A stretch of 61,725 nt of DNA, from contig CAMBKF010000006.1 of the NCBI GenBank assembly GCA_945868085.1, positions 1-61,725 on the forward strand. The letters run 5' to 3'. This DNA is from an uncultured Oscillibacter sp. (GTDB lineage: Bacteria; Bacillota; Clostridia; Oscillospirales; Oscillospiraceae). The notes under the pieces are model-generated. The model was not told the DNA's origin, searched no databases, and saw only the letters and a list, made by a program, of their open reading frames with translations. Positions 1 to 61,725 of this stretch are shown piece by piece. The number at the start of each line of letters is the position of its first letter. Position 1 is the first letter of the stretch. The translations under genes and the position numbers were made by a program.

Positions 1-2
1 AT

Positions 3-74
3 ATGGCCACCCATACCGAGGCCCTGCTGGACGAGGCCATGGACATCATGGCGGAGGTGCTGGTCCATGAGTAA
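3..74 (+). CDS. 3' end of an unidentified protein (partial)
   Basis: Only the last 23 codons are inside the window, ending in TAA, and they read as a plausible amphipathic C-terminal helix rich in Glu, Asp, Ala and Leu. The frame overlaps the start of the following SDR gene by 8 bp, which is typical of translationally coupled operon genes. The fragment is too short to name; an aminotransferase-like C-terminus would fit but is only a guess. The first in-frame ATG at the window edge is probably internal. Confidence 0.45.
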   Translation: MATHTEALLDEAMDIMAEVLVHE

Positions 75-858
75 GATCGCTGTGGTCACCGGCGGCACCT
101 CCGGCATCGGCAGGGAAACGGCCCTGTACCTGGCGAAAAACGGCTGCACGGTGTATGAGCTCAGCCGCCGGGCAGAGGGGGTGGCAGGCCTGCATCACAT
201 CAGCGCCGATGTGACGGACGAGGCCTCCGTCCGCCGGGCCGTGGAGCAGATCGTGGAGGAGGCCGGGCGCATTGATATCCTGGTGAATAACGCCGGCTTC
301 GGTATCAGCGGGGCTGTGGAGTTTACGGATACGGAGGAGGCCAAGCGCCAGTTCGATGTGAACTTCTTCGGCATGGTGCGCATGAACCGGGCCGTCATCG
401 CTGTCATGCGAAAGCAGGGCGGCGGCCGCATCGTGAATCTGAGCTCCGTGGCGGCCCCGGTGCCCATTCCGTTCCAGACCTACTATTCCGCCTCCAAGGC
501 CGCCATCAATTCCTATACCATGGCCCTGGCCAACGAGCTGCGGCCCTTCGGCATCACCGTCAGCGCCGTCATGCCCGGGGATATCCATACCGGCTTTACC
601 GCCGCCCGCCGCAAGGTGGCCGAGGGGGACGAAATTTACGGCGGCCGCATCAGCCGCTCCGTCAAGCGTATGGAGCACGATGAGCAGACCGGTATGGACC
701 CGGCCAAGGCCGGGGCCTTTGTGGGCCGCGTAGTCCTGAAGACCGGCCATAAGCCTCTGTATACCATCGGCTTTGCCTACCAGGCGGCGGTGTTTCTGAC
801 CAAGATCCTCCCCGCCCGGGTGCTGAACTGGCTCATCGGAAAGATCTACGCCTCTTAA
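67..858 (+). CDS. SDR family oxidoreductase
   Basis: Short-chain dehydrogenase/reductase of 263 residues, a normal length for a classical SDR. The Rossmann NAD(P)-binding motif TGGTSGIG is at residues 8-15, NNAG at 74-77, the catalytic Ser about 127, and the catalytic YSASK at 140-144. Family knowledge gives an NAD(P)-dependent cytosolic oxidoreductase acting on an alcohol, ketone or sugar; the substrate cannot be read from sequence. Arg residues at 34-35 after the second beta strand (LSRR) suggest NADP preference. The ATG overlaps the end of an upstream gene, so it is the last gene of an operon entering from the left, followed by a strong terminator. Confidence 0.93.
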   Translation: MSKIAVVTGGTSGIGRETALYLAKNGCTVYELSRRAEGVAGLHHISADVTDEASVRRAVEQIVEEAGRIDILVNNAGFGISGAVEFTDTEEAKRQFDVNFFGMVRMNRAVIAVMRKQGGGRIVNLSSVAAPVPIPFQTYYSASKAAINSYTMALANELRPFGITVSAVMPGDIHTGFTAARRKVAEGDEIYGGRISRSVKRMEHDEQTGMDPAKAGAFVGRVVLKTGHKPLYTIGFAYQAAVFLTKILPARVLNWLIGKIYAS

Positions 859-867
859 AAGTGCAAT

Positions 868-912
868 CAAAAAGAGCTTGCCGCCGCGGACGCGGGGCAA
901 GCTCTTTTTTTG
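868..912. terminator. bidirectional intrinsic terminator
   Basis: A-rich tract, then a GC-rich inverted repeat (AAAGAGCTTGCC paired with GGCAAGCTCTTT) followed by a T run. It separates the SDR gene from the convergent proC and can stop transcription in both directions. Confidence 0.85.
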
Positions 913-922
913 GTTTGAGGGA

Positions 923-1729
923 TTACTTTTGGCTTTGCATTTCCTTTTCCCGCTGCCAGGCGGCGATGACCGCCTCCATGGCGGCGGAGCGGAAGGACAT
1001 GGACTCCAGCTTCCGGACGCCGGCGATGGTGGACCCGGCGGGGGAGCACACGGCGTCCTTCAGCGCCCCGGTGTGCTCATCGCTCTCCAGGGCCTGGGTG
1101 GCCATGCCCAGGAGCATCTGGGCTGCCATGCGCTGGGCCTTTTTCCGGGGCAGACCGCACAGCACGCCGCCGTCCGCCAGCCCCTCCAAAAACAGGCAGG
1201 CGAAGGCTCCGCCGCACCCGGCCACGGCGCTGGCGGCGCCCATGAGGCTCTCCTCGATCTCCTCCAAAAGCCCCGAGGCGGCCAGGGCGTCCAGCACCGA
1301 CTGCCGCTGCTTATCGGTCACTTCCGCCGAGCAGGTGTAGGTGGTCATGCCCGCGCCTACGGCGCAGGCGGTATTGGGCATGACGCGCACAACGGGATAG
1401 CGGCCCCCGGCCATGGCCTGCAGGGCCTCGATAGTCACGCCTGCGGCCATGGAGACCAGCACGAAGGGGGTCTCGCGCCCGGCCAGGATGGGCTGCAGGG
1501 GCAGGAGCATCCTGGCCATGGCCTGGGGCTTCACGCCCAGGAAGATCACGTCACATTTGCGCGCGATGGTCTCGTTATCCGACGGGTTTGCGCCCAGCTT
1601 CTGAGCCAGCGCCTTTGCTTTTTCCGGGCTGCGGTTGGAAAGAAAGATCTGCTGGGGGGGCACAGCCTTGGCACAGGCGGTGGCCAGGGCGCCGCCCATG
1701 CTGCCGGTGCCGATGAACCCATATATCAT
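923..1729 (-). CDS. proC: pyrroline-5-carboxylate reductase
   Basis: Catalyses the last step of proline synthesis, NAD(P)H-dependent reduction of 1-pyrroline-5-carboxylate, in the cytosol. The 268-residue length is normal. The N-terminal Rossmann motif GFIGTGSMGG is at residues 4-13, and the C-terminal helical dimerisation domain carries the family signature around ALKDAVCSPAGSTIAG. A much longer frame extends upstream through the divergent FNT gene, but the start at MIYGFIG is chosen because GGAGGAC lies just before it and the dinucleotide-binding fold begins immediately. It is convergent with the SDR gene and divergent from the FNT transporter. Confidence 0.95.
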   Translation of the reverse strand: MIYGFIGTGSMGGALATACAKAVPPQQIFLSNRSPEKAKALAQKLGANPSDNETIARKCDVIFLGVKPQAMARMLLPLQPILAGRETPFVLVSMAAGVTIEALQAMAGGRYPVVRVMPNTACAVGAGMTTYTCSAEVTDKQRQSVLDALAASGLLEEIEESLMGAASAVAGCGGAFACLFLEGLADGGVLCGLPRKKAQRMAAQMLLGMATQALESDEHTGALKDAVCSPAGSTIAGVRKLESMSFRSAAMEAVIAAWQREKEMQSQK

Positions 1730-1783
1730 AGGACAGTCCTCCTTGTATTCTATAGTCAGGATTTTACCATGAAAAAGAGAGAA

Positions 1784-1812
1784 TTGCAACCGAGTATGGC
1801 TTCTGTTATAAT
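1784..1812 (+). promoter_or_regulatory. vegetative promoter for the FNT transporter
   Basis: TTGCAA, 17-bp spacer, TATAAT. It lies about 30 bp upstream of the FNT start, with an SD of GGGGGAG in between. Confidence 0.8.
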
Positions 1813-1841
1813 GGGGAAAATACGAAAATGGGGGAGAAAAT

Positions 1842-2585
1842 ATGCTGCGGACATTTACCGAGGCGGCGGCGGAATACTGCGCCGGGGCTGAAAAAAGAGT
1901 GGGCCAGAGCGCGGGAAGGCTGCTGGTTTTAGGCGCTTTGGCCGGGGCGTTTATCGCCTTTGCCGGGGTGGCCGCGACCATTGCGGGGACGGTGGGCGGC
2001 AAGCTGGCCACGGCGGCGGTTTTCCCGGCGGGACTGGCTATGGTCATTCTGGCGGGCAGCGAGCTGTTTACGGGGAACTGTCTTTTCCTTCTGCCGCTGC
2101 TGCGGGGAGATGTCTCCGGGGGCAGGGTCCTGGGCAGCTGGCTTGTAGTATACTGCGGGAACCTGATGGGCAGCGTTATCATAGCATTTGTCGTAGTACG
2201 CTGCGGCGTTTTGGACAGCATCGCGCCCGCGGCCATTGCCGCGGCTGCGGCCAAGGCGAGTCTGCCCTTCGGCACGGCTTTTTTGCGGGGGGTGCTGTGT
2301 AACCTCCTGGTGTGTCTGGCGGTGTGGATGGCCTTCTGCGCGGAGTCCGCCGGGGGCAAGGTGATTTCCTTGTACGGGCCCATCTTCCTGTTCGTCCTGT
2401 GCGGATTTGAGCACAGCATTGCCAACATGTTCTATCTCCCGGCGGGGATCTTTCTCTCCGGCGGGACGGAGGTGACCTGGCTGGACTTCGGGCGGAATCT
2501 GCTGCCTGTGACCCTGGGCAATATGGCCGGCGGCTGCGGCCTGGGCGTCATACTCTATATACTGTACGGGAAAAGAGCCAAATAA
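1842..2585 (+). CDS. formate/nitrite transporter family protein
   Basis: A 247-residue polytopic membrane protein of the FNT family (FocA/NirC/HSC), pentameric channels for small monovalent anions such as formate, nitrite or hydrosulfide. Visible hallmarks are AGSELFTGN at residues 71-79, GFEHSIANMF at 188-197 containing the conserved pore histidine H191, and LPVTLGNMAGG near the C-terminus; six hydrophobic helices can be counted. It has its own promoter and terminator, so it is a single-gene unit. Which anion it moves cannot be decided; formate is plausible for a fermentative anaerobe. Confidence 0.92.
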   Translation: MLRTFTEAAAEYCAGAEKRVGQSAGRLLVLGALAGAFIAFAGVAATIAGTVGGKLATAAVFPAGLAMVILAGSELFTGNCLFLLPLLRGDVSGGRVLGSWLVVYCGNLMGSVIIAFVVVRCGVLDSIAPAAIAAAAAKASLPFGTAFLRGVLCNLLVCLAVWMAFCAESAGGKVISLYGPIFLFVLCGFEHSIANMFYLPAGIFLSGGTEVTWLDFGRNLLPVTLGNMAGGCGLGVILYILYGKRAK

Positions 2586-2587
2586 AA

Positions 2588-2627
2588 AGGAGGGCAGTCC
2601 TTTGGAGGACTGCCCTCAAAAATTTAT
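2588..2627. terminator. bidirectional intrinsic terminator
   Basis: Perfect 11-bp inverted repeat GAGGGCAGTCC / GGACTGCCCTC flanked by A and T runs, shared by the FNT gene and the convergent DUF554 gene. Confidence 0.85.
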
Positions 2628-3304
2628 TACAGGAATCGGCACAGCAGAATGGGGAAAAGCATAGCCGGCACCAGGTTCATCAGGCGGATCTTGGTGAGAC
2701 CCAGCATATTCAGGCTGATGGCCAAAAGGAGCAGGGAGCCGATGGAGTTGATCTCCGCGATGACGTCTGCGCCCAGCACAGGTGCGAGCAGGGAGGCCAA
2801 AAGGGCGATGAGAGCCTCCCACAAAAACACCGGCACGGCGGAGCAGACCACGCCCACACCCAGGGTGGAGGCGAAGATCAGGGCGGAGATGCCGTCGATG
2901 ACCGACTTGGAAAAGAGGATGGTATGGTCCCCCTGCAGGCCGCTGTTCAGCGCGCCCATAATGGCCATAGCGCCTACGGCAAAGACCATGGTGCCGTTGA
3001 CGAAACCATCGGTGAACCGGCCCTTGCCGCCGGTTTTCCGCTGCAGCCAATCGCCCAGGCGGATCACCGCACTGTCCAGGTCCAGGAGCTCGCCCACCAG
3101 GGTGCCCAGCACCATGGAGAGGATGGGGACCAGGGGCTTTTGCGAGTCGCCGATGCCGGGAATGGCTATGCCGATGACCACCAGGGCCAAAGCGCACATC
3201 AGCGTCTTTTGCAGCCGGTCCGGCAGGAATTTGCCCGCGAACAGGCCCACAAGACCGCCGCCCGCGATGGCGGCCCCATTGACCACTGCACCTAATAAGA
3301 TCAT
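2627..3304 (-). CDS. DUF554 family membrane protein (YdfK-like)
   Basis: A 225-residue, Gly/Ala/Leu-rich integral membrane protein. The opening (GAVVNGAAIAGGGLVGLFAG), the repeated GTLVGELL segment and the overall spacing of about seven helices match the DUF554/YdfK family of unknown function. Its start codon overlaps the stop of tcdA by 4 bp (ATGA), so the two are translationally coupled. Some family members are suggested to be small-molecule transporters, but nothing here shows a substrate. Confidence 0.85.
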   Translation of the reverse strand: MILLGAVVNGAAIAGGGLVGLFAGKFLPDRLQKTLMCALALVVIGIAIPGIGDSQKPLVPILSMVLGTLVGELLDLDSAVIRLGDWLQRKTGGKGRFTDGFVNGTMVFAVGAMAIMGALNSGLQGDHTILFSKSVIDGISALIFASTLGVGVVCSAVPVFLWEALIALLASLLAPVLGADVIAEINSIGSLLLLAISLNMLGLTKIRLMNLVPAMLFPILLCRFL

Positions 3305-4026
3305 TGCTTTGCCTCCTTTTCCTTACACAGCTCCTGCACCACATAGCCCCCCAGCATCAGCCCCGCGCAGGAGGGCACCCAGGCCACGCTGGCCGGGACG
3401 CTGCGCCGGCCGGGATCGGGGGTATCCAGCTGGCGGGTCTCGGCGGCTTCCTCGGGGCTGAACACCACCGGCAGATGGCGGATGCCCCGGGCCTTCAGCT
3501 CCCGGCGCATGACCCGGGCCAGGGGACAGCCGGAGGTCTTGGAAATGTCCGAAATGCACAGGCGGGTGGGATCCAGCTTGTTGCCGGTGCCCAGGGCACT
3601 GATAATGGGGATGCCCCGGCTCTGGGCCTGGGAGATCAGGTCCAGCTTGCAGGAGACCAGGTCAATGGCGTCGATGATAAAATCATAGGGGGCGGTGAAA
3701 AACTCCTCCCGGTGGTCGGCATCATAGGTCTTGCAGATGGTGTGGACCCGGAGGTCCGGATTGATGTCCAGGCAGCGCCGGGCGGCCACCTCGGCCTTAC
3801 GCTGGCCCACGGTGGAGTGCAGGGCATAGAGCTGGCGGTTGATATTGGAGGGGCTGAAGGTGTCCCGGTCCACGAGCGTCAGCTGGCCTACGCCGGAGCG
3901 GGCCAGGGCCTCCACGGCGTAGCTGCCTACGCCGCCCAGGCCAAACACCGCCACATGGCTGCCCGCCAGGCGGTCCATGGCATCGTCACCCAATATCATG
4001 CGGGTGCGCAGAAAAATATCTTGCAT
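3301..4026 (-). CDS. tcdA: tRNA threonylcarbamoyladenosine dehydratase
   Basis: E1/ThiF-superfamily enzyme of 241 residues that uses ATP to cyclise N6-threonylcarbamoyladenosine at tRNA position 37 (ct6A). The nucleotide-binding GLGGVGS is at residues 29-35, the acidic DRD near 53-55, NINRQ at 61-65 and a DAIDLVSCK segment around 117-125; the length agrees with TcdA rather than ThiF or MoeB, which have C-terminal rhodanese or longer extensions. The SD is GAGG, 7 nt before the ATG, and it directly abuts the U-tract of an upstream terminator-like hairpin, so expression appears to depend on read-through. DUF554 follows with a 4-bp overlap. Confidence 0.92.
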   Translation of the reverse strand: MQDIFLRTRMILGDDAMDRLAGSHVAVFGLGGVGSYAVEALARSGVGQLTLVDRDTFSPSNINRQLYALHSTVGQRKAEVAARRCLDINPDLRVHTICKTYDADHREEFFTAPYDFIIDAIDLVSCKLDLISQAQSRGIPIISALGTGNKLDPTRLCISDISKTSGCPLARVMRRELKARGIRHLPVVFSPEEAAETRQLDTPDPGRRSVPASVAWVPSCAGLMLGGYVVQELCKEKEAKQ

Positions 4027-4035
4027 AGTTAAACC

Positions 4036-4078
4036 TCAAAAAAGCAGGCCGGCGAAGCGAATCGCCGACCTGCTCAGC
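4036..4078 (-). terminator. terminator or attenuator immediately before tcdA
   Basis: On the minus strand GCAGGTCGGCGA pairs with TCGCCGGCCTGC and is followed by TTTTTT. It lies after the PPIase stop and ends where the tcdA Shine-Dalgarno starts, leaving no room for a separate tcdA promoter. Confidence 0.75.
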
Positions 4079-4123
4079 TTTCAGAAAAATCTTGCCGGGG
4101 CTGCAGGAATAAACGGGGAAAAA

Positions 4124-5674
4124 TCAGCCCACATACTTCATGCCGGAGCCCTCGGTGACGGTGTAGTCCTGCTGCAGGGATTCCAGCCACGCGTTCATGT
4201 CTCTGTTCTTCATGGTGTTGGTGACGCGGACCTGCCAGTAGGGGAGGTCCTGACCCACAAAGTATATAATATGGTAGCCATAGCTGGTCTCCACAATGTC
4301 GGTGTCGCCGGTCTTGCGGGCGGCATCAAAGCACCAGTCGTTGAAGGCGGTGACCATCTGGCCCTTATAAACCTGTTCATACAGGCCGCCCTTGGGGGAA
4401 TCGTCGGAATACTTGTCGGCCAGCTCGGCGAAGGAGGCCTCGGTGGCGGCACCGTCCTTCCACTCCTGATAGATCTTTTCGGCCTCGGCCTTCTTCTGGC
4501 TCTTCAGGTCGGCCAGATCCTGCTCATAGGAATCGGCCTTGGTGTCCAGGGTGGAGGTATCCACACGGACCAGGATGTGGCGGACGTCTACGGTGTTATA
4601 CTCCTGACGGCCCACGCTGTGGAACTGCACCACATAATAATTGGTGGTGTCATTCAGCACGGCGGTCTCCCCGGCGGTACGGGCGGCGTCAAAGGCCCAG
4701 GCAGAGAGGGTGTCGCCGTTGTTGGCGCCGTCGGTAACGGAGGAATAGGAGGCGATGTCATAATCCTTGGCGATGGTCTCCAGGCTCTCGCCGTTCTGGA
4801 AACGGGTCAGAGCGGTGTCAGCGCCGTCCTTGGCGGCGGCGATGGCGGCGTCCATCTGCTCCTGGGTGGCGTCTACGGTGTTGCCGTTTTCATCCTTGGT
4901 GGGGGAGGTGGAGCCATCAAAGCGGATGTAGTCATAGGCAGCCACATTGAAGGTGGACTGGTTCTCCTGATAATACTGCTCGATCTGCTCGTCGGAATAG
5001 TTCAGGCTATCGAGATAGTTGTTCTGGAAGGCGGAGAGCAGAACGGAATTTTTGGCCATATCCTCGAAAATGCCCGGGGTCACCAGGGTGCCGTACATGG
5101 CCTTGATATAATTCTTATAGGAGTAGCCGGCCTTCTTGGCGGCCTCCTTAAAGGTCTTGATGAGGTCGTCATAATCGGCCTGCATATCATCGTTCCAGGT
5201 AAAACCCTCTTTTTCGGCGGCGGCCAGCAGGGACTGGCTGGCGGCCAGGTTGGACTTTGCCTTGTCAAGCAGGTACTTATCCCAGGTGATGCCCTCGTCG
5301 GTAACGCCCAAAAGGGCCTTGGCCGTGTCGGACATGGTCTGGCCGGCCAGGGTCTTGCTGGTGTCGATGCCCATGTAGGCATAGTAATTGGAGGAGCGGA
5401 CCTCGGTATAGGCGGCGTAATAGCTGTACTGCACCTGGGCGGCGGAATAATTCTCGTCCCCGATGGTCAGGGCAGTCTTGCCGCGCTGGATCACATTGGA
5501 GTTCCACAGCAGGACCAAAACGGCCACCACTACGAAGGCCACGGCAACGGCGCCATAGAGCAGGGCGGACTTGCGCTGCTTGGCCTTTTCCTCCGCGGCG
5601 CGGACGGCCTTGGGGTCTGCGGCACCGCTGGCGGCAAAGGCCTGGCGGTTCTTCTTTTCTCTGGATGCACTCAT
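4124..5674 (-). CDS. membrane-anchored peptidyl-prolyl isomerase (parvulin/SurA-like foldase)
   Basis: A 516-residue single-pass protein. A charged cytoplasmic N-terminus (about 35 residues) is followed by one hydrophobic helix (about residues 38-58, Ala/Val/Leu-rich) and a long extracellular part with a SurA-N-like helical region and a parvulin PPIC domain at roughly 363-475 (VRHILVRV ... GLYEQVYKGQMVTAFNDWCF ... SYGYHIIYF). A degenerate second PPIC-like unit seems to precede it (about 245-352). There is no lipobox, so unlike PrsA it is held by a transmembrane helix. Role inferred from the family: folding of exported proteins. The start at MSASREKK is chosen because the consensus promoter lies over the longer frame's first codons. 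Confidence 0.88.
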   Translation of the reverse strand: MSASREKKNRQAFAASGAADPKAVRAAEEKAKQRKSALLYGAVAVAFVVVAVLVLLWNSNVIQRGKTALTIGDENYSAAQVQYSYYAAYTEVRSSNYYAYMGIDTSKTLAGQTMSDTAKALLGVTDEGITWDKYLLDKAKSNLAASQSLLAAAEKEGFTWNDDMQADYDDLIKTFKEAAKKAGYSYKNYIKAMYGTLVTPGIFEDMAKNSVLLSAFQNNYLDSLNYSDEQIEQYYQENQSTFNVAAYDYIRFDGSTSPTKDENGNTVDATQEQMDAAIAAAKDGADTALTRFQNGESLETIAKDYDIASYSSVTDGANNGDTLSAWAFDAARTAGETAVLNDTTNYYVVQFHSVGRQEYNTVDVRHILVRVDTSTLDTKADSYEQDLADLKSQKKAEAEKIYQEWKDGAATEASFAELADKYSDDSPKGGLYEQVYKGQMVTAFNDWCFDAARKTGDTDIVETSYGYHIIYFVGQDLPYWQVRVTNTMKNRDMNAWLESLQQDYTVTEGSGMKYVG

Positions 5675-5738
5675 GGATGGTTCATTCCTCTCGTTTGGTG
5701 ATATATCATTCGGGTCAATGGGAGTAACATTCCCTGTC

Positions 5739-5767
5739 ATTATATAAGCTTTGCACTGTTTTTGCAA
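5739..5767 (-). promoter_or_regulatory. vegetative promoter of the PPIase gene
   Basis: On the minus strand TTGCAA, 17 bp, TATAAT. Its position fixes the PPIase start downstream at MSASREKK. Confidence 0.8.
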
Positions 5768-5827
5768 GAGAAAAAAGAAAAGTGGGAGAAAAAGTGGCGG
5801 CAGGGCCTGTGTGTCCGGCGGAGAATA

Positions 5828-5860
5828 AAAAAGGGCGGACGAGATCGTCCGCCCCTATGA
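5828..5860 (-). terminator. hairpin downstream of the 6S-like RNA; also a copy of the dispersed palindrome
   Basis: GGGCGGACGA / TCGTCCGCCC perfect inverted repeat; read on the minus strand it is followed by TTTTTTATT, so it can terminate the structured RNA candidate to its right. The motif CCGCCCCTA is shared with the dispersed palindromes near 20.7, 22.2 and 59.5 kb. Confidence 0.6.
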
Positions 5861-5891
5861 GGGTTGAAAAATTAGAATTTTGTGGTAAATA

Positions 5892-6083
5892 GATCCCGTC
5901 CGCCGGGCAGCAGCCAAGTTATAACCTGCACCGAATCAGCAGGTGGGTTGTCTCCAACATGCTTCGTTGCTTCCAACTTCCAGCCGCAGACGGCAGCCGG
6001 GAGGCCTGCAGTTCACACATTGATCCGACATCCCCTATAACAAAATGTGAGGATAAACAGACTGCTGCCCGCCGGACGGGATC
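5892..6083 (-). ncRNA. structured RNA candidate, 6S-like (ssrS-type)
   Basis: The two ends are complementary over about 22 bp (GATCCCGTCCGCCGGGCAGC pairs with the far end with one mismatch), enclosing about 150 nt with a large internal bubble, a small hairpin ACCTGC/GCAGGT in one side of the bubble, and an imperfect apical arm. This rod with a central bubble and total length near 190 nt is the architecture of 6S RNA. The minus strand is favoured because a TGCTACAAT extended -10 precedes it and a hairpin with a T run follows it. No SRP RNA or RNase P RNA signature was recognised. Identity is inferred from architecture only. Confidence 0.45.
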
Positions 6084-6113
6084 GACCGGGGGCCAGAGGC
6101 CGCCGGCAAGTTT

Positions 6114-6122
6114 ATTGTAGCA
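6114..6122 (-). promoter_or_regulatory. extended -10 element before the 6S-like RNA
   Basis: TGCTACAAT on the minus strand, about 20 nt before the structured region; no convincing -35 is visible. Confidence 0.4.
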
Positions 6123-6190
6123 TATGCCCCGGGAAAAAGAAAGGGGTTTTCGGCGGAATGGGCAGGAAATTTTAGGGGCGGGGAAAAGCT

Positions 6191-6318
6191 GTCATTGCGA
6201 AGCCAGTGCGCACACTGGCTGTGGCAATCCGCATCCAAACCGATAAAATCCAATATTTTGCAGCGGATCAGGGACGAAAGAGTGGATTCCCACGGTCGCT
6301 GCGCTCCCTCGGAATGAC
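6191..6318. repeat. dispersed intergenic palindromic element
   Basis: Begins GTCATTGCGA and ends GGAATGAC, with an internal CCAGTG...CACTGG palindrome and a GGCAATCCG block. Related pieces recur near 20550, 21990, 28710 and 59575, always between genes. It shows no coding pattern. Together with the RNA candidate it fills the gap between the PPIase and DUF1292 genes. Confidence 0.6.
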
Positions 6319-6338
6319 AGAGGAGTTTATGCCGGTTA

Positions 6339-6626
6339 TTATTCCTCGTCCTCCAAAAACTGCTGGGTGAACAGGTCAAACACCTCGTTCAGCTCCTCGT
6401 CGGTATCGGGGGTGGCCAGCAGCTCCTCGCCGTTTTCCATCACGGACTTCAGGATCACCAGGCCAAAGTCCTGGGCGCTCTCCGCCTCCTCCTCCGTGTC
6501 CGCCGTGGGGAAAAAGGCCATATAGGTCACACCGTTATGCTCCAGGGCGTCCACGTATTCCAGCTCGATGTCGTTGCCGTCCTCGTCGGTAATGGTGATG
6601 AAATTGGGGCCAAACTCGTCGCTCAT
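6339..6626 (-). CDS. DUF1292 domain-containing protein
   Basis: A 95-residue, very acidic cytosolic protein. The motif ITITDEDGNDIELE followed by YMAFFP and an acidic tail is typical of the DUF1292 (YrzB-like) family, widespread in Firmicutes and of unknown function. In many relatives it sits beside ruvX; here ruvX is 23 kb away, so the usual cluster is broken. It has its own promoter and the SD AAGGAGG. Confidence 0.88.
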   Translation of the reverse strand: MSDEFGPNFITITDEDGNDIELEYVDALEHNGVTYMAFFPTADTEEEAESAQDFGLVILKSVMENGEELLATPDTDEELNEVFDLFTQQFLEDEE

Positions 6627-6658
6627 AGGGAAATACCTCCTTACTTGTGGTGGGAAAC

Positions 6659-6687
6659 ACTATAATGCATTTTGCCCCGGATTGCAA
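6659..6687 (-). promoter_or_regulatory. vegetative promoter of the DUF1292 gene
   Basis: Minus strand TTGCAA, 17 bp, TATAGT; the SD AAGGAGG lies about 20 nt downstream. Confidence 0.75.
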
Positions 6688-6804
6688 GGACGGTTTCAGA
6701 CAAAAAATGGCAAATCAGAAACATTTGAAGTGGAAAAAGTATTTTTCTCATATGATTTTTGCGGATTTCCATATATTTTCAACGAAAAAGTTCTTTTTTT
6801 CAGG

Positions 6805-6835
6805 TTGACAGCCATGGTAAAATGAAATTTATAGT
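6805..6835 (+). promoter_or_regulatory. promoter of the PBP1A gene
   Basis: Consensus TTGACA followed after 18-19 bp by TTATAG/TATAGT, in an A/T-rich stretch, about 70 bp before the start codon. Confidence 0.6.
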
Positions 6836-6907
6836 GGGTTCTTATGAAAAAGATTCGAATCTAAAGAAAATATACGGAAATCCCAAAAGAAAGGAAGGTG
6901 CCCCGTT

Positions 6908-9511
6908 ATGAGCCAACACAAGCGAAGCGAACATCGCCTGGAAAACGAGCTGAAGCAGAGCGCCGAAAAAATAAAAAAGTCCGCTGAAAATCAGCTGCAC
7001 AAGATCCAGGGGGAGGGACACCCCAAGAAAAGCCCCCGGGAGGTCCAGGCCCGGCGGCGCAAGGCGTGGTTCATTGTGGGCACCATCTTTGCGGTGCTGC
7101 TGCTGACGATGATCTTTTTCTCCATTCTGTTCTCCATGTACATCAACCGCACCATGAAGAACAAGGTGGAGGTGGACCTGTCCGCCTACGACATGTCCCT
7201 GGCTACGGAGATGTACGCCAAGGAAAAGGGCAGCGATGACTGGGTCATGTATCAGACCCTTTACGACGGGGAAAACCGCATCCTGCTCACGGCGGACCAG
7301 ATCCCCGAGAACCTGCGCAAGGCCGCCGTGGCCATTGAGGACAAGCGCTTCTACACCCACCACGGCGTGGACTGGAAGGGCACGCTCCGGGCGGTGCTGA
7401 GCACCGTCACCGGCGGAGGCGTGCAGGGCGGCTCCACCATCACCCAGCAGCTTATCAAGAACATCACCGGCAACGACGAGACCACGGTGAAGCGGAAGGT
7501 AACGGAGATTTACCGGGCGCTGCAGCTGGAAAAACGGTACGACAAGGACGAGATCCTCAACACCTATCTCAACACGGTGTGTTTCGGGGAGTCCTGCTAC
7601 GGGGCCCAAACGGCCTCGAGAATGTATTTCGGCAAGGACGCCCAGGACCTGACCCTGGCCGAGTGCGCCAGCCTCATCGGCATTACCAATAACCCGTCTA
7701 TGTATGACCCGCTTATCAGCGACTGGACCCTGGCCAACAACCGCAGCCGCCAGCTGCTGGTGCTGGAGAACATGTACAAGCAGGGGCTCATCGAGGACGA
7801 GGAGACTTACAAGGCGGCCTGCGATGAAAAGGTGGTCTTTACCAACGGATACACCTGCATGGGCGACTTGGTGGAGGGCTATGAGGCTCCGGCGGAGGAG
7901 ACAGAGGAGACCGCCGAGAAGGTCACCAAGGCCAACAACTCCTATTTCACCGACCAGGTCATTGAAGACGTGGCGAAGAAATTCGTGGAGATCTACGAGC
8001 TGCAGGACAGCAAGCCCGACAGCGACGGCAACGTCATCAGCGCCTATGAGCGGGCCGTGGGCATGGTATACAGCGGCGGCTACAAGATCTATACCACCCA
8101 GAACCTGGCCTACCAGAAGATTGCCGAGGAGGAATTCGAGACCACGGAGTACCAGCAGCAGACCGACTCTTACGACCAGCCCCTGCAGATCGCTATGACG
8201 GTGATGGATCCGTATACCGGCGATGTGGTGGCCATGGTGGGCGGCACGGGCGTGAAGACCGCGGACCGGGCCTGGAACTGGGCCACGGAGACACGGCCCT
8301 GCGGCTCGGCGGCCAAGCCCATCAGCACCTATGCTCCGGCATTGGACAACGGCACCATTACGGCGGCTTCTATCATTGACGACTATCCCATCGACCTCAA
8401 CGGCACCGCCTGGCCCAGAAACGTCACCCGCATTTACAGCGGCCTGACCAGCATGCGCGAGGCCATCGTGCAGTCTCTGAATACCTGCGCCGTGCGGACG
8501 AACCTGATGTACGGCACCTACAATTCCTATAAGTTCATGACCGAGAAACTGGGCTTCACCACTCTGACGGATACGGATTCCCAGCAGGTGGGCAACATGG
8601 CCCTGGGCGGATTTGAACACGGCGTGACTACCCTGGAAATGGCCGCGGCCTACAGCACCTTTGTAAACGACGGCATCTACACCACGCCCAGAACATATTC
8701 CCGGGTGGAGGATTCCAAGGGCAATGTCATCATCGACAACAACACGGAGTCCCATGTGGCCATGAAGAAGACCACGGCCTATCTGATGCGCAGCATACTG
8801 CAGGATGTCGTGACCCGCGGCTCCGGCGGCGGCGCGTACTTCTCCGGCATGTCCATCGGCGGCAAGACCGGTACCACCGATGACGCAAGAGACCGCTACT
8901 TCGCGGGCTTCACGCCCTACTACTGCGCGGCGGCCTGGAGCGGATATAAATCCAACGAGGTGGTGTATTCCGACACCAACCCCTGCTCGGCCATGTTCAA
9001 GCGAGTCATGAGCCGGATCCACGAGGGGCTGGAGGACCCCGGCTTCCACAGCTGTGACGGCCTGGTAGACGTGACGGTGTGTGCCGACAGCGGCCTGCTG
9101 GCTACGGAGGCCTGCGCGGCGGATTTCCGGGGCAGCCGGGTCAAGACGGTGCAGGTGGCGGCGGATACCGCGCCTACCCAGAGCTGCACCATGCACAAGA
9201 TGGTGTCCTACTGCAAGGACGGAAAGCACATTGCCACCGCCAGCTGCCCGGCATCCTCTGTGATGCAGGTGGCCGCCCTGGACTATGACCGGGAGACAGT
9301 GTTTGACGTTAAGGTGCCGGATGACGCTTACCGGCTGCAGGTGCTGTCGGAGGGGGATTGCCCCGTCCACGGCGGTGCAGTGCAGAAACCGGAAGAGAAG
9401 CCAACGAAAGATCCGGTAAAGGATCCGAATGAGGACCCGGAGCAGAACCCGGATCTGCAGGAGGATGATGCTTTCGACGTACAGGGAGAAAGAACCCTGT
9501 TCACGCGATGA
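6908..9511 (+). CDS. class A penicillin-binding protein (PBP1A type)
   Basis: Bifunctional peptidoglycan glycosyltransferase/DD-transpeptidase of 867 residues on the outer face of the membrane. Order: Lys/Glu-rich cytoplasmic tail (1-52), one membrane helix (about 54-79), GT51 domain with catalytic Glu in AIEDKRFY (142-149) and GGSTITQQ (174-181), a linker, and the transpeptidase domain with SAAK (467-470), SLN (523-525) and KTG (653-655). All catalytic motifs are intact. The acidic, proline-rich C-terminal tail (KPTKDPVKDPNEDPEQNPD) is a common low-complexity extension. It starts at the ATG behind AAGGAAGG and is a single-gene unit with promoter and terminator. Confidence 0.96.
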   Translation: MSQHKRSEHRLENELKQSAEKIKKSAENQLHKIQGEGHPKKSPREVQARRRKAWFIVGTIFAVLLLTMIFFSILFSMYINRTMKNKVEVDLSAYDMSLATEMYAKEKGSDDWVMYQTLYDGENRILLTADQIPENLRKAAVAIEDKRFYTHHGVDWKGTLRAVLSTVTGGGVQGGSTITQQLIKNITGNDETTVKRKVTEIYRALQLEKRYDKDEILNTYLNTVCFGESCYGAQTASRMYFGKDAQDLTLAECASLIGITNNPSMYDPLISDWTLANNRSRQLLVLENMYKQGLIEDEETYKAACDEKVVFTNGYTCMGDLVEGYEAPAEETEETAEKVTKANNSYFTDQVIEDVAKKFVEIYELQDSKPDSDGNVISAYERAVGMVYSGGYKIYTTQNLAYQKIAEEEFETTEYQQQTDSYDQPLQIAMTVMDPYTGDVVAMVGGTGVKTADRAWNWATETRPCGSAAKPISTYAPALDNGTITAASIIDDYPIDLNGTAWPRNVTRIYSGLTSMREAIVQSLNTCAVRTNLMYGTYNSYKFMTEKLGFTTLTDTDSQQVGNMALGGFEHGVTTLEMAAAYSTFVNDGIYTTPRTYSRVEDSKGNVIIDNNTESHVAMKKTTAYLMRSILQDVVTRGSGGGAYFSGMSIGGKTGTTDDARDRYFAGFTPYYCAAAWSGYKSNEVVYSDTNPCSAMFKRVMSRIHEGLEDPGFHSCDGLVDVTVCADSGLLATEACAADFRGSRVKTVQVAADTAPTQSCTMHKMVSYCKDGKHIATASCPASSVMQVAALDYDRETVFDVKVPDDAYRLQVLSEGDCPVHGGAVQKPEEKPTKDPVKDPNEDPEQNPDLQEDDAFDVQGERTLFTR

Positions 9512-9528
9512 AACGATGAAATCAAATG

Positions 9529-9560
9529 GGAGAGAGCCGCGGGGGCGGCTCTCTCTTTTG
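9529..9560 (+). terminator. intrinsic terminator of the PBP1A gene
   Basis: GAGAGAGCCGC / GCGGCTCTCTC stem with a GGGG loop, then TTTTG. Confidence 0.85.
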
Positions 9561-9573
9561 CTGCGCATCGGGT

Positions 9574-9848
9574 ACCATCGATTGACAAGGGCAGATACGG
9601 TTTTGCCGGGCAGAAATGCGCCCATGCCGCGTCACGCCCCTTGGAAATACGGCAAGTATTCCCTGCGGGTCCTTCCTTGCCTGGACACATTTCTGCGCGG
9701 CAAAACTGCTTCGCATCTGCCGGCGATGGATTTTCGAGGGATATTTGGCTTTTGAGCCGCAGACGGGCTGGCGCCCGCCAAGGCGAGAAGGACAAAAAAC
9801 ACCCCAAGGACGCGCTGGCAGGCGTGTTTGCCCTTGTTATTCGATGGT
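9574..9848. repeat. 275-bp foldback element with terminal inverted repeats
   Basis: The first and last 26 bp are inverted repeats with four mismatches (left end ACCATCGATTGACAAGGGCA). Nested inside is a second inverted repeat of 19 bp with one mismatch (GTTTTGCCGGGCAGAAATG and its complement about 90 bp further). No convincing ORF or start signal. It could be a MITE-like mobile fragment or a structured transcript. It fills the gap between the PBP1A terminator and the mntP promoter. Confidence 0.6.
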
Positions 9849-9856
9849 AAAAATGA

Positions 9857-9885
9857 TTGACAGAACAGCACAGATATGGGATAAT
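9857..9885 (+). promoter_or_regulatory. vegetative promoter of mntP
   Basis: TTGACA, 17 bp, GATAAT, giving a leader of about 55 nt; no yybP-ykoY manganese riboswitch motif is visible in it. Confidence 0.75.
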
Positions 9886-9944
9886 ATTCAAATGACATTC
9901 TGCCGGGGCGCGGCTGCATCCCGGCGCGACAGTGAGGGAGAACA

Positions 9945-10526
9945 ATGGGATTTATTGAGTTGCTGCTCATTGCGGTGGGCCTGTCTATGGACGCCTTCGC
10001 GGTGGCTATCTGCAAGGGTTTGTCCGTGCAGAAGCTGGGGTGGAAGCACTATCTGACGGTAGGCCTTTGGTTTGGCGGCTTTCAGGCACTGATGCCCACG
10101 GCGGGGTATCTGCTGGGCACTACCTTTGAAAAATACATCACCTCGGTGGACCACTGGGTGGCCTTTGTGCTGCTGTGCCTCATCGGCGGGAACATGCTCA
10201 AGGAGGGCCTGTCCCGGGACGAGGAGAAGGAGGAACAGGCGGAAAACACGTCTTTCGGCTTCAAGGCAATGCTCATGCTGGCGGTGGCCACCAGCATTGA
10301 CGCCCTGGCGGTGGGCATCACCTTTGCCCTGCTGCCGGATGTGAATATTTTCAGCGCCGTGGGACTTATCGGCCTCACGACCTTCTGCCTGTCGGCCCTG
10401 GGGCTGAAGGTGGGTAACGTCTTTGGACTGAAGTATAAGAATAAGGCGGAAGTGGCCGGAGGTATTATCCTGATCCTCATTGGTCTGAAGATCCTGCTGG
10501 AGCATCTGGGCGTTATCAATTTCTGA
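9945..10526 (+). CDS. mntP: manganese efflux pump MntP
   Basis: A 193-residue, six-helix membrane protein made of two homologous halves. Each half carries the acidic signature expected of MntP: MDAFAV with D16 and SIDALAVG with D119, matching residues known to be essential in the E. coli protein. It exports Mn(II) across the cytoplasmic membrane. The acidic loop between the halves (RDEEKEEQAE, about 91-100) is cytoplasmic in the family model. Followed after 26 bp by an RNA methyltransferase gene, possibly co-transcribed. Confidence 0.95.
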   Translation: MGFIELLLIAVGLSMDAFAVAICKGLSVQKLGWKHYLTVGLWFGGFQALMPTAGYLLGTTFEKYITSVDHWVAFVLLCLIGGNMLKEGLSRDEEKEEQAENTSFGFKAMLMLAVATSIDALAVGITFALLPDVNIFSAVGLIGLTTFCLSALGLKVGNVFGLKYKNKAEVAGGIILILIGLKILLEHLGVINF

Positions 10527-10552
10527 GACAATTTCTGACGGAGGAGACGGGC

Positions 10553-11368
10553 ATGGCGGATATTCGGGAGATCACGGATTTTTCGGCGCCGGAACTGGAT
10601 ATTTTTGCCCGGCTTCGGGAGAACCAGCTGGCGAATTGGGAGTGCGCGGAAAAGGGGATCTTCATTGCCGAGAGTCCCAAGGTCATCGGCCGGGCGCTGA
10701 TGGCCGGGTACGAGCCTATTTCGTTTCTGATGGAGCGCCGCCATGTGGAGAGCCAGGGGAAGGAGCTGCTGGAGCGGTGCGGTGAGGTGCCGGTTTTTAC
10801 GGCGGAGGAAGCCGTGCTGGCGCAGATGACGGGTTTTCATCTGACCCGGGGCATGCTGTGCGCTATGAAGCGCCGGGAGCTGCCTGACATAGCGCAGGTA
10901 TGCGCCGGCGCCCGGCGGGTGGCGGTGCTGGAGCGGGTGATGAACCCCACCAACGTGGGGGCGATCTTCCGCTCGGCGGCGGCGCTGGGCATGGACGCGG
11001 TGCTCCTGACGCCGGAGTGCAGCGACCCGCTGTACCGGCGCTGTACCCGGGTGAGCATGGGCACGGTATTCCAGATCCCCTGGACCTATCTGCCGGAGGG
11101 AAGCTGGACGGAGAAAATGCACCAGCTGGGCTTTAAAACGGCGGCTATGGCCCTGCGGGAGGATTCCCTGCGGCTGGATGATCCGCGCCTGGCGGCGGCG
11201 GAGCGGCTGGCCATTGCCCTGGGTACCGAGGGGGACGGTTTGGCGGACGGCAGTATTGAGAGCTGCGACTTTACGGTGTGTATCCCCATGGCCCACGGAG
11301 TGGACTCGCTGAACGTGGCGGCGGCCAGTGCCGTGGCGTTTTACCAGTTGGGCCGGGTGGAAAAATAA
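10553..11368 (+). CDS. TrmH/SpoU family RNA 2'-O-methyltransferase
   Basis: A 271-residue SPOUT-class methyltransferase that transfers a methyl group from SAM to a ribose 2'-OH of tRNA or rRNA. The three SpoU motifs are clear: NPTNVGAIFRSAAALG (motif 1), LGTEGDGL (motif 2) and IPMAHGVDSLNVAAA (motif 3), forming the C-terminal knot that binds SAM. The N-terminal about 110 residues resemble the substrate-binding extension of 23S rRNA methylases such as RlmB/TsnR types. Exact target nucleotide unknown. It lies directly behind mntP and before the tRNA-Ala promoter. Confidence 0.9.
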   Translation: MADIREITDFSAPELDIFARLRENQLANWECAEKGIFIAESPKVIGRALMAGYEPISFLMERRHVESQGKELLERCGEVPVFTAEEAVLAQMTGFHLTRGMLCAMKRRELPDIAQVCAGARRVAVLERVMNPTNVGAIFRSAAALGMDAVLLTPECSDPLYRRCTRVSMGTVFQIPWTYLPEGSWTEKMHQLGFKTAAMALREDSLRLDDPRLAAAERLAIALGTEGDGLADGSIESCDFTVCIPMAHGVDSLNVAAASAVAFYQLGRVEK

Positions 11369-11396
11369 AAAAACAGAGAATTTGCAGAAAAAAGTG

Positions 11397-11425
11397 TTGA
11401 CAAATGCGCCGGAGTATACTATACT
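11397..11425 (+). promoter_or_regulatory. strong promoter of tRNA-Ala
   Basis: TTGACA, 17 bp, TATACT, about 40 bp before the tRNA 5' end. Confidence 0.8.
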
Positions 11426-11466
11426 AAGCAAGTCGGCAGCCGAGGGCTGCAAAGTGAATAAGACTT

Positions 11467-11542
<76 letters not shown>

Positions 11543-11546
11543 AGTG

Positions 11547-11580
11547 AAAACACCGAGGAAAATTCCCCGGTGTTTTTCTT
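11547..11580 (+). terminator. terminator of tRNA-Ala
   Basis: AACACCG-GG / CC-CGGTGTT stem with an A bulge, followed by TTTTTCTT. Confidence 0.8.
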
Positions 11581-11597
11581 ATGTACGGTACATAGGC

Positions 11598-11707
11598 GAA
11601 CCGCTGACCTCTTGCATTTAAATCCCGGTCAGCGGAAGCCGCCGAGGGTGGCCGCGGAGCGGCCGGAGCCCTCAGCGGTTCAATCCCGCTTATCTCCAAA
11701 AAGTGAA
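11598..11707 (+). pseudogene. tRNA-Ala fragments (inverted piece plus direct 3'-end copy)
   Basis: Two broken copies of the neighbouring tRNA. Positions 11598-11614 are the exact reverse complement of the tRNA's CAAGAGGTCAGCGGTTC. Positions 11673-11707 repeat the last 29 nt plus 6 flanking nt in direct orientation, with 3 differences in 35 bp, two of which destroy the CCA. No intact second cloverleaf can be built. This could be a decayed tandem tRNA or the footprint of integration and excision at the tRNA 3' end. Confidence 0.7.
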
Positions 11708-11745
11708 CTGCCCCGAAACCCTTGCGGTTTCGGGGCAGTTCTTGT
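11704..11745. terminator. bidirectional hairpin between tRNA region and HAD gene
   Basis: Perfect 16-bp stem GAACTGCCCCGAAACC / GGTTTCGGGGCAGTTC, a 5-nt loop, then TTGTTC on the plus strand; on the minus strand CTTTTTGG follows. Confidence 0.8.
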
Positions 11746-11834
11746 TCTGCTGCGGGTGGAAAAACAGCCCGATTTCTAACACTTATCTAACAGGGGAACG
11801 ATTGATAACGGGAAAGGGACGAAAAGAGATGAGA

Positions 11835-12662
11835 TCAGGCGTTGGCGGCTTCCCAGGCTTTTTTGGCCATGGCGGGAATGTCGCCTACGCCGCCCAGAAC
11901 GATGCTGGGACGATAGGCATAGGTCTTGAGCGTTTCCAGCGTGGATACGCCGGAGAGCACCAGCACCGTGGTCATGCCGCTCTCCATGCCGGAGATCACG
12001 TCGGTATCCATGCGGTCGCCCACCATCACCGCCTCGGCGGAATGGCAGTGCAGCATGCGCAGGCCCGTGCGCATCATCAGCGGGTTAGGCTTGCCGCAGA
12101 AATAGGCCTGGGTGCCGGTGGCCATCTCAATGGGCGCGACCAGGGCGCGGCAGGCGGGGGCAATGCCGTTTTCAATGGGGCCGGAGACATCGGAATTGGC
12201 ACCGATGAGTTTGGCTCCCGCCAGGACCAGGTTGGTGGCCTTGGTCAGGGTGTCCAGAGAGTAGGACCGGCCCTCGCCCACCACCACATAGTCCGGGTTT
12301 ACATCGTTCATGGTGATGCCCGCGTCATACAGGGCGTTGAGCAGACCCGCTTCGCCAATGGCAAACACGGAACAGCCCGGGGCCTGCTCCTTCAAAAAGG
12401 CCGCCGTGGCCAGGGCGCTGGTATAAAAATGATCCTCCGAAACATCCAGACCCATGCGCGCCAGCTTCTGCCGCAGCTCCAGGGGCGTATAGCCGCTGTT
12501 ATTGGTCAGGAACAGGTACTCCTTCTTTTCATCGTGGAGCCACTGGATGAACTCCGCTACCCCCGGCAGGATGCGGTTTCCGTGATAGATCACGCCATCC
12601 ATATCGCAGATGAAACCCTTCTTTTCGTTGAAAATGTCCATCTTTTCAGGTGCAATATCCAT
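11835..12662 (-). CDS. HAD-superfamily sugar/nitrophenyl phosphatase (NagD-like)
   Basis: A 275-residue HAD hydrolase of the class IIA NagD/PGP type. The nucleophile motif FICDMDGVIYHG places the catalytic aspartates at residues 20 and 22; LFLTNNSG is motif II, GKPNP carries the motif III Lys, and GDRMDTD is the metal-binding motif IV. The alpha/beta cap between motifs II and III has the NagD-type length. It removes phosphate from small metabolites, often phosphoglycolate or nucleotides; the substrate is undetermined. Start chosen at MDIAPEK because AAGGAGG is 8-9 nt upstream; the longer frame begins in a Lys-rich leader. Confidence 0.9.
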   Translation of the reverse strand: MDIAPEKMDIFNEKKGFICDMDGVIYHGNRILPGVAEFIQWLHDEKKEYLFLTNNSGYTPLELRQKLARMGLDVSEDHFYTSALATAAFLKEQAPGCSVFAIGEAGLLNALYDAGITMNDVNPDYVVVGEGRSYSLDTLTKATNLVLAGAKLIGANSDVSGPIENGIAPACRALVAPIEMATGTQAYFCGKPNPLMMRTGLRMLHCHSAEAVMVGDRMDTDVISGMESGMTTVLVLSGVSTLETLKTYAYRPSIVLGGVGDIPAMAKKAWEAANA

Positions 12663-12883
12663 GGGACGACCTCCTTTTTTCTTTTTGCACAGACAGTATA
12701 CCATTGAAGCGGAAAAGAAACCACCATATCTGTGTTAAATATTCATATTTTTTCAAAAGAGAAAAAACGTGCGCGGGGGAGCAGCGGAATGGGGTGGATT
12801 TTTGGGGCGGGATGCGTTATAATACGGAAAACGGTGGGACACGGCCGGAAAAACGGCGGCAGAAGCGAAAAAGGAGAATGACG

Positions 12884-13423
12884 ATGAATATCACAGTATA
12901 TCTGGGTTCCTGCGAGGGCAATGATCCGGCGATGAAAACGGCGGTAACAGAGCTGGGCCGATGGATCGGGGAAAGTGGAAACCGGCTCATCTACGGCGGG
13001 TCCAAAACGGGACTTATGGGTCTGCTGGCGGACAGCGTGCTCTCCGCCGGGGGAGAGGTGACCGGCGTGGAGCTGGAGATGTTTATGGAGGCAGGGTATC
13101 AGCACACGGGACTGACGGAGCTGATCGTAAAGCCGGACTTCCCCCAGCGCAAGGCGGAGATGATCCGGCGGGGGGATGCGTTTATCGCGTTTCCCGGCGG
13201 CACGGGCACCCTGGAGGAGATCAGCGAGATCATGTCCCTGGCGGCGCTGAAGCTGACCAAGGCGCCATGCATCCTGTATAACCTGAACGGATACTATGAC
13301 CACCTGCGCCTGCAGCTGCGGCACATGCTGGACATGGGCCTGTCCACGCCCGATCGGCTGGAGAATATCCACTTTGCCGCCGGCCTGGCGGAGATCCGCC
13401 GCATCGTGGAGCGTGCGGGCTGA
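12884..13423 (+). CDS. LOG family protein (TIGR00730-type)
   Basis: A 179-residue Rossmann-like protein with the LOG signature PGGTGTLEE at residues 104-112 and an upstream RKAEM motif (89-93). Family members are cytokinin riboside 5'-monophosphate phosphoribohydrolases that release free base from nucleoside monophosphates; bacterial members are often misnamed lysine decarboxylases. The second of two nearby ATGs is chosen because AAGGAG is 7 nt upstream of it. A TATAAT hexamer lies about 60 bp upstream without a good -35. Single-gene unit with a strong terminator. Confidence 0.88.
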   Translation: MNITVYLGSCEGNDPAMKTAVTELGRWIGESGNRLIYGGSKTGLMGLLADSVLSAGGEVTGVELEMFMEAGYQHTGLTELIVKPDFPQRKAEMIRRGDAFIAFPGGTGTLEEISEIMSLAALKLTKAPCILYNLNGYYDHLRLQLRHMLDMGLSTPDRLENIHFAAGLAEIRRIVERAG

Positions 13424-13440
13424 GCGATAAAACGAAACAA

Positions 13441-13488
13441 AGCAGACGGGTGCCGCGGCTATGGGCCGCGGCACCCGTCTGCTTTGCC
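13441..13488 (+). terminator. intrinsic terminator of the LOG gene
   Basis: Perfect 19-bp stem AGCAGACGGGTGCCGCGGC with its complement across a 5-nt loop, then TTTGCC. Confidence 0.8.
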
Positions 13489-13561
13489 TGTATATCTGCC
13501 GGCGTGTAAACGCAGGAAAAAGGAAAGGGGCAAAAATGTTAATAAAATGTGAAAAATCAAA

Positions 13562-13590
13562 TTGAAATGCCGGGCGTTCTATGCTATACT
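13562..13590 (+). promoter_or_regulatory. ATP synthase operon promoter
   Basis: TTGAAA, 17 bp, TATACT with an extended TG (TGCTATACT). It lies about 70 bp before the first gene of the operon. Confidence 0.8.
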
Positions 13591-13663
13591 ATTTTTGCGA
13601 TTTTCTGTTCAGCGGCCGGCGGCATTCAGCTGCCGGAGGAGCGGAACGGACGGGAGGGAGAAA

Positions 13664-13996
13664 ATGCCTGTGGAAATGTACCTGCTGGCCGGCGGGATCG
13701 GCTTTGTGTTCGGGGCACTGGTAGCCTTCGGAAATATGCAGATCACCCGGTGCGGCCTGCAAAAAAACAGCGCCAACGCCGTAATGGCGGCCAGTATGCT
13801 GCGGATGCTTGTGAACATCGCGGCCCTGGCGGCGGTGTATTTCACCAGGAATCTGCTGCCCCTGCCGTTTTACGGCACCATCATCGGCACGGCTGTGGGC
13901 CTGTCGCTGGTGGGGATACTGCTGAACCTGAGACTGAGCAAAAAACAATTGCAGGACCCAACGAAAAATCCCGAGTCAACCGACGGTAGGAATTGA
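13664..13996 (+). CDS. atpI: AtpI-like ATP synthase accessory membrane protein
   Basis: A 110-residue protein with about four membrane helices (MYLLAGGIGFVFGALVAFG; MLRMLVNIAALAAVYF; FYGTIIGTAVGLSLVGILL) and a polar C-terminal tail. Position as first gene of the atp operon, length and topology fit the ATP synthase subunit I/AtpI group, which helps assemble the c ring. Sequence similarity in this group is low, so the call rests mainly on context. Start at MPVEMYLL is supported by GGGAGGGAG; a longer frame would run through the promoter. Confidence 0.75.
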   Translation: MPVEMYLLAGGIGFVFGALVAFGNMQITRCGLQKNSANAVMAASMLRMLVNIAALAAVYFTRNLLPLPFYGTIIGTAVGLSLVGILLNLRLSKKQLQDPTKNPESTDGRN

Positions 13997-14013
13997 GGTG
14001 AGAGAAACAAACT

Positions 14014-14685
14014 ATGGAAGCGACCAGTAATGTTCTATTTTCCATCGGCCCCCTGGAGGTGACGAAAACCGTTGTCACCATGTGGGTCATCATCGCTGTG
14101 CTGGGCCTGGTGTCATGGCTGGCTACCCGGCGGCTGAAAATGGTCCCCGGACCCATTCAGAGCGCGGCGGAAATGGCGGTGAGCAAGCTGCAGGATTATT
14201 TCACCGGCACCATGGGGCGCGATAACGCCCGCCGGTACTTCCCTGTGATGGCCACCTTCTTCATTTTCATTGTTGTGAGCAACTACTCCGGCATTCTGCC
14301 CGGGGCGGGCCACGGCTTCGCCGTGCCTACGGCCAACCTGTCCACCACGGCGGGCCTGGCGATCATCGCCTTCTTCACCACCCACATCGTGGGCGTGAAG
14401 CGCCGGGGCGTGCTGGGGTATCTGAAGACATTCATTTCCCCCTTTGTCCTGATGCTGCCGCTGAACCTCATCGAGCAGGTGGTGCGGCCGTTTTCCCTGG
14501 CCCTGCGACTGTACGGCAATATGTACGGAGAGGAAATGGTCACCGAGCAGCTCAAGGGTATCTTCCCCCTGCTGCTGCCCCTTGTCATGCAGGTGATGAG
14601 CCTGCTGTTCTGCCTGATCCAGGCGGTGGTGTTCACCATGCTGCTGTCCATCTATATTGAGGAAGCTGTGGGCGAGGAACACTGA
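14014..14685 (+). CDS. atpB: F-type ATP synthase subunit a
   Basis: A 223-residue membrane subunit that forms the ion half-channels beside the c ring. The essential arginine is visible in PFSLALRLYGNMYGEE (helix 5 of the family), with PLNLIEQVVRPFS before it and a final LIQAVVFTMLLSIYIEEA helix. Length is at the short end of the bacterial range, as usual in Clostridia. It lies 17 bp after the atpI-like gene and 54 bp before the c subunit. Confidence 0.95.
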   Translation: MEATSNVLFSIGPLEVTKTVVTMWVIIAVLGLVSWLATRRLKMVPGPIQSAAEMAVSKLQDYFTGTMGRDNARRYFPVMATFFIFIVVSNYSGILPGAGHGFAVPTANLSTTAGLAIIAFFTTHIVGVKRRGVLGYLKTFISPFVLMLPLNLIEQVVRPFSLALRLYGNMYGEEMVTEQLKGIFPLLLPLVMQVMSLLFCLIQAVVFTMLLSIYIEEAVGEEH

Positions 14686-14739
14686 TACAACTGATACTTA
14701 CTATTTATAAATTTTGGAGAAACTTTGGAGGAAAGAATT

Positions 14740-14970
14740 ATGACGGCATCCGCAATTATCGCACTGGCAGCCGCTTTGGCTGTGGCTCTGAGCACCATCG
14801 GCCCCGCTATCGGACAGGGCCTTACAGCATCCAAGGCCATGGAGGCCATGGCCCGTCAGCCTGAGGCTGCCAGCAGCATCCGTTCCAGCATGATCATCGC
14901 CCTGGCGCTGATGGAGGCCCTGACCATTTACGGCCTGCTCATTGCCTTTATGCTGATCGGCAAGATTTGA
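14740..14970 (+). CDS. atpE: F-type ATP synthase subunit c
   Basis: A 76-residue hairpin of two helices joined by the polar loop ARQPEA (38-43). The ion-carrying carboxylate is E59 in helix 2. P22 and Q26 in helix 1 and Y64 in helix 2 sit where Na+-translocating rings have Pro28, Gln32 and Tyr70, but the residue after the glutamate is Ala60 where Na+ rings need Ser or Thr. The ring is therefore more likely proton-coupled although it has half of a Na+ signature. The ATG start follows GGAGGAAAG. Confidence 0.95.
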   Translation: MTASAIIALAAALAVALSTIGPAIGQGLTASKAMEAMARQPEAASSIRSSMIIALALMEALTIYGLLIAFMLIGKI

Positions 14971-15007
14971 TCGACCCCCTGAGAGAAAAAGTAAGGAGGC
15001 ACACGCA

Positions 15008-15448
15008 TTGAGCATTAATGTGTCAGAAGTGATTTGGACCATCGTTTGCTTTTTCGCGTTGCTGTTTGTGCTGAAAAAGTTCCTGTTTGACCCGCTGATC
15101 CGGTTTATGGAGCAGCGCCAGGCGGCCATTGACCAGGGCCTTGAAAAGGGCCGAGATGCTCAGCGGAAAAAGGACGAAAACGACGCCGCGCTCCGGGAGA
15201 GCTGGAAGGAGCGCAGCGTGGAGGCCAAGCAGCTTCTCGCGGAAGGGAAGAAAACCGATGATCAGGAACGCGCCTGGGTGCTGGACAGCGCACAGAAAGA
15301 GGCGAATGAAGCACTGCAGGAGGCAAACAAGCGCATCGAGCAGGAACGCAGGCAGGTGTGCGCGGATGCCCAGGAGCAGCTGCCGCAGCTGGTTTCCGTC
15401 CTGACGAGGCAGCTTTTGAGCGGCGACGCCGGCGGAGAGGAGCGGTGA
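15008..15448 (+). CDS. atpF: F-type ATP synthase subunit b
   Basis: A 146-residue stator subunit: one N-terminal membrane helix ([19 protein letters not shown], about 9-27), then a long charged coiled coil to the C-terminus. It begins with TTG; this is supported by AAGGAGG 8 nt upstream and by the lack of any in-frame ATG. It is followed after only 7 nt by a second b-like polypeptide that is fused to delta and alpha sequences, so the operon encodes two kinds of b arm. Confidence 0.9.
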
Positions 15449-15455
15449 AACGGAA

Positions 15456-17735
15456 ATGCATTTGAAAGATATTCTGTTTGCGGTCGCAAACTTTCTGATT
15501 CTGTTCGGCGCCCTGTTCTTTATCACCCGCAAGATGATCATCCGGATGTTCCGGGAGCGCAAGGAAAAGATCGCCGGAGAGCTGGACAAGGCGAAAAAGG
15601 CGGAGGAAGATGCCGCCGCCCTGGAAAGCCAGGTCGACCGGGACAAGGAACAGGCCCGGCAGCAGGAAAAACAGCTGCTGGAGGACACGCAGCGGCAGGT
15701 GGAGGAAAACAGGGTCTGCGCCGCCGGCAGCAGCCAGGAGGCAGCCAATGTGCTGCGCCAGAGCGCTGCGGAGCGGGAGCGGCAGCTGCGGGCCATCATG
15801 CACGAGGAGGTCAGCGCCCAGGTCGTCCGCCAGGTGGCGGAGGAGACCGGCAAGGCCCTGCGAAAGGAAGAATACGCAGCCCGGCGCGCGGCGCTGGCGG
15901 ATGCGTTCATTGAAAAGGCCGGGAAGATGGTCACGGCCCGGCCCAGCGACATCCTGACCCTGGCGGAAGGAAAGAAGCTGGCGGTCACCGTCACCGGCGC
16001 GGAGCCGCTGACGGAGGAGCAGACCGAAAAGCTGCACCGGACCCTGACGGATGTGTTTGCCGCTGCCTGCAAGGAGGCAGGGGAGGATGCACCCCGGGGA
16101 GAGATCGTTGACCTGTATAGCGAGACGGACGAGAGCGTGATCGCCGGCGTGCGCCTGCGCGTAGGTGACACCGTGTATGACGGCAGCGCAGCCCGCTGCC
16201 TGGAGCGCCTGGTACAGCGGGCGGAGCAGAGCGGTGACGAGAGCGGCCGGTCCGTGCTGGACGGCGTGCGCGGTTTGCTGTCTTCGGCCGACGGGTCCGT
16301 GGATATTTACCAGGTGGGACAGGTCATCAGCGTGTCCGACGGTATCTGCCGGGTGTCCGGCCTGGCCGATGTAATGGCCGGAGAAATGCTGGAATTCAAG
16401 GGCGACCTCCGGGGCATGGTCATGGACCTGGATCAGGACAACGTGGGCGTTGTGCTGCTGGGCCAGTTCGCCGGCATTCAGGAGGGCGATCTGGTGCGCC
16501 GCACGGGCCGCATCATTGAAGTGCCCGTGGGCGAGGGAATGCGCGGCCGCGTGGTGGACGCTCTGGGCCGCCCGGTGGACGGCAAGGGACCCATTACGCC
16601 CGACGGCTATCGGGCTGTGGAGAGCCCCGCCCCCAGCGTGCTGCACCGGCAGGGTGTCACCGTGCCCCTGCAGACGGGCATCAAGGCCATCGACGCCCTG
16701 GTCCCCATTGGCCGGGGCCAGCGCGAGCTGATCATTGGCGACCGCCAGACCGGCAAGACCGCCATCGCCCTGGACGCTATTGTCAACCAAAAGGGCAAGG
16801 ATGTTCTGTGCATCTATGTGGCCATCGGGCAGAAGGAGTCCACGGTGGCCAACGTGGTGCGTAAACTGACGGAGATGGGCGCCATGGACTATACCACCGT
16901 GGTGTGCGCCTCCGCTTCGGAGCCGGCGCCCATGCTGTACATCGCGCCCTATGCCGGCGCGGCTATCGGCGAATATTTCATGTATCAGGGCAAGGATGTG
17001 CTCATCGTATACGACGACCTGAGCAAGCAGGCGGCGGCCTACCGCGAAATTTCCCTGCTGCTGCAGCGTCCCCCCGGACGCGAGGCCTATCCCGGCGACG
17101 TGTTCTACCTGCACTCCCGGCTTCTGGAGCGGGCGGCGCGGCTGGATGAGGCATCCGGCGGCGGCAGCATGACCGCCCTGCCCATTATCGAGACCCAGGC
17201 GGGCGACATTTCCGCCTACATCCCCACCAACGTCATCTCTATTACCGATGGTCAGATCTTCCTGGAGACGGGCCTGTTCCACTCCGGTATCCGGCCGGCC
17301 ATCAACGTGGGCCTGTCCGTGTCCCGTGTGGGCGGCGCGGCTCAGATGCCGGCTATGAAACAGGTGGCGGGCCGTCTGCGCACGGACCTGGCACAGTACC
17401 GGGAGCTGGCATCCTTCGCCCAGTTCGGGTCCGAGCTGGACGCGTCCACCCAGTCTACCCTGTGCCGCGGCCAGCACATGACGGAGCTGCTGAAGCAGAA
17501 TCAGTTTGCCGCCATGTCCGTGGAGGATCAGGTCATTGCCATCTTCGCCGCTAACGAGGGTTACGCCGACGACGTGGCTTTGAGCGACATGCCCCGGTTC
17601 GAGCGGGAAGTGGTGGAGTTTGTGAAGCAGGCTATGCCGGAGCTGGTGGACGTCATCTGCGAGGGCAAGAAGATCCCCGGCGATATGCTGGAGAAACTGC
17701 GCGGCACGCTGAAGCGCTTTAAGGAGTCCTTTTGA
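15456..17735 (+). CDS. atpA: ATP synthase b-delta-alpha fusion protein
   Basis: One uninterrupted 759-codon frame holds three subunits that are normally separate. Residues about 5-25 are a membrane helix and 30-165 a charged coiled coil, as in subunit b. Residues about 172-250 match the delta/OSCP C-terminal domain ([10 protein letters not shown] ... [19 protein letters not shown]). From about residue 268 the sequence is alpha: [20 protein letters not shown], Walker A GDRQTGKT at 428-435, and the normal alpha C-terminus ending KRFKESF. The delta N-terminal helical domain and the usual alpha N-terminal helix are absent. No good internal ribosome-binding site precedes the alpha part; the nearest candidates are GTG codons at 16254 and 16266 without an SD. 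b-delta fusions are known in actinobacteria and in the alternate N-ATPases; fusion on to alpha is, as far as I know, not standard. Confidence 0.9.
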
Positions 17736-17768
17736 GAGAGATTAAATTGAGAAAGGGGAGAGAGCGGA

Positions 17769-18641
17769 ATGGCCAATATGCGTGAGATCCGGGCGCGGAT
17801 CAAAAGCGTGAAAAATACCCAGCAGATCACCAAGACCATGAAGATGGTGGCCTCAGCCAAGCTGCGGCGCACCCAGAAGGGCCTGGGCGGTATCCGCAGC
17901 TTCGCGGAGAGCAGCCGGCATATTCTCGGCGAACTGCTGGCCGGGGAGAACGCCGGATATGAGAACCAATTCCTGCTTCCCCGGAGCGAGATCAAGAGAG
18001 TGTGCTATGTCCTGTTCGTGGGCAACCGCGGCCTGTGCGGCGTGTATAACCACGCGGTGCTGCGCTATGCCCAGGAGCTGGTGCAGGCGGAAACAAGACC
18101 CTGTACGGTGGTGGTCTGCGGCAGCTGGGGCAAGGATGTCATCCAGCAGTCGGGCCTGCCGGTGCAGCATACCTTTGACGCCGTCAGCGATACGCCCGGC
18201 ATGGCGGAATCCCTGCCGGTGGCGGATTATCTCAAGCGTATGTACCTGAGCGGCGAGGCGGACGAGATCCACCTGGTGTATCAGCAGTTCCGCTCCGCCT
18301 TGCAGCAGGTGCCCGGGCAGGTGCAGCTGCTGCCCGCCCAGCTGGACGCGGAGGAGCGGGAGGAGCCGGCCAATGACTACATCTTTGAGCCGGATGCCCG
18401 GAGCGTGCTGGAAAACATGGTGCAGCTGTACCTGAACAACATGGTCTTTTCCGTTTTGCTGGAGGCCAAGGTCAGCGAGCAGGCCTCCCGTATGGCCGCC
18501 ATGAGCGCGGCCACCGACGCCACCGGCGAGCTCATCAGCAGCCTGAGTCTGCAGCTCAACCGGGTGCGCCAGGCGGCCATCACCACCGAGATCGCCGAGA
18601 TCGTCGGCGGCGCCAACGCCTTGAAAAAGGCAAAAAAGTGA
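17769..18641 (+). CDS. atpG: F-type ATP synthase subunit gamma
   Basis: A 290-residue central rotor shaft. The N-terminal helix MREIRARIKSVKNTQQITKT with MVASAKLRR and the C-terminal helix (ATDATGELISSLSLQLNRVR, then AAITTEIAEIVGGANAL) are the strongly conserved coiled-coil ends; the middle carries the GNRGLCGVYN Rossmann-like segment. Length is normal. It follows the fusion gene by 33 bp with SD AAAGGGGAG. Confidence 0.96.
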   Translation: MANMREIRARIKSVKNTQQITKTMKMVASAKLRRTQKGLGGIRSFAESSRHILGELLAGENAGYENQFLLPRSEIKRVCYVLFVGNRGLCGVYNHAVLRYAQELVQAETRPCTVVVCGSWGKDVIQQSGLPVQHTFDAVSDTPGMAESLPVADYLKRMYLSGEADEIHLVYQQFRSALQQVPGQVQLLPAQLDAEEREEPANDYIFEPDARSVLENMVQLYLNNMVFSVLLEAKVSEQASRMAAMSAATDATGELISSLSLQLNRVRQAAITTEIAEIVGGANALKKAKK

Positions 18642-18644
18642 TAG

Positions 18645-20036
<1,392 letters not shown>

Positions 20037-20045
20037 GAGGTGCCT

Positions 20046-20462
20046 ATGAAAGACGGGATCCATCTGGAGATCGCCACCGCCGGCGGCAGCGTGTATGACG
20101 ACATGGTCAGCTATGTGGAGCTGCCGTTTTCCGGCGGCAGCGTGGGTGTGCTGAAAGACCATGCCCCCATGCTGGGCGCCATTGAGGACGGCGTTGTCAC
20201 TGCCCGGAAGGAAGACGGCACGACGGAATTTGTGGCCGTGGACCTGGGGGTGGCGAACATCGTGCACAACGAGGTGACGCTGCTGGTCCGCACGGCGGAA
20301 CGGGCCGAAAATATCGACCTGCCCCGGGCAGAGGCGGCGGAGCACCGCGCCCGGGAACGCCTGGCCGACAAGGGCGGCGACTGGGATATGAAACGCGCCC
20401 AGATCGCGCTGCACCGGGCTATGGCCCGGCAGGCAGCCGTGCGCATGATGAAAGGCCGATGA
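20046..20462 (+). CDS. atpC: F-type ATP synthase subunit epsilon
   Basis: A protein of 138 residues with the N-terminal beta-sandwich (ending GVVTARKEDGTTEFVAVD) and a C-terminal two-helix part (ENIDLPRAEAAEHRARERLA ... RMMKGR). It couples gamma to the c ring and can inhibit ATP hydrolysis. The ATG is chosen with GAGG 5 nt upstream; an in-frame GTG two codons earlier is an alternative. Last gene of the operon, followed by a strong terminator. Confidence 0.9.
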   Translation: MKDGIHLEIATAGGSVYDDMVSYVELPFSGGSVGVLKDHAPMLGAIEDGVVTARKEDGTTEFVAVDLGVANIVHNEVTLLVRTAERAENIDLPRAEAAEHRARERLADKGGDWDMKRAQIALHRAMARQAAVRMMKGR

Positions 20463-20496
20463 CGGCCGCGCGAGACGGCACAAAGCAAAAGCAGAT

Positions 20497-20535
20497 AAAA
20501 AGAGCCACCGCATCGGCCGATGCGGTGGCTCTTTC
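20497..20535 (+). terminator. ATP synthase operon terminator
   Basis: Perfect palindrome AAAGAGCCACCGCATCGG with its complement ending in CTCTTT, directly after atpC. Confidence 0.85.
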
Positions 20536-20540
20536 GCGTG

Positions 20541-20815
20541 GGCATGGGAGACGGATTGCAAACCCGTGACATCGGGCACTGGTTCGCAATGACAGGAGTT
20601 TGCGGGAGGTGCGGCAGTTGGCGGCGGGGTGAGGGCACCCCGCCCTACGGATGACATGGGGTGCGTGGGGGTGGGCCGATGTGGGCATCGGCCCCTACGG
20701 ACGGAGGGCAGGAAATGCGGTGCGCGGCGGGGCGCATGGGCCCCAGGCTGCGAGGGATCTTGCGTTGATGGCGGGCGGACAGGGGTGTCCGCCCCTACGG
20801 GGGAGGATTGGGGGC
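20541..20815. repeat. cluster of dispersed palindromic repeats
   Basis: This gene-free stretch holds four repeat units: a GGATTGCAAACCCGTGAC...CACTGGTTCGCAATGAC element (20553-20592), a 40-bp block GGCAGTTGGCGGCGGGGTGA...CCCTACGGAT (20613-20652) that recurs without a change at 59467-59506, a GGGCCGATG/CATCGGCCC hairpin (about 20671-20698), and a GCGGACAG-type hairpin ending GTCCGCCCCTACGG (about 20773-20801). No coding signal. Confidence 0.7.
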
Positions 20816-20827
20816 AAAAGAGAAAAA

Positions 20828-20863
20828 ACCAAGAGGATGCCGAAGCATCCTCTTGGTTTTTAA
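20828..20863. terminator. bidirectional terminator
   Basis: CCAAGAGGATGC / GCATCCTCTTGG with a CGAA loop, A-tract before and T-tract after. It can end transcription leaving serA on the minus strand. Confidence 0.8.
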
Positions 20864-20877
20864 TGATAGGGTTTGAA

Positions 20878-20952
20878 TCAGAAGTTCTTGATGATCTCCA
20901 CGATCTCAGAGCCGATGCGCTTCTGGGCTTCCATGGTGGCGGCGCCGATATG
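20878..20952 (-). pseudogene. duplicated 3' end of serA
   Basis: These 75 bp repeat the last 25 codons of serA including its TGA stop (21048-21122) with three base differences, 170 bp downstream of the original in the same orientation. There is no upstream coding continuation: the remnant is preceded by a GTGCC/GGCAC hairpin and non-coding sequence. It is a non-functional gene tail left by a tandem duplication or by homologous gene conversion. Confidence 0.85.
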
Positions 20953-21047
20953 TCGGGGCGTTTAGAAAATGTGCCGGTGGCACATTTTTAGCCTCCGACC
21001 GCAGCGGCTATGCCGCGAGGACGCCGGATATTGGCGCCGGGATTGGC

Positions 21048-21953
21048 TCAGAAGTTCTTGATGATCTCCACGATCTCGGAACCGATGCGCTTCTGGGCTT
21101 CCACGGTGGCGGCGCCGATATGCGGCGTGCAGGAAACCATAGGATGGCTGTACAGAGCCTTGTTGGTGGCGGGCTCGTCGGCGTACACGTCCAGGCCGGC
21201 GGCGCGGACCTTGCCGGACTCCAGAGCGGCCAGCAGAGCGTCCTCGTCCACGTTGGTGCCGCGGGAGGTATTGATGACGACCACGCCGTCCTTCATCTTG
21301 GCGATGTTCTCGGCGGAGATCAGAGCGCCGCCATCCACTGCGGGAGCGTGGACGGAAACAAAGTCGGACTGGGCCAGCAGGTCATCCATCTCCACATAGG
21401 GGATGCCCAGCTGCTCCTCGATGCCGGGGATGTGGAAAATATCAAAGGCGACGACCTTCATGCCGATGGCCTTGGCCATGACACCCAGGTGCTGGCCGAT
21501 GCGGCCGAAGCCCACGATGCCCAGGGTCTTGCCCTGCAGCTCGATGCCCTTGCCGTAAGCCTTCTTCTCCCACTTGTCCTCACGCATGGTGTGGCCGGCG
21601 ATGGAGAGATAGCGGGCGCAGGAGAACATGTGACCCATAGCCAGCTCGGCCACGGACTGGGAGGAGGCACGGGGGGTGTTCTTCACGGTGATGCCGCAGG
21701 ACTCGGCATACTTGACGTCGATATTGTCAACGCCCACGCCGCCGCGGATGATGAGCTTCAGCTTGCCGGTCTTGGCCTCGTCGATGTGGTTGGCGCGGAC
21801 CTTGGTCTTGGAGCGGACGACGACAGCGTCGAAATCCTTCAGGGCGGCGCCCAGCTGATCGGGCTCATAGAACTGCTCGACCACCTCGTGGCCCATTTCA
21901 CGCAGCTGCGCCATGGCGGTCTTATCCATACCGTCGGTAACCAGAATACGCAT
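21048..21953 (-). CDS. serA: D-3-phosphoglycerate dehydrogenase (short form)
   Basis: First enzyme of the phosphoserine pathway, oxidising 3-phosphoglycerate with NAD+. The 301 residues form a D-2-hydroxyacid dehydrogenase without the C-terminal ACT/ASB regulatory domains, so simple serine feedback through an ACT domain is not expected. Visible features: NAD-binding GFGRIGQ (148-154), and the catalytic triad R231 (NTSRG), E260 (ADEP) and H278 (TPHIGA). MRILVTDG is chosen as start because AAGGAGA is 8 nt upstream; the longer frame runs through a repeat. serC lies upstream on the same strand with repeats in between, supporting the SerA role over other hydroxyacid dehydrogenases. Confidence 0.9.
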   Translation of the reverse strand: MRILVTDGMDKTAMAQLREMGHEVVEQFYEPDQLGAALKDFDAVVVRSKTKVRANHIDEAKTGKLKLIIRGGVGVDNIDVKYAESCGITVKNTPRASSQSVAELAMGHMFSCARYLSIAGHTMREDKWEKKAYGKGIELQGKTLGIVGFGRIGQHLGVMAKAIGMKVVAFDIFHIPGIEEQLGIPYVEMDDLLAQSDFVSVHAPAVDGGALISAENIAKMKDGVVVINTSRGTNVDEDALLAALESGKVRAAGLDVYADEPATNKALYSHPMVSCTPHIGAATVEAQKRIGSEIVEIIKNF

Positions 21954-21983
21954 AGTAGTAATCTCCTTATAGTATATTTTTTG

Positions 21984-22240
21984 ATGGGGATGCGGATTGC
22001 CACGCCAGTGACATCGGTCACTGGCCCGCAATGACACGTACAAGAAGTGCGGTGTGCGGCGGGGCACATGGGCCCCGTCCTGCAAAGCTTTTGCATTAGA
22101 CGGCGGGCGGGGTTGAACCCCGCTCCTACGCACATTTGCAAGGGGGACTGTATAGGTCCGGACGGGGCGATGTTGGCATCGGCCCCTACGGGTGCGGTTT
22201 GGAGGGTATAGGGGCGGACGGAGGCGTCCGCCCCTGTACC
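21984..22240. repeat. dispersed palindromic repeats between serC and serA
   Basis: Contains a GCGGATTGCCACGCCAGTGA...TCACTGG...CGCAATGACA element (about 21991-22034), a CGGGGTTGAACCCCG hairpin ending CTCCTACG (about 22107-22130), a GGGGCGATG...CATCGGCCCCTACGG unit (about 22164-22191) and GGGGCGGACG/CGTCCGCCCC (about 22210-22234). These belong to the same families as at 5.8, 6.2, 20.6-20.8 and 59.5 kb. Confidence 0.7.
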
Positions 22241-22249
22241 GCTTATTTA

Positions 22250-23338
22250 TTACTTGTGCTCGGCCTCGAACTTCTTCAGGAACTCCACCAGAGCCTGGGC
22301 GCCCTCGATGGGCATGGCGTTATACACGCTGGCGCGGAGGCCGCCCACGGACTTGTGACCCTTGAGGTTGTCGTAGCCGGCGGCCTTGGTGGCAGCCACC
22401 ACTTCGGCGTCCAGCTCGGCGGACTCGGTGACGAAGGGGATGTTCATCAGGCTGCGGAACTGGGGCTCCACGGTGCCGTTGAACATCTTGGAGGAATCCA
22501 GGAAGTCATAGATGACCTTGGCCTTGGCGATGTTGCGCTTGTGCATCTCCTCCAGGCCGCCGATGCTCTTGAGGTACTTGAACACCTTGCCGCAGCAGTA
22601 GATATCCCAGCAGTTGGGGGTGTTGTACATGGAGCCGTTGTCGGCGTGGGTCTTATACTTCATGTAGATGGGCATCTTGGGATCCACATCGTCGCGGATC
22701 AGATCCTCGCGGATGATGACGATGACCATGCCGGCGGGGCCCACGTTCTTCTGCACGCCGGCGTAGATCAGACCGTAGTCGGAGACGTTGCAGGGCTTGC
22801 TCAGGAACATGGAGGACTGGTCGGACACCAGCACATGGCCCTTGGTGTTGGGCAGCTTGTTCCAGGTGGTGCCGTTGATGGTCTCGTTCTCGCAGATGTA
22901 GACGTAGTCGGCGTCGTCGGGAATGTCCAGATCGGAGCAGTCGGGGATGTAGGAGAAGTTCTTGTCGGCGGAGGAGGCAACGATCTGCACCTCGCCGTAC
23001 TTCTTGGCCTCGGCAATGGCCTTCTTGGACCACGCGCCGGTCTCCACATAGCAGGCCTTGCCGTTCTTCATCAGGTTCATGGCCACCATGGCGAACTGCA
23101 GCGTGCCGCCGCCCTGAATGAACAGCACCTTGTAGTTGTCGGGGATGTTCATCAGCTTGCGCAGGTCGGCCTCCGCCTCCTCGGCGATCTGCTGGAACAC
23201 CTTGGAGCGGTGGCTCATCTCCATGACGCACATGCCGCTGCCGCGGTAGTTCATCATCTCGTCGCGGATCTCCTCCAGAACGGGTTCCGGCATCATAGCG
23301 GGGCCGGCGGAAAAGTTAAAAGTCCGGTTGTACTTCAT
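22250..23338 (-). CDS. serC: phosphoserine aminotransferase
   Basis: PLP enzyme of 362 residues, second step of serine synthesis (3-phosphohydroxypyruvate plus glutamate to phosphoserine). It opens with the family pattern FNFSAGPAMMPEPVLE, has GGGTLQF at 76-82 for phosphate binding, and the PLP lysine K197 in YAGVQKNVGPAG. The C-terminus GHKSVGGLRASVYNAMP is typical SerC. It reads toward serA and has its own promoter. No serB phosphatase is present in the window. Confidence 0.96.
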   Translation of the reverse strand: MKYNRTFNFSAGPAMMPEPVLEEIRDEMMNYRGSGMCVMEMSHRSKVFQQIAEEAEADLRKLMNIPDNYKVLFIQGGGTLQFAMVAMNLMKNGKACYVETGAWSKKAIAEAKKYGEVQIVASSADKNFSYIPDCSDLDIPDDADYVYICENETINGTTWNKLPNTKGHVLVSDQSSMFLSKPCNVSDYGLIYAGVQKNVGPAGMVIVIIREDLIRDDVDPKMPIYMKYKTHADNGSMYNTPNCWDIYCCGKVFKYLKSIGGLEEMHKRNIAKAKVIYDFLDSSKMFNGTVEPQFRSLMNIPFVTESAELDAEVVAATKAAGYDNLKGHKSVGGLRASVYNAMPIEGAQALVEFLKKFEAEHK

Positions 23339-23394
23339 TTGATAATACCTCCTGTTTATGTGTTGTGGTCAGGGTATACAGCTTTTACAAATGT

Positions 23395-23423
23395 AGTATA
23401 GAACATTCCGTCGGGAGAATCAA
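23395..23423 (-). promoter_or_regulatory. promoter of serC
   Basis: Minus strand TTGATT, 17 bp, TATACT, followed by a leader of about 50 nt. Confidence 0.7.
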
Positions 23424-23509
23424 CCATAAAAACAACAAATTGTCTGATTATCTAAAAAATTTTTAGATTCGCGCTAAAAGAGAGAGGAGCCGGCCTGGGC
23501 TGCTTGCCC

Positions 23510-23538
23510 TTGCGGCGGGGCGGGATGTGTGATAGAGT
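23510..23538 (+). promoter_or_regulatory. promoter-like block upstream of the AraC regulator
   Basis: TTGCGG, 17 bp, TAGAGT, inside a block GCCCTTGCGGCGGGG...GTGTG that is nearly repeated before the gene at 24674. It is about 100 nt before the start codon. Confidence 0.5.
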
Positions 23539-23636
23539 GAAAAAAGAGGGCATAACACCAGGGCGCACACAAAGTCAGGAAATGGCCCGGGATTTTTGGT
23601 AGACTGCAGTCACAGTACAGATCGGGAGTGAGAAAA

Positions 23637-24518
23637 ATGAACTGGATCCAGGGCATGCAAAGAGCCATCGACTATGTGGAGGCGCACATCACGGAGGAGA
23701 TCGACGTGGAGGAGGTGGCCGGGCAGGCGTATTCCTCGCCGTTCCACTTTCAGAGAGTGTTCGGGATCCTGTGCGGCTTTTCCCTGGGCGACTACATCCG
23801 CATGCGCAGGCTCTCCCTGGCGGGAGAGGAGCTGGCCGGCGGCAGCGCACGGGTCATTGACGTAGCGCTGAAGTACGGGTATGACACGCCGGAGAGCTTT
23901 TCCCGGGCCTTTACCCGGTTCCACGGCATTGCACCCAGCGAGGCAAAGCACAGTGGACATGTCAAGATCTTTACTCCCCTGTCTGTGAAATTAACCTTAA
24001 CAGGAGGCAGTAAAATGGAGTACAGAATCGAAAAAAGAGATGCTTTTCAAGTGGTGTGCAAGAGAAAGCGGGTGGGCAAGCCCCAGTCTGCCAACGCCAC
24101 CGCCGACATCACCGCCCTGTGGCAGGAGTGCGGCGCGGACGGCACCATGGCCCGGCTCATCGGCTGCATGCCCAAGGAGCCGGTGATGAAGGGTCTGCTG
24201 GGTATCTGCTTTTCCTCGGAGCTGGACGGGAAACACTTCCCCTACGGCATCGGCGTGGAATACGACGGGCGGAAGGTGGACGATGACCTGGAGATCGTGA
24301 CCATCCCCGCCGCCACCTATGCGGTGTTCACCAGCAAGGGGAAGATGCCCGAGGCCTTTGTGGAGACCTATCACCGGGTGGTGACGGAGTTCTTCCCCCA
24401 AAGCACCCAGTACGATTACGCGGAGAACGTGGAGTTTGAGGTGTACGGGTCCGAGAATGTCACCGACCCCAACCATCGGTGCGAGATCTGGATCGCCGTG
24501 AAGGAAAAAGCGGAATAA
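23637..24518 (+). CDS. AraC-family regulator with GyrI-like effector-binding domain
   Basis: A 293-residue transcription factor. Residues about 5-105 form the two helix-turn-helix units of AraC/XylS proteins (EIDVEEVAGQAYSSPFHFQR and DVALKYGYDTPESFSRAFTR), here at the N-terminus. Residues about 125-293 are a GyrI-like/Bacterial-transcription-activator effector domain (EYRIEKRDAFQVVCKRKRVG ... IWIAVKEK), which binds small hydrophobic molecules in Rob/BmrR-type regulators. The ATG follows GGGAGTG. Likely a one-component sensor; the neighbouring gene at 24674 has a very similar promoter block and may be a target. Confidence 0.9.
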   Translation: MNWIQGMQRAIDYVEAHITEEIDVEEVAGQAYSSPFHFQRVFGILCGFSLGDYIRMRRLSLAGEELAGGSARVIDVALKYGYDTPESFSRAFTRFHGIAPSEAKHSGHVKIFTPLSVKLTLTGGSKMEYRIEKRDAFQVVCKRKRVGKPQSANATADITALWQECGADGTMARLIGCMPKEPVMKGLLGICFSSELDGKHFPYGIGVEYDGRKVDDDLEIVTIPAATYAVFTSKGKMPEAFVETYHRVVTEFFPQSTQYDYAENVEFEVYGSENVTDPNHRCEIWIAVKEKAE

Positions 24519-24559
24519 CAGAGGAGCGGGCGCTATCCGGCGCCCGGGCCCACAGAAGA

Positions 24560-24601
24560 AGGAACGGACCCTGCCGATGTGCGGCGGGGCCCGTTCTTTG
24601 C
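24560..24601 (+). terminator. terminator of the AraC-type gene
   Basis: GAACGG-CCCTGCCG / CGGCGGGG-CCCGTTC hairpin followed by TTTG; a smaller GGGCGC/GCGCCC hairpin precedes it. Confidence 0.65.
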
Positions 24602-24614
24602 ATATGCCCGGCCC

Positions 24615-24643
24615 TTGCGGCGGGGAGGGGCGTGTGGTAAGAT
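24615..24643 (+). promoter_or_regulatory. promoter of the 24674 gene
   Basis: TTGCGG, 17 bp, TAAGAT with TG extension; the surrounding sequence closely resembles the block upstream of the AraC gene. Confidence 0.5.
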
Positions 24644-24673
24644 AAGAAAAATAAGGAAGGCGGGGATGATGAA

Positions 24674-25246
24674 ATGAAAGTACAGCAATATGTCATGGCT
24701 TACGAGGCGGAACAGGACCGGCTCCGGGCACTTCTGCCCGATGGGTTCGTGTCGCTGCGCCCGGTACTGCGGATCAATGCCGAGATCCGGGACGACGCCA
24801 GCGGATATGTGGAACTGAATACCCCTGTGGCGCACGGGGAATGCAGAGGCTGGCTCAACGTGGGCCACTGGGAGAACGTGTCCTTTACCCGGCAGGGGAA
24901 AAAGGTGACCTTCCGGACGGATTTCCTGGAAATTTCCTTTACAGGCGTGGGAATCCAGGGCGGCTGCCCGGCGGAAAAGGACAACGACGGCTGCTTCTTC
25001 CTGGAGGAGGGCCTTCGGATGAGAAAAGCCGAGAGAATAAGCGGCAATAAGGAATTCTGCGACTGCGCCTTCCGGTGGAGCTTTGCGCCCGGGGATGCCC
25101 ACGGCGTCAGCCAGGGGAAGACGCTCCCCGCCTATCCCACGGAGTGCAAAGCGGTGTATCCGCGGGAGGCGCTGACTCCGGCCAACGCGGCGAAGATCTC
25201 CTGCGGGCAGGTGCTGGGCGCCTATACGGTGGCATTTGACAGATAA
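24674..25246 (+). CDS. conserved-looking hypothetical protein, 190 aa
   Basis: Not recognised with confidence. It is a soluble, mixed alpha/beta protein with six cysteines (GGCPAEKDNDGCFF, EFCDCAFRW, one in TECKAV and one near the C-terminus) and no signal peptide. The opening (AYEAEQDRLRALLPDGFVSL followed by RPVLRINAEI) is reminiscent of acetoacetate-decarboxylase-like folds, but that is only an impression. It begins behind AAGGAAGGCGGGG and has its own promoter and terminator. The shared promoter block with the adjacent AraC/GyrI regulator suggests common control. Confidence 0.8.
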   Translation: MKVQQYVMAYEAEQDRLRALLPDGFVSLRPVLRINAEIRDDASGYVELNTPVAHGECRGWLNVGHWENVSFTRQGKKVTFRTDFLEISFTGVGIQGGCPAEKDNDGCFFLEEGLRMRKAERISGNKEFCDCAFRWSFAPGDAHGVSQGKTLPAYPTECKAVYPREALTPANAAKISCGQVLGAYTVAFDR

Positions 25247-25251
25247 AAAAT

Positions 25252-25283
25252 GGGCCTTGCCGGCGGGCAAGGCTCGTTTTTTC
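25252..25283 (+). terminator. intrinsic terminator
   Basis: GGCCTTGCC / GGCAAGGCT stem with GTTTTTT behind it. Confidence 0.8.
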
Positions 25284-25309
25284 TGCAAAAAAAATCTGAG
25301 ATGCGGCGA

Positions 25310-25338
25310 TTGACAGGGGGGAGTAAAGATGATATAAA
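25310..25338 (+). promoter_or_regulatory. promoter of the ClC gene
   Basis: TTGACA, 17 bp, TATAAA(AT). Confidence 0.75.
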
Positions 25339-25384
25339 ATAGGGAGAATTTTGGCGGATCTACGGGAAAGGACGGCGGCACACG

Positions 25385-26656
25385 GTGGAAAAATGGAGCA
25401 AATTCATGGCGCATACGGGGATGTACCCGGCGGCCCTGGGAAAGTGGCTGGCGGTGGGGGGGCTCATCGGCGGCATCGGCGGCGTGATCGGATCGCTGTT
25501 CCACATCGGCGTGAACTATGCCACTCAGACCCGGGGCCAGCACCCGTGGATCCTGTATCTGCTGCCGGTGCTGGGCCTGGTCATCGCGGGGCTGTACCGG
25601 GTGACGAAGGTGGAGGGCAAGGATACCAACGCCGTCATTGAATCCGTGCATTTCGGGAAAAATGTGCCGGTGCTGCTGGTGCCGGTGATCTTTATCGCAA
25701 CGGTGCTGACCCACCTGGGCGGCGGCAGCGCCGGCCGGGAGGGCGCGGCCCTGCAGATCGGCGGCGGCATCGGGCACACCACCGGGCGGCTGCTGCACCT
25801 GGGGGAAAAGGACCTGCCCCTGGCGACCCTGTGCGGCATGAGCGCGGTGTTCTCGGCCCTGTTCGGAACGCCCCTGACGGCGACGGTCTTTGCCATGGAG
25901 GTCATCAGCGTGGGGGTATTTTACTACGCGGGGCTGCTTCCGTGTCTGACGGCGGCATTGGTGGGCTATCTGGTGAGCCTGCTCATGGGCGTGCCGCCTA
26001 CGCGATTCACCGTGGCTGCCCCGGGGCTGAGCGCCTGGACCATGGTGCTGGTGATCCTGCTGGCCATCGGCTGCGCGGTGGTGAGCATCCTGTTCTGCCG
26101 GGGCCTGCAGGAAACAGGCCGCCTGGCGGCGAAGCTTCTGCCCAACCCCTTTGTGCGTGCCTTTGTGGGCGGCGTGCTGGTCATCGGGCTGACGCTGCTG
26201 GTGGGAAACGGCGACTACAACGGCGCCGGCATGGAAGTGGTGGAGCGGGCCGTGAGCGGCCAGGTGCGGTCCTGGGCGTGGCTTTTAAAGCTGCTGTTCA
26301 CCGCCGTGACCATCGGGTTCGGCTTCAAGGGCGGCGAGGTGGTGCCGTCATTCTTCGTGGGCGCCTGCTTCGGATGTGTGCTGGGGGGCTTTTTGGGTCT
26401 GCCGGCGGGCTTCGGTGCGGCCATCGGACTGGTGGCGGTATTCTGCGGCGCGGTGAACTGCCCCATTGCGTCGGTGTTTTTGAGCATTGAGCTGTTCGGC
26501 ACCGGGGACCTGCTGTATTTTGCTATGGCCTGCGCCATCAGCTATCTGCTGTCCGGCTACTGCGGCCTGTACAGCAGCCAGACCATTCTCTACTCCAAGC
26601 TGCGGGCCCAGTTCATCAACATCCACACCAATGAAAATGAGGATCGGCACGGATAA
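25385..26656 (+). CDS. ClC-family chloride channel/antiporter
   Basis: A membrane protein of 423 residues (416 if the ATG at 25406, which has GGAG 7 nt upstream, is the start rather than the GTG). The ClC anion-pathway motif GGGSAGREG with the gating glutamate E119 is at about 112-120, followed by FGTPLTATVFAMEV and GEVVPSFFVGACFG, the usual second and third conserved blocks. There are no C-terminal CBS domains, as in short bacterial ClCs. Members are Cl-/H+ antiporters or channels; some relatives export fluoride, but the fluoride-type motif is not seen. Confidence 0.93.
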   Translation: MEKWSKFMAHTGMYPAALGKWLAVGGLIGGIGGVIGSLFHIGVNYATQTRGQHPWILYLLPVLGLVIAGLYRVTKVEGKDTNAVIESVHFGKNVPVLLVPVIFIATVLTHLGGGSAGREGAALQIGGGIGHTTGRLLHLGEKDLPLATLCGMSAVFSALFGTPLTATVFAMEVISVGVFYYAGLLPCLTAALVGYLVSLLMGVPPTRFTVAAPGLSAWTMVLVILLAIGCAVVSILFCRGLQETGRLAAKLLPNPFVRAFVGGVLVIGLTLLVGNGDYNGAGMEVVERAVSGQVRSWAWLLKLLFTAVTIGFGFKGGEVVPSFFVGACFGCVLGGFLGLPAGFGAAIGLVAVFCGAVNCPIASVFLSIELFGTGDLLYFAMACAISYLLSGYCGLYSSQTILYSKLRAQFINIHTNENEDRHG

Positions 26657-26661
26657 AAACA

Positions 26662-26845
26662 ACTGGCGAAAATTCCTGCGGAATTTTCTGCCAAAAGGCT
26701 TGCAGTCTGCTGCGCGCATAATTTTGCCGCTTGCGGCAAAATTCCACACTGGCAGCCTGAGCGGTATTTGTCCCCACGCGCATGTCGCGGTGAAAAATGA
26801 TCCCAATTTTTTGCGCCTGCGGGCGCAAACTCTGCGAGGCTTTTT
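26662..26845 (+). repeat. structured intergenic repeat, copy 1
   Basis: 184 bp, about 80% or more identical to the copy at 27653-27839 and in the same direction. It contains several hairpins: AAAATTCC-TGC-GGAATTTT, TTTTGCCGC-TT-GCGGCAAAA and TTTGCGCC-TGCG-GGCGCAAA. Differences between the copies fall in pairs that keep the last two stems intact. It occupies the gap between the ClC and DUF421 genes and ends in TTTTT. Confidence 0.8.
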
Positions 26846-26904
26846 GGATAAAAAATGATCTCCCCGGTCATACTGAAATTAAGTATGGTTGGGGAGGTAT
26901 TTTT

Positions 26905-27609
26905 ATGGATCTGCTGCGGGTGGCCGTGACGTCGCTGGCGTCCCTGGCGGCTATGTTTCTGCTGACAAAGCTCATGGGCAACAAGCAGGTATCGCAGATG
27001 AATCTGTTTGACTATGTCATCGGCATCACCATCGGCTCCATCGCCGCGGAAATGGCCACGGAGCTGGACAGCCCGGAAAATTCCCTGCTGGCCATGGCGG
27101 TGTACGCCGTGGCGGCAGTGTGCATCTCACTGCTGACCAATAAATCCCTGCGGATCCGGCAGGTGATGACGGGCAAGCCGCTGATCCTTATGGATGGCGG
27201 GGTCCTCTACCGGGAGAACCTGAAAAAAGCCAAGATGGACCTGAGCGAATTCCTCATGTACTGCCGCATCGGGGGCTATTTTGACCTGAGCCAGATCCAG
27301 ACGGCTCTGCTGGAGCACAACGGCACGGTGACCTTCCTGCCGGTGGAGATGCAGCGGCCTGCCACCCCGGCGGACCTATCCATACAGCCGAATCAGACAA
27401 TGCTCCAGACCCCGGTGATCCTGGACGGGGAGGCGCTGCCGGGCAATCTGCAGCGGGTGGGCAAGGACATGACCTGGCTCATGCGGCAGATCCGAAGCCA
27501 GGGCTATCAGACGCCGGAGGAGGTATTCCTGGCCATGGCGGACGGGAACCAGCTGACGGTTTTCCCCATGGAGAGCAAGAAAAAGCCGGCGGACCTGACG
27601 GATAAATAA
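26905..27609 (+). CDS. DUF421 family membrane protein (YetF-like)
   Basis: A 234-residue protein with three N-terminal helices (about 1-80, with LLTKLMGNKQVSQMNLFDYV and IGITIGSIAAEMA typical of the family) and a soluble C-terminal domain containing KPLILMDGGVLYRENLKKAK and LRQ-like DLSEFLMYCRIGGYF. Function of DUF421/YetF proteins is not established; some affect spore or envelope properties. MDLLRVAV is chosen as start with GGGGAGG 7 nt upstream; a longer frame begins inside the repeat. The gene is flanked on both sides by copies of the same structured repeat. Confidence 0.9.
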   Translation: MDLLRVAVTSLASLAAMFLLTKLMGNKQVSQMNLFDYVIGITIGSIAAEMATELDSPENSLLAMAVYAVAAVCISLLTNKSLRIRQVMTGKPLILMDGGVLYRENLKKAKMDLSEFLMYCRIGGYFDLSQIQTALLEHNGTVTFLPVEMQRPATPADLSIQPNQTMLQTPVILDGEALPGNLQRVGKDMTWLMRQIRSQGYQTPEEVFLAMADGNQLTVFPMESKKKPADLTDK

Positions 27610-27619
27610 GAAAACAACT

Positions 27620-27651
27620 TCAAAGCGGAGGCCGGGTGGCCTCCGCTTTTA
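27620..27651 (+). terminator. terminator of the DUF421 gene
   Basis: AAAGCGGAGGCC / GGCCTCCGCTTT with a GGGT loop, followed by TTTTAG. Confidence 0.8.
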
Positions 27652-27652
27652 G

Positions 27653-27839
27653 ACTGGCAGAAAATTCCTGCGGAATTTTCTGCCAAGGGGATTGCAGTCT
27701 GCTGCGCGCATAATTTTTGCGCGGAGCGCAAAAATTCCACACTTGCAGACTGAGAGGTATTTTTCCCCACGCACATGTCGCGGTGAAAAATGATTGGAAT
27801 CTTTCGCGTCTGCGGACGCGAACTCTGCGAGGCTTTTTT
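27653..27839 (+). repeat. structured intergenic repeat, copy 2
   Basis: 187-bp direct copy of the element at 26662-26845. Stems here read TTTTTGCGC-GGA-GCGCAAAAA and TTCGCGTC-TGCG-GACGCGAA, i.e. changed on both sides relative to copy 1. Ends in TTTTTT, 30 bp before the stop of the convergent gene. Confidence 0.8.
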
Positions 27840-27868
27840 AAAAAGTTGGGAGCAGAGGCGGGGACGCC

Positions 27869-28666
27869 TTAGAACAGGCGCTGCTTTTTGGCGATGACCT
27901 GGCCGTCCACCCGGAGGATCTGCTTGCCGCCGGGGGTAAACTCCGTTTCAATGGCGTGGCCGCCCACCCGGGCGCCGATGGTATAGCCGGACTCCACAAC
28001 GCCTTCCTCACGGCCATAGACCTTGCCGTCCACAATGAGCTCCGTGAGGCCGTAGCTGCGGCGGACCTCAATCTCGTGGCTGCCGTAGACGGCGGACAGG
28101 AGAACGCGGTGCTTGCCCTCCGCCGGCTGGCCCAGGGCGGGGGTGTTGGGAACGTCCCCCTGGGAGGCATCGTAAAATTCCGTGTTCATGGGCGGGGGCT
28201 CCGGGGCGTCGGCCTCCTCCATCGCTTCCCGGCTCCGGCGCACGCCGGCGATGAGGATCCACAGGACCAGGCCGTGGAATACAAAGTCCAGAATGTCCGT
28301 CAGAATGTCGGCCACGGACAGCTCAATAACATAATAAAGGAGCATGACGGCGGTGTCCACGGAGAACAGCACCAGGGCGGCGATGAGCCAGCCGCGCTTC
28401 TTTTTGGACAGCAGGCAGCACAGGAGATACACCACCAGTATTACCAGGGCGATGAGAATGCCTATGACCAGGTAAACAGGGTCCCAGGTATAATCATAGA
28501 ACACCCGGGCGTACACCGCTGCCAGGTACGAGACAAAGTTTGAGAACAGAAAATAGGTGTCCGAGCCCAGCAGAGCGAAAATTACATTGACTGCGGACAG
28601 GGCCAGCAGGATCCACAGATCGGCGCGGGCGGTTTTGTAGGCGGCGAGAGGGCTTTTCTTTTTCAT
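27869..28666 (-). CDS. hypothetical four-helix membrane protein with soluble C-terminal domain
   Basis: Not assigned to a family. Of 265 residues, the N-terminal half has four hydrophobic helices (LWILLALSAVNVIFALLG; YLVIGILIALVILVVYLLCC; GWLIAALVLFSVDTAVMLLY; VFHGLVLWILIAGV). A proline-rich linker (DAPEPPPMN) leads to a soluble C-terminal domain of about 85 residues with paired beta-strand-like motifs (SHEIEVRRSYGLTELIVDGKVYG-type and VDGQVIAKKQRLF). It stands alone between a repeat and the BaiN-like gene, on the minus strand. Confidence 0.8.
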   Translation of the reverse strand: MKKKSPLAAYKTARADLWILLALSAVNVIFALLGSDTYFLFSNFVSYLAAVYARVFYDYTWDPVYLVIGILIALVILVVYLLCCLLSKKKRGWLIAALVLFSVDTAVMLLYYVIELSVADILTDILDFVFHGLVLWILIAGVRRSREAMEEADAPEPPPMNTEFYDASQGDVPNTPALGQPAEGKHRVLLSAVYGSHEIEVRRSYGLTELIVDGKVYGREEGVVESGYTIGARVGGHAIETEFTPGGKQILRVDGQVIAKKQRLF

Positions 28667-28699
28667 GTTGTTTCTCCTTGTTTCTATTTATTTTAAAGG

Positions 28700-28740
28700 G
28701 GAGACGGGGGGACGGATCGCCACACCAGTGACGGGGGGTA
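28700..28740. repeat. partial dispersed repeat
   Basis: GGACGGATCGCCACACCAGTGA resembles the GGATTGCCAC-CCAGTGAC repeat seen near 22000 but lacks the second arm. Confidence 0.35.
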
Positions 28741-28775
28741 TTACAGGGGTACGGCACTTTGCCGGGCAGACGGGA

Positions 28776-29972
28776 TCAGAGGAGCTTTCCGGCCAGGCGG
28801 CCGCTGGACCAGGCCCACTGGAGGTTATAGCCGCCGCAGTCGCCGTCTACATCCAGCAGCTCGCCGCAGGCGTAAAGGCCCGGCACCAGGCGGCTCTGCA
28901 TGGTGCGGGGGTCAAATTCCGAGGTGTCCAGCCCGCCGGCGGTGACCTGGGCCTGATCGAAGCCGCAGGTGCCGGTGATGGGCAGGGCAAAACGGGTGGC
29001 CTGCCTTGCTATGCGCCGCAGGTCATCCCGGGTGAGCCCGGCCGCCCGCTGATTGGTAAAACCGGCGGATTTGCAGATCATCTGCCCCAGGCGGGTGTGG
29101 CAGGAGCCGGTAAGGAGGGTGGAAGCCTCGTGGGCGGCCATGGCCGCCTGCCGCTGGCAGAGCCAGTGGAGCACCTCCGCCTCCTCCCAGTCGGGGAAAA
29201 AATTGAGCAGGCAGGTGAGATCGCTTCCACCGGCGGAAACGCTGCGGGAGAGGTCGAAAATGGCCGGGCCGCTGACGCCGTATTCGGTGAAAAGCACCTC
29301 GCCGCTATTGCGGGCCAGCACCTGGCCGCCCCGGCAGATGGAAATGCCGCACTGGGCCTTCACGCCCTTCAGAGCCCGGGGGTAGGTGGGATCGGTTTTC
29401 AGCTGCACTAGAGAGGGATAGAGAGCCGTGCGGTGGTGGCCCAGGCTCTTGGCCAGGCGATACCCATCCATGACGCCCCCCACCTTACTGCCGGCGGCAC
29501 CGCCGGCGGCCAGGATAAGGCGCTGGGCGGAATAGGTATCCGTCTCTGTTTTTACGGAAAAGCCCTCCGTCGTTTTCCGGACGGCCGTGACCGTCTGGCC
29601 GGTTTGCAGGTCAATCTCCGGGCAATCCAGGGCATAGCGCAGAACGTCCAGCACGCTGCCGGCCATGTTGCTCATGGGATAGATCCGGCCGCTGGCCTCC
29701 GACACGGTCAAAAGGCCCAGGGAGGCAAAATACTGCAGCGTGGCGCCTACGTCAAACTGTGACAGGGCAAAATCACAGAAGCTGGCCCCGCCGTGGTAGT
29801 GCGCGGGGGATGCGTTATAATTGCTGAGATTGCAGCGGCCGTTACCGGTGGCCAGCAGCTTGCGCCCAACGCGGCTCTGCCGCTCCAGCAGCAGGACGCG
29901 GTGGCCGTCTTCGGCCGCCGTCAGGGCCGCCAGCATCCCGGCGGCACCGCCGCCGATGACACATACATTCAT
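28776..29972 (-). CDS. NAD(P)/FAD-dependent oxidoreductase, HI0933/BaiN-like
   Basis: A 398-residue flavoprotein. The FAD-binding motif VIGGGAAGMLAALTAAE is at the N-terminus (6-22), followed by LLERQSRVGRKLLATGNGRCN, the hallmark of the HI0933/YhiN group, and ends with the second FAD contact GDCGGYNLQWAWSSGR. BaiN of this family acts in bile-acid 7-dehydroxylation, but most members have unknown substrates, so no bile role should be assumed. The ATG overlaps the ruvX stop by 4 bp (ATGA), indicating translational coupling; the longer upstream frame is in a different gene. Confidence 0.9.
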   Translation of the reverse strand: MNVCVIGGGAAGMLAALTAAEDGHRVLLLERQSRVGRKLLATGNGRCNLSNYNASPAHYHGGASFCDFALSQFDVGATLQYFASLGLLTVSEASGRIYPMSNMAGSVLDVLRYALDCPEIDLQTGQTVTAVRKTTEGFSVKTETDTYSAQRLILAAGGAAGSKVGGVMDGYRLAKSLGHHRTALYPSLVQLKTDPTYPRALKGVKAQCGISICRGGQVLARNSGEVLFTEYGVSGPAIFDLSRSVSAGGSDLTCLLNFFPDWEEAEVLHWLCQRQAAMAAHEASTLLTGSCHTRLGQMICKSAGFTNQRAAGLTRDDLRRIARQATRFALPITGTCGFDQAQVTAGGLDTSEFDPRTMQSRLVPGLYACGELLDVDGDCGGYNLQWAWSSGRLAGKLL

Positions 29973-30394
29973 GACTCCGCCTCCAGTCGCCGCCGGGTGA
30001 GGTAGCCCTCCAGCATGAGGCTGGCCGCCACCGCGTCCACGATCTTCTTGCGCTGCTTGCCGTTTTTGCCGCCGGCGAACAGGATGGCGTGGGCCTCCAC
30101 GGTGCTGCGGCGCTCGTCCCACAGCACCAGGGGCAGGCCTGTGGCCTCCTTGAGGATCTCCCCCAGGGCGGCGCACTTTTCCGCCCGGGGACCCAGGGTG
30201 CCGTCCATATTCTTGGGGTAGCCCAGCACCAGACGCTCCACCCCATGCTCGGCGATGAGGGCCCGGATCTGCGCCACCACCTCCTCCTGGCGGCGGGTGT
30301 TGATGACCGTGGTGAACCCGGCCAGGGTCTCCAGGCGGTCGGAGATGGCGATGCCGGTGTGGGCGTCGCCATAGTCAATGGCCATAATTTTCAT
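29969..30394 (-). CDS. ruvX: Holliday junction resolvase RuvX/YqgF
   Basis: A 141-residue RNase H-fold protein. The first catalytic aspartate is D7 in MKIMAIDYGDAHTGIAISD, the LVLGYPKNMDGTLGPRAE segment is the family's conserved loop, and LWDERRSTVEAHAIL carries further active-site residues. It is thought to resolve Holliday junctions or process pre-16S rRNA 5' ends. Co-transcribed with the BaiN-like gene. Its usual neighbours (alaS, DUF965, DUF1292) are not here. Confidence 0.94.
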   Translation of the reverse strand: MKIMAIDYGDAHTGIAISDRLETLAGFTTVINTRRQEEVVAQIRALIAEHGVERLVLGYPKNMDGTLGPRAEKCAALGEILKEATGLPLVLWDERRSTVEAHAILFAGGKNGKQRKKIVDAVAASLMLEGYLTRRRLEAES

Positions 30395-30437
30395 GGATCG
30401 ATCCTTTCAAAAGCCGCTGCGCGGCCGCTTTTTTGCT

Positions 30438-30467
30438 ATCATACCACCCATGAGGGGGTCATGGCAA
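30438..30467 (-). promoter_or_regulatory. promoter of ruvX
   Basis: Minus strand TTGCCA, 18 bp, TATGAT; a GCGGCCGC/GCAGCGGC hairpin lies in the leader. Confidence 0.6.
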
Positions 30468-30519
30468 CAATTCCGAGGATTTTTCCGCAAAAAAATGCGG
30501 AATTTTTGCAAAAAACAGG

Positions 30520-30548
30520 TTGACCGCATGGAAAAAGAGTGATAGAAT
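30520..30548 (+). promoter_or_regulatory. promoter of rpmG-secE-nusG
   Basis: TTGACC, 17 bp, TAGAAT, with a leader of about 130 nt. A hairpin TTTTTCCGCA/TGCGGAATTTTT lies just upstream (30477-30508). Confidence 0.75.
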
Positions 30549-30686
30549 AAACATTACCTGTGAGTAGGGCTTTTCTTTTTGCGCGCTTTTCGCTTCGGCG
30601 CGGGAGAGAGGGGCCCGCAGAGCAGGGAGGCAAACGGCTGATCCCGGTCCGCCGGGCAGCCCAATCTAATAAGGAGGTGCCGTTAG

Positions 30687-30836
30687 ATGCGCGTGAAGAT
30701 TACTTTGAGATGCAACGAGTGCAAGCAGAGAAACTACAACACGATGAAGAACAAGAAGAACAGTCCTGATCGTCTCGAGATGAACAAGTATTGCCCCTTC
30801 TGCAGAAAGCATACGGTTCACACCGAAACCAAGTGA
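30687..30836 (+). CDS. rpmG: 50S ribosomal protein L33
   Basis: A 49-residue basic protein starting [17 protein letters not shown] and containing CNEC and CPFC, the two zinc-ligand pairs of the zinc-binding (C+) form of bL33. AAGGAGGTG precedes the ATG. It is the normal first gene of the rpmG-secE-nusG arrangement in Firmicutes. Confidence 0.95.
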
Positions 30837-30863
30837 TTGGATGAAAAGAAAGGTTGTGTAACG

Positions 30864-31079
30864 ATGGCAGAGGTTAACAAGGCGAAGAAAGATCGCGGCA
30901 AGTGGTTCCGCGAGATGAGAAGCGAACTGAAAAAGGTCGTTTGGCCCGATGGCAAGACGACGGCGAAGAACACCGGCACGGTGATCCTGTGCTCTCTGGG
31001 CGTGGGCGTGTTCATTTGGGTGTTTGACGCAGTGGCCGTTCTGGCCGTAAATACCCTGGTCGGCCTGTTCGCAGCTTAA
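30864..31079 (+). CDS. secE: preprotein translocase subunit SecE
   Basis: A 71-residue, single-helix subunit of the SecYEG channel. The amphipathic WFREMRSELKKVVWPDGKTT segment is the conserved SecE hallmark, followed by one membrane helix (GTVILCSLGVGVFIWVFDAV). Start at MAEVNK, with GAAAGG upstream. Lies between rpmG and nusG as usual. Confidence 0.95.
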   Translation: MAEVNKAKKDRGKWFREMRSELKKVVWPDGKTTAKNTGTVILCSLGVGVFIWVFDAVAVLAVNTLVGLFAA

Positions 31080-31089
31080 GGAGCGGAGC

Positions 31090-31614
31090 ATGGCTGATAA
31101 CGCAAAGTGGTATGTACTCCACACCTATTCCGGCTATGAAAATGCGGTGAAGGCCGCCATCGAAAAGTCTGTGGCCAACCGCGGCCTGGAGGATATGATC
31201 CACAAGATGGAGATCCCCATGGAGACCGTGACCGAAGTCACCGAGTCCGGCGTCATGAAGGAAGTGGAGCGGAAGGTATTTCCCGGTTATGTGCTCATTA
31301 AAATGGTGCTGACCGATGATACCTGGCATCTGGTCCGCAATATCCGCGGCGTCACCGGTTTCGTGGGCGAGGCCAACAAGGCCATCCCTCTGACGGAGGA
31401 AGAAGTGGCCGCATTGGGCGTGGAAAAGCACGAGATCGTGGTGCTGTACCATGTGGGCGACACCGTGAAGATCACGGAGGGGCCCCTGGCCAGCTTCACG
31501 GGCACCGTGGAGGAGATCGAACCCGAGAAGAACAAGGTCCGGGTGGTGGTTTCCATGTTCGGCAGAGAGACCCCGGTGGAGCTGGAGCTCGACCAGGTGG
31601 AGGTCCTGCCCTGA
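31090..31614 (+). CDS. nusG: transcription termination/antitermination factor NusG
   Basis: A 174-residue protein with the NGN domain ([20 protein letters not shown] at the N-terminus, FPGYVLIKM in the middle, [18 protein letters not shown]) and a C-terminal KOW motif ([20 protein letters not shown]). It binds RNA polymerase and promotes pausing, elongation and coupling. It is 10 bp behind secE. Confidence 0.96.
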
Positions 31615-31735
31615 GGCGCAGCAGACTCTGCGCGCAGGCCGGAGCATGACCACTCCGGCGCAAGTGGGAGAGACGCATGGGCGTCTCGCCAAGAGCGAGG
31701 GCGGCATTAGGCCCGTCGCTACCACATTATGAAAA
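31615..31735 (+). promoter_or_regulatory. structured nusG-rplK intergenic leader
   Basis: Contains CGGAG-CATGACCA-CTCCG, GAGACGC-ATG-GGCGTCTC and the conserved-looking frame AAGTGGGAG...ACCACAT seen before rplK in Firmicutes. It has no T run, so it is more likely a leader or processing region, perhaps an L11/L1 binding site, than a terminator. Confidence 0.4.
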
Positions 31736-31749
31736 AGGAGGTGCCTGTT

Positions 31750-32175
31750 ATGGCACAGAAAGTCGTTGGTTATGTAAAACTGCAGATTCCTGCAGGTAAA
31801 GCAACTCCCGCACCCCCCGTTGGCCCCGCTCTGGGTCAGCACGGCGTGAACATCGCCGCTTTCACCAAGGAGTTCAATGAGCGGACGAAGAACGATATGG
31901 GTCTCATCATCCCCGTGGTCATCACGGTGTATGCCGACCGTTCCTTCTCCTTCATTACCAAGACTCCCCCCGCAGCCGTCCTCATCAAGAAGGAGTGCAA
32001 CATTGAGTCCGGTTCCGGCGTTCCCAACAAGGAGAAGGTCGCTACCATTTCCAAGGCCTCCATTCAGAAGATCGCTGAGCTGAAGATGCGTGATCTGAAC
32101 GCTGCTTCCCTGGAAGCCGCTATGAGCATGATCGCTGGTACCGCACGCTCCATGGGCGTTGTCGTCGGTGAATAA
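31750..32175 (+). CDS. rplK: 50S ribosomal protein L11
   Basis: The 141-residue uL11. It has the expected N-terminal domain ([32 protein letters not shown]) and the rRNA-binding C-terminal domain ([10 protein letters not shown]). Start at MAQKVVGY behind AAGGAGGTG; a short upstream extension MKKEVPV overlaps that ribosome-binding site and is rejected. Confidence 0.97.
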
Positions 32176-32189
32176 GGAGGGTGTAAGGT

Positions 32190-32882
32190 ATGTTTAGAGG
32201 TAAGAAATATCAGGAGAGCGCCAAGCAGATCGATAAGGCTGCTCTGTATGATCCCAAGGAAGGTCTGGAGCTCATCTGCAAGACCGCTTCCGCCAAGTTT
32301 GATGAGACCGTCGAGCTGCATGTGAAGCTGGGCGTGGACTCCCGTCATGCTGACCAGCAGGTCCGCGGCGCCATCGTGCTGCCCAACGGCACCGGTAAGT
32401 CCGTGCGCGTGCTGGTGTTCGCCAAGGGCGACAAGGCCGAGGCTGCCAAGGCCGCCGGCGCCGACTATGTGGGCGACATGGATCTGGTGGAAAAGATCCA
32501 GAAGGAAAACTGGTTTGACTTTGACGTGGTGGTCGCTACTCCCGACATGATGGGTGTGGTGGGCCGTCTGGGTAAGGTCCTGGGCCCCAAGGGCCTGATG
32601 CCCTCTCCCAAGTCCGGCACCGTGACCCCCGACGCCGCCAAGGCCGTCACCGAGGCGAAAGCCGGTAAGGTGGAGTATCGTCTGGACAAGACCAACATCA
32701 TCCACTGCCCCATCGGCAAGGTCTCCTTCGGCGCGGACAAGCTGTTTGAGAACTACAGCGCTCTCATCGGCGCCATCATCAAGGCTAAGCCCGCCGCTGC
32801 CAAGGGCCAGTATATCAAGTCCTGCGTGGCCGCGTCCACCATGGGCCCCGGCGTGAAGATGAACGCCAACAAGCAGCTGTAA
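32190..32882 (+). CDS. rplA: 50S ribosomal protein L1
   Basis: The 230-residue uL1. The [20 protein letters not shown] segment, the [20 protein letters not shown] block and [19 protein letters not shown] (the L1 signature) are all present. Lies 14 bp behind rplK with AAGGAGGG as SD. In the family, L1 also represses its own operon by binding the mRNA. Confidence 0.97.
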
Positions 32883-32909
32883 TTTCCGCAGCACAAGGAT
32901 ATTTAAGGC

Positions 32910-32938
32910 TTGACAATCGCGCAGGCTTTAGATACAAT
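32910..32938 (+). promoter_or_regulatory. promoter of rplJ-rplL
   Basis: TTGACA, 17 bp, TACAAT: a near-consensus separate promoter for the L10-L12 unit. Confidence 0.85.
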
Positions 32939-32944
32939 ATATGA

Positions 32945-33060
32945 TGCGTTCCAAAGACAGCAGGTGGACTTGTCCGTAAGTCCTGCCGAGGATGGCAAAT
33001 CGATTCTGATTGCTTTACCCCGTCCTTGTGTCTTTTGGCACAGGGACGGGTTTCCTTTTT
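32945..33060 (+). promoter_or_regulatory. ribosomal protein L10 leader with attenuator
   Basis: The sequence CCAAAGACAGCAGGTG...AAGTCCTGCCGAGG is the characteristic L10-leader core (kink-turn region bound by L10 or L10(L12)4). It is followed by a terminator hairpin CCCGTCC-TTGTG...CACAG-GGACGGG with TTTCCTTTTTT. Excess L10 complex is expected to favour termination and so reduce rplJ-rplL expression. Confidence 0.85.
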
Positions 33061-33099
33061 TGAACGCACCGACAATTCTCATGGAGGTGAAATCAAAGA

Positions 33100-33624
33100 A
33101 TGCCCAACGCAAAAGTTCTGTCTGAAAAGCAGGCAATCGTAGCCGCTCTCACCGAGAAGATCCAGAATTCCGGCGCCGGTGTCATCGTGGACTACAAGGG
33201 CATCACCGTGGCAGAGGATACCGCTCTGCGCGCTGAGTGCCGCAAAAACGATGTGGAGTATTCCGTCATCAAGAACACCCTGCTGCGCTTTGCATTCAAC
33301 AACTGCGGTCTGAACGAACTGGACGACCAGCTCAACGGCACCACTTCTCTGGCTATCGCCGCTGACCCCGTCGCTCCCGCCCGCGTGATCGCTGAGTTTG
33401 CAAAGAAGCTCAATGGCCGGTTCGAGATCAAGGGCGGCTTCCTGGAAGGCAAAGTTGTCCCCATGGAGACCGTGAATGCTCTGGCATCCATCCCCGCACT
33501 GCCCGTGCTGCAGGCTCAGGTCCTGGGTACCATGCTGGCCCCCATTTCCGGCCTGGCTTGCGTGCTGAAGCAGATCGCCGAGAAGCAGGGCGCTCCTGCC
33601 GAGGCTGCTGAAGCCGCTGAGTAA
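33100..33624 (+). CDS. rplJ: 50S ribosomal protein L10
   Basis: A 174-residue uL10, base of the L7/L12 stalk. N-terminal rRNA-binding part (LSEKQAIVAALTEKIQNSGA, GVIVDYKGITV) and LRAECRKNDVEYSVIKNTLL are typical; the C-terminal helix that binds L12 dimers ends in an Ala/Glu-rich tail. Autoregulated through the leader upstream. SD GGAGGTG. Confidence 0.97.
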   Translation: MPNAKVLSEKQAIVAALTEKIQNSGAGVIVDYKGITVAEDTALRAECRKNDVEYSVIKNTLLRFAFNNCGLNELDDQLNGTTSLAIAADPVAPARVIAEFAKKLNGRFEIKGGFLEGKVVPMETVNALASIPALPVLQAQVLGTMLAPISGLACVLKQIAEKQGAPAEAAEAAE

Positions 33625-33701
33625 TCAGCAATTCCCCCACTGGGGCGCAGGGCGTCCCGCCATTCTCTCAAAAATAATCTTACAATTAGGAGGCTAATAC
33701 A

Positions 33702-34073
33702 ATGTCTGAGAAAGTTACTGCTATGATCGAAGAGATCAAGGGTCTGACCGTTCTGGAGCTCAGCGAGCTGGTTCACGCTCTGGAGGAAGAGTTCGGCGTT
33801 TCCGCCGCCGCTATGGCCGCTCCCGCTGCCGGCGCTGCTGCTCCCGCTGCCGAGGAGAAGACCGAGTTTGACGTGGTTCTGGTTGGCTTCGATGCCGCTC
33901 AGAAGATCAAGGTCATCAAGTCCGTCCGCGAGATCACCGGTCTGGGCCTGGCCGAGGCCAAGAAGGCTGTCGAGGAGACTCCCACCACTCTGAAGGAAGC
34001 TCTGTCTAAGGACGACGCCGAGACCATGAAGAAGGATCTGGAGGCCGTTGGCGCCAAGATCGAGCTGAAGTAA
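33702..34073 (+). CDS. rplL: 50S ribosomal protein L7/L12
   Basis: A 123-residue bL12. N-terminal dimerisation helices, an Ala/Pro hinge ([16 protein letters not shown]) and the C-terminal factor-binding domain with [20 protein letters not shown] and a [14 protein letters not shown] end. AGGAGG precedes the ATG and a strong terminator follows. Confidence 0.97.
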
Positions 34074-34087
34074 TTTCTGACTCTGCT

Positions 34088-34126
34088 ATAAAAAAGAGAT
34101 ACCGCTGTGCGGTATCTCTTTTTTTG
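34088..34126 (+). terminator. rplL terminator
   Basis: AAAGAGATACCGC / GCGGTATCTCTTT with TTTTTTT behind. Confidence 0.9.
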
Positions 34127-34161
34127 TTATAGAAGTGCGGAATCAAAGAGTGGTGCCTATG

Positions 34162-34207
34162 ATAAAAGTTGTCCCCCGCGCCCTTTGGCGCGGGGGACGA
34201 CTTTTCA
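34162..34207 (-). terminator. glnS terminator (bidirectional)
   Basis: AAAAGTTGTCCCCCGCGCC / GGCGCGGGGGACGACTTTT, near-perfect 19-bp stem just after the glnS stop. Confidence 0.85.
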
Positions 34208-34213
34208 TGATCC

Positions 34214-35956
34214 TTACTTTTTGAAGCTGTCCTTCAGGGAGACACTGCGGTTGAAGACCAGGTGATCGGCCGAGCAGTCCCGGTTGTCCATGCAGAAATA
34301 GCCCGTGCGCATGAACTGGAAGGTGGGGGCGTTGGTACCGGTGCGGTTTTCCCGCTTGTCAAACTCAGCGGCCACAGCGGCCATGCCCTTTTCCACCTTG
34401 CATCCGGTGAGGATGGACAGGGAATCGGGGTTCAGGCAGTCCAGGAAGTTCTTGTCCGGGCCGTCGGGCTGGGCGTCGGAAAAGAGGTTGTCATACAGCC
34501 GCACCTCAGCGTCCAGGCAGTTTTCCGCGTCCACCCAGTGGAGCGTCGCGCCCTTGACCTTGCGGCCGTCGGCAGGATCGCCGCCCCGGGAGTTGGGATC
34601 ATACTCGCACAGGACCTCGGTGACGTGACCATTTTCGTCCTTGACGCAGCCGGTGCATTTCACCAGGTACGCGCCCTTCAGGCGGCACTCGGGGCCGTCC
34701 GGGTACAGGCGCTTATACTTGGGGATGGGCTGCTCCATAAAGTCATCGGCCTCCATCCACAGGTGGCGGCTGAAGGTGATCTCATGGGTGCCCTGGGCGG
34801 GATCGGTGGGGTTGTTTTCCACCTGGAATACCTCGCTCTGCCCCTCGGGATAGTTGGTGACGGTGAGCTTCACGGGCCGCAGCACGGCCATGGTTCGCTC
34901 AGCGGTGGCGTTCAGATCCTCCCGCAGGCAGTGCTCCAGGAAGCCAAACTCCACCACGTTGGGGGACTTGGCCACGCCGATGCGCTCGCAGAAATTGCGG
35001 ATGGAGGCGGCGGTGTAGCCCCGGCGGCGCAGGCCGCAGAGGGTGGGCATACGGGGATCGTCCCAGCCGGAGACGCGCCCCTCCTCCACCAGGGCCCGGA
35101 GCTTGCGCTTGGACATGACCGTGTGGTCGATGCCCAGGCGGGCGAACTCGATCTGACGGGGGTGGGCGGGCAGCTCGCAGTGCTCAATGACCCAATTATA
35201 AAGGGGGCGGTGGGCCTCAAACTCCAGGGAGCAAAGGCTGTGGGTGATGCCCTCCAGGGCGTCCTGAATGGGATGGGCAAAGTCGTACATGGGGTAGATG
35301 CACCACTTGCTGCCCTGGCGGTGGTGGCTCATGTGGTTGATGCGGTAGATGACCGGGTCGCGCATGTTGAAGTTGCCGCTGGCAAGGTCAATTTTGGCCC
35401 GCAGGGTCATGGCACCGTTGGGGAACTCCCCGGCGCGCATGCGCTGGAACAGGTCCAGGCTCTCCTCAATGGGACGGTCCCGGTAGGGGGAGACGGCGGG
35501 GATACCGATGTCGCCCCGGTTGGCTTTGAACTCCTCCGGGGTCAGCTGGCACACATAGGCCAGGCCCTTTTTGATCAGCAGCACCGCCTGGCGGTAATCC
35601 TCCTCAAAATAGTCGCTGCCGAAGAAGAACCGGTCGCCCCAATCGAAGCCCAGCCAGTGGATGTCTTGCTGGATGGCACCCACAAACTCTTCGTCCTCCT
35701 TGGTGGGGTTGGTGTCATCCATGCGCAGGTTGCACAGGCCGCCGAACTTCTCGGCGGTGCCGAAGTCGATGCACAGGGCCTTGCAGTGGCCGATGTGCAG
35801 GTAACCGTTGGGCTCCGGGGGAAAACGGGTGTGGATGGTCATGCCCTCGTACTGGCCGCCGGGGGCCAGGTCTTCGGTGATGAAATTATCAATAAAGTTG
35901 CTGCCCTCGGTACGCTCGGGCTCGCCAGCGGCGATGACTTTGTTTTCCTCGCTCAT
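34214..35956 (-). CDS. glnS: glutaminyl-tRNA synthetase
   Basis: A class I synthetase of 580 residues that charges tRNA-Gln directly. RFPPEPNGYLHIGHCKA with HIGH at 54-57 is followed by CNLRMDDTNPTKE; the KMSKS-equivalent is VMSKRKL at about 280-286. The C-terminal two-barrel anticodon-binding region is complete (ends VFNRSVSLKDSFKK). Many Clostridia instead or additionally use the GatCAB route, so presence of GlnRS is worth noting but not rare. Start is behind AAGGAG; a promoter lies 45 bp upstream. Confidence 0.97.
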   Translation of the reverse strand: MSEENKVIAAGEPERTEGSNFIDNFITEDLAPGGQYEGMTIHTRFPPEPNGYLHIGHCKALCIDFGTAEKFGGLCNLRMDDTNPTKEDEEFVGAIQQDIHWLGFDWGDRFFFGSDYFEEDYRQAVLLIKKGLAYVCQLTPEEFKANRGDIGIPAVSPYRDRPIEESLDLFQRMRAGEFPNGAMTLRAKIDLASGNFNMRDPVIYRINHMSHHRQGSKWCIYPMYDFAHPIQDALEGITHSLCSLEFEAHRPLYNWVIEHCELPAHPRQIEFARLGIDHTVMSKRKLRALVEEGRVSGWDDPRMPTLCGLRRRGYTAASIRNFCERIGVAKSPNVVEFGFLEHCLREDLNATAERTMAVLRPVKLTVTNYPEGQSEVFQVENNPTDPAQGTHEITFSRHLWMEADDFMEQPIPKYKRLYPDGPECRLKGAYLVKCTGCVKDENGHVTEVLCEYDPNSRGGDPADGRKVKGATLHWVDAENCLDAEVRLYDNLFSDAQPDGPDKNFLDCLNPDSLSILTGCKVEKGMAAVAAEFDKRENRTGTNAPTFQFMRTGYFCMDNRDCSADHLVFNRSVSLKDSFKK

Positions 35957-36000
35957 ATTGTTTTACTCCTTATAGTAAATTACTGCAAAAATACCATATT

Positions 36001-36029
36001 ATTATAGCGGCTGCATACGGAAAATGCAA
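36001..36029 (-). promoter_or_regulatory. promoter of glnS
   Basis: Minus strand TTGCAT, 17 bp, TATAAT, just past the stop of the CYTH gene. No T-box motif is visible in the short leader. Confidence 0.8.
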
Positions 36030-36039
36030 GAGTTCCGTG

Positions 36040-36552
36040 CTATATCAGTTCACTTTCCGTGGGGATCTGCCGGGCCAGGGCGGCGTTGCTGAAGCGGCGG
36101 TCGCCGGTGAGCTCCCGCACCACGGTGATGCCGTCCGGAAAGCGGAAGGGGGCATCCTCCCGGGGCAGCTCGATCTCCATGACGGCGTAGCTGGGCCAGA
36201 AGGGATAGAAGTCGATCTCAAAGGTGTACGGCCCCTCCGGCAGGCAGTAGCGGGTCTTGCGAATGGTCTCGGTCATGGGATCCCGGCGGGTGAGGTAGGC
36301 GTCGTAGGCCTCGAGGGTGATCTCCTCCTCCTGCTCCAGGCGGGTGATGGCGCTGCGGTCGATCTTCACGGTGTGGAAGAAAGCCACGCCGTCCCGGCTC
36401 TCCCGCCGGCGGACCCGCTCCGTCTGGTGGGGCGGGGAGAGGAGATAGGTCTGCTCCATGTGATAGACGTGGCTGCACCGGGCCGCCAGCTCCGGCTCCG
36501 ATGGGCGGAGAATAAGGAAGCGGCGCTCGATCTCCAGAGAATTACTGTTCAT
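36040..36552 (-). CDS. CYTH domain protein (triphosphate tunnel metalloenzyme)
   Basis: A 170-residue CYTH-fold protein. The ExExK-type motif reads LEIERRFL with E7 and E9 and Arg in place of the Lys. Alternating charged beta-strand motifs line the predicted tunnel (TERVRRRE, IRKTRYCL, YTFEIDFY, MEIELPRED). Family members hydrolyse thiamine or inorganic triphosphate or act as class IV adenylate cyclases. It overlaps rnmV by 11 bp and is the last gene of the comEC-holA-rnmV operon. Activity not predictable. Confidence 0.88.
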   Translation of the reverse strand: MNSNSLEIERRFLILRPSEPELAARCSHVYHMEQTYLLSPPHQTERVRRRESRDGVAFFHTVKIDRSAITRLEQEEEITLEAYDAYLTRRDPMTETIRKTRYCLPEGPYTFEIDFYPFWPSYAVMEIELPREDAPFRFPDGITVVRELTGDRRFSNAALARQIPTESELI

Positions 36553-37120
36553 AAAATTCCTCCCGGCTCATCAGCAGATTCAGTGTTTCCAGCATGGCGT
36601 TGGGGGTCAGGTGCTCCGGCAGGTCCAGCTTTTTCAGCAGCTGCTGCCGCTTTTGGACGCTGTCGGGGCCGATGAGACCCCGATCCAGCAGGTCGGCCTT
36701 GGTGATGGGATCTGCCGCTGGGGGGGCGGTCTCCCCCGCGAAGGTGGCGCCGCCCCGGCACAGGGCCTGCAGGAGAATTTCAGGGGTCATGCCCTCCACG
36801 CCCAGCTTGCCCTCCTTCCCGGCTTTGCGCTTGCGGCGCTCCTTGCCGGGGATGTCGGGAATGTAGGCCTGCTTTACCTGCTCCTTTGGAATGGCGCCCT
36901 TGAGATAATTGCGGATGACAAAGCCTGCCCCGTCGGAGTCCGTCAGCAGGATCAGGCCCCGCTTTTGGGCCAGTTTGCGCAGAAAGGCCAGCTTCTCCCG
37001 GTCGTTGAACACGGAGAAACCGCCGGTCTCCACAACGGTGGCATCCACCACCTGAAGAAGCATATTTCGATCGTAGCGGCCCTCCACTACGATGACTTCT
37101 TCAATGCGTGGCTTACTCAT
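36542..37120 (-). CDS. rnmV: ribonuclease M5-like Toprim protein (DUF4093)
   Basis: A 192-residue protein with an N-terminal Toprim domain: the conserved glutamate in EVIVVEGRYDRN and the DxD in LLTDSDGAGFVIRNYL. The C-terminal half (GVEGMTPEILLQALC ... LTPNAMLETLNLLMSREEF) is the DUF4093 part of RNase M5, which matures 5S rRNA. It overlaps holA by 4 bp (ATGA) and the CYTH gene by 11 bp. In Bacillus rnmV is linked to ksgA; the holA linkage here differs. Confidence 0.88.
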   Translation of the reverse strand: MSKPRIEEVIVVEGRYDRNMLLQVVDATVVETGGFSVFNDREKLAFLRKLAQKRGLILLTDSDGAGFVIRNYLKGAIPKEQVKQAYIPDIPGKERRKRKAGKEGKLGVEGMTPEILLQALCRGGATFAGETAPPAADPITKADLLDRGLIGPDSVQKRQQLLKKLDLPEHLTPNAMLETLNLLMSREEFYEQ

Positions 37121-38169
37121 TGCTCCGCCAGCTCCATGACAAATCGCACCAGCTCGCCCTCCCGGTCAATGTTTTTTTCGCTTTTCATGCGCCGGTCCAG
37201 CAGCTGGCAGGCAGCCAGGGAGCGCTTGCACCACTCATGATCCACCCGCCGGGCTGCCTGGAGGAGGAGTTTGGCGGGATAGTCGCTGCGCATCTGCCAC
37301 AGGTCCATGAGCCAAAAGCGGTCCTTGCCGCCGTCCAGGGCCATGCGGGCGGTATACAGCCGCCGCAGCTCCTTGCCGATGGCGCCCAGGATGACGATGG
37401 GCTCCGTCTGCATCCGCAGCAGGTCCCCCAGCACGGCGGCAGCCTTGTTATAGTCCCGGGCGGAGATGTGGTTGGTCATGTCAAAGATCCGGGCGTCCAG
37501 CACCGGCTCCGCCACGGCGGCAATATCGGCGGTGGTGACCTGCTCGGCCTTGGCAAAGGCCGCCACCTTGTTCACCTCGCCGATGAGGTTATCCATCATG
37601 GAGCCGCAGTAAAAGAGCATGTAGTCCGCCGTTTGCTGGTCGATGCTGCGGCCCAGGGCGCGGAAGCGCTTTTGCAGCCACCGGACCAATGCGTCCCGGG
37701 ACTGGCCCTGGAACTCCACCACCTCTACGTTTTTATCCATAGCGGCGGTGAGCTTTTTCATTTTCCGGTCCGGCTTGTAGGGCACGGTGTCGTAGATAAA
37801 CACCACCGTGCAGTAGTCCGGCAGATCCTCCAAAAGCTCGATGAGCTGGCTGCGCTGACCTTCGTCCAGCCTGAAAATGTCCCAGTCCGTCACCGTGACC
37901 AGGGTGCTGGGCGCCATCATGGGCATGGATTCCACGGCGTCGGCCACATCCTGGGCTGTGACGCGGCCGCCGGAGAGCCGGTGGAGGTTGAAATCCTCGC
38001 TGCCCTTGGGGATGAGCAGGTCCTGCAGCTGCTGCACATAGGTCTGGCGTAGGTAGCTCTCCTCCCCGTAAAACAGGTAGGCCCGGGCGGGCGTTTTTTC
38101 TTTTATGGCCTTGCGCAGCCGGTCGTAGGCGGCGTTTTTGCCTGAGGTTTTGCTCTTTTCCGCTGCCAT
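37117..38169 (-). CDS. holA: DNA polymerase III subunit delta
   Basis: A 350-residue clamp-loader subunit. N-terminal ARAYLFYGEESYLRQTYVQQ, then DLPDYCTVVFIYDTVPYKPD and the C-terminal helical collar (RSDYPAKLLLQAARRVDHEW). Works with DnaX and HolB to load the beta clamp. It lies 18 bp behind comEC, a very common pairing in Firmicutes, and is translationally coupled to rnmV. Confidence 0.93.
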   Translation of the reverse strand: MAAEKSKTSGKNAAYDRLRKAIKEKTPARAYLFYGEESYLRQTYVQQLQDLLIPKGSEDFNLHRLSGGRVTAQDVADAVESMPMMAPSTLVTVTDWDIFRLDEGQRSQLIELLEDLPDYCTVVFIYDTVPYKPDRKMKKLTAAMDKNVEVVEFQGQSRDALVRWLQKRFRALGRSIDQQTADYMLFYCGSMMDNLIGEVNKVAAFAKAEQVTTADIAAVAEPVLDARIFDMTNHISARDYNKAAAVLGDLLRMQTEPIVILGAIGKELRRLYTARMALDGGKDRFWLMDLWQMRSDYPAKLLLQAARRVDHEWCKRSLAACQLLDRRMKSEKNIDREGELVRFVMELAEQ

Positions 38170-38187
38170 AGCGTATGGCTCCTCTCG

Positions 38188-40476
38188 TTAATGATAATGT
38201 ACGGTCACGGTAACGCAGCCCTGGGTATCGGTGCGGTAGACCTCCGTGCCCACGGCCTCCAGCCGGGAGATGGCTGCATCCGTGGGGTGGCCGTAGCTGT
38301 TGTCTCCCACGCTGATGATGGCGGCCTCCGGCGTGATGGCGGCCAGGAAATCCTGCTGAGAGCTGTATTTGGACCCGTGATGGCCCACCATAAGGACCTC
38401 CACATCCGGCAGGTCGTACTGCCCGATCAGTGCCAGCTCCGTCTGCCCGGACATATCGCCGGTGATGAGCAGATCAAAATCGCCGCTGCTGCACAGGTAG
38501 GTCAGACCCTGCTCGTTGGGATCGCCCGATCCCACGGGCGGGAAAACCGTAAGGCTGCACTGCCCCAGGGGAATGGACTGCTGCTCCGTGACGAACTGCA
38601 CCTGGGTGCCGTGCTCCTGGGCCAGGGCCACCAGCTTATCCCGCACGCCGTAGTCGTCTTCGATCTGCGGCAGGTAGAGCCGGTCGATCTCCACCCGGCC
38701 GAACAGCTCCGCCAGGCCATTGGTATGGTCGGCATGAAAGTGGGTCACGGCCACCGCCGACAGGCGGCGTACCTCCATGCTGCCCAGCTGCGAGAGCACC
38801 TGCTGGGCCGGGTGCTTGTAGCGGTTGCTGCTGCCGCAGTCCACCAGGACGGCGTCGTCACCGGACAGCAGCAGGGTGCTGGCCCCCTGGCCCACATCCA
38901 CGGCTACGGCTGTCAGCTCGCCGCTGTGAAATTCTGCCGTGCGCAGGTTGATGCACAGCACCAGGGCCAGGAGGGACAGTACGGCGGCCAGGGCGTATTT
39001 CCGGGGCCGGTCCCGGGTCAGAACGCACAAAATGAACAGGACATATACGAACACCAGCCACCAAACCAAGAATGGGTTGGTATCCGTGTAGAGCGCATGA
39101 TAGGGAATGGAGACGGCCAGGTCCACCACCAGCAGAAATAGTTTGCTCCGGGCCCAGCTGACGTATCCCAGGATCCGGGCGGCGGGCAGCCAGATGAAGC
39201 CTACCAGCACCGTCAAAAATCCGGCCATGAAATTGCCGGAGGCCAGGGGGATGCACACCAAGCTGGTCAGCGGCGCCACCGTGGAAAACACGCCGAAATA
39301 GTAGGCCGTCAGCGGTACGGTGAAGACCATGGCTCCCAGGGTGGAGGAGAGGGTGCCAGTCAGGAAGGTGCAGGCCCTGGCCGCGAGCTTTGCCTGGGGC
39401 TGCTTCTTTGCCTGGAAGAACCCGTAGATCCGGGGCGTGACTAAAATCAGCCCCAGCATAGCGCCGAAGCTGAGCTGCAGGCTCACACTGGCCGCGGCGT
39501 AGGGATTGACCAGCAGAATGAGCCCCAGGGCCGCCGCCAGGGAGGTGATGGGGTCGGCATCCCGCCGGAGCAGGGGCGCCAGCAGCAGGAAAAACTGCAT
39601 GATGCACGCCCGGACCACCGAGGGTGTAAGCCCCACCATAAACATATAAAATAGCAGAACGATAGTGCCCACCGCCGCCAAAAGCCGCCGCCGATGCCCC
39701 ACAAGCAGGCCCAGCAGCGTCAGCAAAAAGGCGCAGTGCAGCCCGGAAACCGCAAACAGATGGCTCACGCCCGCCTCGGAAAAACGGTCGGACATTTCCT
39801 CGGAAATGCCGCTGCGGTCGCCCAAAAGCTCCGCCTGCAGGAGACCGGCCACGGTGCCGTCGTGCTCCCACACCCGGGCGATCTTGTCCCGGAAGGCTTT
39901 TTCCATCCGCTGGGGCAGGTACCGCAGGGAACCGGCCTGGCCCTGGGCTACCGTGGGCATCTCATCGCAGTACAGCAGGGCGAAGATGCCCCGGGAGGTG
40001 AAGGTGGACAGCTCCGTTCCCTTGATGACGGAGGCGTCCTGCCAGTAGGCATTTCCCAAGAGGGTCTGCCCCGGCTCCAGGAGGGCGGCGGATTCGTCGC
40101 TGAGATAGCACTCGGCTTTGGCACCCCGGGCATCCGCCAGGCGCACCATGACCCGCCAGCCGGAATCCCGCTGCTCCGGCCAGTCACACACCGTGGCGGA
40201 AAACAGGTGGCTGCTGCCGCACTTTTCCTGCACGGGCTGCGCCACTAAGGCGCTCCAGCCCCGGCCATACAGCAGACCTGCCGCCAGGGACAGGGTGATC
40301 AGGGCCAGATAGACCCGCAGCCGCCGGCGGGACCGCAGCCGGGGCAGCAGCAAAACGGCTCCGCCGGCCGCTGCCAGAATGCCCGCCGCCCAAAAGGCCC
40401 ACTGCCCTGCCGGCAGCAGGCACAGGGCCAGGATGGCCGCTGCAAAGGAAAACGCGATGGCCGCCAGTGAACGCAT
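38188..40476 (-). CDS. comEC: ComEC/Rec2 competence DNA channel
   Basis: A 762-residue polytopic membrane protein predicted to carry single-stranded DNA across the membrane. Order: two short N-terminal helices, an OB-like DUF4131 part (about 70-200), the Competence domain with GLLQAELLGDRSGISEEM and VSHLFAVSGLHCAFLLTLLG, many helices, and a C-terminal metallo-beta-lactamase-like domain with VTHFHADHTNGL and VGHHGSKYSS. Start at MRSLAAIA is chosen because the promoter lies over the longer frame. First gene of the comEC-holA-rnmV-CYTH operon. Confidence 0.93.
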   Translation of the reverse strand: MRSLAAIAFSFAAAILALCLLPAGQWAFWAAGILAAAGGAVLLLPRLRSRRRLRVYLALITLSLAAGLLYGRGWSALVAQPVQEKCGSSHLFSATVCDWPEQRDSGWRVMVRLADARGAKAECYLSDESAALLEPGQTLLGNAYWQDASVIKGTELSTFTSRGIFALLYCDEMPTVAQGQAGSLRYLPQRMEKAFRDKIARVWEHDGTVAGLLQAELLGDRSGISEEMSDRFSEAGVSHLFAVSGLHCAFLLTLLGLLVGHRRRLLAAVGTIVLLFYMFMVGLTPSVVRACIMQFFLLLAPLLRRDADPITSLAAALGLILLVNPYAAASVSLQLSFGAMLGLILVTPRIYGFFQAKKQPQAKLAARACTFLTGTLSSTLGAMVFTVPLTAYYFGVFSTVAPLTSLVCIPLASGNFMAGFLTVLVGFIWLPAARILGYVSWARSKLFLLVVDLAVSIPYHALYTDTNPFLVWWLVFVYVLFILCVLTRDRPRKYALAAVLSLLALVLCINLRTAEFHSGELTAVAVDVGQGASTLLLSGDDAVLVDCGSSNRYKHPAQQVLSQLGSMEVRRLSAVAVTHFHADHTNGLAELFGRVEIDRLYLPQIEDDYGVRDKLVALAQEHGTQVQFVTEQQSIPLGQCSLTVFPPVGSGDPNEQGLTYLCSSGDFDLLITGDMSGQTELALIGQYDLPDVEVLMVGHHGSKYSSQQDFLAAITPEAAIISVGDNSYGHPTDAAISRLEAVGTEVYRTDTQGCVTVTVHYH

Positions 40477-40503
40477 GGCCCTGCCCCCTTTCGATCTGCT
40501 TCG

Positions 40504-40532
40504 ATTATACCAAAGTCGGCCGCCGATAACAA
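40504..40532 (-). promoter_or_regulatory. promoter of the comEC operon
   Basis: Minus strand TTGTTA, 17 bp, TATAAT. Confidence 0.75.
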
Positions 40533-40550
40533 GAGCCGCACCCGGCGACA

Positions 40551-40592
40551 ACAAAAAAACTGCCCCCTCCGCCGGAGCGGAGAGGGGCAGGG
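40551..40592 (-). terminator. terminator of the XRE gene
   Basis: CTGCCCC-TCCGC / GCGGA-GGGGCAG hairpin followed on the minus strand by TTTTTTT. Confidence 0.85.
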
Positions 40593-40602
40593 AAAAATCG
40601 CG

Positions 40603-41214
40603 TCAATCCTCCGTGGGAAGCTCCACGTTGGTATAGCCGGTGAGCTGGTTGAAAACGGACTGCTTGCCCTCCTCCACGGCGTGGTGCAGCATCTTCATAT
40701 CCGGCTGCACGTTGTCCTGGCACACCAGGGAGCCGCAGGCCATGTCCATCTCGTAATTTTCCAGGATGGTGCGGGCGGCGGTGACCCGGGAGCGCAGGGA
40801 GCAGTGGCAGTGAGCGGTGAACATCTGCAGCAGAGAGTACCAGGGGCTGCCGTGGCGGCCGGCCATGAGATACAGCATCTCCCGCTTTTCTACCGAGGTC
40901 ATGTTCTTCACCAAAAACAGCAGGGCCTGCTCGATCTCCTGGTCGTCGTCCTCGGGCTTGATGCCGTCAAATAGCCAGGGATACAAAAACGCCAGGTAGT
41001 AGGGCATGGGGTTGGTGCCCAGCACGCGGAACCACTCCGACCCCTCGTACAGGTCGGGAGCGCTGGCGCCCTTTTCCCAGTTCTGAATGGTTTTTTTGCT
41101 GACGCCCAGGCCGTTGGCCATGAATTCCTGGGTCTTGCCTGCGTCGGAACGGGACAGGCTCCAGATCCGCGCAAAACGCTTGTTTCTATCCGATTTGGAT
41201 TCCTTGTGCAGCAT
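40603..41214 (-). CDS. XRE-family helix-turn-helix protein
   Basis: A 203-residue DNA-binding protein. The HTH (TQEFMANGLGVSKKTIQNWE, then KGASAPDL) is at about 28-56, preceded by a basic N-terminus. The C-terminal about 140 residues, beginning GSEWFRVLGTNPMPYYLAFL, are helical and have Cys/His residues (FTAHCHCSLRSR) but no family I can name. Its own consensus promoter reads away from sigK, to which it is divergent, so it could control the sigK region, but no operator was identified. Confidence 0.85.
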   Translation of the reverse strand: MLHKESKSDRNKRFARIWSLSRSDAGKTQEFMANGLGVSKKTIQNWEKGASAPDLYEGSEWFRVLGTNPMPYYLAFLYPWLFDGIKPEDDDQEIEQALLFLVKNMTSVEKREMLYLMAGRHGSPWYSLLQMFTAHCHCSLRSRVTAARTILENYEMDMACGSLVCQDNVQPDMKMLHHAVEEGKQSVFNQLTGYTNVELPTED

Positions 41215-41270
41215 ACGATCACCTGCTTACTGAAAATTCTTTTTGCTTGCTGGATTTTTTCGCAAAGGAT

Positions 41271-41299
41271 AGTTTATCAGCATAAGAGAGAAATGTCAA
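41271..41299 (-). promoter_or_regulatory. promoter of the XRE gene
   Basis: Minus strand TTGACA, 17 bp, TAAACT. Confidence 0.8.
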
Positions 41300-41470
41300 C
41301 AGCAAAGGCAAAAAAATTAGCGCATGAGTGGGTCCTGTGGATAAATTATCTACCACGGACCCGGGTGCCGCGGCAAAAAGCGGTTTGTACCCGGGCTGCC
41401 GGGCGCATTTTTTTATCCGTATAGGGACTGCCTGTGGGGGCATAGGATGGCAGGGAAAGGGGAGATGCAT

Positions 41471-42328
41471 ATGCTGTCTGCAGCACTGTTTCTACTGGCC
41501 AACAGCCTGTTTCTGACTTTGCGCCTAACAGGGGATACCGGGTCGTTTCCCAAGCCTTTGAGCGCCGGGGAGGAGCGGATGTACTTAGAGCGCAGTCTGG
41601 CCGGGGATCTGGAGGCCCGGAACATTCTGGTGGAGCACAATCTGCGCCTGGTGGCGCACATTATTAAAAAGTACTATACCCAGGCGGCGGAGCAGGAGGA
41701 CCTGATCTCCATCGGCACCATCGGGCTCATCAAGGCCGTGGACACCTTCCGACCGGACCGAAAGATCCGCCTGGCCACCTACGCCTCCCGCTGCGTGGAG
41801 AATGAGGTGCTCATGTATTTTCGCAGCCGCAAAAAGCTGCAGGGGGAGGTGTCCCTGTCCGATACCATCGAGCCCGACGCCGCCGGGGGCGCCCTCAGCC
41901 TCATGGATGTGGTGGGCTGCGACGACACCATGCTCTCGGATATGGCCGACCGGGAGGAGCGCCTGCGCATCCGGGAGCTGGTGGGCCGCTGCCTCACGGA
42001 CCGGGAGGCGGAGGTGATCCGCCGGCGGTACGGACTATCCGGCCGCCTGCCGCAAACCCAGCGCCAGGTGGCTGCGGCCTTCGGCATCAGCCGCAGCTAT
42101 GTATCCCGCCGCGCTTACTGTAAGCACCCGGAGAGACTCGGTTTGATGCTGAAAATCGTTTCTGCTGCAAAAAACGATCGACCGATAATAAATTTTGCCT
42201 GCCCCTATTTTGACTACAAAAAATTCCAGTATCTTACAATTATTTACAAAAATATTGCTTTTTTTGCTGCAAAGGAAAATTCTTTCAAATTTTTATTCAA
42301 AATTTCGTTTTTAGCTATTGCATTTTGA
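41471..42328 (+). CDS. sigK: sigma-K, N-terminal part, interrupted by a 10.2-kb element
   Basis: Residues 1-213 of a sigma-70 family factor followed by 72 unrelated residues read from inside the element. It has a hydrophobic pro-sequence-like N-terminus (MLSAALFLLANSLFLTLRLT), then region 2 (EHNLRLVAHIIKKYY, EDLISIGTIGLIKAV, LATYASRCVENEVLMY) and region 4 up to FGISRSYVSR, where the match stops. EHNLRLVAHI and GISRSYVSR favour sigma-K over sigma-E. The missing end lies at 52288-52359. Start is set 7 nt after GGGAAAGGGGAG. Without excision the protein lacks the end of the -35 recognition helix region and is probably inactive. Sigma-K drives late mother-cell sporulation genes. Confidence 0.9.
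   Translation: MLSAALFLLANSLFLTLRLTGDTGSFPKPLSAGEERMYLERSLAGDLEARNILVEHNLRLVAHIIKKYYTQAAEQEDLISIGTIGLIKAVDTFRPDRKIRLATYASRCVENEVLMYFRSRKKLQGEVSLSDTIEPDAAGGALSLMDVVGCDDTMLSDMADREERLRIRELVGRCLTDREAEVIRRRYGLSGRLPQTQRQVAAAFGISRSYVSRRAYCKHPERLGLMLKIVSAAKNDRPIINFACPYFDYKKFQYLTIIYKNIAFFAAKENSFKFLFKISFLAIAF
42091..42124. other. left attachment site (attL) of the sigK element
   Basis: sigK sequence runs to the 14-bp core GCTATGTATCCCGC (42096-42109), which is repeated at the right end. The inner arm CGCCGCGCTTACTGTAAG (42107-42124) is the inverted partner of the right-end arm. Confidence 0.85.
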
Positions 42329-42346
42329 TGTGCATTGTGCTATAGT
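42318..42346 (+). promoter_or_regulatory. promoter at the left end of the element, upstream of sipW
   Basis: TTGCAT, 17 bp, TATAGT. About 30 nt downstream is a hairpin GGCTTATC...GATAAGC followed by TTTTT (42373-42401), which could attenuate the transcript before sipW. The stretch 42125-42320 is AT-rich and shows no gene. Confidence 0.55.
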
Positions 42347-42461
42347 TTGTCTTGACATTGAATTGCGTATTGGGCTTATCGCACAGGAGATAAGCTTTTT
42401 GCGGCTTTTACGGCTGCGCCGTCCGGCCAACGCAGAATAATCCCCGGGAGTACATATTATA

Positions 42462-43010
42462 ATGAGTCATTCGCTGAAAAAAGTTTGGAATGTAGTCAGC
42501 ACAGTGCTGGTGGTGCTGGTGGTGCTGCTGGCTGTGGCCCTGGTGGGCGTCCGGCTGGTGGGGCTGAATACATATGTCGTCCTTTCCGGCTCTATGGAGC
42601 CTACTTATCACACCGGCTCCATGCTCTATGTCAAGAAGGTGGACCCCCAGGACCTCCAGGTGGGCGATCCCATCACCTTCATGCTCAATGAGGATACCGT
42701 GGCCACCCACCGCATCATTGAGATCCTGCCCGACGAGGAGGACAGCTCCGTCCTCCGCTTCCGCACCCAGGGCGACGCCAACGACGCCCCGGACGGTACG
42801 CCCGTGCATTATAAAAATGTCATCGGCAAGCCCGTGTTTTCCGTACCCTATTTGGGGTATTTTGCAAACTTCGTGCAGAACCCGCCGGGGCTGTATTTTG
42901 CCATCGGCTTTGCCGTGGTGCTGGTTCTGCTGGTGTTCCTGCCCGACCTGCTGGATGACAGCGGAAAAAAGGGCAAGCGCGTCGCGGAGGATCCCGCGGC
43001 CCATAACTAA
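42462..43010 (+). CDS. sipW: signal peptidase I, SipW type
   Basis: A 182-residue ER-type signal peptidase: N-terminal helix (VVSTVLVVLVVLLAVALVGV), catalytic Ser44 in LSGSMEPTYHTGS, and His83 in ATHRIIEI in place of the Lys of ordinary bacterial type I enzymes, then a C-terminal membrane helix. In Bacillus SipW processes TasA and TapA, the biofilm amyloid fibre proteins. Here it is the first gene of a run whose next members carry SipW-type leader sequences, so it is very likely their dedicated peptidase. The symbol refers to the type. Confidence 0.92.
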   Translation: MSHSLKKVWNVVSTVLVVLVVLLAVALVGVRLVGLNTYVVLSGSMEPTYHTGSMLYVKKVDPQDLQVGDPITFMLNEDTVATHRIIEILPDEEDSSVLRFRTQGDANDAPDGTPVHYKNVIGKPVFSVPYLGYFANFVQNPPGLYFAIGFAVVLVLLVFLPDLLDDSGKKGKRVAEDPAAHN

Positions 43011-43066
43011 GGGGGTAACGCCGCAAGGCTCCCATATATATTATTCTTTATCAGGAGGTTTTTGTG

Positions 43067-43876
43067 ATGAAAGCAAAAACAAAGACAAAGGCACTGCTGA
43101 TGTCTCTGTGCGCGGTGTTGCTCGTGGCCGCTTCCGTGCTGGGCACCATGGCGTATTTGACGGACAGCAAGGATGTCAAGAACACCTTTACTGTCGGTAA
43201 TGTTGCCATCAAGCTGGACGAGGCGAAGGTTGACGAGAACGGCAACCCGGTGGACAAGGATGGCAAAGTTGTCGATAAGACCGAAGCTCCCCGCGTCACC
43301 GAGAACAAGTACAAGCTGCTGCCCGGTCACGTCTATGTGAAGGATCCTACTGTTACGGTGGTGGCACCCAGCGTGGAGTCCTATGTCCGCATGAAGGTCA
43401 CCTTCAACAATGCTTCTGAGCTTATCAAGATCTGCACGGATCCTAAATATGCGGATGAAGTGACCGGACTGGAAAATGCATTTCCTGAAGTCCGCATGCT
43501 CAAGTTCAGCACGAATTCTGAACTGTTCTGGATTTCTCCGCTGCATCCTGAAAACGGTACGTTCGACATGGAGGACGGCATCGACAATCCCAAGTACTGC
43601 ATCTATGATCAGAAGGCCGACACCCTGACCTACATCTTCTACTATGCAGACGAACTGGGCGGTACTGATACTGTTACTGCTGCTGACACAGATGTCGTGC
43701 TGCCTACTCTGTTCGATGAGATCACGCTGCCTGATTGGGTGGACGGCGATCAGCTTGCCAAACTCAAGGATCTCAAGATCACCGTGGTGGCCGAGGCTAT
43801 CCAGGCGGACGGCTTTGACGATGCTGACGAAGCCTGGGCTGCCTTTGATGCGCAGATGGCCAGAACCAACGGCTGA
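43067..43876 (+). CDS. TasA/camelysin-like exported protein 1
   Basis: A 269-residue secreted protein. The leader has a basic start, a hydrophobic core and the cleavage-region pattern LGTMAYLTDSKDVKNTFTVG, which is the SipW-substrate hallmark (GTLAYFTD...NTFTVGNV). The mature part is beta-rich and acidic, ending QADGFDDADEAWAAFD, a tail echoed in the other paralogues (AIQADGF). No membrane anchor or sortase motif. By family, a structural surface-fibre or camelysin-like protein; metallopeptidase activity of camelysins is not evident (no HEXXH). Start ATG with AGGAGG 8 nt upstream. Confidence 0.85.
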   Translation: MKAKTKTKALLMSLCAVLLVAASVLGTMAYLTDSKDVKNTFTVGNVAIKLDEAKVDENGNPVDKDGKVVDKTEAPRVTENKYKLLPGHVYVKDPTVTVVAPSVESYVRMKVTFNNASELIKICTDPKYADEVTGLENAFPEVRMLKFSTNSELFWISPLHPENGTFDMEDGIDNPKYCIYDQKADTLTYIFYYADELGGTDTVTAADTDVVLPTLFDEITLPDWVDGDQLAKLKDLKITVVAEAIQADGFDDADEAWAAFDAQMARTNG

Positions 43877-43981
43877 TAACTCCCTGCTGACTTCGTTTCC
43901 GACAGATAAATGGAGTTCAGGCTCCGGCGTCTGTTGAAATAAAATTCATTACAAGCATTTTAAGGAAAGGAAGAAAAAATC

Positions 43982-44524
43982 ATGAAAAAGAAAGTAATTT
44001 CTATCGTGGCAGTCGTCCTGGTGCTGTGCTGCGCCATCGGCGGCACCCTGGCTTGGCTGGCAGATAAGACCGACTCTGTGGTGAACACCTTTACTGTCGG
44101 CGACATCAACATCGACCTGGACGAGAGCAAAAATCTTGACCTGAAGATGGTGCCCGGCAAAACCATTACCAAGGACCCGTTTGTCAAGGTTGAGGCTAAT
44201 TCCGAGGCCTGCTGGCTGTTCGTGAAGGTGGAGAAGTCTACAAACTTTGATGACTTTATGACCTATGCTATTGCAGACGGTTGGACCGCACTTCCCGGTG
44301 TGGATGGCGTTTACTATCGTCAGGTAGCTGCTACTACTGCGGCTGTTACTTTCCCTGTACTGGCGGGCAATACCGTAACCGTCAAGAACGACGTTACCAA
44401 GACGATGCTGAACGATTTGACTGCTGCCACCTATCCCACTCTGACCTTCACGGCTTATGCTGTGCAGAGCGATGGCATTACCGATGTGGCAACTGCTTGG
44501 GCTGAGGCACAGAAGGCGGTCTAA
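43982..44524 (+). CDS. TasA/camelysin-like exported protein 2
   Basis: A 180-residue secreted protein with leader ending IGGTLAWLADKTDSVVNTFT and VGDINIDLDES after it. The mature domain (VPGKTITKDPFVKVEANSEA, LFVKVEKSTNF) has the TasA-like beta-sandwich rhythm: MVPG-hairpin, K-x-P, and a long VTFT-type strand near the end. The shortest paralogue. It lies 105 bp behind paralogue 1 with GGAAAGGAAG upstream. Function inferred as surface fibre subunit or minor component. Confidence 0.85.
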   Translation: MKKKVISIVAVVLVLCCAIGGTLAWLADKTDSVVNTFTVGDINIDLDESKNLDLKMVPGKTITKDPFVKVEANSEACWLFVKVEKSTNFDDFMTYAIADGWTALPGVDGVYYRQVAATTAAVTFPVLAGNTVTVKNDVTKTMLNDLTAATYPTLTFTAYAVQSDGITDVATAWAEAQKAV

Positions 44525-44580
44525 ATCTCCCCGCATTTCCCCAGTTTATTCAATTACATAAATGAAAGGAAAAAAGAATC

Positions 44581-45408
44581 ATGACTAAGAAGAAGATCGT
44601 ATCTCTGTGCCTGGCGGCTGTGCTGGTCGTTATGGCCATCGCCGGCGCCACCGTGGCGTATTTCACTGACACCGATGCTAAGGACAATACCTTCACCGTT
44701 GGCAATGTGAAAATCGAGCTGCTGGAGTCCCAGTACCACCGCGTCAATGCTGGTAAGGGCAATGCCGTTGGTCAAACGGAACCTTTAATGGGCGGCTATC
44801 TGTGGGCAGCTGACGTGGATATGCAGGGCACTCCCGATAACACCCCCAACTACGTTACCTCCGGCGAGGTTTGGGATGGCCAGTACTTCTCCGATGCGCA
44901 GATTGAAGCCGATGCCGCAGCCTACAAGGAAGGCTACTTCCAGGAGCACAGCCAGAACATGGTTCCCGGTGCTAACGTTCGCAAGAACCCCTATGTGAAG
45001 AACATCGGTGCCAACGATGCGTATATCCGCATCCGCACGCTGATTCCCGTATCCCTGTTTGATGTCATCGACAAGGGCCCTTCCTATTGGACAACTACCG
45101 CTATGAACGAGGGTCAGGTCACCTCAAAGGCTGTCACCGCTTATAATACCGCTGGTGCAACAGATGTTAAGCAAGTTGAGCGCGATGGCATTATGTACTA
45201 TGAGTATGACTTTACCTTTGTAAAGCCTGTAAAGGCCGGCGAGTTGACCTTCTGGAACGTCTGGGGCAACATTGCTATCAATAAGGATGCAACGGCTGAG
45301 GATCTGGCAAATGTTGAATCCTTCGACGTTCTCTTCGAGGCTGACGCCATCCAGGCCGAGGGCTTCGCAGACGCTGCCGCTGCTTTCGCCGCTTTTGACG
45401 CTAAGTAA
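44581..45408 (+). CDS. TasA/camelysin-like exported protein 3
   Basis: A 275-residue secreted protein with SipW-type leader (AGATVAYFTDTDAKDNTFTV, then GNVKIELLESQ). The central VPGANVRKNPYVKNIGAND is the TasA-like PG-x-x-v-x-k-x-P strand pair. It ends QAEGFADAAAAFAAFDAK, related to the tail of paralogue 1. There is no anchor. Lies 56 bp behind paralogue 2; two hairpins follow it. Confidence 0.87.
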   Translation: MTKKKIVSLCLAAVLVVMAIAGATVAYFTDTDAKDNTFTVGNVKIELLESQYHRVNAGKGNAVGQTEPLMGGYLWAADVDMQGTPDNTPNYVTSGEVWDGQYFSDAQIEADAAAYKEGYFQEHSQNMVPGANVRKNPYVKNIGANDAYIRIRTLIPVSLFDVIDKGPSYWTTTAMNEGQVTSKAVTAYNTAGATDVKQVERDGIMYYEYDFTFVKPVKAGELTFWNVWGNIAINKDATAEDLANVESFDVLFEADAIQAEGFADAAAAFAAFDAK

Positions 45409-45420
45409 TTCCAAATCACC

Positions 45421-45490
45421 CCGGCCCTGCACCCCTTCGGGGGTGCAGGCCATAGGAGAGTACCCGGCACAGTGCGCCGGATATTCTCCT
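45421..45490 (+). other. two successive hairpins inside the fibre gene cluster
   Basis: GCCCTGCACCCC / GGGGTGCAGGCC with a short TTC loop, then an imperfect AGGAGAGTACCCGGC / GCCGGATATTCTCCT stem. Neither has a long T run, so they may slow decay or attenuate between paralogues 3 and 4 and give unequal expression. Confidence 0.55.
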
Positions 45491-45524
45491 ATGACCTCAA
45501 TACTGGAGAATGAGGAGTGTAATT

Positions 45525-46106
45525 ATGAAGAAAAGAAGCCTGAAAACCAAGCTGCTGGCGCTGTCCGTGGTGCTGATCCTGGCGGCGCTGTCGGTCTACG
45601 GCACCCTGGCCTATTTCACGGCCCAGGGCACCGCCCGGAACGTCATCACCACCGGCGATGTGAAAATCGCCCTGGAGGAGCGGATGCTCACTCCGGACGG
45701 TGAAAAGACCGTGCCCTTTGAGAATCAGCTGGGCGTTATGCCCGGCAGCGATGTCTCCAAGATCGTCACGGTGACCAACACCGGCGGCCAGCCCGCCTGG
45801 GTGCGTGTCTCCCTGGACAAGGCCATTGAGCTGGCCCGGGGCGTGGAGGGGGAGGCGGACCTTTCCCTGGTCACCTGCGATCTGAACACGGAGAACTGGA
45901 CGGAAAAGGACGGCTATTACTATTATAACGCCGCCCTGGAGCCGGGCCAGACCACCGAGCCGCTGTTCACTGCGGTCCACTTCGCCGAGACCATGAGCAA
46001 TATGTACCAGGAGAGCCGTGCCATTCTGCAGGTGAACGCCTTCGCCACGCAGACCGCGCACAACGGCGCCTCTGCCCTGGACGCCGCCGGCTGGCCTGAA
46101 GCCTGA
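45525..46106 (+). CDS. TasA/camelysin-like exported protein 4
   Basis: A 193-residue secreted protein; leader KKRSLKTKLLALSVVLILAA and cleavage region YGTLAYFTAQGTARNVITTG. The mature domain carries VMPGSDVSKIVTVTNTGGQP, the PG-x-x-v strand seen in CalY/TasA-like proteins, and DGYYYYNAALEPGQTTEPLF, a motif also found in paralogue 5 (DGYYYYTKPVAPGATPAANL). Higher GC than the neighbouring vWA gene. SD GAGGAG. Confidence 0.87.
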   Translation: MKKRSLKTKLLALSVVLILAALSVYGTLAYFTAQGTARNVITTGDVKIALEERMLTPDGEKTVPFENQLGVMPGSDVSKIVTVTNTGGQPAWVRVSLDKAIELARGVEGEADLSLVTCDLNTENWTEKDGYYYYNAALEPGQTTEPLFTAVHFAETMSNMYQESRAILQVNAFATQTAHNGASALDAAGWPEA

Positions 46107-46123
46107 GAAGGGAGGAAACGCAT

Positions 46124-48895
46124 ATGAAACTGAAAAAAGTCCTGTCCCTGCTGCTGGCGCTGGTCATGACCGTCAGCCTGCTGACCTTGCCCGCCCACGC
46201 GGAGGATGCCGGGGCCGAGGAGACGGGTACCACCGCCGCGGCAGACTATGCTGATGTTGCATTGTTCCGTGAGCTTTTGGCAGCGAAGCAGAGCGGTTCT
46301 CGGCTGCTCCGTGCACCTCGTGTTGCAGCAGCTCAAAACAATCCGGAAGGACTGGAACTGACCAAGTCTGTGACGGATAATCAGGACGGAACATATACGA
46401 TCAATCTGGAAGCCTATACCACTGGCGAGATTACGACCAGCACTGGTGTGAAGCCGGTTGACGTTGTGCTGCTTGTGGATATGTCAAGCAGTATGAACAA
46501 TAGTTTCTCTGAAGGCGGCTGGGTATATACGGAGGTTTATGAATTAAACAGAAATAGTATATACTATGTCCGATCAGGGTCTAGTTATAAAGAGGTCGAA
46601 TGGTGCAGTACATGTAAGACTTGGACAAATGGTTGTTGGACTGGATTGCGTCACCATCCTGGAACAGAATACACGCCTATGGAATCTGCAGATGATCCTA
46701 CCAGCGACAGTGTGCAGTTTTATACAAGAGAATACAGGCAGAGCATGACTCGCTTGGAAGCTTTGAAGCAGGCTGCAACCACCTTTATTACGGATGTCGC
46801 AAAAAAGGGCGGTAACCGTATGGCAATCGTGGGATTCCATGACTACGCTGTTTCACTTACCAACGGCTTTCTTGATGCGACTGCTAATGAGAATGCATTG
46901 AAAAATGCTGTTAATAACATTTCGATTGGAAAAAATTACCCTTACCCTGCAACCGATCATGACGATGCGTTAATTGAAGCAGAGGATTTGTTTAAAAATT
47001 CGGATGCGAGCGCGAAGGAACGGGAGCGCGTAGTTGTTCTGTTTACGGATGGCGAACCGGAACCGTACGACAGCAGCACCTGGAGCAGTACTACGGTAAA
47101 GAATGCGGTTGAATCGGCCTATCGGTTAAAAAATACCTATGAGGCAGCTGTATACTGTATTTCTGTTGCACCCGGAACGGATGCCGAGAGCATGTCTTCT
47201 CCGATGGATAAATACATGAGCTATGTGTCCTCCAATTACCCGAACGCGCATTATACAGGACAGACAATCAACAAGCGCAACTGGGAGAGTAATGACGATT
47301 TCGAGCGGCGCGTGGTGCAGCAGATCACCCCGGGCGCACAGGCGGACATCTCGAAGGGCAGCTTTTACCTGTCGGCCGGCAGTATAAATGCGTTGGAGAA
47401 CATCTTCAAGCAAATCGCTGATCAAACGGGTGGCTCCAGCATTTCGCTTGGAAGCAGTGCTGTGGTTAAAGACGTTGTTACACCGTACTTTAATATGCCC
47501 GATAACGTCAATGACGTTACAGTACAGGAAGTTGACTGCCTGAGCTACAATACGGCTACCGGAGAGGCCACATGGGAAACGGCTGGCACAAAGCTGGAAG
47601 ACGCAGTGACAATTGAAGGTTCGCAGGTCAACGTAACCAAATTTGACTTCAACCAGAATTTTATTTCTGAAAAAGGACGTGTTGAAGGCGATGTTACCCA
47701 GGCGGGTGACTTCCATGGCAGAAAGCTTGTAATTTCCTTTACTGTAACTCCGAAGGATGGTTTCCTCGGCGGCAACGGTGTGCCCACCAATGAAAGCGCT
47801 GGGATTTATGTGGACCCAGATGCAAAAGAGCCTCTTGCTACGGCCACGGCGGATCCGGTGGATGTTAAAATTGGTGAGGTTAAGGTTTCCGACATCCAAT
47901 CCAATGTATATTTGGGCGGCTATTACAGTGAGACTGTACCTGCGGAGCAGATTAAGGATCAAATGACTGTCACCTGTGGGGATGTAACGCTGGATTTGAC
48001 GAAAGAAAACTTCGGTTTGGAAGACTGGCAGCACGAATATGTGGATATTGTCGTCACTGTGAAGGACGCAAATGGAAATGATCTGACTGGCGGTATTGAT
48101 TCTCTGACGGAGGATGTTGCGTATACAGTGACCGTAACCGTAACGCCCAAACACACAGAGGGGAACGCTAAGGAACAGTCCGGTTCCGGAACAGATACGA
48201 TTCATGTGTTTAAACCGGAACTGACCTTCGCCGACGGCGAGGGCTACTATGGTGAAACCGTACCCGCAGCGTTTGACGGTAATCTGAAGAATACTAGATG
48301 GGTTCACTACACCAATGGTTCGGTTGACAAGGTCGCTGGCGACGAGGGCGTTTCTATGCTGAACGATCGACCCAACTTGGCATTGACCTACACACTGGAC
48401 AGCGACAAAATTGCTAACGGTAAGTACACCAAGGAGGATGTTCCTGTTGATGTGACCGTGAAAATCGGCAACAGGGATGTGACTGACTACACCACATTCC
48501 TGCACACAAATTGTGACGGTAAGATTTGCAATGTTCCCGAGGGTAAGGCGTTCCTGGTCCACATCAAGACCTGCACGCTGAGCATCACTAAAAAGGGCGG
48601 CGAGGGCGATGAGACTTATGTGTTCGATGTTTACAAGGACGGCGAGAAGTATTCCGAAGTGACCATCCAGGGCAATGGCATCGAAACGCTGGTGGAGCTG
48701 CCTGTGGGTACCTACACCATCCAGGAGGACACCAACTGGAGCTGGCGATATGGTACCCCCACTTACTCCGTTAAAGACGCTAACTTGAATTCGACAACGC
48801 CTATCGGCACTATCACCTGCACCAATACGAAGACTGTGGACAGCTGGCTCAACGGCTTCAGCACTGTGGTCCGCAACATCTTTGGTAAGAACTGA
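46124..48895 (+). CDS. von Willebrand factor A domain surface protein
   Basis: A 923-residue exported protein. Conventional signal peptide (LLLALVMTVSLLTLPAHA, about 9-26). vWA domain from about 112 with an intact MIDAS DMSSS at 119-123; it has an unusual early insertion with CSTCKTWTNGCW. VVLFTDGEPE is the later MIDAS-region aspartate. After about residue 440 come several beta-rich repeats (DVKIGEVKVSDIQSNVYLGG and similar), then a SpaA/pilin-like domain near the C-terminus (LSITKKGG ... ELPVGTYTIQED). It ends NGFSTVVRNIFGKN with no LPXTG or membrane anchor. Probably an adhesin or fibre tip. GC and codon use fall sharply after the first 60 codons. Confidence 0.88.
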   Translation: MKLKKVLSLLLALVMTVSLLTLPAHAEDAGAEETGTTAAADYADVALFRELLAAKQSGSRLLRAPRVAAAQNNPEGLELTKSVTDNQDGTYTINLEAYTTGEITTSTGVKPVDVVLLVDMSSSMNNSFSEGGWVYTEVYELNRNSIYYVRSGSSYKEVEWCSTCKTWTNGCWTGLRHHPGTEYTPMESADDPTSDSVQFYTREYRQSMTRLEALKQAATTFITDVAKKGGNRMAIVGFHDYAVSLTNGFLDATANENALKNAVNNISIGKNYPYPATDHDDALIEAEDLFKNSDASAKERERVVVLFTDGEPEPYDSSTWSSTTVKNAVESAYRLKNTYEAAVYCISVAPGTDAESMSSPMDKYMSYVSSNYPNAHYTGQTINKRNWESNDDFERRVVQQITPGAQADISKGSFYLSAGSINALENIFKQIADQTGGSSISLGSSAVVKDVVTPYFNMPDNVNDVTVQEVDCLSYNTATGEATWETAGTKLEDAVTIEGSQVNVTKFDFNQNFISEKGRVEGDVTQAGDFHGRKLVISFTVTPKDGFLGGNGVPTNESAGIYVDPDAKEPLATATADPVDVKIGEVKVSDIQSNVYLGGYYSETVPAEQIKDQMTVTCGDVTLDLTKENFGLEDWQHEYVDIVVTVKDANGNDLTGGIDSLTEDVAYTVTVTVTPKHTEGNAKEQSGSGTDTIHVFKPELTFADGEGYYGETVPAAFDGNLKNTRWVHYTNGSVDKVAGDEGVSMLNDRPNLALTYTLDSDKIANGKYTKEDVPVDVTVKIGNRDVTDYTTFLHTNCDGKICNVPEGKAFLVHIKTCTLSITKKGGEGDETYVFDVYKDGEKYSEVTIQGNGIETLVELPVGTYTIQEDTNWSWRYGTPTYSVKDANLNSTTPIGTITCTNTKTVDSWLNGFSTVVRNIFGKN

Positions 48896-48912
48896 GAAAG
48901 GAGGGAATGATG

Positions 48913-49506
48913 ATGTATAGAGGCAAACACGAAGCCCGGCGCAGCGGGAAAACAGCTCGCAAGGGTCGGCTCACCGCTATGATCGTTTCTGTGGTGCTGA
49001 TTTTGGCACTGGCTATCGGCGGTACCATCGCATGGATGAGCACCAAGACAGATTCGGTCGTCAACACCTTCAATCCCTCCCAGGTGACCTGTAGAGTTGA
49101 AGAGGAGTTTAACGGTGAGACCAAAACCAACGTGAACGTGACGAACACAGGAGACATCTCCGCATTCATCCGCGTCAAGCTGGTGTCCTACCGCACCAAT
49201 GAGGCCGGCCAGCACATCGGCGGCGTAGCGGAGGCCCCTACAGTCAATTTTGGCTATTATTGGACCTATTTTGACGGATATTACTATTACACCAAACCGG
49301 TTGCTCCCGGTGCAACGCCTGCAGCTAATTTGGCTGAGGCCATTGAGCTTGTTAAGGACTATGCGGATGCTGATGGCGGCCACCAGTCTATCGACGTCAT
49401 CGCAGAGGCCATTCAGGCAGGTCCTGAGGCGGCTGTCCAGGCGGCATGGGGTAATAACTTCTCGATTAAAGCTAATGGCGAGCTTTCCGTGACCAGTGGT
49501 AATTAA
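48913..49506 (+). CDS. TasA/camelysin-like exported protein 5
   Basis: A secreted protein of about 197 residues with an unusually long, basic N-region (RGKHEARRSGKTARKGRL) before the hydrophobic core and SipW-type site IGGTIAWMSTKTDSVVNTFN. The mature domain has VNVTNTGDISAFIRVKLV and DGYYYYTKPVAPGATPAANL, as in paralogue 4. Three ATGs in a row precede it; the third is 7 nt from GGAGGG and is preferred. It follows the vWA gene by 17 bp. Confidence 0.85.
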   Translation: MYRGKHEARRSGKTARKGRLTAMIVSVVLILALAIGGTIAWMSTKTDSVVNTFNPSQVTCRVEEEFNGETKTNVNVTNTGDISAFIRVKLVSYRTNEAGQHIGGVAEAPTVNFGYYWTYFDGYYYYTKPVAPGATPAANLAEAIELVKDYADADGGHQSIDVIAEAIQAGPEAAVQAAWGNNFSIKANGELSVTSGN

Positions 49507-49521
49507 GGGGGGTGGCGAGAT

Positions 49522-50181
49522 ATGAAGAAAACTTGTAAAGCAATTCTTTCGCTGGCCCTGACGCTGCTCATGCTTATGGGCCTCGCGACCACCGCCTTTG
49601 CTGACGGGCAGGTCACTTATGACGGCAACGCCCGGGAGTTCATCTTTGCACCCGGCAGCGAGTATTCTCCCACCGACCTGTTTACGGATTTCAAGAATGT
49701 CATGCCCGGTGACTCTATCACCCAGAAGGTCACCATTGACAATAAGGTGGAGAAGAACGTCAAGATCAAGGTTTACATGCGCGCCTTGGGCGCGGTGGAG
49801 GGCTCGGAGGAGTTCCTTTCTCAGATGAATCTGATCGTGAAGCTGGACGGCAACTCCCAACTGTTTGCCGCTCCCGCCGACCAGACCGCGCAGCTGAGCG
49901 ACTGGGTCTGCCTGGGTACCGTCTATTCCGGCGGCAAGATCGACCTGGATGTGACGCTGAATGTGCCCATCACCATGGAGAATGATTTCCAGGCTTCCGT
50001 GGGCTATCTAGATTGGCAGTTCAAGGTCGACGAGCTCCCGGTGGAGCCCGATGATCCCACCCCGCCTCCCACGGGCGATACCTTCAACGCGACCCTGTGG
50101 GTGATCGTGATGGTGGCCAGCCTGGCCGTGATCGTGTTCCTGTTTGTGAACCGCAAGCGGAAGAACAAGGCCGACAATTAA
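49522..50181 (+). CDS. exported protein with LPXTG-like anchor
   Basis: A 219-residue protein with a conventional signal peptide ([15 protein letters not shown]), a beta-rich domain ([20 protein letters not shown]), a proline-rich linker ([13 protein letters not shown]), a membrane helix ([18 protein letters not shown]) and a basic tail NRKRKNK. PPTGD before the helix and tail is a variant sortase-sorting signal, so it may anchor the fibre to the wall or membrane, analogous in role to TapA. No sortase gene is in the window. Last cargo gene before a terminator. Confidence 0.85.
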
Positions 50182-50207
50182 ACAAGGTAATGCAGCCACC
50201 GGCTGCA

Positions 50208-50252
50208 GCAGAAAGCGTCCGCATGGAACCCCATGCGGACGCTTTTTACACA
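50208..50252 (+). terminator. terminator of the fibre cluster
   Basis: AAAGCGTCCGCATG / CATGCGGACGCTTT stem with a short loop and TTTTTAC. The next 145 bp contain no gene. Confidence 0.85.
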
Positions 50253-50397
50253 ATGGGTCTGGAGGACGGCCTCCAAAATGAGACAGGCGGGGACAGATTC
50301 AACGGACTGAAACACTGCAGACAAACAGCGGAAATAAAAGCAAAAAAATAGCGGACTGTGCCATTGACACAGGTCACGGCAACATTTTTGATGCAAG

Positions 50398-50426
50398 TTG
50401 ACAACCTCTCGCTCATACGATATGAT
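50398..50426 (+). promoter_or_regulatory. promoter of the small protein and recombinase genes
   Basis: TTGACA, 17 bp, TATGAT. Overlapping it is CATACGATA (50414-50422), which fits the -10 consensus of the mother-cell sigma factors (sigma-K CATANNNTA; close to sigma-E CATACAAT). The -10 is so near the SD that the transcript start would fall within or next to it. Confidence 0.6.
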
Positions 50427-50440
50427 CCGGGAGGTGGCAT

Positions 50441-50635
50441 ATGAAAAATAAGAGCATTGTGGTTCGATGCAGCTACTCGGATACCGGACCGGCGCTGGAG
50501 GAGCTGGTCCGGGATTCCTTTCGGGTCTATCTGAAAAAGGAGCTGTCGCGCCAAGGAGGATACAGGGGCACACAAAAGGCGGATGCTGCTGGGCAAGGAC
50601 CCAGGCCGGGTGAGGATGCATGTTTCAGGAGATAA
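50441..50635 (+). CDS. small protein upstream of the recombinase
   Basis: A 64-residue basic protein (MKNKSIVVRCSYSDTGPALE, LEELVRDSFRVYL) behind GGGAGGTG with good spacing. Its end overlaps the recombinase start by 16 bp in another frame, so translation of the two is coupled. Not recognised as a named family. Small proteins next to large serine recombinases are often recombination directionality factors, as required for skin excision in Clostridioides, so that is a reasonable hypothesis and not more. Confidence 0.7.
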   Translation: MKNKSIVVRCSYSDTGPALEELVRDSFRVYLKKELSRQGGYRGTQKADAAGQGPRPGEDACFRR

Positions 50636-52266
50636 ATGACCCCGCGAATTACCGCGCGGCGCTGTATATCCGGCTGTCCAAGGAGGATGAGAGCGTGGGG
50701 CCGTCCCAAAGTGTGACCAATCAGCGGTCCATTCTGGATGAATTCGTGGAGAAACATCATTTGCAGGTCTATGATACCTACGTCGACGACGGTTGGAGCG
50801 GCACCAACTTTGACCGACCGGCGTTCCGGCGTATGATCGATGACATCGAGGCCAAAAAGGTCAATATGGTCATCACCAAAGATCTCTCCCGGCTGGGCCG
50901 AGACTACATTATGACCGGCCATTACATGGAACGGTATTTCCCGGAGCACCGGGTGCGGTACATCTCGCTCTTAGACGGCATTGACACCGGTGTGGATTCC
51001 AGCGCCAATGATATTACGCCCTTTCGGGCTATCATGAACGACATGTATGCCAAGGATATTTCCAAGAAAATCAAGTCCGTTAAGCGGGATAAGCAGCGCA
51101 AGGGAGAGTTCATCGGCGGAAAGCCGGTGTACGGGTACAAAATGCACCCCACGGAGAAGAACCGGATCGTCATCGATGAGGAGGCCGCGCCCACGGTGCG
51201 GCGGATTTTTTCTATGGCACTGGAGGGCATCAGCTGTCGAAAGATCGCCGCCGCCTTGAATGAAGAGGGCGTGCCCGCACCGTCTGTTTACTGCGGCTGG
51301 GATGCAGGGCACAAAGGCCCTTATGCAGGACAATGGAGCAGTGAGCGTATTTCCGAAATGCTGCGCAACGAAACATATATCGGCAGTATGGTGCAGGGCC
51401 GGCAGGTGAAGATCAGCTATAAATCGAAAAAATGCCTGCACCAGGACCGGGAAAACTGGGTCGTGGTGCCCCATACCCACGCACCGCTGGTTGATGAGGA
51501 GACTTTCCGCAAGGTGGGGCTGCTGGTCAGCAGCCGCAGGCATACTCGCTGCCGCACCTATGATTTTCTGCTGAAGGGATTGATATTCTGCCATGAGTGC
51601 GGCTATCCCCTGGCGGTGCTGAACCGACCCAACGCCAGGGGGGAGGATGTGCTGTACTTTGTCTGCCGGACGTATCAGCGCTTTACCAAGAGCGGCGTCT
51701 GCACGACTCACTATATCAAGGAAAAAATGGTGACGGATGCTGTGGTGGCCAAGGTGCGGGAGATTTGCACAGACCGCCTGAATAGCCAGGTCTTCCTGGC
51801 TATGGCGGAGGAAGCGGTCGAGGAAACAGTCCTGGAGAATGAAATCACAGCGGAAATGGCTGTTCTGCAGGAAAAAATAACCGAGTTGACAAAAAATCTC
51901 GACCGGATGTATACGGACCGGCTTTCCGGGCTGCTGCCGGAGGCGGACTTTCGGCGGATCTTTACCCAATTGAAAGACCAGCGGGGGCGGCTGGGGGAGC
52001 GCCTTCAGAAATTGGAGCAGGAGCAAAAATACCCGGTCAGTCAGAGAGACAGAGCGCTGGAATTGACCCGGCGATACAGGGAAACGGCCTGCACCGGACG
52101 GGAGCTGTTGGTGAGTCTGATCCAGCGGATCGAGCTGACGGAGAACCGGGAGGTGCTCATTCAGTTTCGCTTTGCAGAGCCGAAGAAAACGGATGCAATC
52201 ACAAATGGGGTATGTTATGCATCGCTCCCTGTGGCACAGCTTGAGCCGGGAAACTCCTTACAGTAG
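50620..52266 (+). CDS. large serine recombinase (SpoIVCA-like)
   Basis: A 548-residue site-specific recombinase. Catalytic Ser20 in AALYIRLSKEDES, resolvase core with ITKDLSRLGRDYIMTGHYME, a Recombinase domain (GKPVYGYKMHP ... RRIFSMALEGISCRKIAAAL), a zinc ribbon (IFCHECGYPLAVL ... CRTYQRFTKSGVC) and a C-terminal coiled coil (NEITAEMAVLQEKITELTKN). Domain order and length equal those of SpoIVCA, the skin excisionase. Its stop codon lies inside the right attachment arm, 8 bp before the sigK 3' fragment, so the element carries it at the very end, facing sigK's direction. Confidence 0.95.
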   Translation: MFQEINDPANYRAALYIRLSKEDESVGPSQSVTNQRSILDEFVEKHHLQVYDTYVDDGWSGTNFDRPAFRRMIDDIEAKKVNMVITKDLSRLGRDYIMTGHYMERYFPEHRVRYISLLDGIDTGVDSSANDITPFRAIMNDMYAKDISKKIKSVKRDKQRKGEFIGGKPVYGYKMHPTEKNRIVIDEEAAPTVRRIFSMALEGISCRKIAAALNEEGVPAPSVYCGWDAGHKGPYAGQWSSERISEMLRNETYIGSMVQGRQVKISYKSKKCLHQDRENWVVVPHTHAPLVDEETFRKVGLLVSSRRHTRCRTYDFLLKGLIFCHECGYPLAVLNRPNARGEDVLYFVCRTYQRFTKSGVCTTHYIKEKMVTDAVVAKVREICTDRLNSQVFLAMAEEAVEETVLENEITAEMAVLQEKITELTKNLDRMYTDRLSGLLPEADFRRIFTQLKDQRGRLGERLQKLEQEQKYPVSQRDRALELTRRYRETACTGRELLVSLIQRIELTENREVLIQFRFAEPKKTDAITNGVCYASLPVAQLEPGNSLQ

Positions 52267-52290
52267 CCGCGGCGCTATGTATCCCGCATT
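52257..52290. other. right attachment site (attR) of the sigK element
   Basis: Arm CTTACAGTAGCCGCGGCG (52257-52274), core GCTATGTATCCCGC (52274-52287), then sigK sequence. The circular form would join both arms around a 10-bp centre CTATGTATCC to give a 46-bp attP with inverted arms matching at 16 of 18 positions. Confidence 0.85.
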
Positions 52291-52359
52291 GAAAAGCGGG
52301 CGCTGCAAAAGCTGGAGGCGGCGCTGACGGAGGAGACGCCGCCAAGAAACAATAAATAA
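52274..52359 (+). CDS. sigK: sigma-K, C-terminal 23 codons (3' fragment)
   Basis: After the shared core this frame reads IEKRALQKLEAALTEETPPR then NNK and TAA, the normal continuation of SRSYVSR in sigma-K region 4.2. It has no ribosome-binding site and cannot be a gene alone. It is kept in frame with the N-terminal part across the predicted junction and has no mutation, which argues that the excised gene is used and under selection. Confidence 0.9.
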
Positions 52360-52393
52360 TTACAACCGTGCAAATTAATTTCGCACGCCCCCC

Positions 52394-52422
52394 TTGCGCG
52401 CACTGGATGGAAATGGTATAAT
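52394..52422 (+). promoter_or_regulatory. promoter of the hydrogenase gene
   Basis: TTGCGC, 17 bp, TATAAT with TG extension (TGGTATAAT). A CGTGC-AAATTAATTT-GCACG hairpin lies upstream and may end the sigK transcript. Confidence 0.7.
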
Positions 52423-52463
52423 ACAGAATAGAAAAGTATACAAGGAACAAGGAAGGTACACGC

Positions 52464-54005
52464 ATGAGAAACATATACTGCGGAATTGCGGATATTCGCA
52501 AGCAGGTTTTTGCGGAGGTGGCAAAGCTTGCCTACGAGGGCGGCGACTATCATCGGGTGGATAAGCTGCCCCATAAGATATTGCCGGCCGATCCGGGCAA
52601 CGAGAGAGATTCTATTTTTTTAGAGCGGGCCATTGTGGCGGAGCGTATCCGCCTGGCCATGGGTCACAGCCTGCGCTCCGCATCCCAGCAGGAGCCGCTG
52701 TCCGACGCAGCAGATAAAACCGCTATCCGGGAGCGCTACTACGAGCCACCCCTCATCAACATCATCAAGTACGCCTGCCACGCCTGCCCTGACACCCATT
52801 ACGAGGTGACCAATGCCTGCCAGAGCTGCCTGGCCCACCACTGCTCCAACTCCTGCCCCAAGGGAGCCATCAGCTTTACCCATGGCCGGGCGGAGATCGA
52901 CCAGAGCAAGTGCATCAAGTGCGGCAAGTGCAAGGCGGCATGTTCCTACCAGGCCATCATCCGCTTTGAGCGGCCCTGCCAGGAGGCCTGCGGCATGGAT
53001 GCCATCGGCAAGGACCAGTACGGCCGGGCGGAGATCAACCACGATAAGTGCGTCAGCTGCGGCATGTGCCTGGTGAACTGCCCCTTCGGCGCCATCGTGG
53101 ATAAGAGCCAGCTTTTCCAGCTCATCCACGCCATCCGGGGGGGTGACAAGGTCATTGCTGTGATCGCACCGGCCTTTTGGGGCCAATTCGGCGATGGTGT
53201 GACTCCGGGACAGATCGTTTCGGCTATGAAGATCCTGGGTTTCCAGTCCGTGGAGGAGGTCGCCGTGGGCGCGGATCTGTGTGCCATCGAGGAAGCGGAG
53301 GAGTTTATGCGCTATGTGCCGCAGATGCAGCCTTACATGGCCACTTCCTGCTGCCCGGCGTGGTCCGTGATGGCCAAGAAGGAGTTCCCCGGCGCCGCGC
53401 CTTACATATCCATGACCATGACCCCCATGGTGCTCACGGCCCGGCTGCAGAAAAAGCGGCATCCTGACTGCAAGATCGCCTTTATCGGCCCCTGCGCCGC
53501 CAAAAAGCTGGAGGCCTGCCGCCGCTCCGTCCGCAGCGATGTGGACTTTGTGCTGACCTTTGAGGAGCTGCGGGGAATGCTGGAGGCCAAGAACATCGAC
53601 TTTGCCGACATCCCCGATGTGCCGGCCAATTACGAGGCATCTGCCCCCGGTGTGGGCTTTGCCGCCTCCGGCGGTGTTGCCAAGGCAGTGGAGGACGTGA
53701 TCCATCGCCTGGACCCCGAACGGGAGGTAAAAACCGTGTATGCCGAGGGGCTGCGGGAGTGCCGCAAGATGCTGCGTATCGCCCGGACCGGGAAGTATGA
53801 CGGCTACCTGCTGGAAGGCATGGCCTGCCCGGGCGGCTGCATCGCCGGTGCGGGTACTATCCAGCCGCCGGAGAAGTCCCGGCGTGTACTGGAGCAGTAC
53901 AAGGCCAGCGCGCCCAAGGCCAATCCCCTGGATTCGGACTATAAGGATGACCTGTACCTGCTCCACGATGGCGAAGATGACTGGAGCTTCGTGGGCAGAC
54001 ATTGA
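52464..54005 (+). CDS. monomeric [FeFe] hydrogenase (group B-like)
   Basis: A 513-residue cytosolic iron-sulfur enzyme. N-terminal helical part, a Cys-rich segment (CHAC ... CQSCLAHHCSNSC at 105-131), two ferredoxin-type [4Fe-4S] sites (CIKCGKCKAAC at 150-160 and CVSCGMCLVNC at 196-206), then the H-cluster domain with TSCCPAW (294-300), GPCAAKK (342-348) and MACPGGC (453-459). The L2 motif GPCAAKK in place of MPCxxKK and the domain order resemble the TM1794-type/group B enzymes. Likely couples reduced ferredoxin to H2; direction and partner are inferred. HydEFG maturases are not in the window. Confidence 0.88.
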   Translation: MRNIYCGIADIRKQVFAEVAKLAYEGGDYHRVDKLPHKILPADPGNERDSIFLERAIVAERIRLAMGHSLRSASQQEPLSDAADKTAIRERYYEPPLINIIKYACHACPDTHYEVTNACQSCLAHHCSNSCPKGAISFTHGRAEIDQSKCIKCGKCKAACSYQAIIRFERPCQEACGMDAIGKDQYGRAEINHDKCVSCGMCLVNCPFGAIVDKSQLFQLIHAIRGGDKVIAVIAPAFWGQFGDGVTPGQIVSAMKILGFQSVEEVAVGADLCAIEEAEEFMRYVPQMQPYMATSCCPAWSVMAKKEFPGAAPYISMTMTPMVLTARLQKKRHPDCKIAFIGPCAAKKLEACRRSVRSDVDFVLTFEELRGMLEAKNIDFADIPDVPANYEASAPGVGFAASGGVAKAVEDVIHRLDPEREVKTVYAEGLRECRKMLRIARTGKYDGYLLEGMACPGGCIAGAGTIQPPEKSRRVLEQYKASAPKANPLDSDYKDDLYLLHDGEDDWSFVGRH

Positions 54006-54015
54006 GAGGATACCA

Positions 54016-54657
54016 ATGAACGAACTGATCCTGTTATGCATGGAGATGGTGGGCACTGTGGCCTTTGCCCTGTCCGGTGCCATGACGGCCCTCCGGCGGC
54101 AGATGGACCTGCTGGGCGTGATGATCCTGGGACTGATCACCGCTGTGGGCGGCGGTGTGCTGCGGGATCTGCTGCTGGGCATCACACCCCCTAAGATCTT
54201 TGGAGACCCCCTGACGGTGTGCGTGGCGCTGGCGGCTTCCGCAGCGGCGTTTTTGCCGCCGCTGCGCGGCTTGCTGCTCGGGAGCACGCTGCTGTTTGAT
54301 CGGCTGCTGCTGTGGGCGGATTCCATGGGCTTGGCGGCATTTACCGTGGTGGGCGAACAGATCGCCTACAGCCATTTGCCGGAGGGAAGCTGGTTCGCCG
54401 TGGCTCTGCTGGGCACCATCACCGGCGTGGGCGGCGGCGTGGTGCGGGATTCTCTGGCGGGAAACGTGCCATACATATTCCGCAAGCATATCTACGCCCT
54501 GGCGGCCTTGGCAGGTGCCGTGGTGTGGGTGGTGTGCCACCTGTATTGGGATGACACCGCCGCGCTGCTGCTGGGCAGCGTGGTGGTGGTGGCCATCCGA
54601 CTGCTGGCGGCCCACTTCCGCTGGAGCCTGCCGAAGGCGAAAGTTCCGGAGGAATAA
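54016..54657 (+). CDS. TRIC cation channel family protein (YadS/UPF0126)
   Basis: A 213-residue membrane protein of about seven helices in two homologous halves: GTVAFALSGAMTALRRQMDL and GLITAVGGGVLRDLLLG in the first, SMGLAAFTVVGEQIAYS and GTITGVGGGVVRDSLAGNVP in the second. The repeated GxGGGxxRD is the family hallmark of TRIC potassium-type channels. Start behind GAGAGGA, 10 bp after the hydrogenase stop, so the two are probably co-transcribed. Confidence 0.92.
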   Translation: MNELILLCMEMVGTVAFALSGAMTALRRQMDLLGVMILGLITAVGGGVLRDLLLGITPPKIFGDPLTVCVALAASAAAFLPPLRGLLLGSTLLFDRLLLWADSMGLAAFTVVGEQIAYSHLPEGSWFAVALLGTITGVGGGVVRDSLAGNVPYIFRKHIYALAALAGAVVWVVCHLYWDDTAALLLGSVVVVAIRLLAAHFRWSLPKAKVPEE

Positions 54658-54696
54658 AGAGCCAACCCTCCAAATATATTTGTCTTGATTTGGTAT

Positions 54697-54737
54697 GAAA
54701 AGATCCCTCTGCCTATGGCAGAGGGATCTTTTTATTT
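54697..54737. terminator. bidirectional terminator
   Basis: AAAGATCCCTCTGCC / GGCAGAGGGATCTTT with a TAT loop and A/T tracts on both sides, between convergent genes. Confidence 0.9.
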
Positions 54738-54744
54738 GATTTTT

Positions 54745-54993
54745 TCATCTGTGGAACAGACCGTGCTTTTCGTAGGGCTTGGACTCTACGCTCTTGACCT
54801 CATAGCCGGTTTCGGCAATGGCCTTGCGCAGGGCTTCCTCGTCCAGGGGGTCCGGGGAAATGATGGTGGCCGTGCCTTTGGAATGGGACGCGCTGACCTT
54901 CTTCACGGTAAACTTGTTGCGGATCACGTCGCACACATGGCTCTCGCACATGCCGCACATCATGCCGTCGATCTTCAAAATGGTTTCTGTCAT
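54745..54993 (-). CDS. heavy-metal-associated (CopZ-like) small protein
   Basis: An 82-residue HMA-domain protein with the metal-binding GMMCGMCESHV (C13 and C16), followed by the usual beta-alpha-beta pattern (VKKVSASHSKGTATIISPDP, EEALRKAIAETGYEV). Such proteins shuttle Cu(I) or bind other soft metals. The start at MTETILKI follows AAGGAGG; a longer frame lies within the EamA gene. Four nt behind the EamA stop, so co-transcribed; no copper ATPase is adjacent. Confidence 0.9.
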   Translation of the reverse strand: MTETILKIDGMMCGMCESHVCDVIRNKFTVKKVSASHSKGTATIISPDPLDEEALRKAIAETGYEVKSVESKPYEKHGLFHR

Positions 54994-54997
54994 ATAC

Positions 54998-55930
54998 TTA
55001 TGCCTCCTTAGCAGATTTATCTTTCTTCTTGAGCGGGAGATCCAGCTGCGCCAGTACCACGGCAATGAGCATCAGCACGCAGCCTAAAAGCTCCTTGCCT
55101 GTCATGGTCTCATGCAGGAAGATGGCCCCGGACACCGCACCAAACACGCTCTCCAGGCTCAGCAGCAGAGCCACGATGGTGGGGTTAGAGTCCTTTTGCG
55201 CCAGGATCTGCAGGGTGTAGGCCACACCGCTGGAGAAAACGCCCACATACAGGATCGAGCCCATGCAGGGGACGATGTCCGCCCAGGTGGGGTGCTCAAA
55301 TATCAGCATGAGTATAGCCGAAAGAATGGCGCATGTCAAGAACTGGATGCAGCTCATTTTCACGCCGTCCACCTTTTGGGTAAAGTGATCGATGACCAGG
55401 ATATGCAGCGTGTAGCCGAAGGCGCACAGCATCACCAGCAGGTCGCTGGGGGCGATGGTGAAGTTTTCCTTAATGCACAGACAGTAAAGACCGGCCACGG
55501 CCAGCAGGACGCTGACCCACACGGTGGGGGAGAGCTTTTTCTTCAGAAACAGGCCGCAGATGGGCACCAGCACCACATAGAGCGTGGTGATGAAGCTGGT
55601 CTTGCCGGCGCTGGCGCCGGCCACCATGCCCAGCTGCTGCAGGTTGCAGGCCAGGGCCAGGGCAATGCCGCAGCAGATGCCGCCTAAAATCAGGTTTTTT
55701 CGCCCGGCTTTTTTCTCCGCGGCGGTCTGCTCCACCGGGGGCTCCTTGCGCAGCATTTTAAAGATCTGAACCACTACCAGCAGGGCCAAAAAGCCCACGA
55801 AGGATCGGGCGGCGTTGAAGGTGTACGCGCCCACATGCTCGGTGCTGGTGCTCTGGGCAACGAAGGAGGAGCCCCAGATCATGGCGGTGATGACGGGGAA
55901 CACCACCTGGCGAACCTGATTGTGTTTCAT
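54998..55930 (-). CDS. EamA/DMT-family transporter
   Basis: A 310-residue protein with ten predicted membrane helices in two EamA repeats. Each half has the family rhythm: VFPVITAMIWGSSFVAQSTS with the FNAARSFVGFLAL helix, and VSVLLAVAGLYCLCIKENF with LLSLESVFGAVSGAIFLHE at the end of the second. The ALLLSLESVFGA stretch is typical. Drug/metabolite transporter; substrate unknown. The last helix leads into a lysine-rich tail KKKDKSAKEA. Confidence 0.9.
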   Translation of the reverse strand: MKHNQVRQVVFPVITAMIWGSSFVAQSTSTEHVGAYTFNAARSFVGFLALLVVVQIFKMLRKEPPVEQTAAEKKAGRKNLILGGICCGIALALACNLQQLGMVAGASAGKTSFITTLYVVLVPICGLFLKKKLSPTVWVSVLLAVAGLYCLCIKENFTIAPSDLLVMLCAFGYTLHILVIDHFTQKVDGVKMSCIQFLTCAILSAILMLIFEHPTWADIVPCMGSILYVGVFSSGVAYTLQILAQKDSNPTIVALLLSLESVFGAVSGAIFLHETMTGKELLGCVLMLIAVVLAQLDLPLKKKDKSAKEA

Positions 55931-55945
55931 AGTGATTTCCTTTCT

Positions 55946-56611
55946 CTATTCCGAATCGTTATCGTCGGTATTTATGGGATTCACATGCCACTTGAATTTA
56001 TTTTCTGTGCCGTGCAGCAGGCGGCGGATGTTCTCCCGGTGGCAGAAGATGACCAGGGCTGCCACCACTGCGCACAGAGCGGTCAGCAGCGGGTCATGGT
56101 CAAAGACAAAGAACGCCGACACCGGCATGCTGGCTGTGGCCATGATGGACCCCAGGGACACATAGTGCGTCAGGAGCCACAGGAGGACGAACAGCCCCCA
56201 GGCGACAAGGCCCATGCGCCAGTCCAGCATCCACACCAGCACGCCGCCGGAGAGGATGCCCTTGCCGCCCTTGAGCCCGTAATAGGCCGGGAACATATGC
56301 CCCAGCTCGCAGCCGATGCCCCCCAGCAACACGCCCAGGGTCCAGCCGCCGTTGGTGCAGAGCATCAGATACCCGCCGATGAGGCAGGAGAGCAGGGTCT
56401 TGCCCATGTCGCAGAGGATGACGATGAGGGCGAATTTGGCGCCGTAGGTGCGGTAGAAATTGGTGAGCCCGGCGTTGCCGCTGCCGTGCTTGCGCACATC
56501 GTCCCGGATGATGAAGTGGGAGGTGACCACCGAGCCGTTGAAGCAGCCCAGCAGATACGACACCAGCAGCGTCAGCCCCACCACAAAGTAGATGGACAGC
56601 TTAATTCTCAT
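55946..56611 (-). CDS. plsY: acyl-phosphate glycerol-3-phosphate acyltransferase
   Basis: A 221-residue membrane enzyme that makes lysophosphatidic acid from acyl-phosphate and glycerol 3-phosphate. The three PlsY motifs are visible: GSGNAGLTNFYRTYG, GHMFPAYYGLKGGKG and a conserved His/Glu near the C-terminus (FCHRENIRRLLHGTENK). Overlaps the end of der by 11 bp, the usual der-plsY arrangement in Firmicutes. Confidence 0.95.
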   Translation of the reverse strand: MRIKLSIYFVVGLTLLVSYLLGCFNGSVVTSHFIIRDDVRKHGSGNAGLTNFYRTYGAKFALIVILCDMGKTLLSCLIGGYLMLCTNGGWTLGVLLGGIGCELGHMFPAYYGLKGGKGILSGGVLVWMLDWRMGLVAWGLFVLLWLLTHYVSLGSIMATASMPVSAFFVFDHDPLLTALCAVVAALVIFCHRENIRRLLHGTENKFKWHVNPINTDDNDSE

Positions 56612-57929
56612 CGTCCCCCTTCTGCCGGATGGAGAGGATGATGGGGGTGCCCTCCAGGCCGAATACGCTGCGGATCTGATTTTCCAGATACCGCTGGTAG
56701 GAGAAGTGGAACAGCTTCTTGTCGTTGCAGAAAATGACGAAGTGGGGGGGCTTGATGCCCACCTGGGTCATATAATAGATCTTCAGCCGGCGGCCCTTGT
56801 CCGTGGGGGGCTGCACCCGGGTCTGGGCATCCGCCAGGACGGAGTTGAGCATGCCCGTGGTGATGCGGGTGGAGGCCTGGTTGTTCACATAGTTGATGAG
56901 CTCAAACAGCCGCGTCACCCGCTGGCCCGTGAGGGCGGAGATGAACAGAATGGGGGCGTAGGTCATGTAGCTCAGGTCCCGGCGGATGTCCTCGCGCATG
57001 CGGTCCATGGTCTTGCCGTCCTTTTCCACCATGTCCCATTTGTTCACCACGATGATGCAGGCCTTGCCTGCCTCGTGGGCCAGGCCCGCGATCTTGGTGT
57101 CCTGCTCGGTCACACCGTCGTTGGCGTCAATGAGGATGAGGCACACGTCGCTGCGCTCAATGGCCATGGTGGCCCGGAGAACGCTGTATTTCTCAATGGC
57201 ATCGTCCACCTTGGACTTTTTGCGCATGCCGGCGGTGTCGATGAAGTTATATTTGCCCGTCTCGTTTTCAAAATAGGAGTCGATGGCATCCCTTGTGGTG
57301 CCCGCCACATTGCTGACGATGACCCGCTCCTGGCCCAGGATGCGGTTGGTGAGGCTGGACTTGCCCACATTGGGCTTGCCGATGATGGCCACCTGGATCA
57401 CGTCGTCGTCTTCCTCCGTCTCGTCCTCCGGGGGGAAGTATTTCAGGCACGCGTCCAGCAGGTCGCCGGTGCCGTGGCCGTGGATGGCGGACACGGCGAT
57501 GGGATCGCCCAGGCCCAGGTTGTAGAACTCATAGAACTCCGGGTCCACGGTGCCGGTGGCGTCCATCTTGTTCACCGCCAGGACAATGGGCTTTTTGGAG
57601 CGCTGGAGCATCCCGGCCACCTCCTGGTCGGCGGCGGTCATGCCGGTCTTGATGTCCACCACCAGGACGATGACGGTGGCGTTGTCAATGGCGATCTGCG
57701 CCTGCTGACGCATGAAGGACAGGATCTGATTGTCGGTATTGGGCTCAATGCCGCCGGTGTCCACCAGGGTGAATTTGCGGCCGCACCAGTCGCTCTCGCC
57801 GTAGATGCGGTCCCTTGTTACGCCGGGGGTGTCCTCCACAATGGAAAGGCGGCGGCCGATGAGTTTATTAAACAGCATGGACTTGCCCACGTTGGGCCGG
57901 CCCACGATAGCGATCATAGGTTTTGCCAT
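56601..57929 (-). CDS. der: ribosome biogenesis GTPase Der (EngA)
   Basis: A 442-residue protein with two tandem G domains: GRPNVGKS with DTGGIEP in the first, GKPNVGKS with DTAGMRKKSK in the second, NKMD and NKWD as base-recognition motifs, and a C-terminal KH-like domain. Acts in 50S subunit assembly. Starts MAKPMIAIVGRPNV. Preceded on the same strand by the DUF512 gene region. Confidence 0.97.
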   Translation of the reverse strand: MAKPMIAIVGRPNVGKSMLFNKLIGRRLSIVEDTPGVTRDRIYGESDWCGRKFTLVDTGGIEPNTDNQILSFMRQQAQIAIDNATVIVLVVDIKTGMTAADQEVAGMLQRSKKPIVLAVNKMDATGTVDPEFYEFYNLGLGDPIAVSAIHGHGTGDLLDACLKYFPPEDETEEDDDVIQVAIIGKPNVGKSSLTNRILGQERVIVSNVAGTTRDAIDSYFENETGKYNFIDTAGMRKKSKVDDAIEKYSVLRATMAIERSDVCLILIDANDGVTEQDTKIAGLAHEAGKACIIVVNKWDMVEKDGKTMDRMREDIRRDLSYMTYAPILFISALTGQRVTRLFELINYVNNQASTRITTGMLNSVLADAQTRVQPPTDKGRRLKIYYMTQVGIKPPHFVIFCNDKKLFHFSYQRYLENQIRSVFGLEGTPIILSIRQKGDDEN

Positions 57930-57941
57930 AGATATTCCTCC

Positions 57942-59240
57942 TTACAGTTCGAAAACGGCGTCGCACAGATCGAAGCCGTCAATGCCCACCACCTGCACAG
58001 GCGTCTCCAGCGCCTGGGAAAGCTGAGGCACGGTCCAGTCATCCAAAAATACGTCCTCCGCGTGGCGGAGCATGTGCAGCGGGATCAGCACCCGGCCCAG
58101 GGGCTTATGCGCCTGCAGCTGGGCGGCCAGGTCCTGCCCGGTCAAAAGGCCCGCCACATCAATGGTATGGCCGAAAAAGTCGTTGTCTATCCCGATCACC
58201 TGGCCCTGCACCTGGGGAAAGCGCTCCCGGATCAGGTCCAGCAGGTGGCCCATGAAGCCCTCGGCAGCCCGGCCGGTGGCAATGGTGAAGGGGGAGGGAG
58301 TGGGCGCGTCGTCCATGAGGTCCATGGCCCGGAGCAGGTCACTCTCCAGGGAGCGGAGCATGCCCACGCCGTTTTCCAATTGCCGGTAGCCCTCGTAATA
58401 GTCATCCCCGGGCAGCTCCCGCCCGGCCCGGAGGAACAGCTCGTCGGCGCAGAAAAACCGCCGTGTGCCGAAGCGACGCAGATTTTCCCGGCCAAATTCC
58501 TCGGCGATGTCCAATATTTCCCCCGCGCACTGGGCGTCCACGGGCTTCAGCTTGGCCAGGCCCTGGCGATACTTGGTGATGCCCACGGGCACCAGGGAGC
58601 AGGAGGAGAACTCCATTTCCGTTAGGTCCCGGAGAGTGCGGCGGAGTTGATCGCCGTCGTTCCAGCCGGGGCAGACCACGATCTGCCCGTTCATAACGAT
58701 GCCCGCCTTGCAGAAGGCGCGGATATAGTCCAGGCTGCGAACAGCGTTTTTATTGCCCAGCATGGTGCAGTGGAGCTGCGGGTCTGTGGTGTGGACGGAG
58801 ACATTGATGGGGCTGATGCGCAGGTCGATGATGCGCTGGGCCTCCCGCTCGGTGAGGTTGGTGAGGGTGATGTAGTTGCCCTGGAGGAAGCTGAGCCGGG
58901 CGTCATCGTCCTTAAAGTACAGGGTCTCGCGCATGCCCGGGGGCATCTGATCCACAAAGCAGAAGATGCAGTGGTTGGCGCACGAGCGCATCTCGTCCAT
59001 GAGATAGGTGTCGAAGTTCAGCCCCAGATCCTCCCCCTCGGCCTTGCGGATGGTGAGCTTTTGGGTGGAGCCGTCCTCGTTTTTCAGAGCCAGGTGGCTC
59101 ACGGGATCGTACCCGTAGAACCGGTAGTCCAGCACATCCACCACGGTGTGGCCGTTGATGGACAAAAGCTGCTGGCCCGGCCGCAGACCTGCCCGCATAG
59201 CGGGGCTGCCGGGATCTATGGAGGTAATGATGGTGCTCAT
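57942..59240 (-). CDS. DUF512 protein with PDZ-like and radical-SAM-like domains
   Basis: A 432-residue protein. N-terminal PDZ-like domain (IDPGSPAMRAGLRPGQQLLS), then CANHCIFCFVDQMP with Cys87, Cys91 and Cys94 spaced like a radical-SAM [4Fe-4S] site, then a DUF512 C-terminal half (FFCADELFLRAGRELPGDDY). The family is conserved next to der in Clostridia and its function is unknown. Start at MSTIITSI is behind GAGGAC; 12 bp separates it from der. Confidence 0.88.
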   Translation of the reverse strand: MSTIITSIDPGSPAMRAGLRPGQQLLSINGHTVVDVLDYRFYGYDPVSHLALKNEDGSTQKLTIRKAEGEDLGLNFDTYLMDEMRSCANHCIFCFVDQMPPGMRETLYFKDDDARLSFLQGNYITLTNLTEREAQRIIDLRISPINVSVHTTDPQLHCTMLGNKNAVRSLDYIRAFCKAGIVMNGQIVVCPGWNDGDQLRRTLRDLTEMEFSSCSLVPVGITKYRQGLAKLKPVDAQCAGEILDIAEEFGRENLRRFGTRRFFCADELFLRAGRELPGDDYYEGYRQLENGVGMLRSLESDLLRAMDLMDDAPTPSPFTIATGRAAEGFMGHLLDLIRERFPQVQGQVIGIDNDFFGHTIDVAGLLTGQDLAAQLQAHKPLGRVLIPLHMLRHAEDVFLDDWTVPQLSQALETPVQVVGIDGFDLCDAVFEL

Positions 59241-59429
59241 AGCTGCGTCCTCTCTCAAAAAACGGCATACTGCCTCATGATAACTATACAATTATAGCCG
59301 CTTTTTGGGTGGCACGCAAGCATTTTCTATATATAATAGTATAACCCTGTATAAGCCAAAAGTAAAACGAATCATTCTTATGGTTTTAATGAATGAAATC
59401 GATGGACAAAAGCGGGCTGCTGCGGGTGC

Positions 59430-59612
59430 TTTGCATCTTCGCGATGGCAGAGTTTGCAAGAAGTGAGGCAGTTGGCGGCGGGGTGAGGGCACCCCGCCCT
59501 ACGGATATTACGAGATTTGACGCCAAGGAGCCATCGGGGACGCCGGCTCCACCGCAGCTCTTGTGAAAACGGATGTCATTCCGAGCCAGTGCGCACTGGC
59601 GGGGGAATTTTT
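59430..59612. repeat. dispersed palindromic repeats upstream of the DUF512 gene
   Basis: Holds an exact 40-bp copy (59467-59506) of the GGCAGTTGGCGGCGGGGTGA...CCCTACGGAT unit found at 20613-20652, and GTCATTCCGAGCCAGTGCGC with CACTGGC, related to the 6191 element. The stretch 59290-59430 is AT-rich with TATACT-like boxes but nothing else assignable. Confidence 0.7.
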
Positions 59613-59614
59613 CA

Positions 59615-59655
59615 CGCAAAAAAACAAGAGGGAAGCCACGCTTCCCTCCTGCAAG
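59615..59655 (-). terminator. rpmF terminator
   Basis: GAGGGAAGC / GCTTCCCTC stem, followed on the minus strand by TTGTTTTTTTG. Confidence 0.85.
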
Positions 59656-59668
59656 GACACAAAAGATA

Positions 59669-59866
59669 TTACTTATCCGCGGCCACGGACTTGACGACCT
59701 TGACCTCACGGCCATTGTAGGTACCGCACTCCGGGCACATTCTGTGAGGCAGATGCAGCGCACCGCACTTGGGGCATGCCACCAGACCGGGAGTCGCCAG
59801 CTTCCACACGGAGCTGCGTCTCTTATTGCGTCTTTGCTTGGATACTTTTCCCTTAGGTACTGCCAT
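59669..59866 (-). CDS. rpmF: 50S ribosomal protein L32
   Basis: A 65-residue basic protein beginning MAVPKGKVSKQRRNKRRS, with zinc ligands CPKC and CPEC, the zinc-binding (C+) form of bL32. AAGGAGGTG precedes it. Lies behind the DUF177 gene, the standard pairing. Confidence 0.96.
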   Translation of the reverse strand: MAVPKGKVSKQRRNKRRSSVWKLATPGLVACPKCGALHLPHRMCPECGTYNGREVKVVKSVAADK

Positions 59867-59919
59867 GTTGACACCTCCTTGGTCTTATACTGCCTGAGCA
59901 GTGAATTTATTGATAGTGT

Positions 59920-60423
59920 TTATGTTTCCTCCCGGTCCAGGAGCTTTGCCAGGGCGGCCAAACGGGGATCTACCTGCTTTTTGCAGCGGCAGGTTTCCCG
60001 GTTCAGATTCACACCGCAGCCGGGGCACAGGCCCTTGCATTGGGGGGAACATAAAAAGACTGTGTCCATGTCAAGGATAAACGCCGTTCGGGCAAGGTCG
60101 TCCAGGTCCACCTCGTCGTGGTCCAGGAGAACGATGTCGTCGCTGTCCTCGAATTGCTTTTCCTCTGCCAAAACACAGGAATAGTCTGTGGTTTTCGGCA
60201 GATCAAAGCTCTCCAGGCACCGGCTGCACCGGCAGCGAAGCGTTGTGGATGTCTGAAGCTCCAGCAGCAGCACACCGGCCTTGTTTTTCACCCGGCCGTC
60301 CACAACAACCGGATGGGTAGCAGGCTTATCACCGCCGAATTCCAGGTCGGAAAGGTCCATCTCAAAATGGAAATCCTCGCTGGCATCCGGGGTATGCAGT
60401 ACTCTGTTTACATTCAAACGCAT
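59920..60423 (-). CDS. DUF177/YceD family protein
   Basis: A 167-residue protein with LRCRCSRCLESFDLP near the middle and a Cys-rich C-terminal segment (CSPQCKGLCPGCGVNLNRET, CRCKK), as in YceD proteins linked to rpmF; in plants and bacteria DUF177 members are connected with 23S rRNA maturation. Start at MRLNVNRV behind GAGGTG; a longer frame would pass through the consensus promoter. Confidence 0.92.
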   Translation of the reverse strand: MRLNVNRVLHTPDASEDFHFEMDLSDLEFGGDKPATHPVVVDGRVKNKAGVLLLELQTSTTLRCRCSRCLESFDLPKTTDYSCVLAEEKQFEDSDDIVLLDHDEVDLDDLARTAFILDMDTVFLCSPQCKGLCPGCGVNLNRETCRCKKQVDPRLAALAKLLDREET

Positions 60424-60450
60424 GGCACACCTCACAATGACACGAATTGT

Positions 60451-60479
60451 ATTATAGAGGAAGAATGCCGGCTTGTCAA
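60451..60479 (-). promoter_or_regulatory. consensus promoter of DUF177-rpmF
   Basis: Minus strand TTGACA, 17 bp, TATAAT: a perfect vegetative promoter. Confidence 0.9.
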
Positions 60480-60497
60480 ACATTTTCTGCTAAAAAA

Positions 60498-60525
60498 TTG
60501 ACTTTTTTCAAAAAACCGCTACAAT
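60498..60525 (+). promoter_or_regulatory. promoter of the RluA-family gene
   Basis: TTGACT, 16 bp, TACAAT, divergent from the rpmF promoter. Confidence 0.75.
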
Positions 60526-60554
60526 AGCACTATATGACCTAAGGGGGGAAGCGG

Positions 60555-61511
60555 ATGCGAGAGCTTACCGTGGGAAAAAATGACGCCGGGCAGCGGCTGG
60601 ATCGGTTCGTGGGCAAGTCCCTGCCCCTGCTGCCCCCGGCCCTGCTGCAAAAGTACATCCGCATTAAGCGCATTAAGCTCAACGGCCAGCGGGCCGCCCG
60701 GGATCAGCGCCTGGCCCAGGGAGACGTGCTGCAGCTGTATATAAACGACGAGTTTTTCGACCAACCGAGGGAGGAAAATATGTTCCTCACCCTCTTTAAG
60801 CCCAGCCTGGACATCGTGTATGAGGACGAAAACCTCATGCTGCTGAACAAGCGCCCGGGCCTGGTGGTCCACGCGGACGAGACGGAGAAGGTGAACACCC
60901 TCATCAATCACATCCAGGCCTATCTCTACCAGAAGCGGGAGTGGAATCCCCGGTGGGAGAACGCCTTCACCCCAGCCCTGTGCAACCGCATCGACCGCAA
61001 CACCGGCGGCATCGTTATCGCCGCCAAAAATGCCGAGACCCTGCGCATCATCAACGACAAAATACGTGAGCATGAGCTGACCAAGCGCTATCTCTGCATC
61101 ACCCTGGGCGCGCCCCAGCCGCCGGCGGGGGAGGTGGAGAATTTCCTGCGCAAGGACGAGAAGAAAAAGCAGGTGTTCGTGTTCCACAAGCCCGTGCCCG
61201 GGGCCAAGACCGCCGTGACCCGGTACAAGACCTTAGAGCGCCGGGGGGAGCTGTCCCTGCTGGAGATAGAGCTGCTCACCGGCCGCACCCACCAGATCCG
61301 CGCCACCATGGCGGACCTGGGCTGCCCCTTGCTGGGGGACGGCAAATACGGCAACGGCGAGAAAAACCGCCGCTACGGCGAGACCCGCCAGGCCCTCTAT
61401 TCCTACAAGCTCACCTTCGACCTGCCCACGGACGCGGGAATTTTAAACTATCTCCGGGGCCGGACCTTCCAGGTGGACGGGGTGCCGTTCCGGGAGAAAT
61501 ATTTCGGCTGA
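60555..61511 (+). CDS. RluA-family pseudouridine synthase
   Basis: A 318-residue enzyme that isomerises uridine in rRNA or tRNA. N-terminal S4-like RNA-binding domain (about 1-65), VYEDENLMLLNKRPGLVVHA, the catalytic motif ALCNRIDRNTGG with Asp147 (variant of HRLDxxTSG), and LLTGRTHQIRATMADLGCPL near the C-terminus. RluC/RluD-like; target site unknown. SD AGGGGGGAAG. Confidence 0.93.
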   Translation: MRELTVGKNDAGQRLDRFVGKSLPLLPPALLQKYIRIKRIKLNGQRAARDQRLAQGDVLQLYINDEFFDQPREENMFLTLFKPSLDIVYEDENLMLLNKRPGLVVHADETEKVNTLINHIQAYLYQKREWNPRWENAFTPALCNRIDRNTGGIVIAAKNAETLRIINDKIREHELTKRYLCITLGAPQPPAGEVENFLRKDEKKKQVFVFHKPVPGAKTAVTRYKTLERRGELSLLEIELLTGRTHQIRATMADLGCPLLGDGKYGNGEKNRRYGETRQALYSYKLTFDLPTDAGILNYLRGRTFQVDGVPFREKYFG

Positions 61512-61515
61512 AGTC

Positions 61516-61550
61516 AAAAGGGACTGCCCGTGAGGGCAGTCCCTTTAGCG
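61516..61550 (+). terminator. terminator of the RluA-family gene
   Basis: AAGGGACTGCCC / GGGCAGTCCCTT stem followed by TTAG. Confidence 0.75.
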
Positions 61551-61588
61551 TGTCGAAAAAGGCTTTTCGCCCCGCTGCCTAAGTTTTT

Positions 61589-61660
61589 GAAACTTTAAAA
61601 AAGTTCCAAAAACGATTGATTTGAATGGTGAGGGAAACCCTTCTTGGGTTTCCCTCACAC
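61589..61660. repeat. two intergenic hairpins at the window end
   Basis: GTTTTTG-AAACTTT / AAAGTTC-CAAAAAC and a perfect 13-bp GTGAGGGAAACCC / GGGTTTCCCTCAC stem. No gene is visible from 61512 to the window end; the last 40 bp are runs of C and G. Confidence 0.5.
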
Positions 61661-61725
61661 ACCCTTCCTTACCGTTATCGCGCCGCCGTCCCCCCCTCCG
61701 GGGGGGCAGGGGGGGCATTAAATCC

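Follow-up and report, generated by a model that had tools for sequence, protein, structure and literature searches.

The sigK gene of an uncultured Oscillibacter sp. is split in frame near its 3' end, and the best overall explanation, which we regard as probable, is a cargo-carrying integrative element that would be excised from sigK during development. The split gene lies in the window, i.e. the whole 61,725-nt stretch of DNA that was analysed, and all features given below are on its + strand. The 5' fragment of sigK (codons 1-213; 41471..42109) scored 246 bits with the TIGR02846 model, below the cut-off of 298.65, a value that was passed by none of the 32 genomes of the genus. The 3' fragment (52288..52359) carries codons 214-236 and the stop. 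Joining the two fragments at the core restored a single, stop-free SigK reading frame of 236 aa, in agreement with the initial annotation, which had proposed a split into 213 and 23 codons, in frame at a shared 14-bp repeat. Precise removal of the element would therefore leave an open sigK, as for a skin element. The initial annotation had also named an intact second sigK, or relatives in which the fragments never form one gene, as observations that would speak against it. No second sigK was found in the host MAG, which is 84.5% complete and in which the other strong match was SigE, and sigK was intact in 25 of the 32 genus genomes. Since the joined fragments give SigK and the same arrangement was found beside related recombinases (73 of 80 named relatives abut a sigK tail or 5' fragment), we consider the split gene to be real.

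The excisable element measures 10,178 bp from GT to GT (42103..52280). Its predicted attL core (42096..42109, central GT at 42101-42102) and attR core (52274..52287, central GT at 52279-52280) share the sequence GCTATGTATCCCGC; a search of the whole window with up to two mismatches found it at 42096-42109 and 52274-52287 and at no other position. At this stringency 0.39 matches are expected by chance, and at least two were obtained in 7 of 100 shuffles; taken alone, the 14-bp repeat is weak evidence for an element. The element-side arms at the 5' end (42107..42124) and at the 3' end (52257..52274) each hold one half of the inverted repeat of the predicted attP. In all 18 elements with both ends recognised, GT was common to attL and attR, and the attP was palindromic with its best centre of symmetry at this GT (18/18). 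As the heads and tails of these 18 elements were chosen by motif and joined at the same codon, restoration of the frame among them is not independent evidence. An inversion switch was ruled out for four reversed elements with both ends visible, whose cores are direct repeats; in six further reversed loci a single end is visible. Neither an excised circle nor a joined sigK was seen within the same organism as a split gene. One candidate circle, L148, was rejected: the whole contig (L245) has ends without overlap, and inspection by eye placed a uvrB-like ORF on it, some 3.3 kb upstream of the recombinase.

The recombinase (548 aa; 50620..52266) matched the Resolvase, Recombinase and zinc-ribbon domains of Pfam (PF00239, PF07508 and PF13408), all over cut-off, which identifies it as a large serine recombinase. 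It is encoded next to the junction, as in skin elements. The predicted adjacency to the 3' fragment was correct; the distance of 8 bp had to be amended to 7 bp, measured from the recombinase stop to the attR repeat. This family of recombinases is widespread and, in gut Clostridia, linked to the 3' end of sigK. The initial annotation had noticed neither its spread nor that two cuts can occur in sigK together. Its carriers include the cultured commensals Flavonifractor sp. An82 and Pseudoflavonifractor sp. 524-17. The sigK tail beside the recombinase was still recognisable in 63 of the 80 loci, and was present at 27 of 29 family-level loci, two samples that overlap (e.g. L105 and L134). A phage origin of the recombinase was considered and rejected: 29 phage records were recovered at E 1e-30, all below 60% identity. 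Relatives of the recombinase were found on nine viral contigs, one of which has the sigK tail motif, and a search of viral contigs with the attP pattern gave no match.

Directly upstream of the recombinase lies a small ORF of 64 aa (50441..50635), which is a candidate recombination directionality factor. A match to it was present in 75 of 82 loci of this site, termed site C below; the control, made at 28 other recombinases, gave three matches, with E values of 0.8 or worse. Its predicted structure is a single helix, a weak model with a pLDDT of 71. A promoter-like stretch precedes it (50393..50421), with GCAA at 50393 and CATACGAT at 50414-50421, and the spacing between the two in the window equals that in related loci. 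Of 53 loci, 50 have the sigma-E/K-like CATA motif upstream of the small ORF, against a mean of 7.2 and a maximum of 14 in shuffled sequences. In the window, this stretch is overlapped by a sigma-A-like TTGACA-17-TATGAT, the spacing of which is perfect for sigma-A. Like this overlap, the absence from the window of a GACARGC box, present in 17 of the 53 loci, speaks against developmental excision. SigE and a SpoIIID homologue, both encoded by the host genome, speak for it. Together with the conserved fragments of sigK, the CATA motif indirectly supports a developmental role of the element, as far as can be judged from sequence.

The remainder of the element is occupied by cargo genes. A SipW-like signal peptidase I (42462..43010; TIGR02228 over cut-off, NF046067 SipW under cut-off) is followed by four ORFs with signal peptides of the SipW-dependent type (43064-43876, 43982-44524, 44581-45408 and 45510-46106; TIGR04088 over cut-off for all four), two of which gave a camelysin-like PF12389 match. 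Next come a secreted VWA-domain protein of 923 aa (46124..48895; PF13519 over cut-off), an ORF with a weak BsaA-like match (48907..49506; TIGR04090, 33 bits for a cut-off of 60) and a small protein that looks surface-anchored, again a weak match (49522..50181; NF053819 under cut-off). No phage structural or replication gene was recognised by NCBIfam and Pfam in the eight cargo proteins, so that the element could not be classified as a prophage (the PHROGs scan covered the recombinase only), and the general NCBIfam and Pfam scans of the window proteins detected no relaxase. The SipW/TasA cargo was rejected as a hallmark of the family, as no match at E 1e-4 was obtained in the other loci compared, many of which are partial elements. 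The cargo varies among related elements and includes defence-like genes.

Three cut sites were observed in sigK: site A at about codon 67, site B at about codon 112 and site C, that of the window, at about codon 213. In relatives of the same genus (G009 and others) the gene is cut at about codon 112, with a core of the AATG/AACG type, which bears out the view of the initial annotation that the window site differs from the B. subtilis-type site. The proposed independent origin of the codon-213 element also fits, since the recombinases found next to the cuts at codons 112 and 67 share 19-24% identity with that of the window over the aligned parts. As sigK can be cut at these two further sites, all three pieces of the gene may lie on a single contig, and one of the contigs on which this was seen is a one-contig genome. 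G027 has sigK boundaries at all three sites; codons 68-78 of sigK in G026 and 68-108 in G027 were not found, and the second piece of the G027 gene is therefore missing from the set. We lean towards the view that in gut Clostridia two or three unrelated serine recombinases, each with a site of its own, often put sigma-K together from three pieces of DNA and perhaps from four. All excisions would then be needed in one mother cell, forming a developmental AND gate of mobile islands for which sigK would be the shared dock.

Other explanations of the split gene have to be weighed. The element may be an ordinary integrative island at a tolerable attB, excised at low, unregulated levels for its own spread, spores arising from the few excised cells without a developmental switch. 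The variable cargo with its defence-like genes, the sigma-A-like promoter of the window, one copy located outside sigK beside a uvrB-like ORF, and the presence of close recombinases in both Lachnospiraceae and Oscillospiraceae, a pattern of mobile elements, would all be expected of such an island; retention of the CATA motif in nearly all loci would not, and we hold this explanation to be unlikely. That the insertion killed sigK in a lineage no longer forming spores, the fragments being remnants, appears still less plausible. Oscillibacter was called asporogenous in a 2012 survey (PMC3533761), and no sigK was found in 2 of the 32 genus genomes. However, the 5' fragment is, by sequence comparison, under purifying selection (dN/dS of 0.10 versus the intact gene of G021), short tails remain recognisable beside the recombinase in most loci, and the recombinase and small ORF of the window are intact. 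The dN/dS of 0.37 for the 3' fragment says little, since it was obtained over about 22 codons lying partly beyond the stop of the relative.

It is also conceivable, with a very slight probability, that the cut SigK is functional as it is and that excision is unnecessary. The cut does fall late in the protein, and the 5' frame of the window is open for 293 aa from an upstream ATG, but codon 213 lies within what we take to be the region 4.2 helix-turn-helix of SigK, and in several other elements a stop comes no more than a few codons past the cut, yet the tail is kept.

In the favoured explanation, developmental excision, the attachment site of the serine recombinase would be the SYVSRIE codons, which are conserved in sigK. 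The element would be integrated, and sigK broken, in growing cells. During sporulation, a promoter of the sigma-E type, possibly helped by SpoIIID, would drive expression of the small ORF and of the recombinase in the mother cell. With the small protein acting as directionality factor, attL and attR would then recombine at the GT of a Val codon. The 10,178-bp element would leave as a circle and sigK would become one gene. The sequence itself shows the anatomy of the element, the reading frame of the joined gene, the recurring target site, the GT common to both ends, and the conservation of the small ORF and of the promoter motif; from these we infer the timing, the role of the small protein and the excision itself.

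The codon-213 element may be regarded as a variant of the skin element; an insertion at this codon was not found in the literature passages searched. As in the skin of B. subtilis and C. difficile, sigK is split in frame, a serine recombinase lies at one end and inverted repeats surround a short core; as in C. difficile, the recombinase directly precedes the 3' part. The window element differs from both in its site at codon 213, away from the mid-gene AATGA site of the B. subtilis-type skin, and in that phage genes were unrecognised in the scanned proteins. Passages of PMC5025042 report that the C. difficile skin depends on a directionality factor of 72 aa, which is controlled by SigE and SpoIIID. 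The small ORF of the window directly precedes the recombinase, a genomic place unlike that of CD1234 of C. difficile. The insertion codon of C. difficile was not found in the literature passages searched, so that its site may be the same as in the window. In the Bacillus cereus group, passages of PMC10745906 describe excisable sigK inserts at nt 195 in Bcbva, where the insert is non-phage, and at position 423, with AATGA, in AH820, J7 and J62. The Bcbva insert, at codon 65, is near site A and the AATGA of the others is a site-B-type core; these passages report none at the 3' end of sigK, unlike the window. Elements with serine recombinases also split other sporulation genes than sigK, namely gin in gerE of B. 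cereus, which is not a prophage, and yin in yabG of C. botulinum (passages of PMC5595907 and PMC10747680). Prophages inserted in sigK by a recombinase are described in passages on Alicyclobacillus MMB025, with a core TCTC beside inverted repeats (PMC13141910), and on what is called site A in C. tetani (PMC5553647). Together with C. perfringens phiS63, which likewise inserts in sigK by way of a recombinase, these are phages or prophages, unlike the window element; their exact positions may coincide with site C or differ from it.

Because the gene lies in fragments, genome surveys may mis-score sigK and hence the ability to form spores. The family provides recombinases for which natural attB and attP sites exist, along with a candidate directionality factor; cultured commensals are available as a test bed for multi-site programmed DNA excision.

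The two fragments of sigK in the window, codons 1-213 (41471-42109) and the final 23 (52288-52359), meet at a core repeat, GCTATGTATCCCGC, found in the window only at 42096-42109 and 52274-52287. Fusion of the fragments at this core gave a single 236-aa SigK, confirming the split gene described in the initial annotation. The repeat is unremarkable by itself, as at least two matches to GCTATGTATCCCGC with up to two mismatches occurred in 7 of 100 shuffles. The recombinase (50620-52266) scored over the cut-off for all three large-serine-recombinase domains; the locus is bordered by comEC/rec2 upstream and an [FeFe] hydrogenase gene downstream. Comparison of the 5' fragment with the intact sigK of another genome (G021) gave a dN/dS of 0.10. 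A second, intact sigK would have spoken against a developmental element, and none was found in the host MAG (84.5% complete): its two strong TIGR02846 matches were the split sigK and a SigE, the latter over two curated cut-offs.

Across the genus, sigK formed one open frame in 25 of 32 genomes (the window's own included), so that relatives do carry the gene in one piece. It was in pieces in five (G000, G009, G025, G026 and G027), with the 3' piece alone recovered in G025, and no sigK was found in G015 and G029. SigK and SigE matches were separated by the model range covered, the direct SigE test concerning the window's copy only; the SigK-model score was below cut-off in all 32 genomes. The pieces ended at three places: site A (around codon 67), site B (around codon 112, with an AATG/AACG-type core) and site C (codon 213), where the window's gene is cut. 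G027 is of the site-C type, with a recombinase 71% identical to that of the window and ATGTATCCCGC common to its attL and attR. In G026, the first sigK piece stops at codon 67 and another (L071:8142-8249; G026:C18) starts only at codon 79, leaving codons 68-78 unaccounted for.

A scan of named genomes returned 477 relatives of the recombinase, the best 80 of which were analyzed; one of these loci, L169, looks like G027's own contig. sigK lay at the recombinase end in 73 of these best 80 loci, as the 3' tail in 63 and as the 5' fragment on the opposite strand in 10 (65 and 10 of 82 when the window and locus L076 are added to the same tally). Seven loci were unassigned (L148, L153, L157, L174, L193, L211 and L213): a cut sigK was present on L153 and L213, no sigK was seen on L157 and L174, and the source genomes of L148 and L193 have an intact sigK. 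In a family sample including the window's genome, 52 of 400 genomes and 34 of 106 genera had a recombinase match at E 1e-120 or better, and the sigK tail was seen in 27 of 29 checked loci of this set, which overlaps with the 80 named loci. Reverse-orientation site-C elements, with the recombinase end against the sigK 5' fragment, were seen at L145, L146, L147, L179, L180, L186, L187, L200, L204 and L210. On a tree of 76 recombinases, built by a quick method and with many weak forks, the orientation label required six changes, and the copies of Blautia wexlerae and Choladousia (Lachnospiraceae) were placed among close Oscillospiraceae ones. Human faecal 'Bacteriophage sp.' records of a phage collection (H30-H49) encode sigma factors whose similarity to SigK or SigE extends to roughly codon 214.

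The dinucleotide GT, bases 1-2 of the Val codon in ISRSYVSR, was common to attL and attR in all 18 elements with both ends recognised, and in L170 and L202 identity was limited to it. In each of the 18, the predicted attP was also most symmetrical about this GT, 12 to 19 of 22 positions being paired. All 18 elements joined in frame, which adds little because the choice of heads and tails relied on motifs and the join was placed at this very codon. Four of the 18 were reversed, their cores being direct repeats as in the others. Sizes ranged from 2.4 to 10.2 kb; the minimal 2.4-kb element (L166:9210-11610) consists of little more than its recombinase and small ORF. A recombinase copy outside sigK, with an unsplit attP-like site, was seen at ~14260-15955 of L245 (G689:C40), with a uvrB-like ORF upstream and an intact sigK elsewhere in the genome. 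The comparison strongly supports the site, core and module of a putative skin-type element.

Further cuts accompanied site C. Among the 80 loci, the 5' side was visible in 25 and started at site A (L145, L146, L188) or B (L142, L147, L154, L200) in seven. A whole-genome sigK search of nine genomes, seven chosen for looking doubly cut, showed that G680, G683, G684, G685 and G687 (Oscillibacter sp. ER4) have, in addition to the site-C cut, two sigK pieces on a single contig; in G687 the site-C recombinase is on a different contig. Six genomes were chosen for contiguity or strong recombinase matches, and five were cut at A or B: G108 (one contig, rated 100% complete) and G310 (Pseudoflavonifractor sp. 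524-17) at B and C, G211 (Flavonifractor sp. An82) and G264 at A and C, and G055, examined at A and B and with its recombinase on another contig. The sixth, G202, was cut at C only. The pieces were open up to the junctions in G108, G211, G264 and G310, and distances suggest site-C inserts of ~22, ~103, ~7 and ~31 kb, respectively. In G211 (C1:242257-363518; L267-L269), the ~103 kb separate the second sigK piece from the site-C recombinase, a very large insert if so. Recombinases near sites A and B had their own N-terminal motifs and 19-24% identity to the site-C enzyme over aligned parts. G027 had sigK boundaries at A, B and C; as codons 68-108 were not recovered, we can only infer four pieces.

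In 75 of 82 loci, a small ORF of 37-64 aa, a candidate directionality factor, lies ahead of the recombinase; of the seven others, six start no more than 61 bp before the recombinase. The upstream regions of 28 further serine recombinases from the genus gave just three small-ORF matches, at E 0.8 or worse. Among 53 dereplicated upstream stretches, the window's included, 50 had CATA 13-50 bp before the small ORF (200 shuffles: mean 7.2, maximum 14), which we take as a sigma-E/sigma-K -10 sign. Of these 50, 46 had T at CATA+7, 40 had A at -19 and 41 had A at -18. GACARGC, presumably resembling a SpoIIID box, lay 14-34 bp before CATA in 17 of 53 stretches (shuffle maximum 1), preference being given, where CATA was multiple, to the copy with this box. 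The window's stretch before the small ORF has no GACARGC; it has GCAA and CATACGAT at a spacing common in related loci, overlapped by a sigma-A-like TTGACA-17-TATGAT. The host has a SpoIIID homologue scoring under its cut-off. ATA-N16-CATATATA is reported for C. difficile spoIIID (PMC3789822).

The window's element carries a matrix-fibre-like operon for a SipW-like peptidase, proteins secreted in a SipW-dependent manner and a VWA protein. The other loci compared yielded no counterpart; VWA gene homologues occur in three other genus genomes (G001, G006 and G027), in G001 far from the intact sigK. Among proteins scanned singly in the remaining elements were Fic, an AAA/OLD-like ATPase, HerA, an ORC-CDC6-like protein, a citrate-type transporter and a glycoside hydrolase 2. 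An 11-ORF cluster in 10 of 18 elements (in two pieces in L156), with one member identified, groups with a tyrosine integrase. In site-C elements, the cargo regarded as defence-like, namely the AAA/OLD-like ATPase, HerA and Fic, was seen at L149:3867-5561, L160:4219-5961 and L137:4996-6030. Seven of 18 elements share a 260-301-aa ORF (L137:7514-8311, and L145, L147, L149, L154, L156 and L170), the L137 copy of which had no Pfam, PADLOC or PHROGs match.

The open-access literature, covered as listings, abstracts and passages, showed neither a sigK 3'-end insertion for gut Clostridia nor two elements within one sigK. Inserts of the B. cereus group lie at nt 195 and position 423 (PMC10745906); the codon of the C. 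difficile skin insertion was not located in the passages, and it could coincide with site C. The listing of Oscillibacter as asporogenous in a 2012 survey (PMC3533761) counts against a sporulation-linked reading, while the description of Flavonifractor plautii as a spore-forming commensal (PMC8953710) counts in its favour. Sporulation control of the site-C element is putative, on indirect grounds. The best reading is that sigK of the window houses a developmental element of the skin type, set in a distinct and recurrent site from which it is predicted to be excised.
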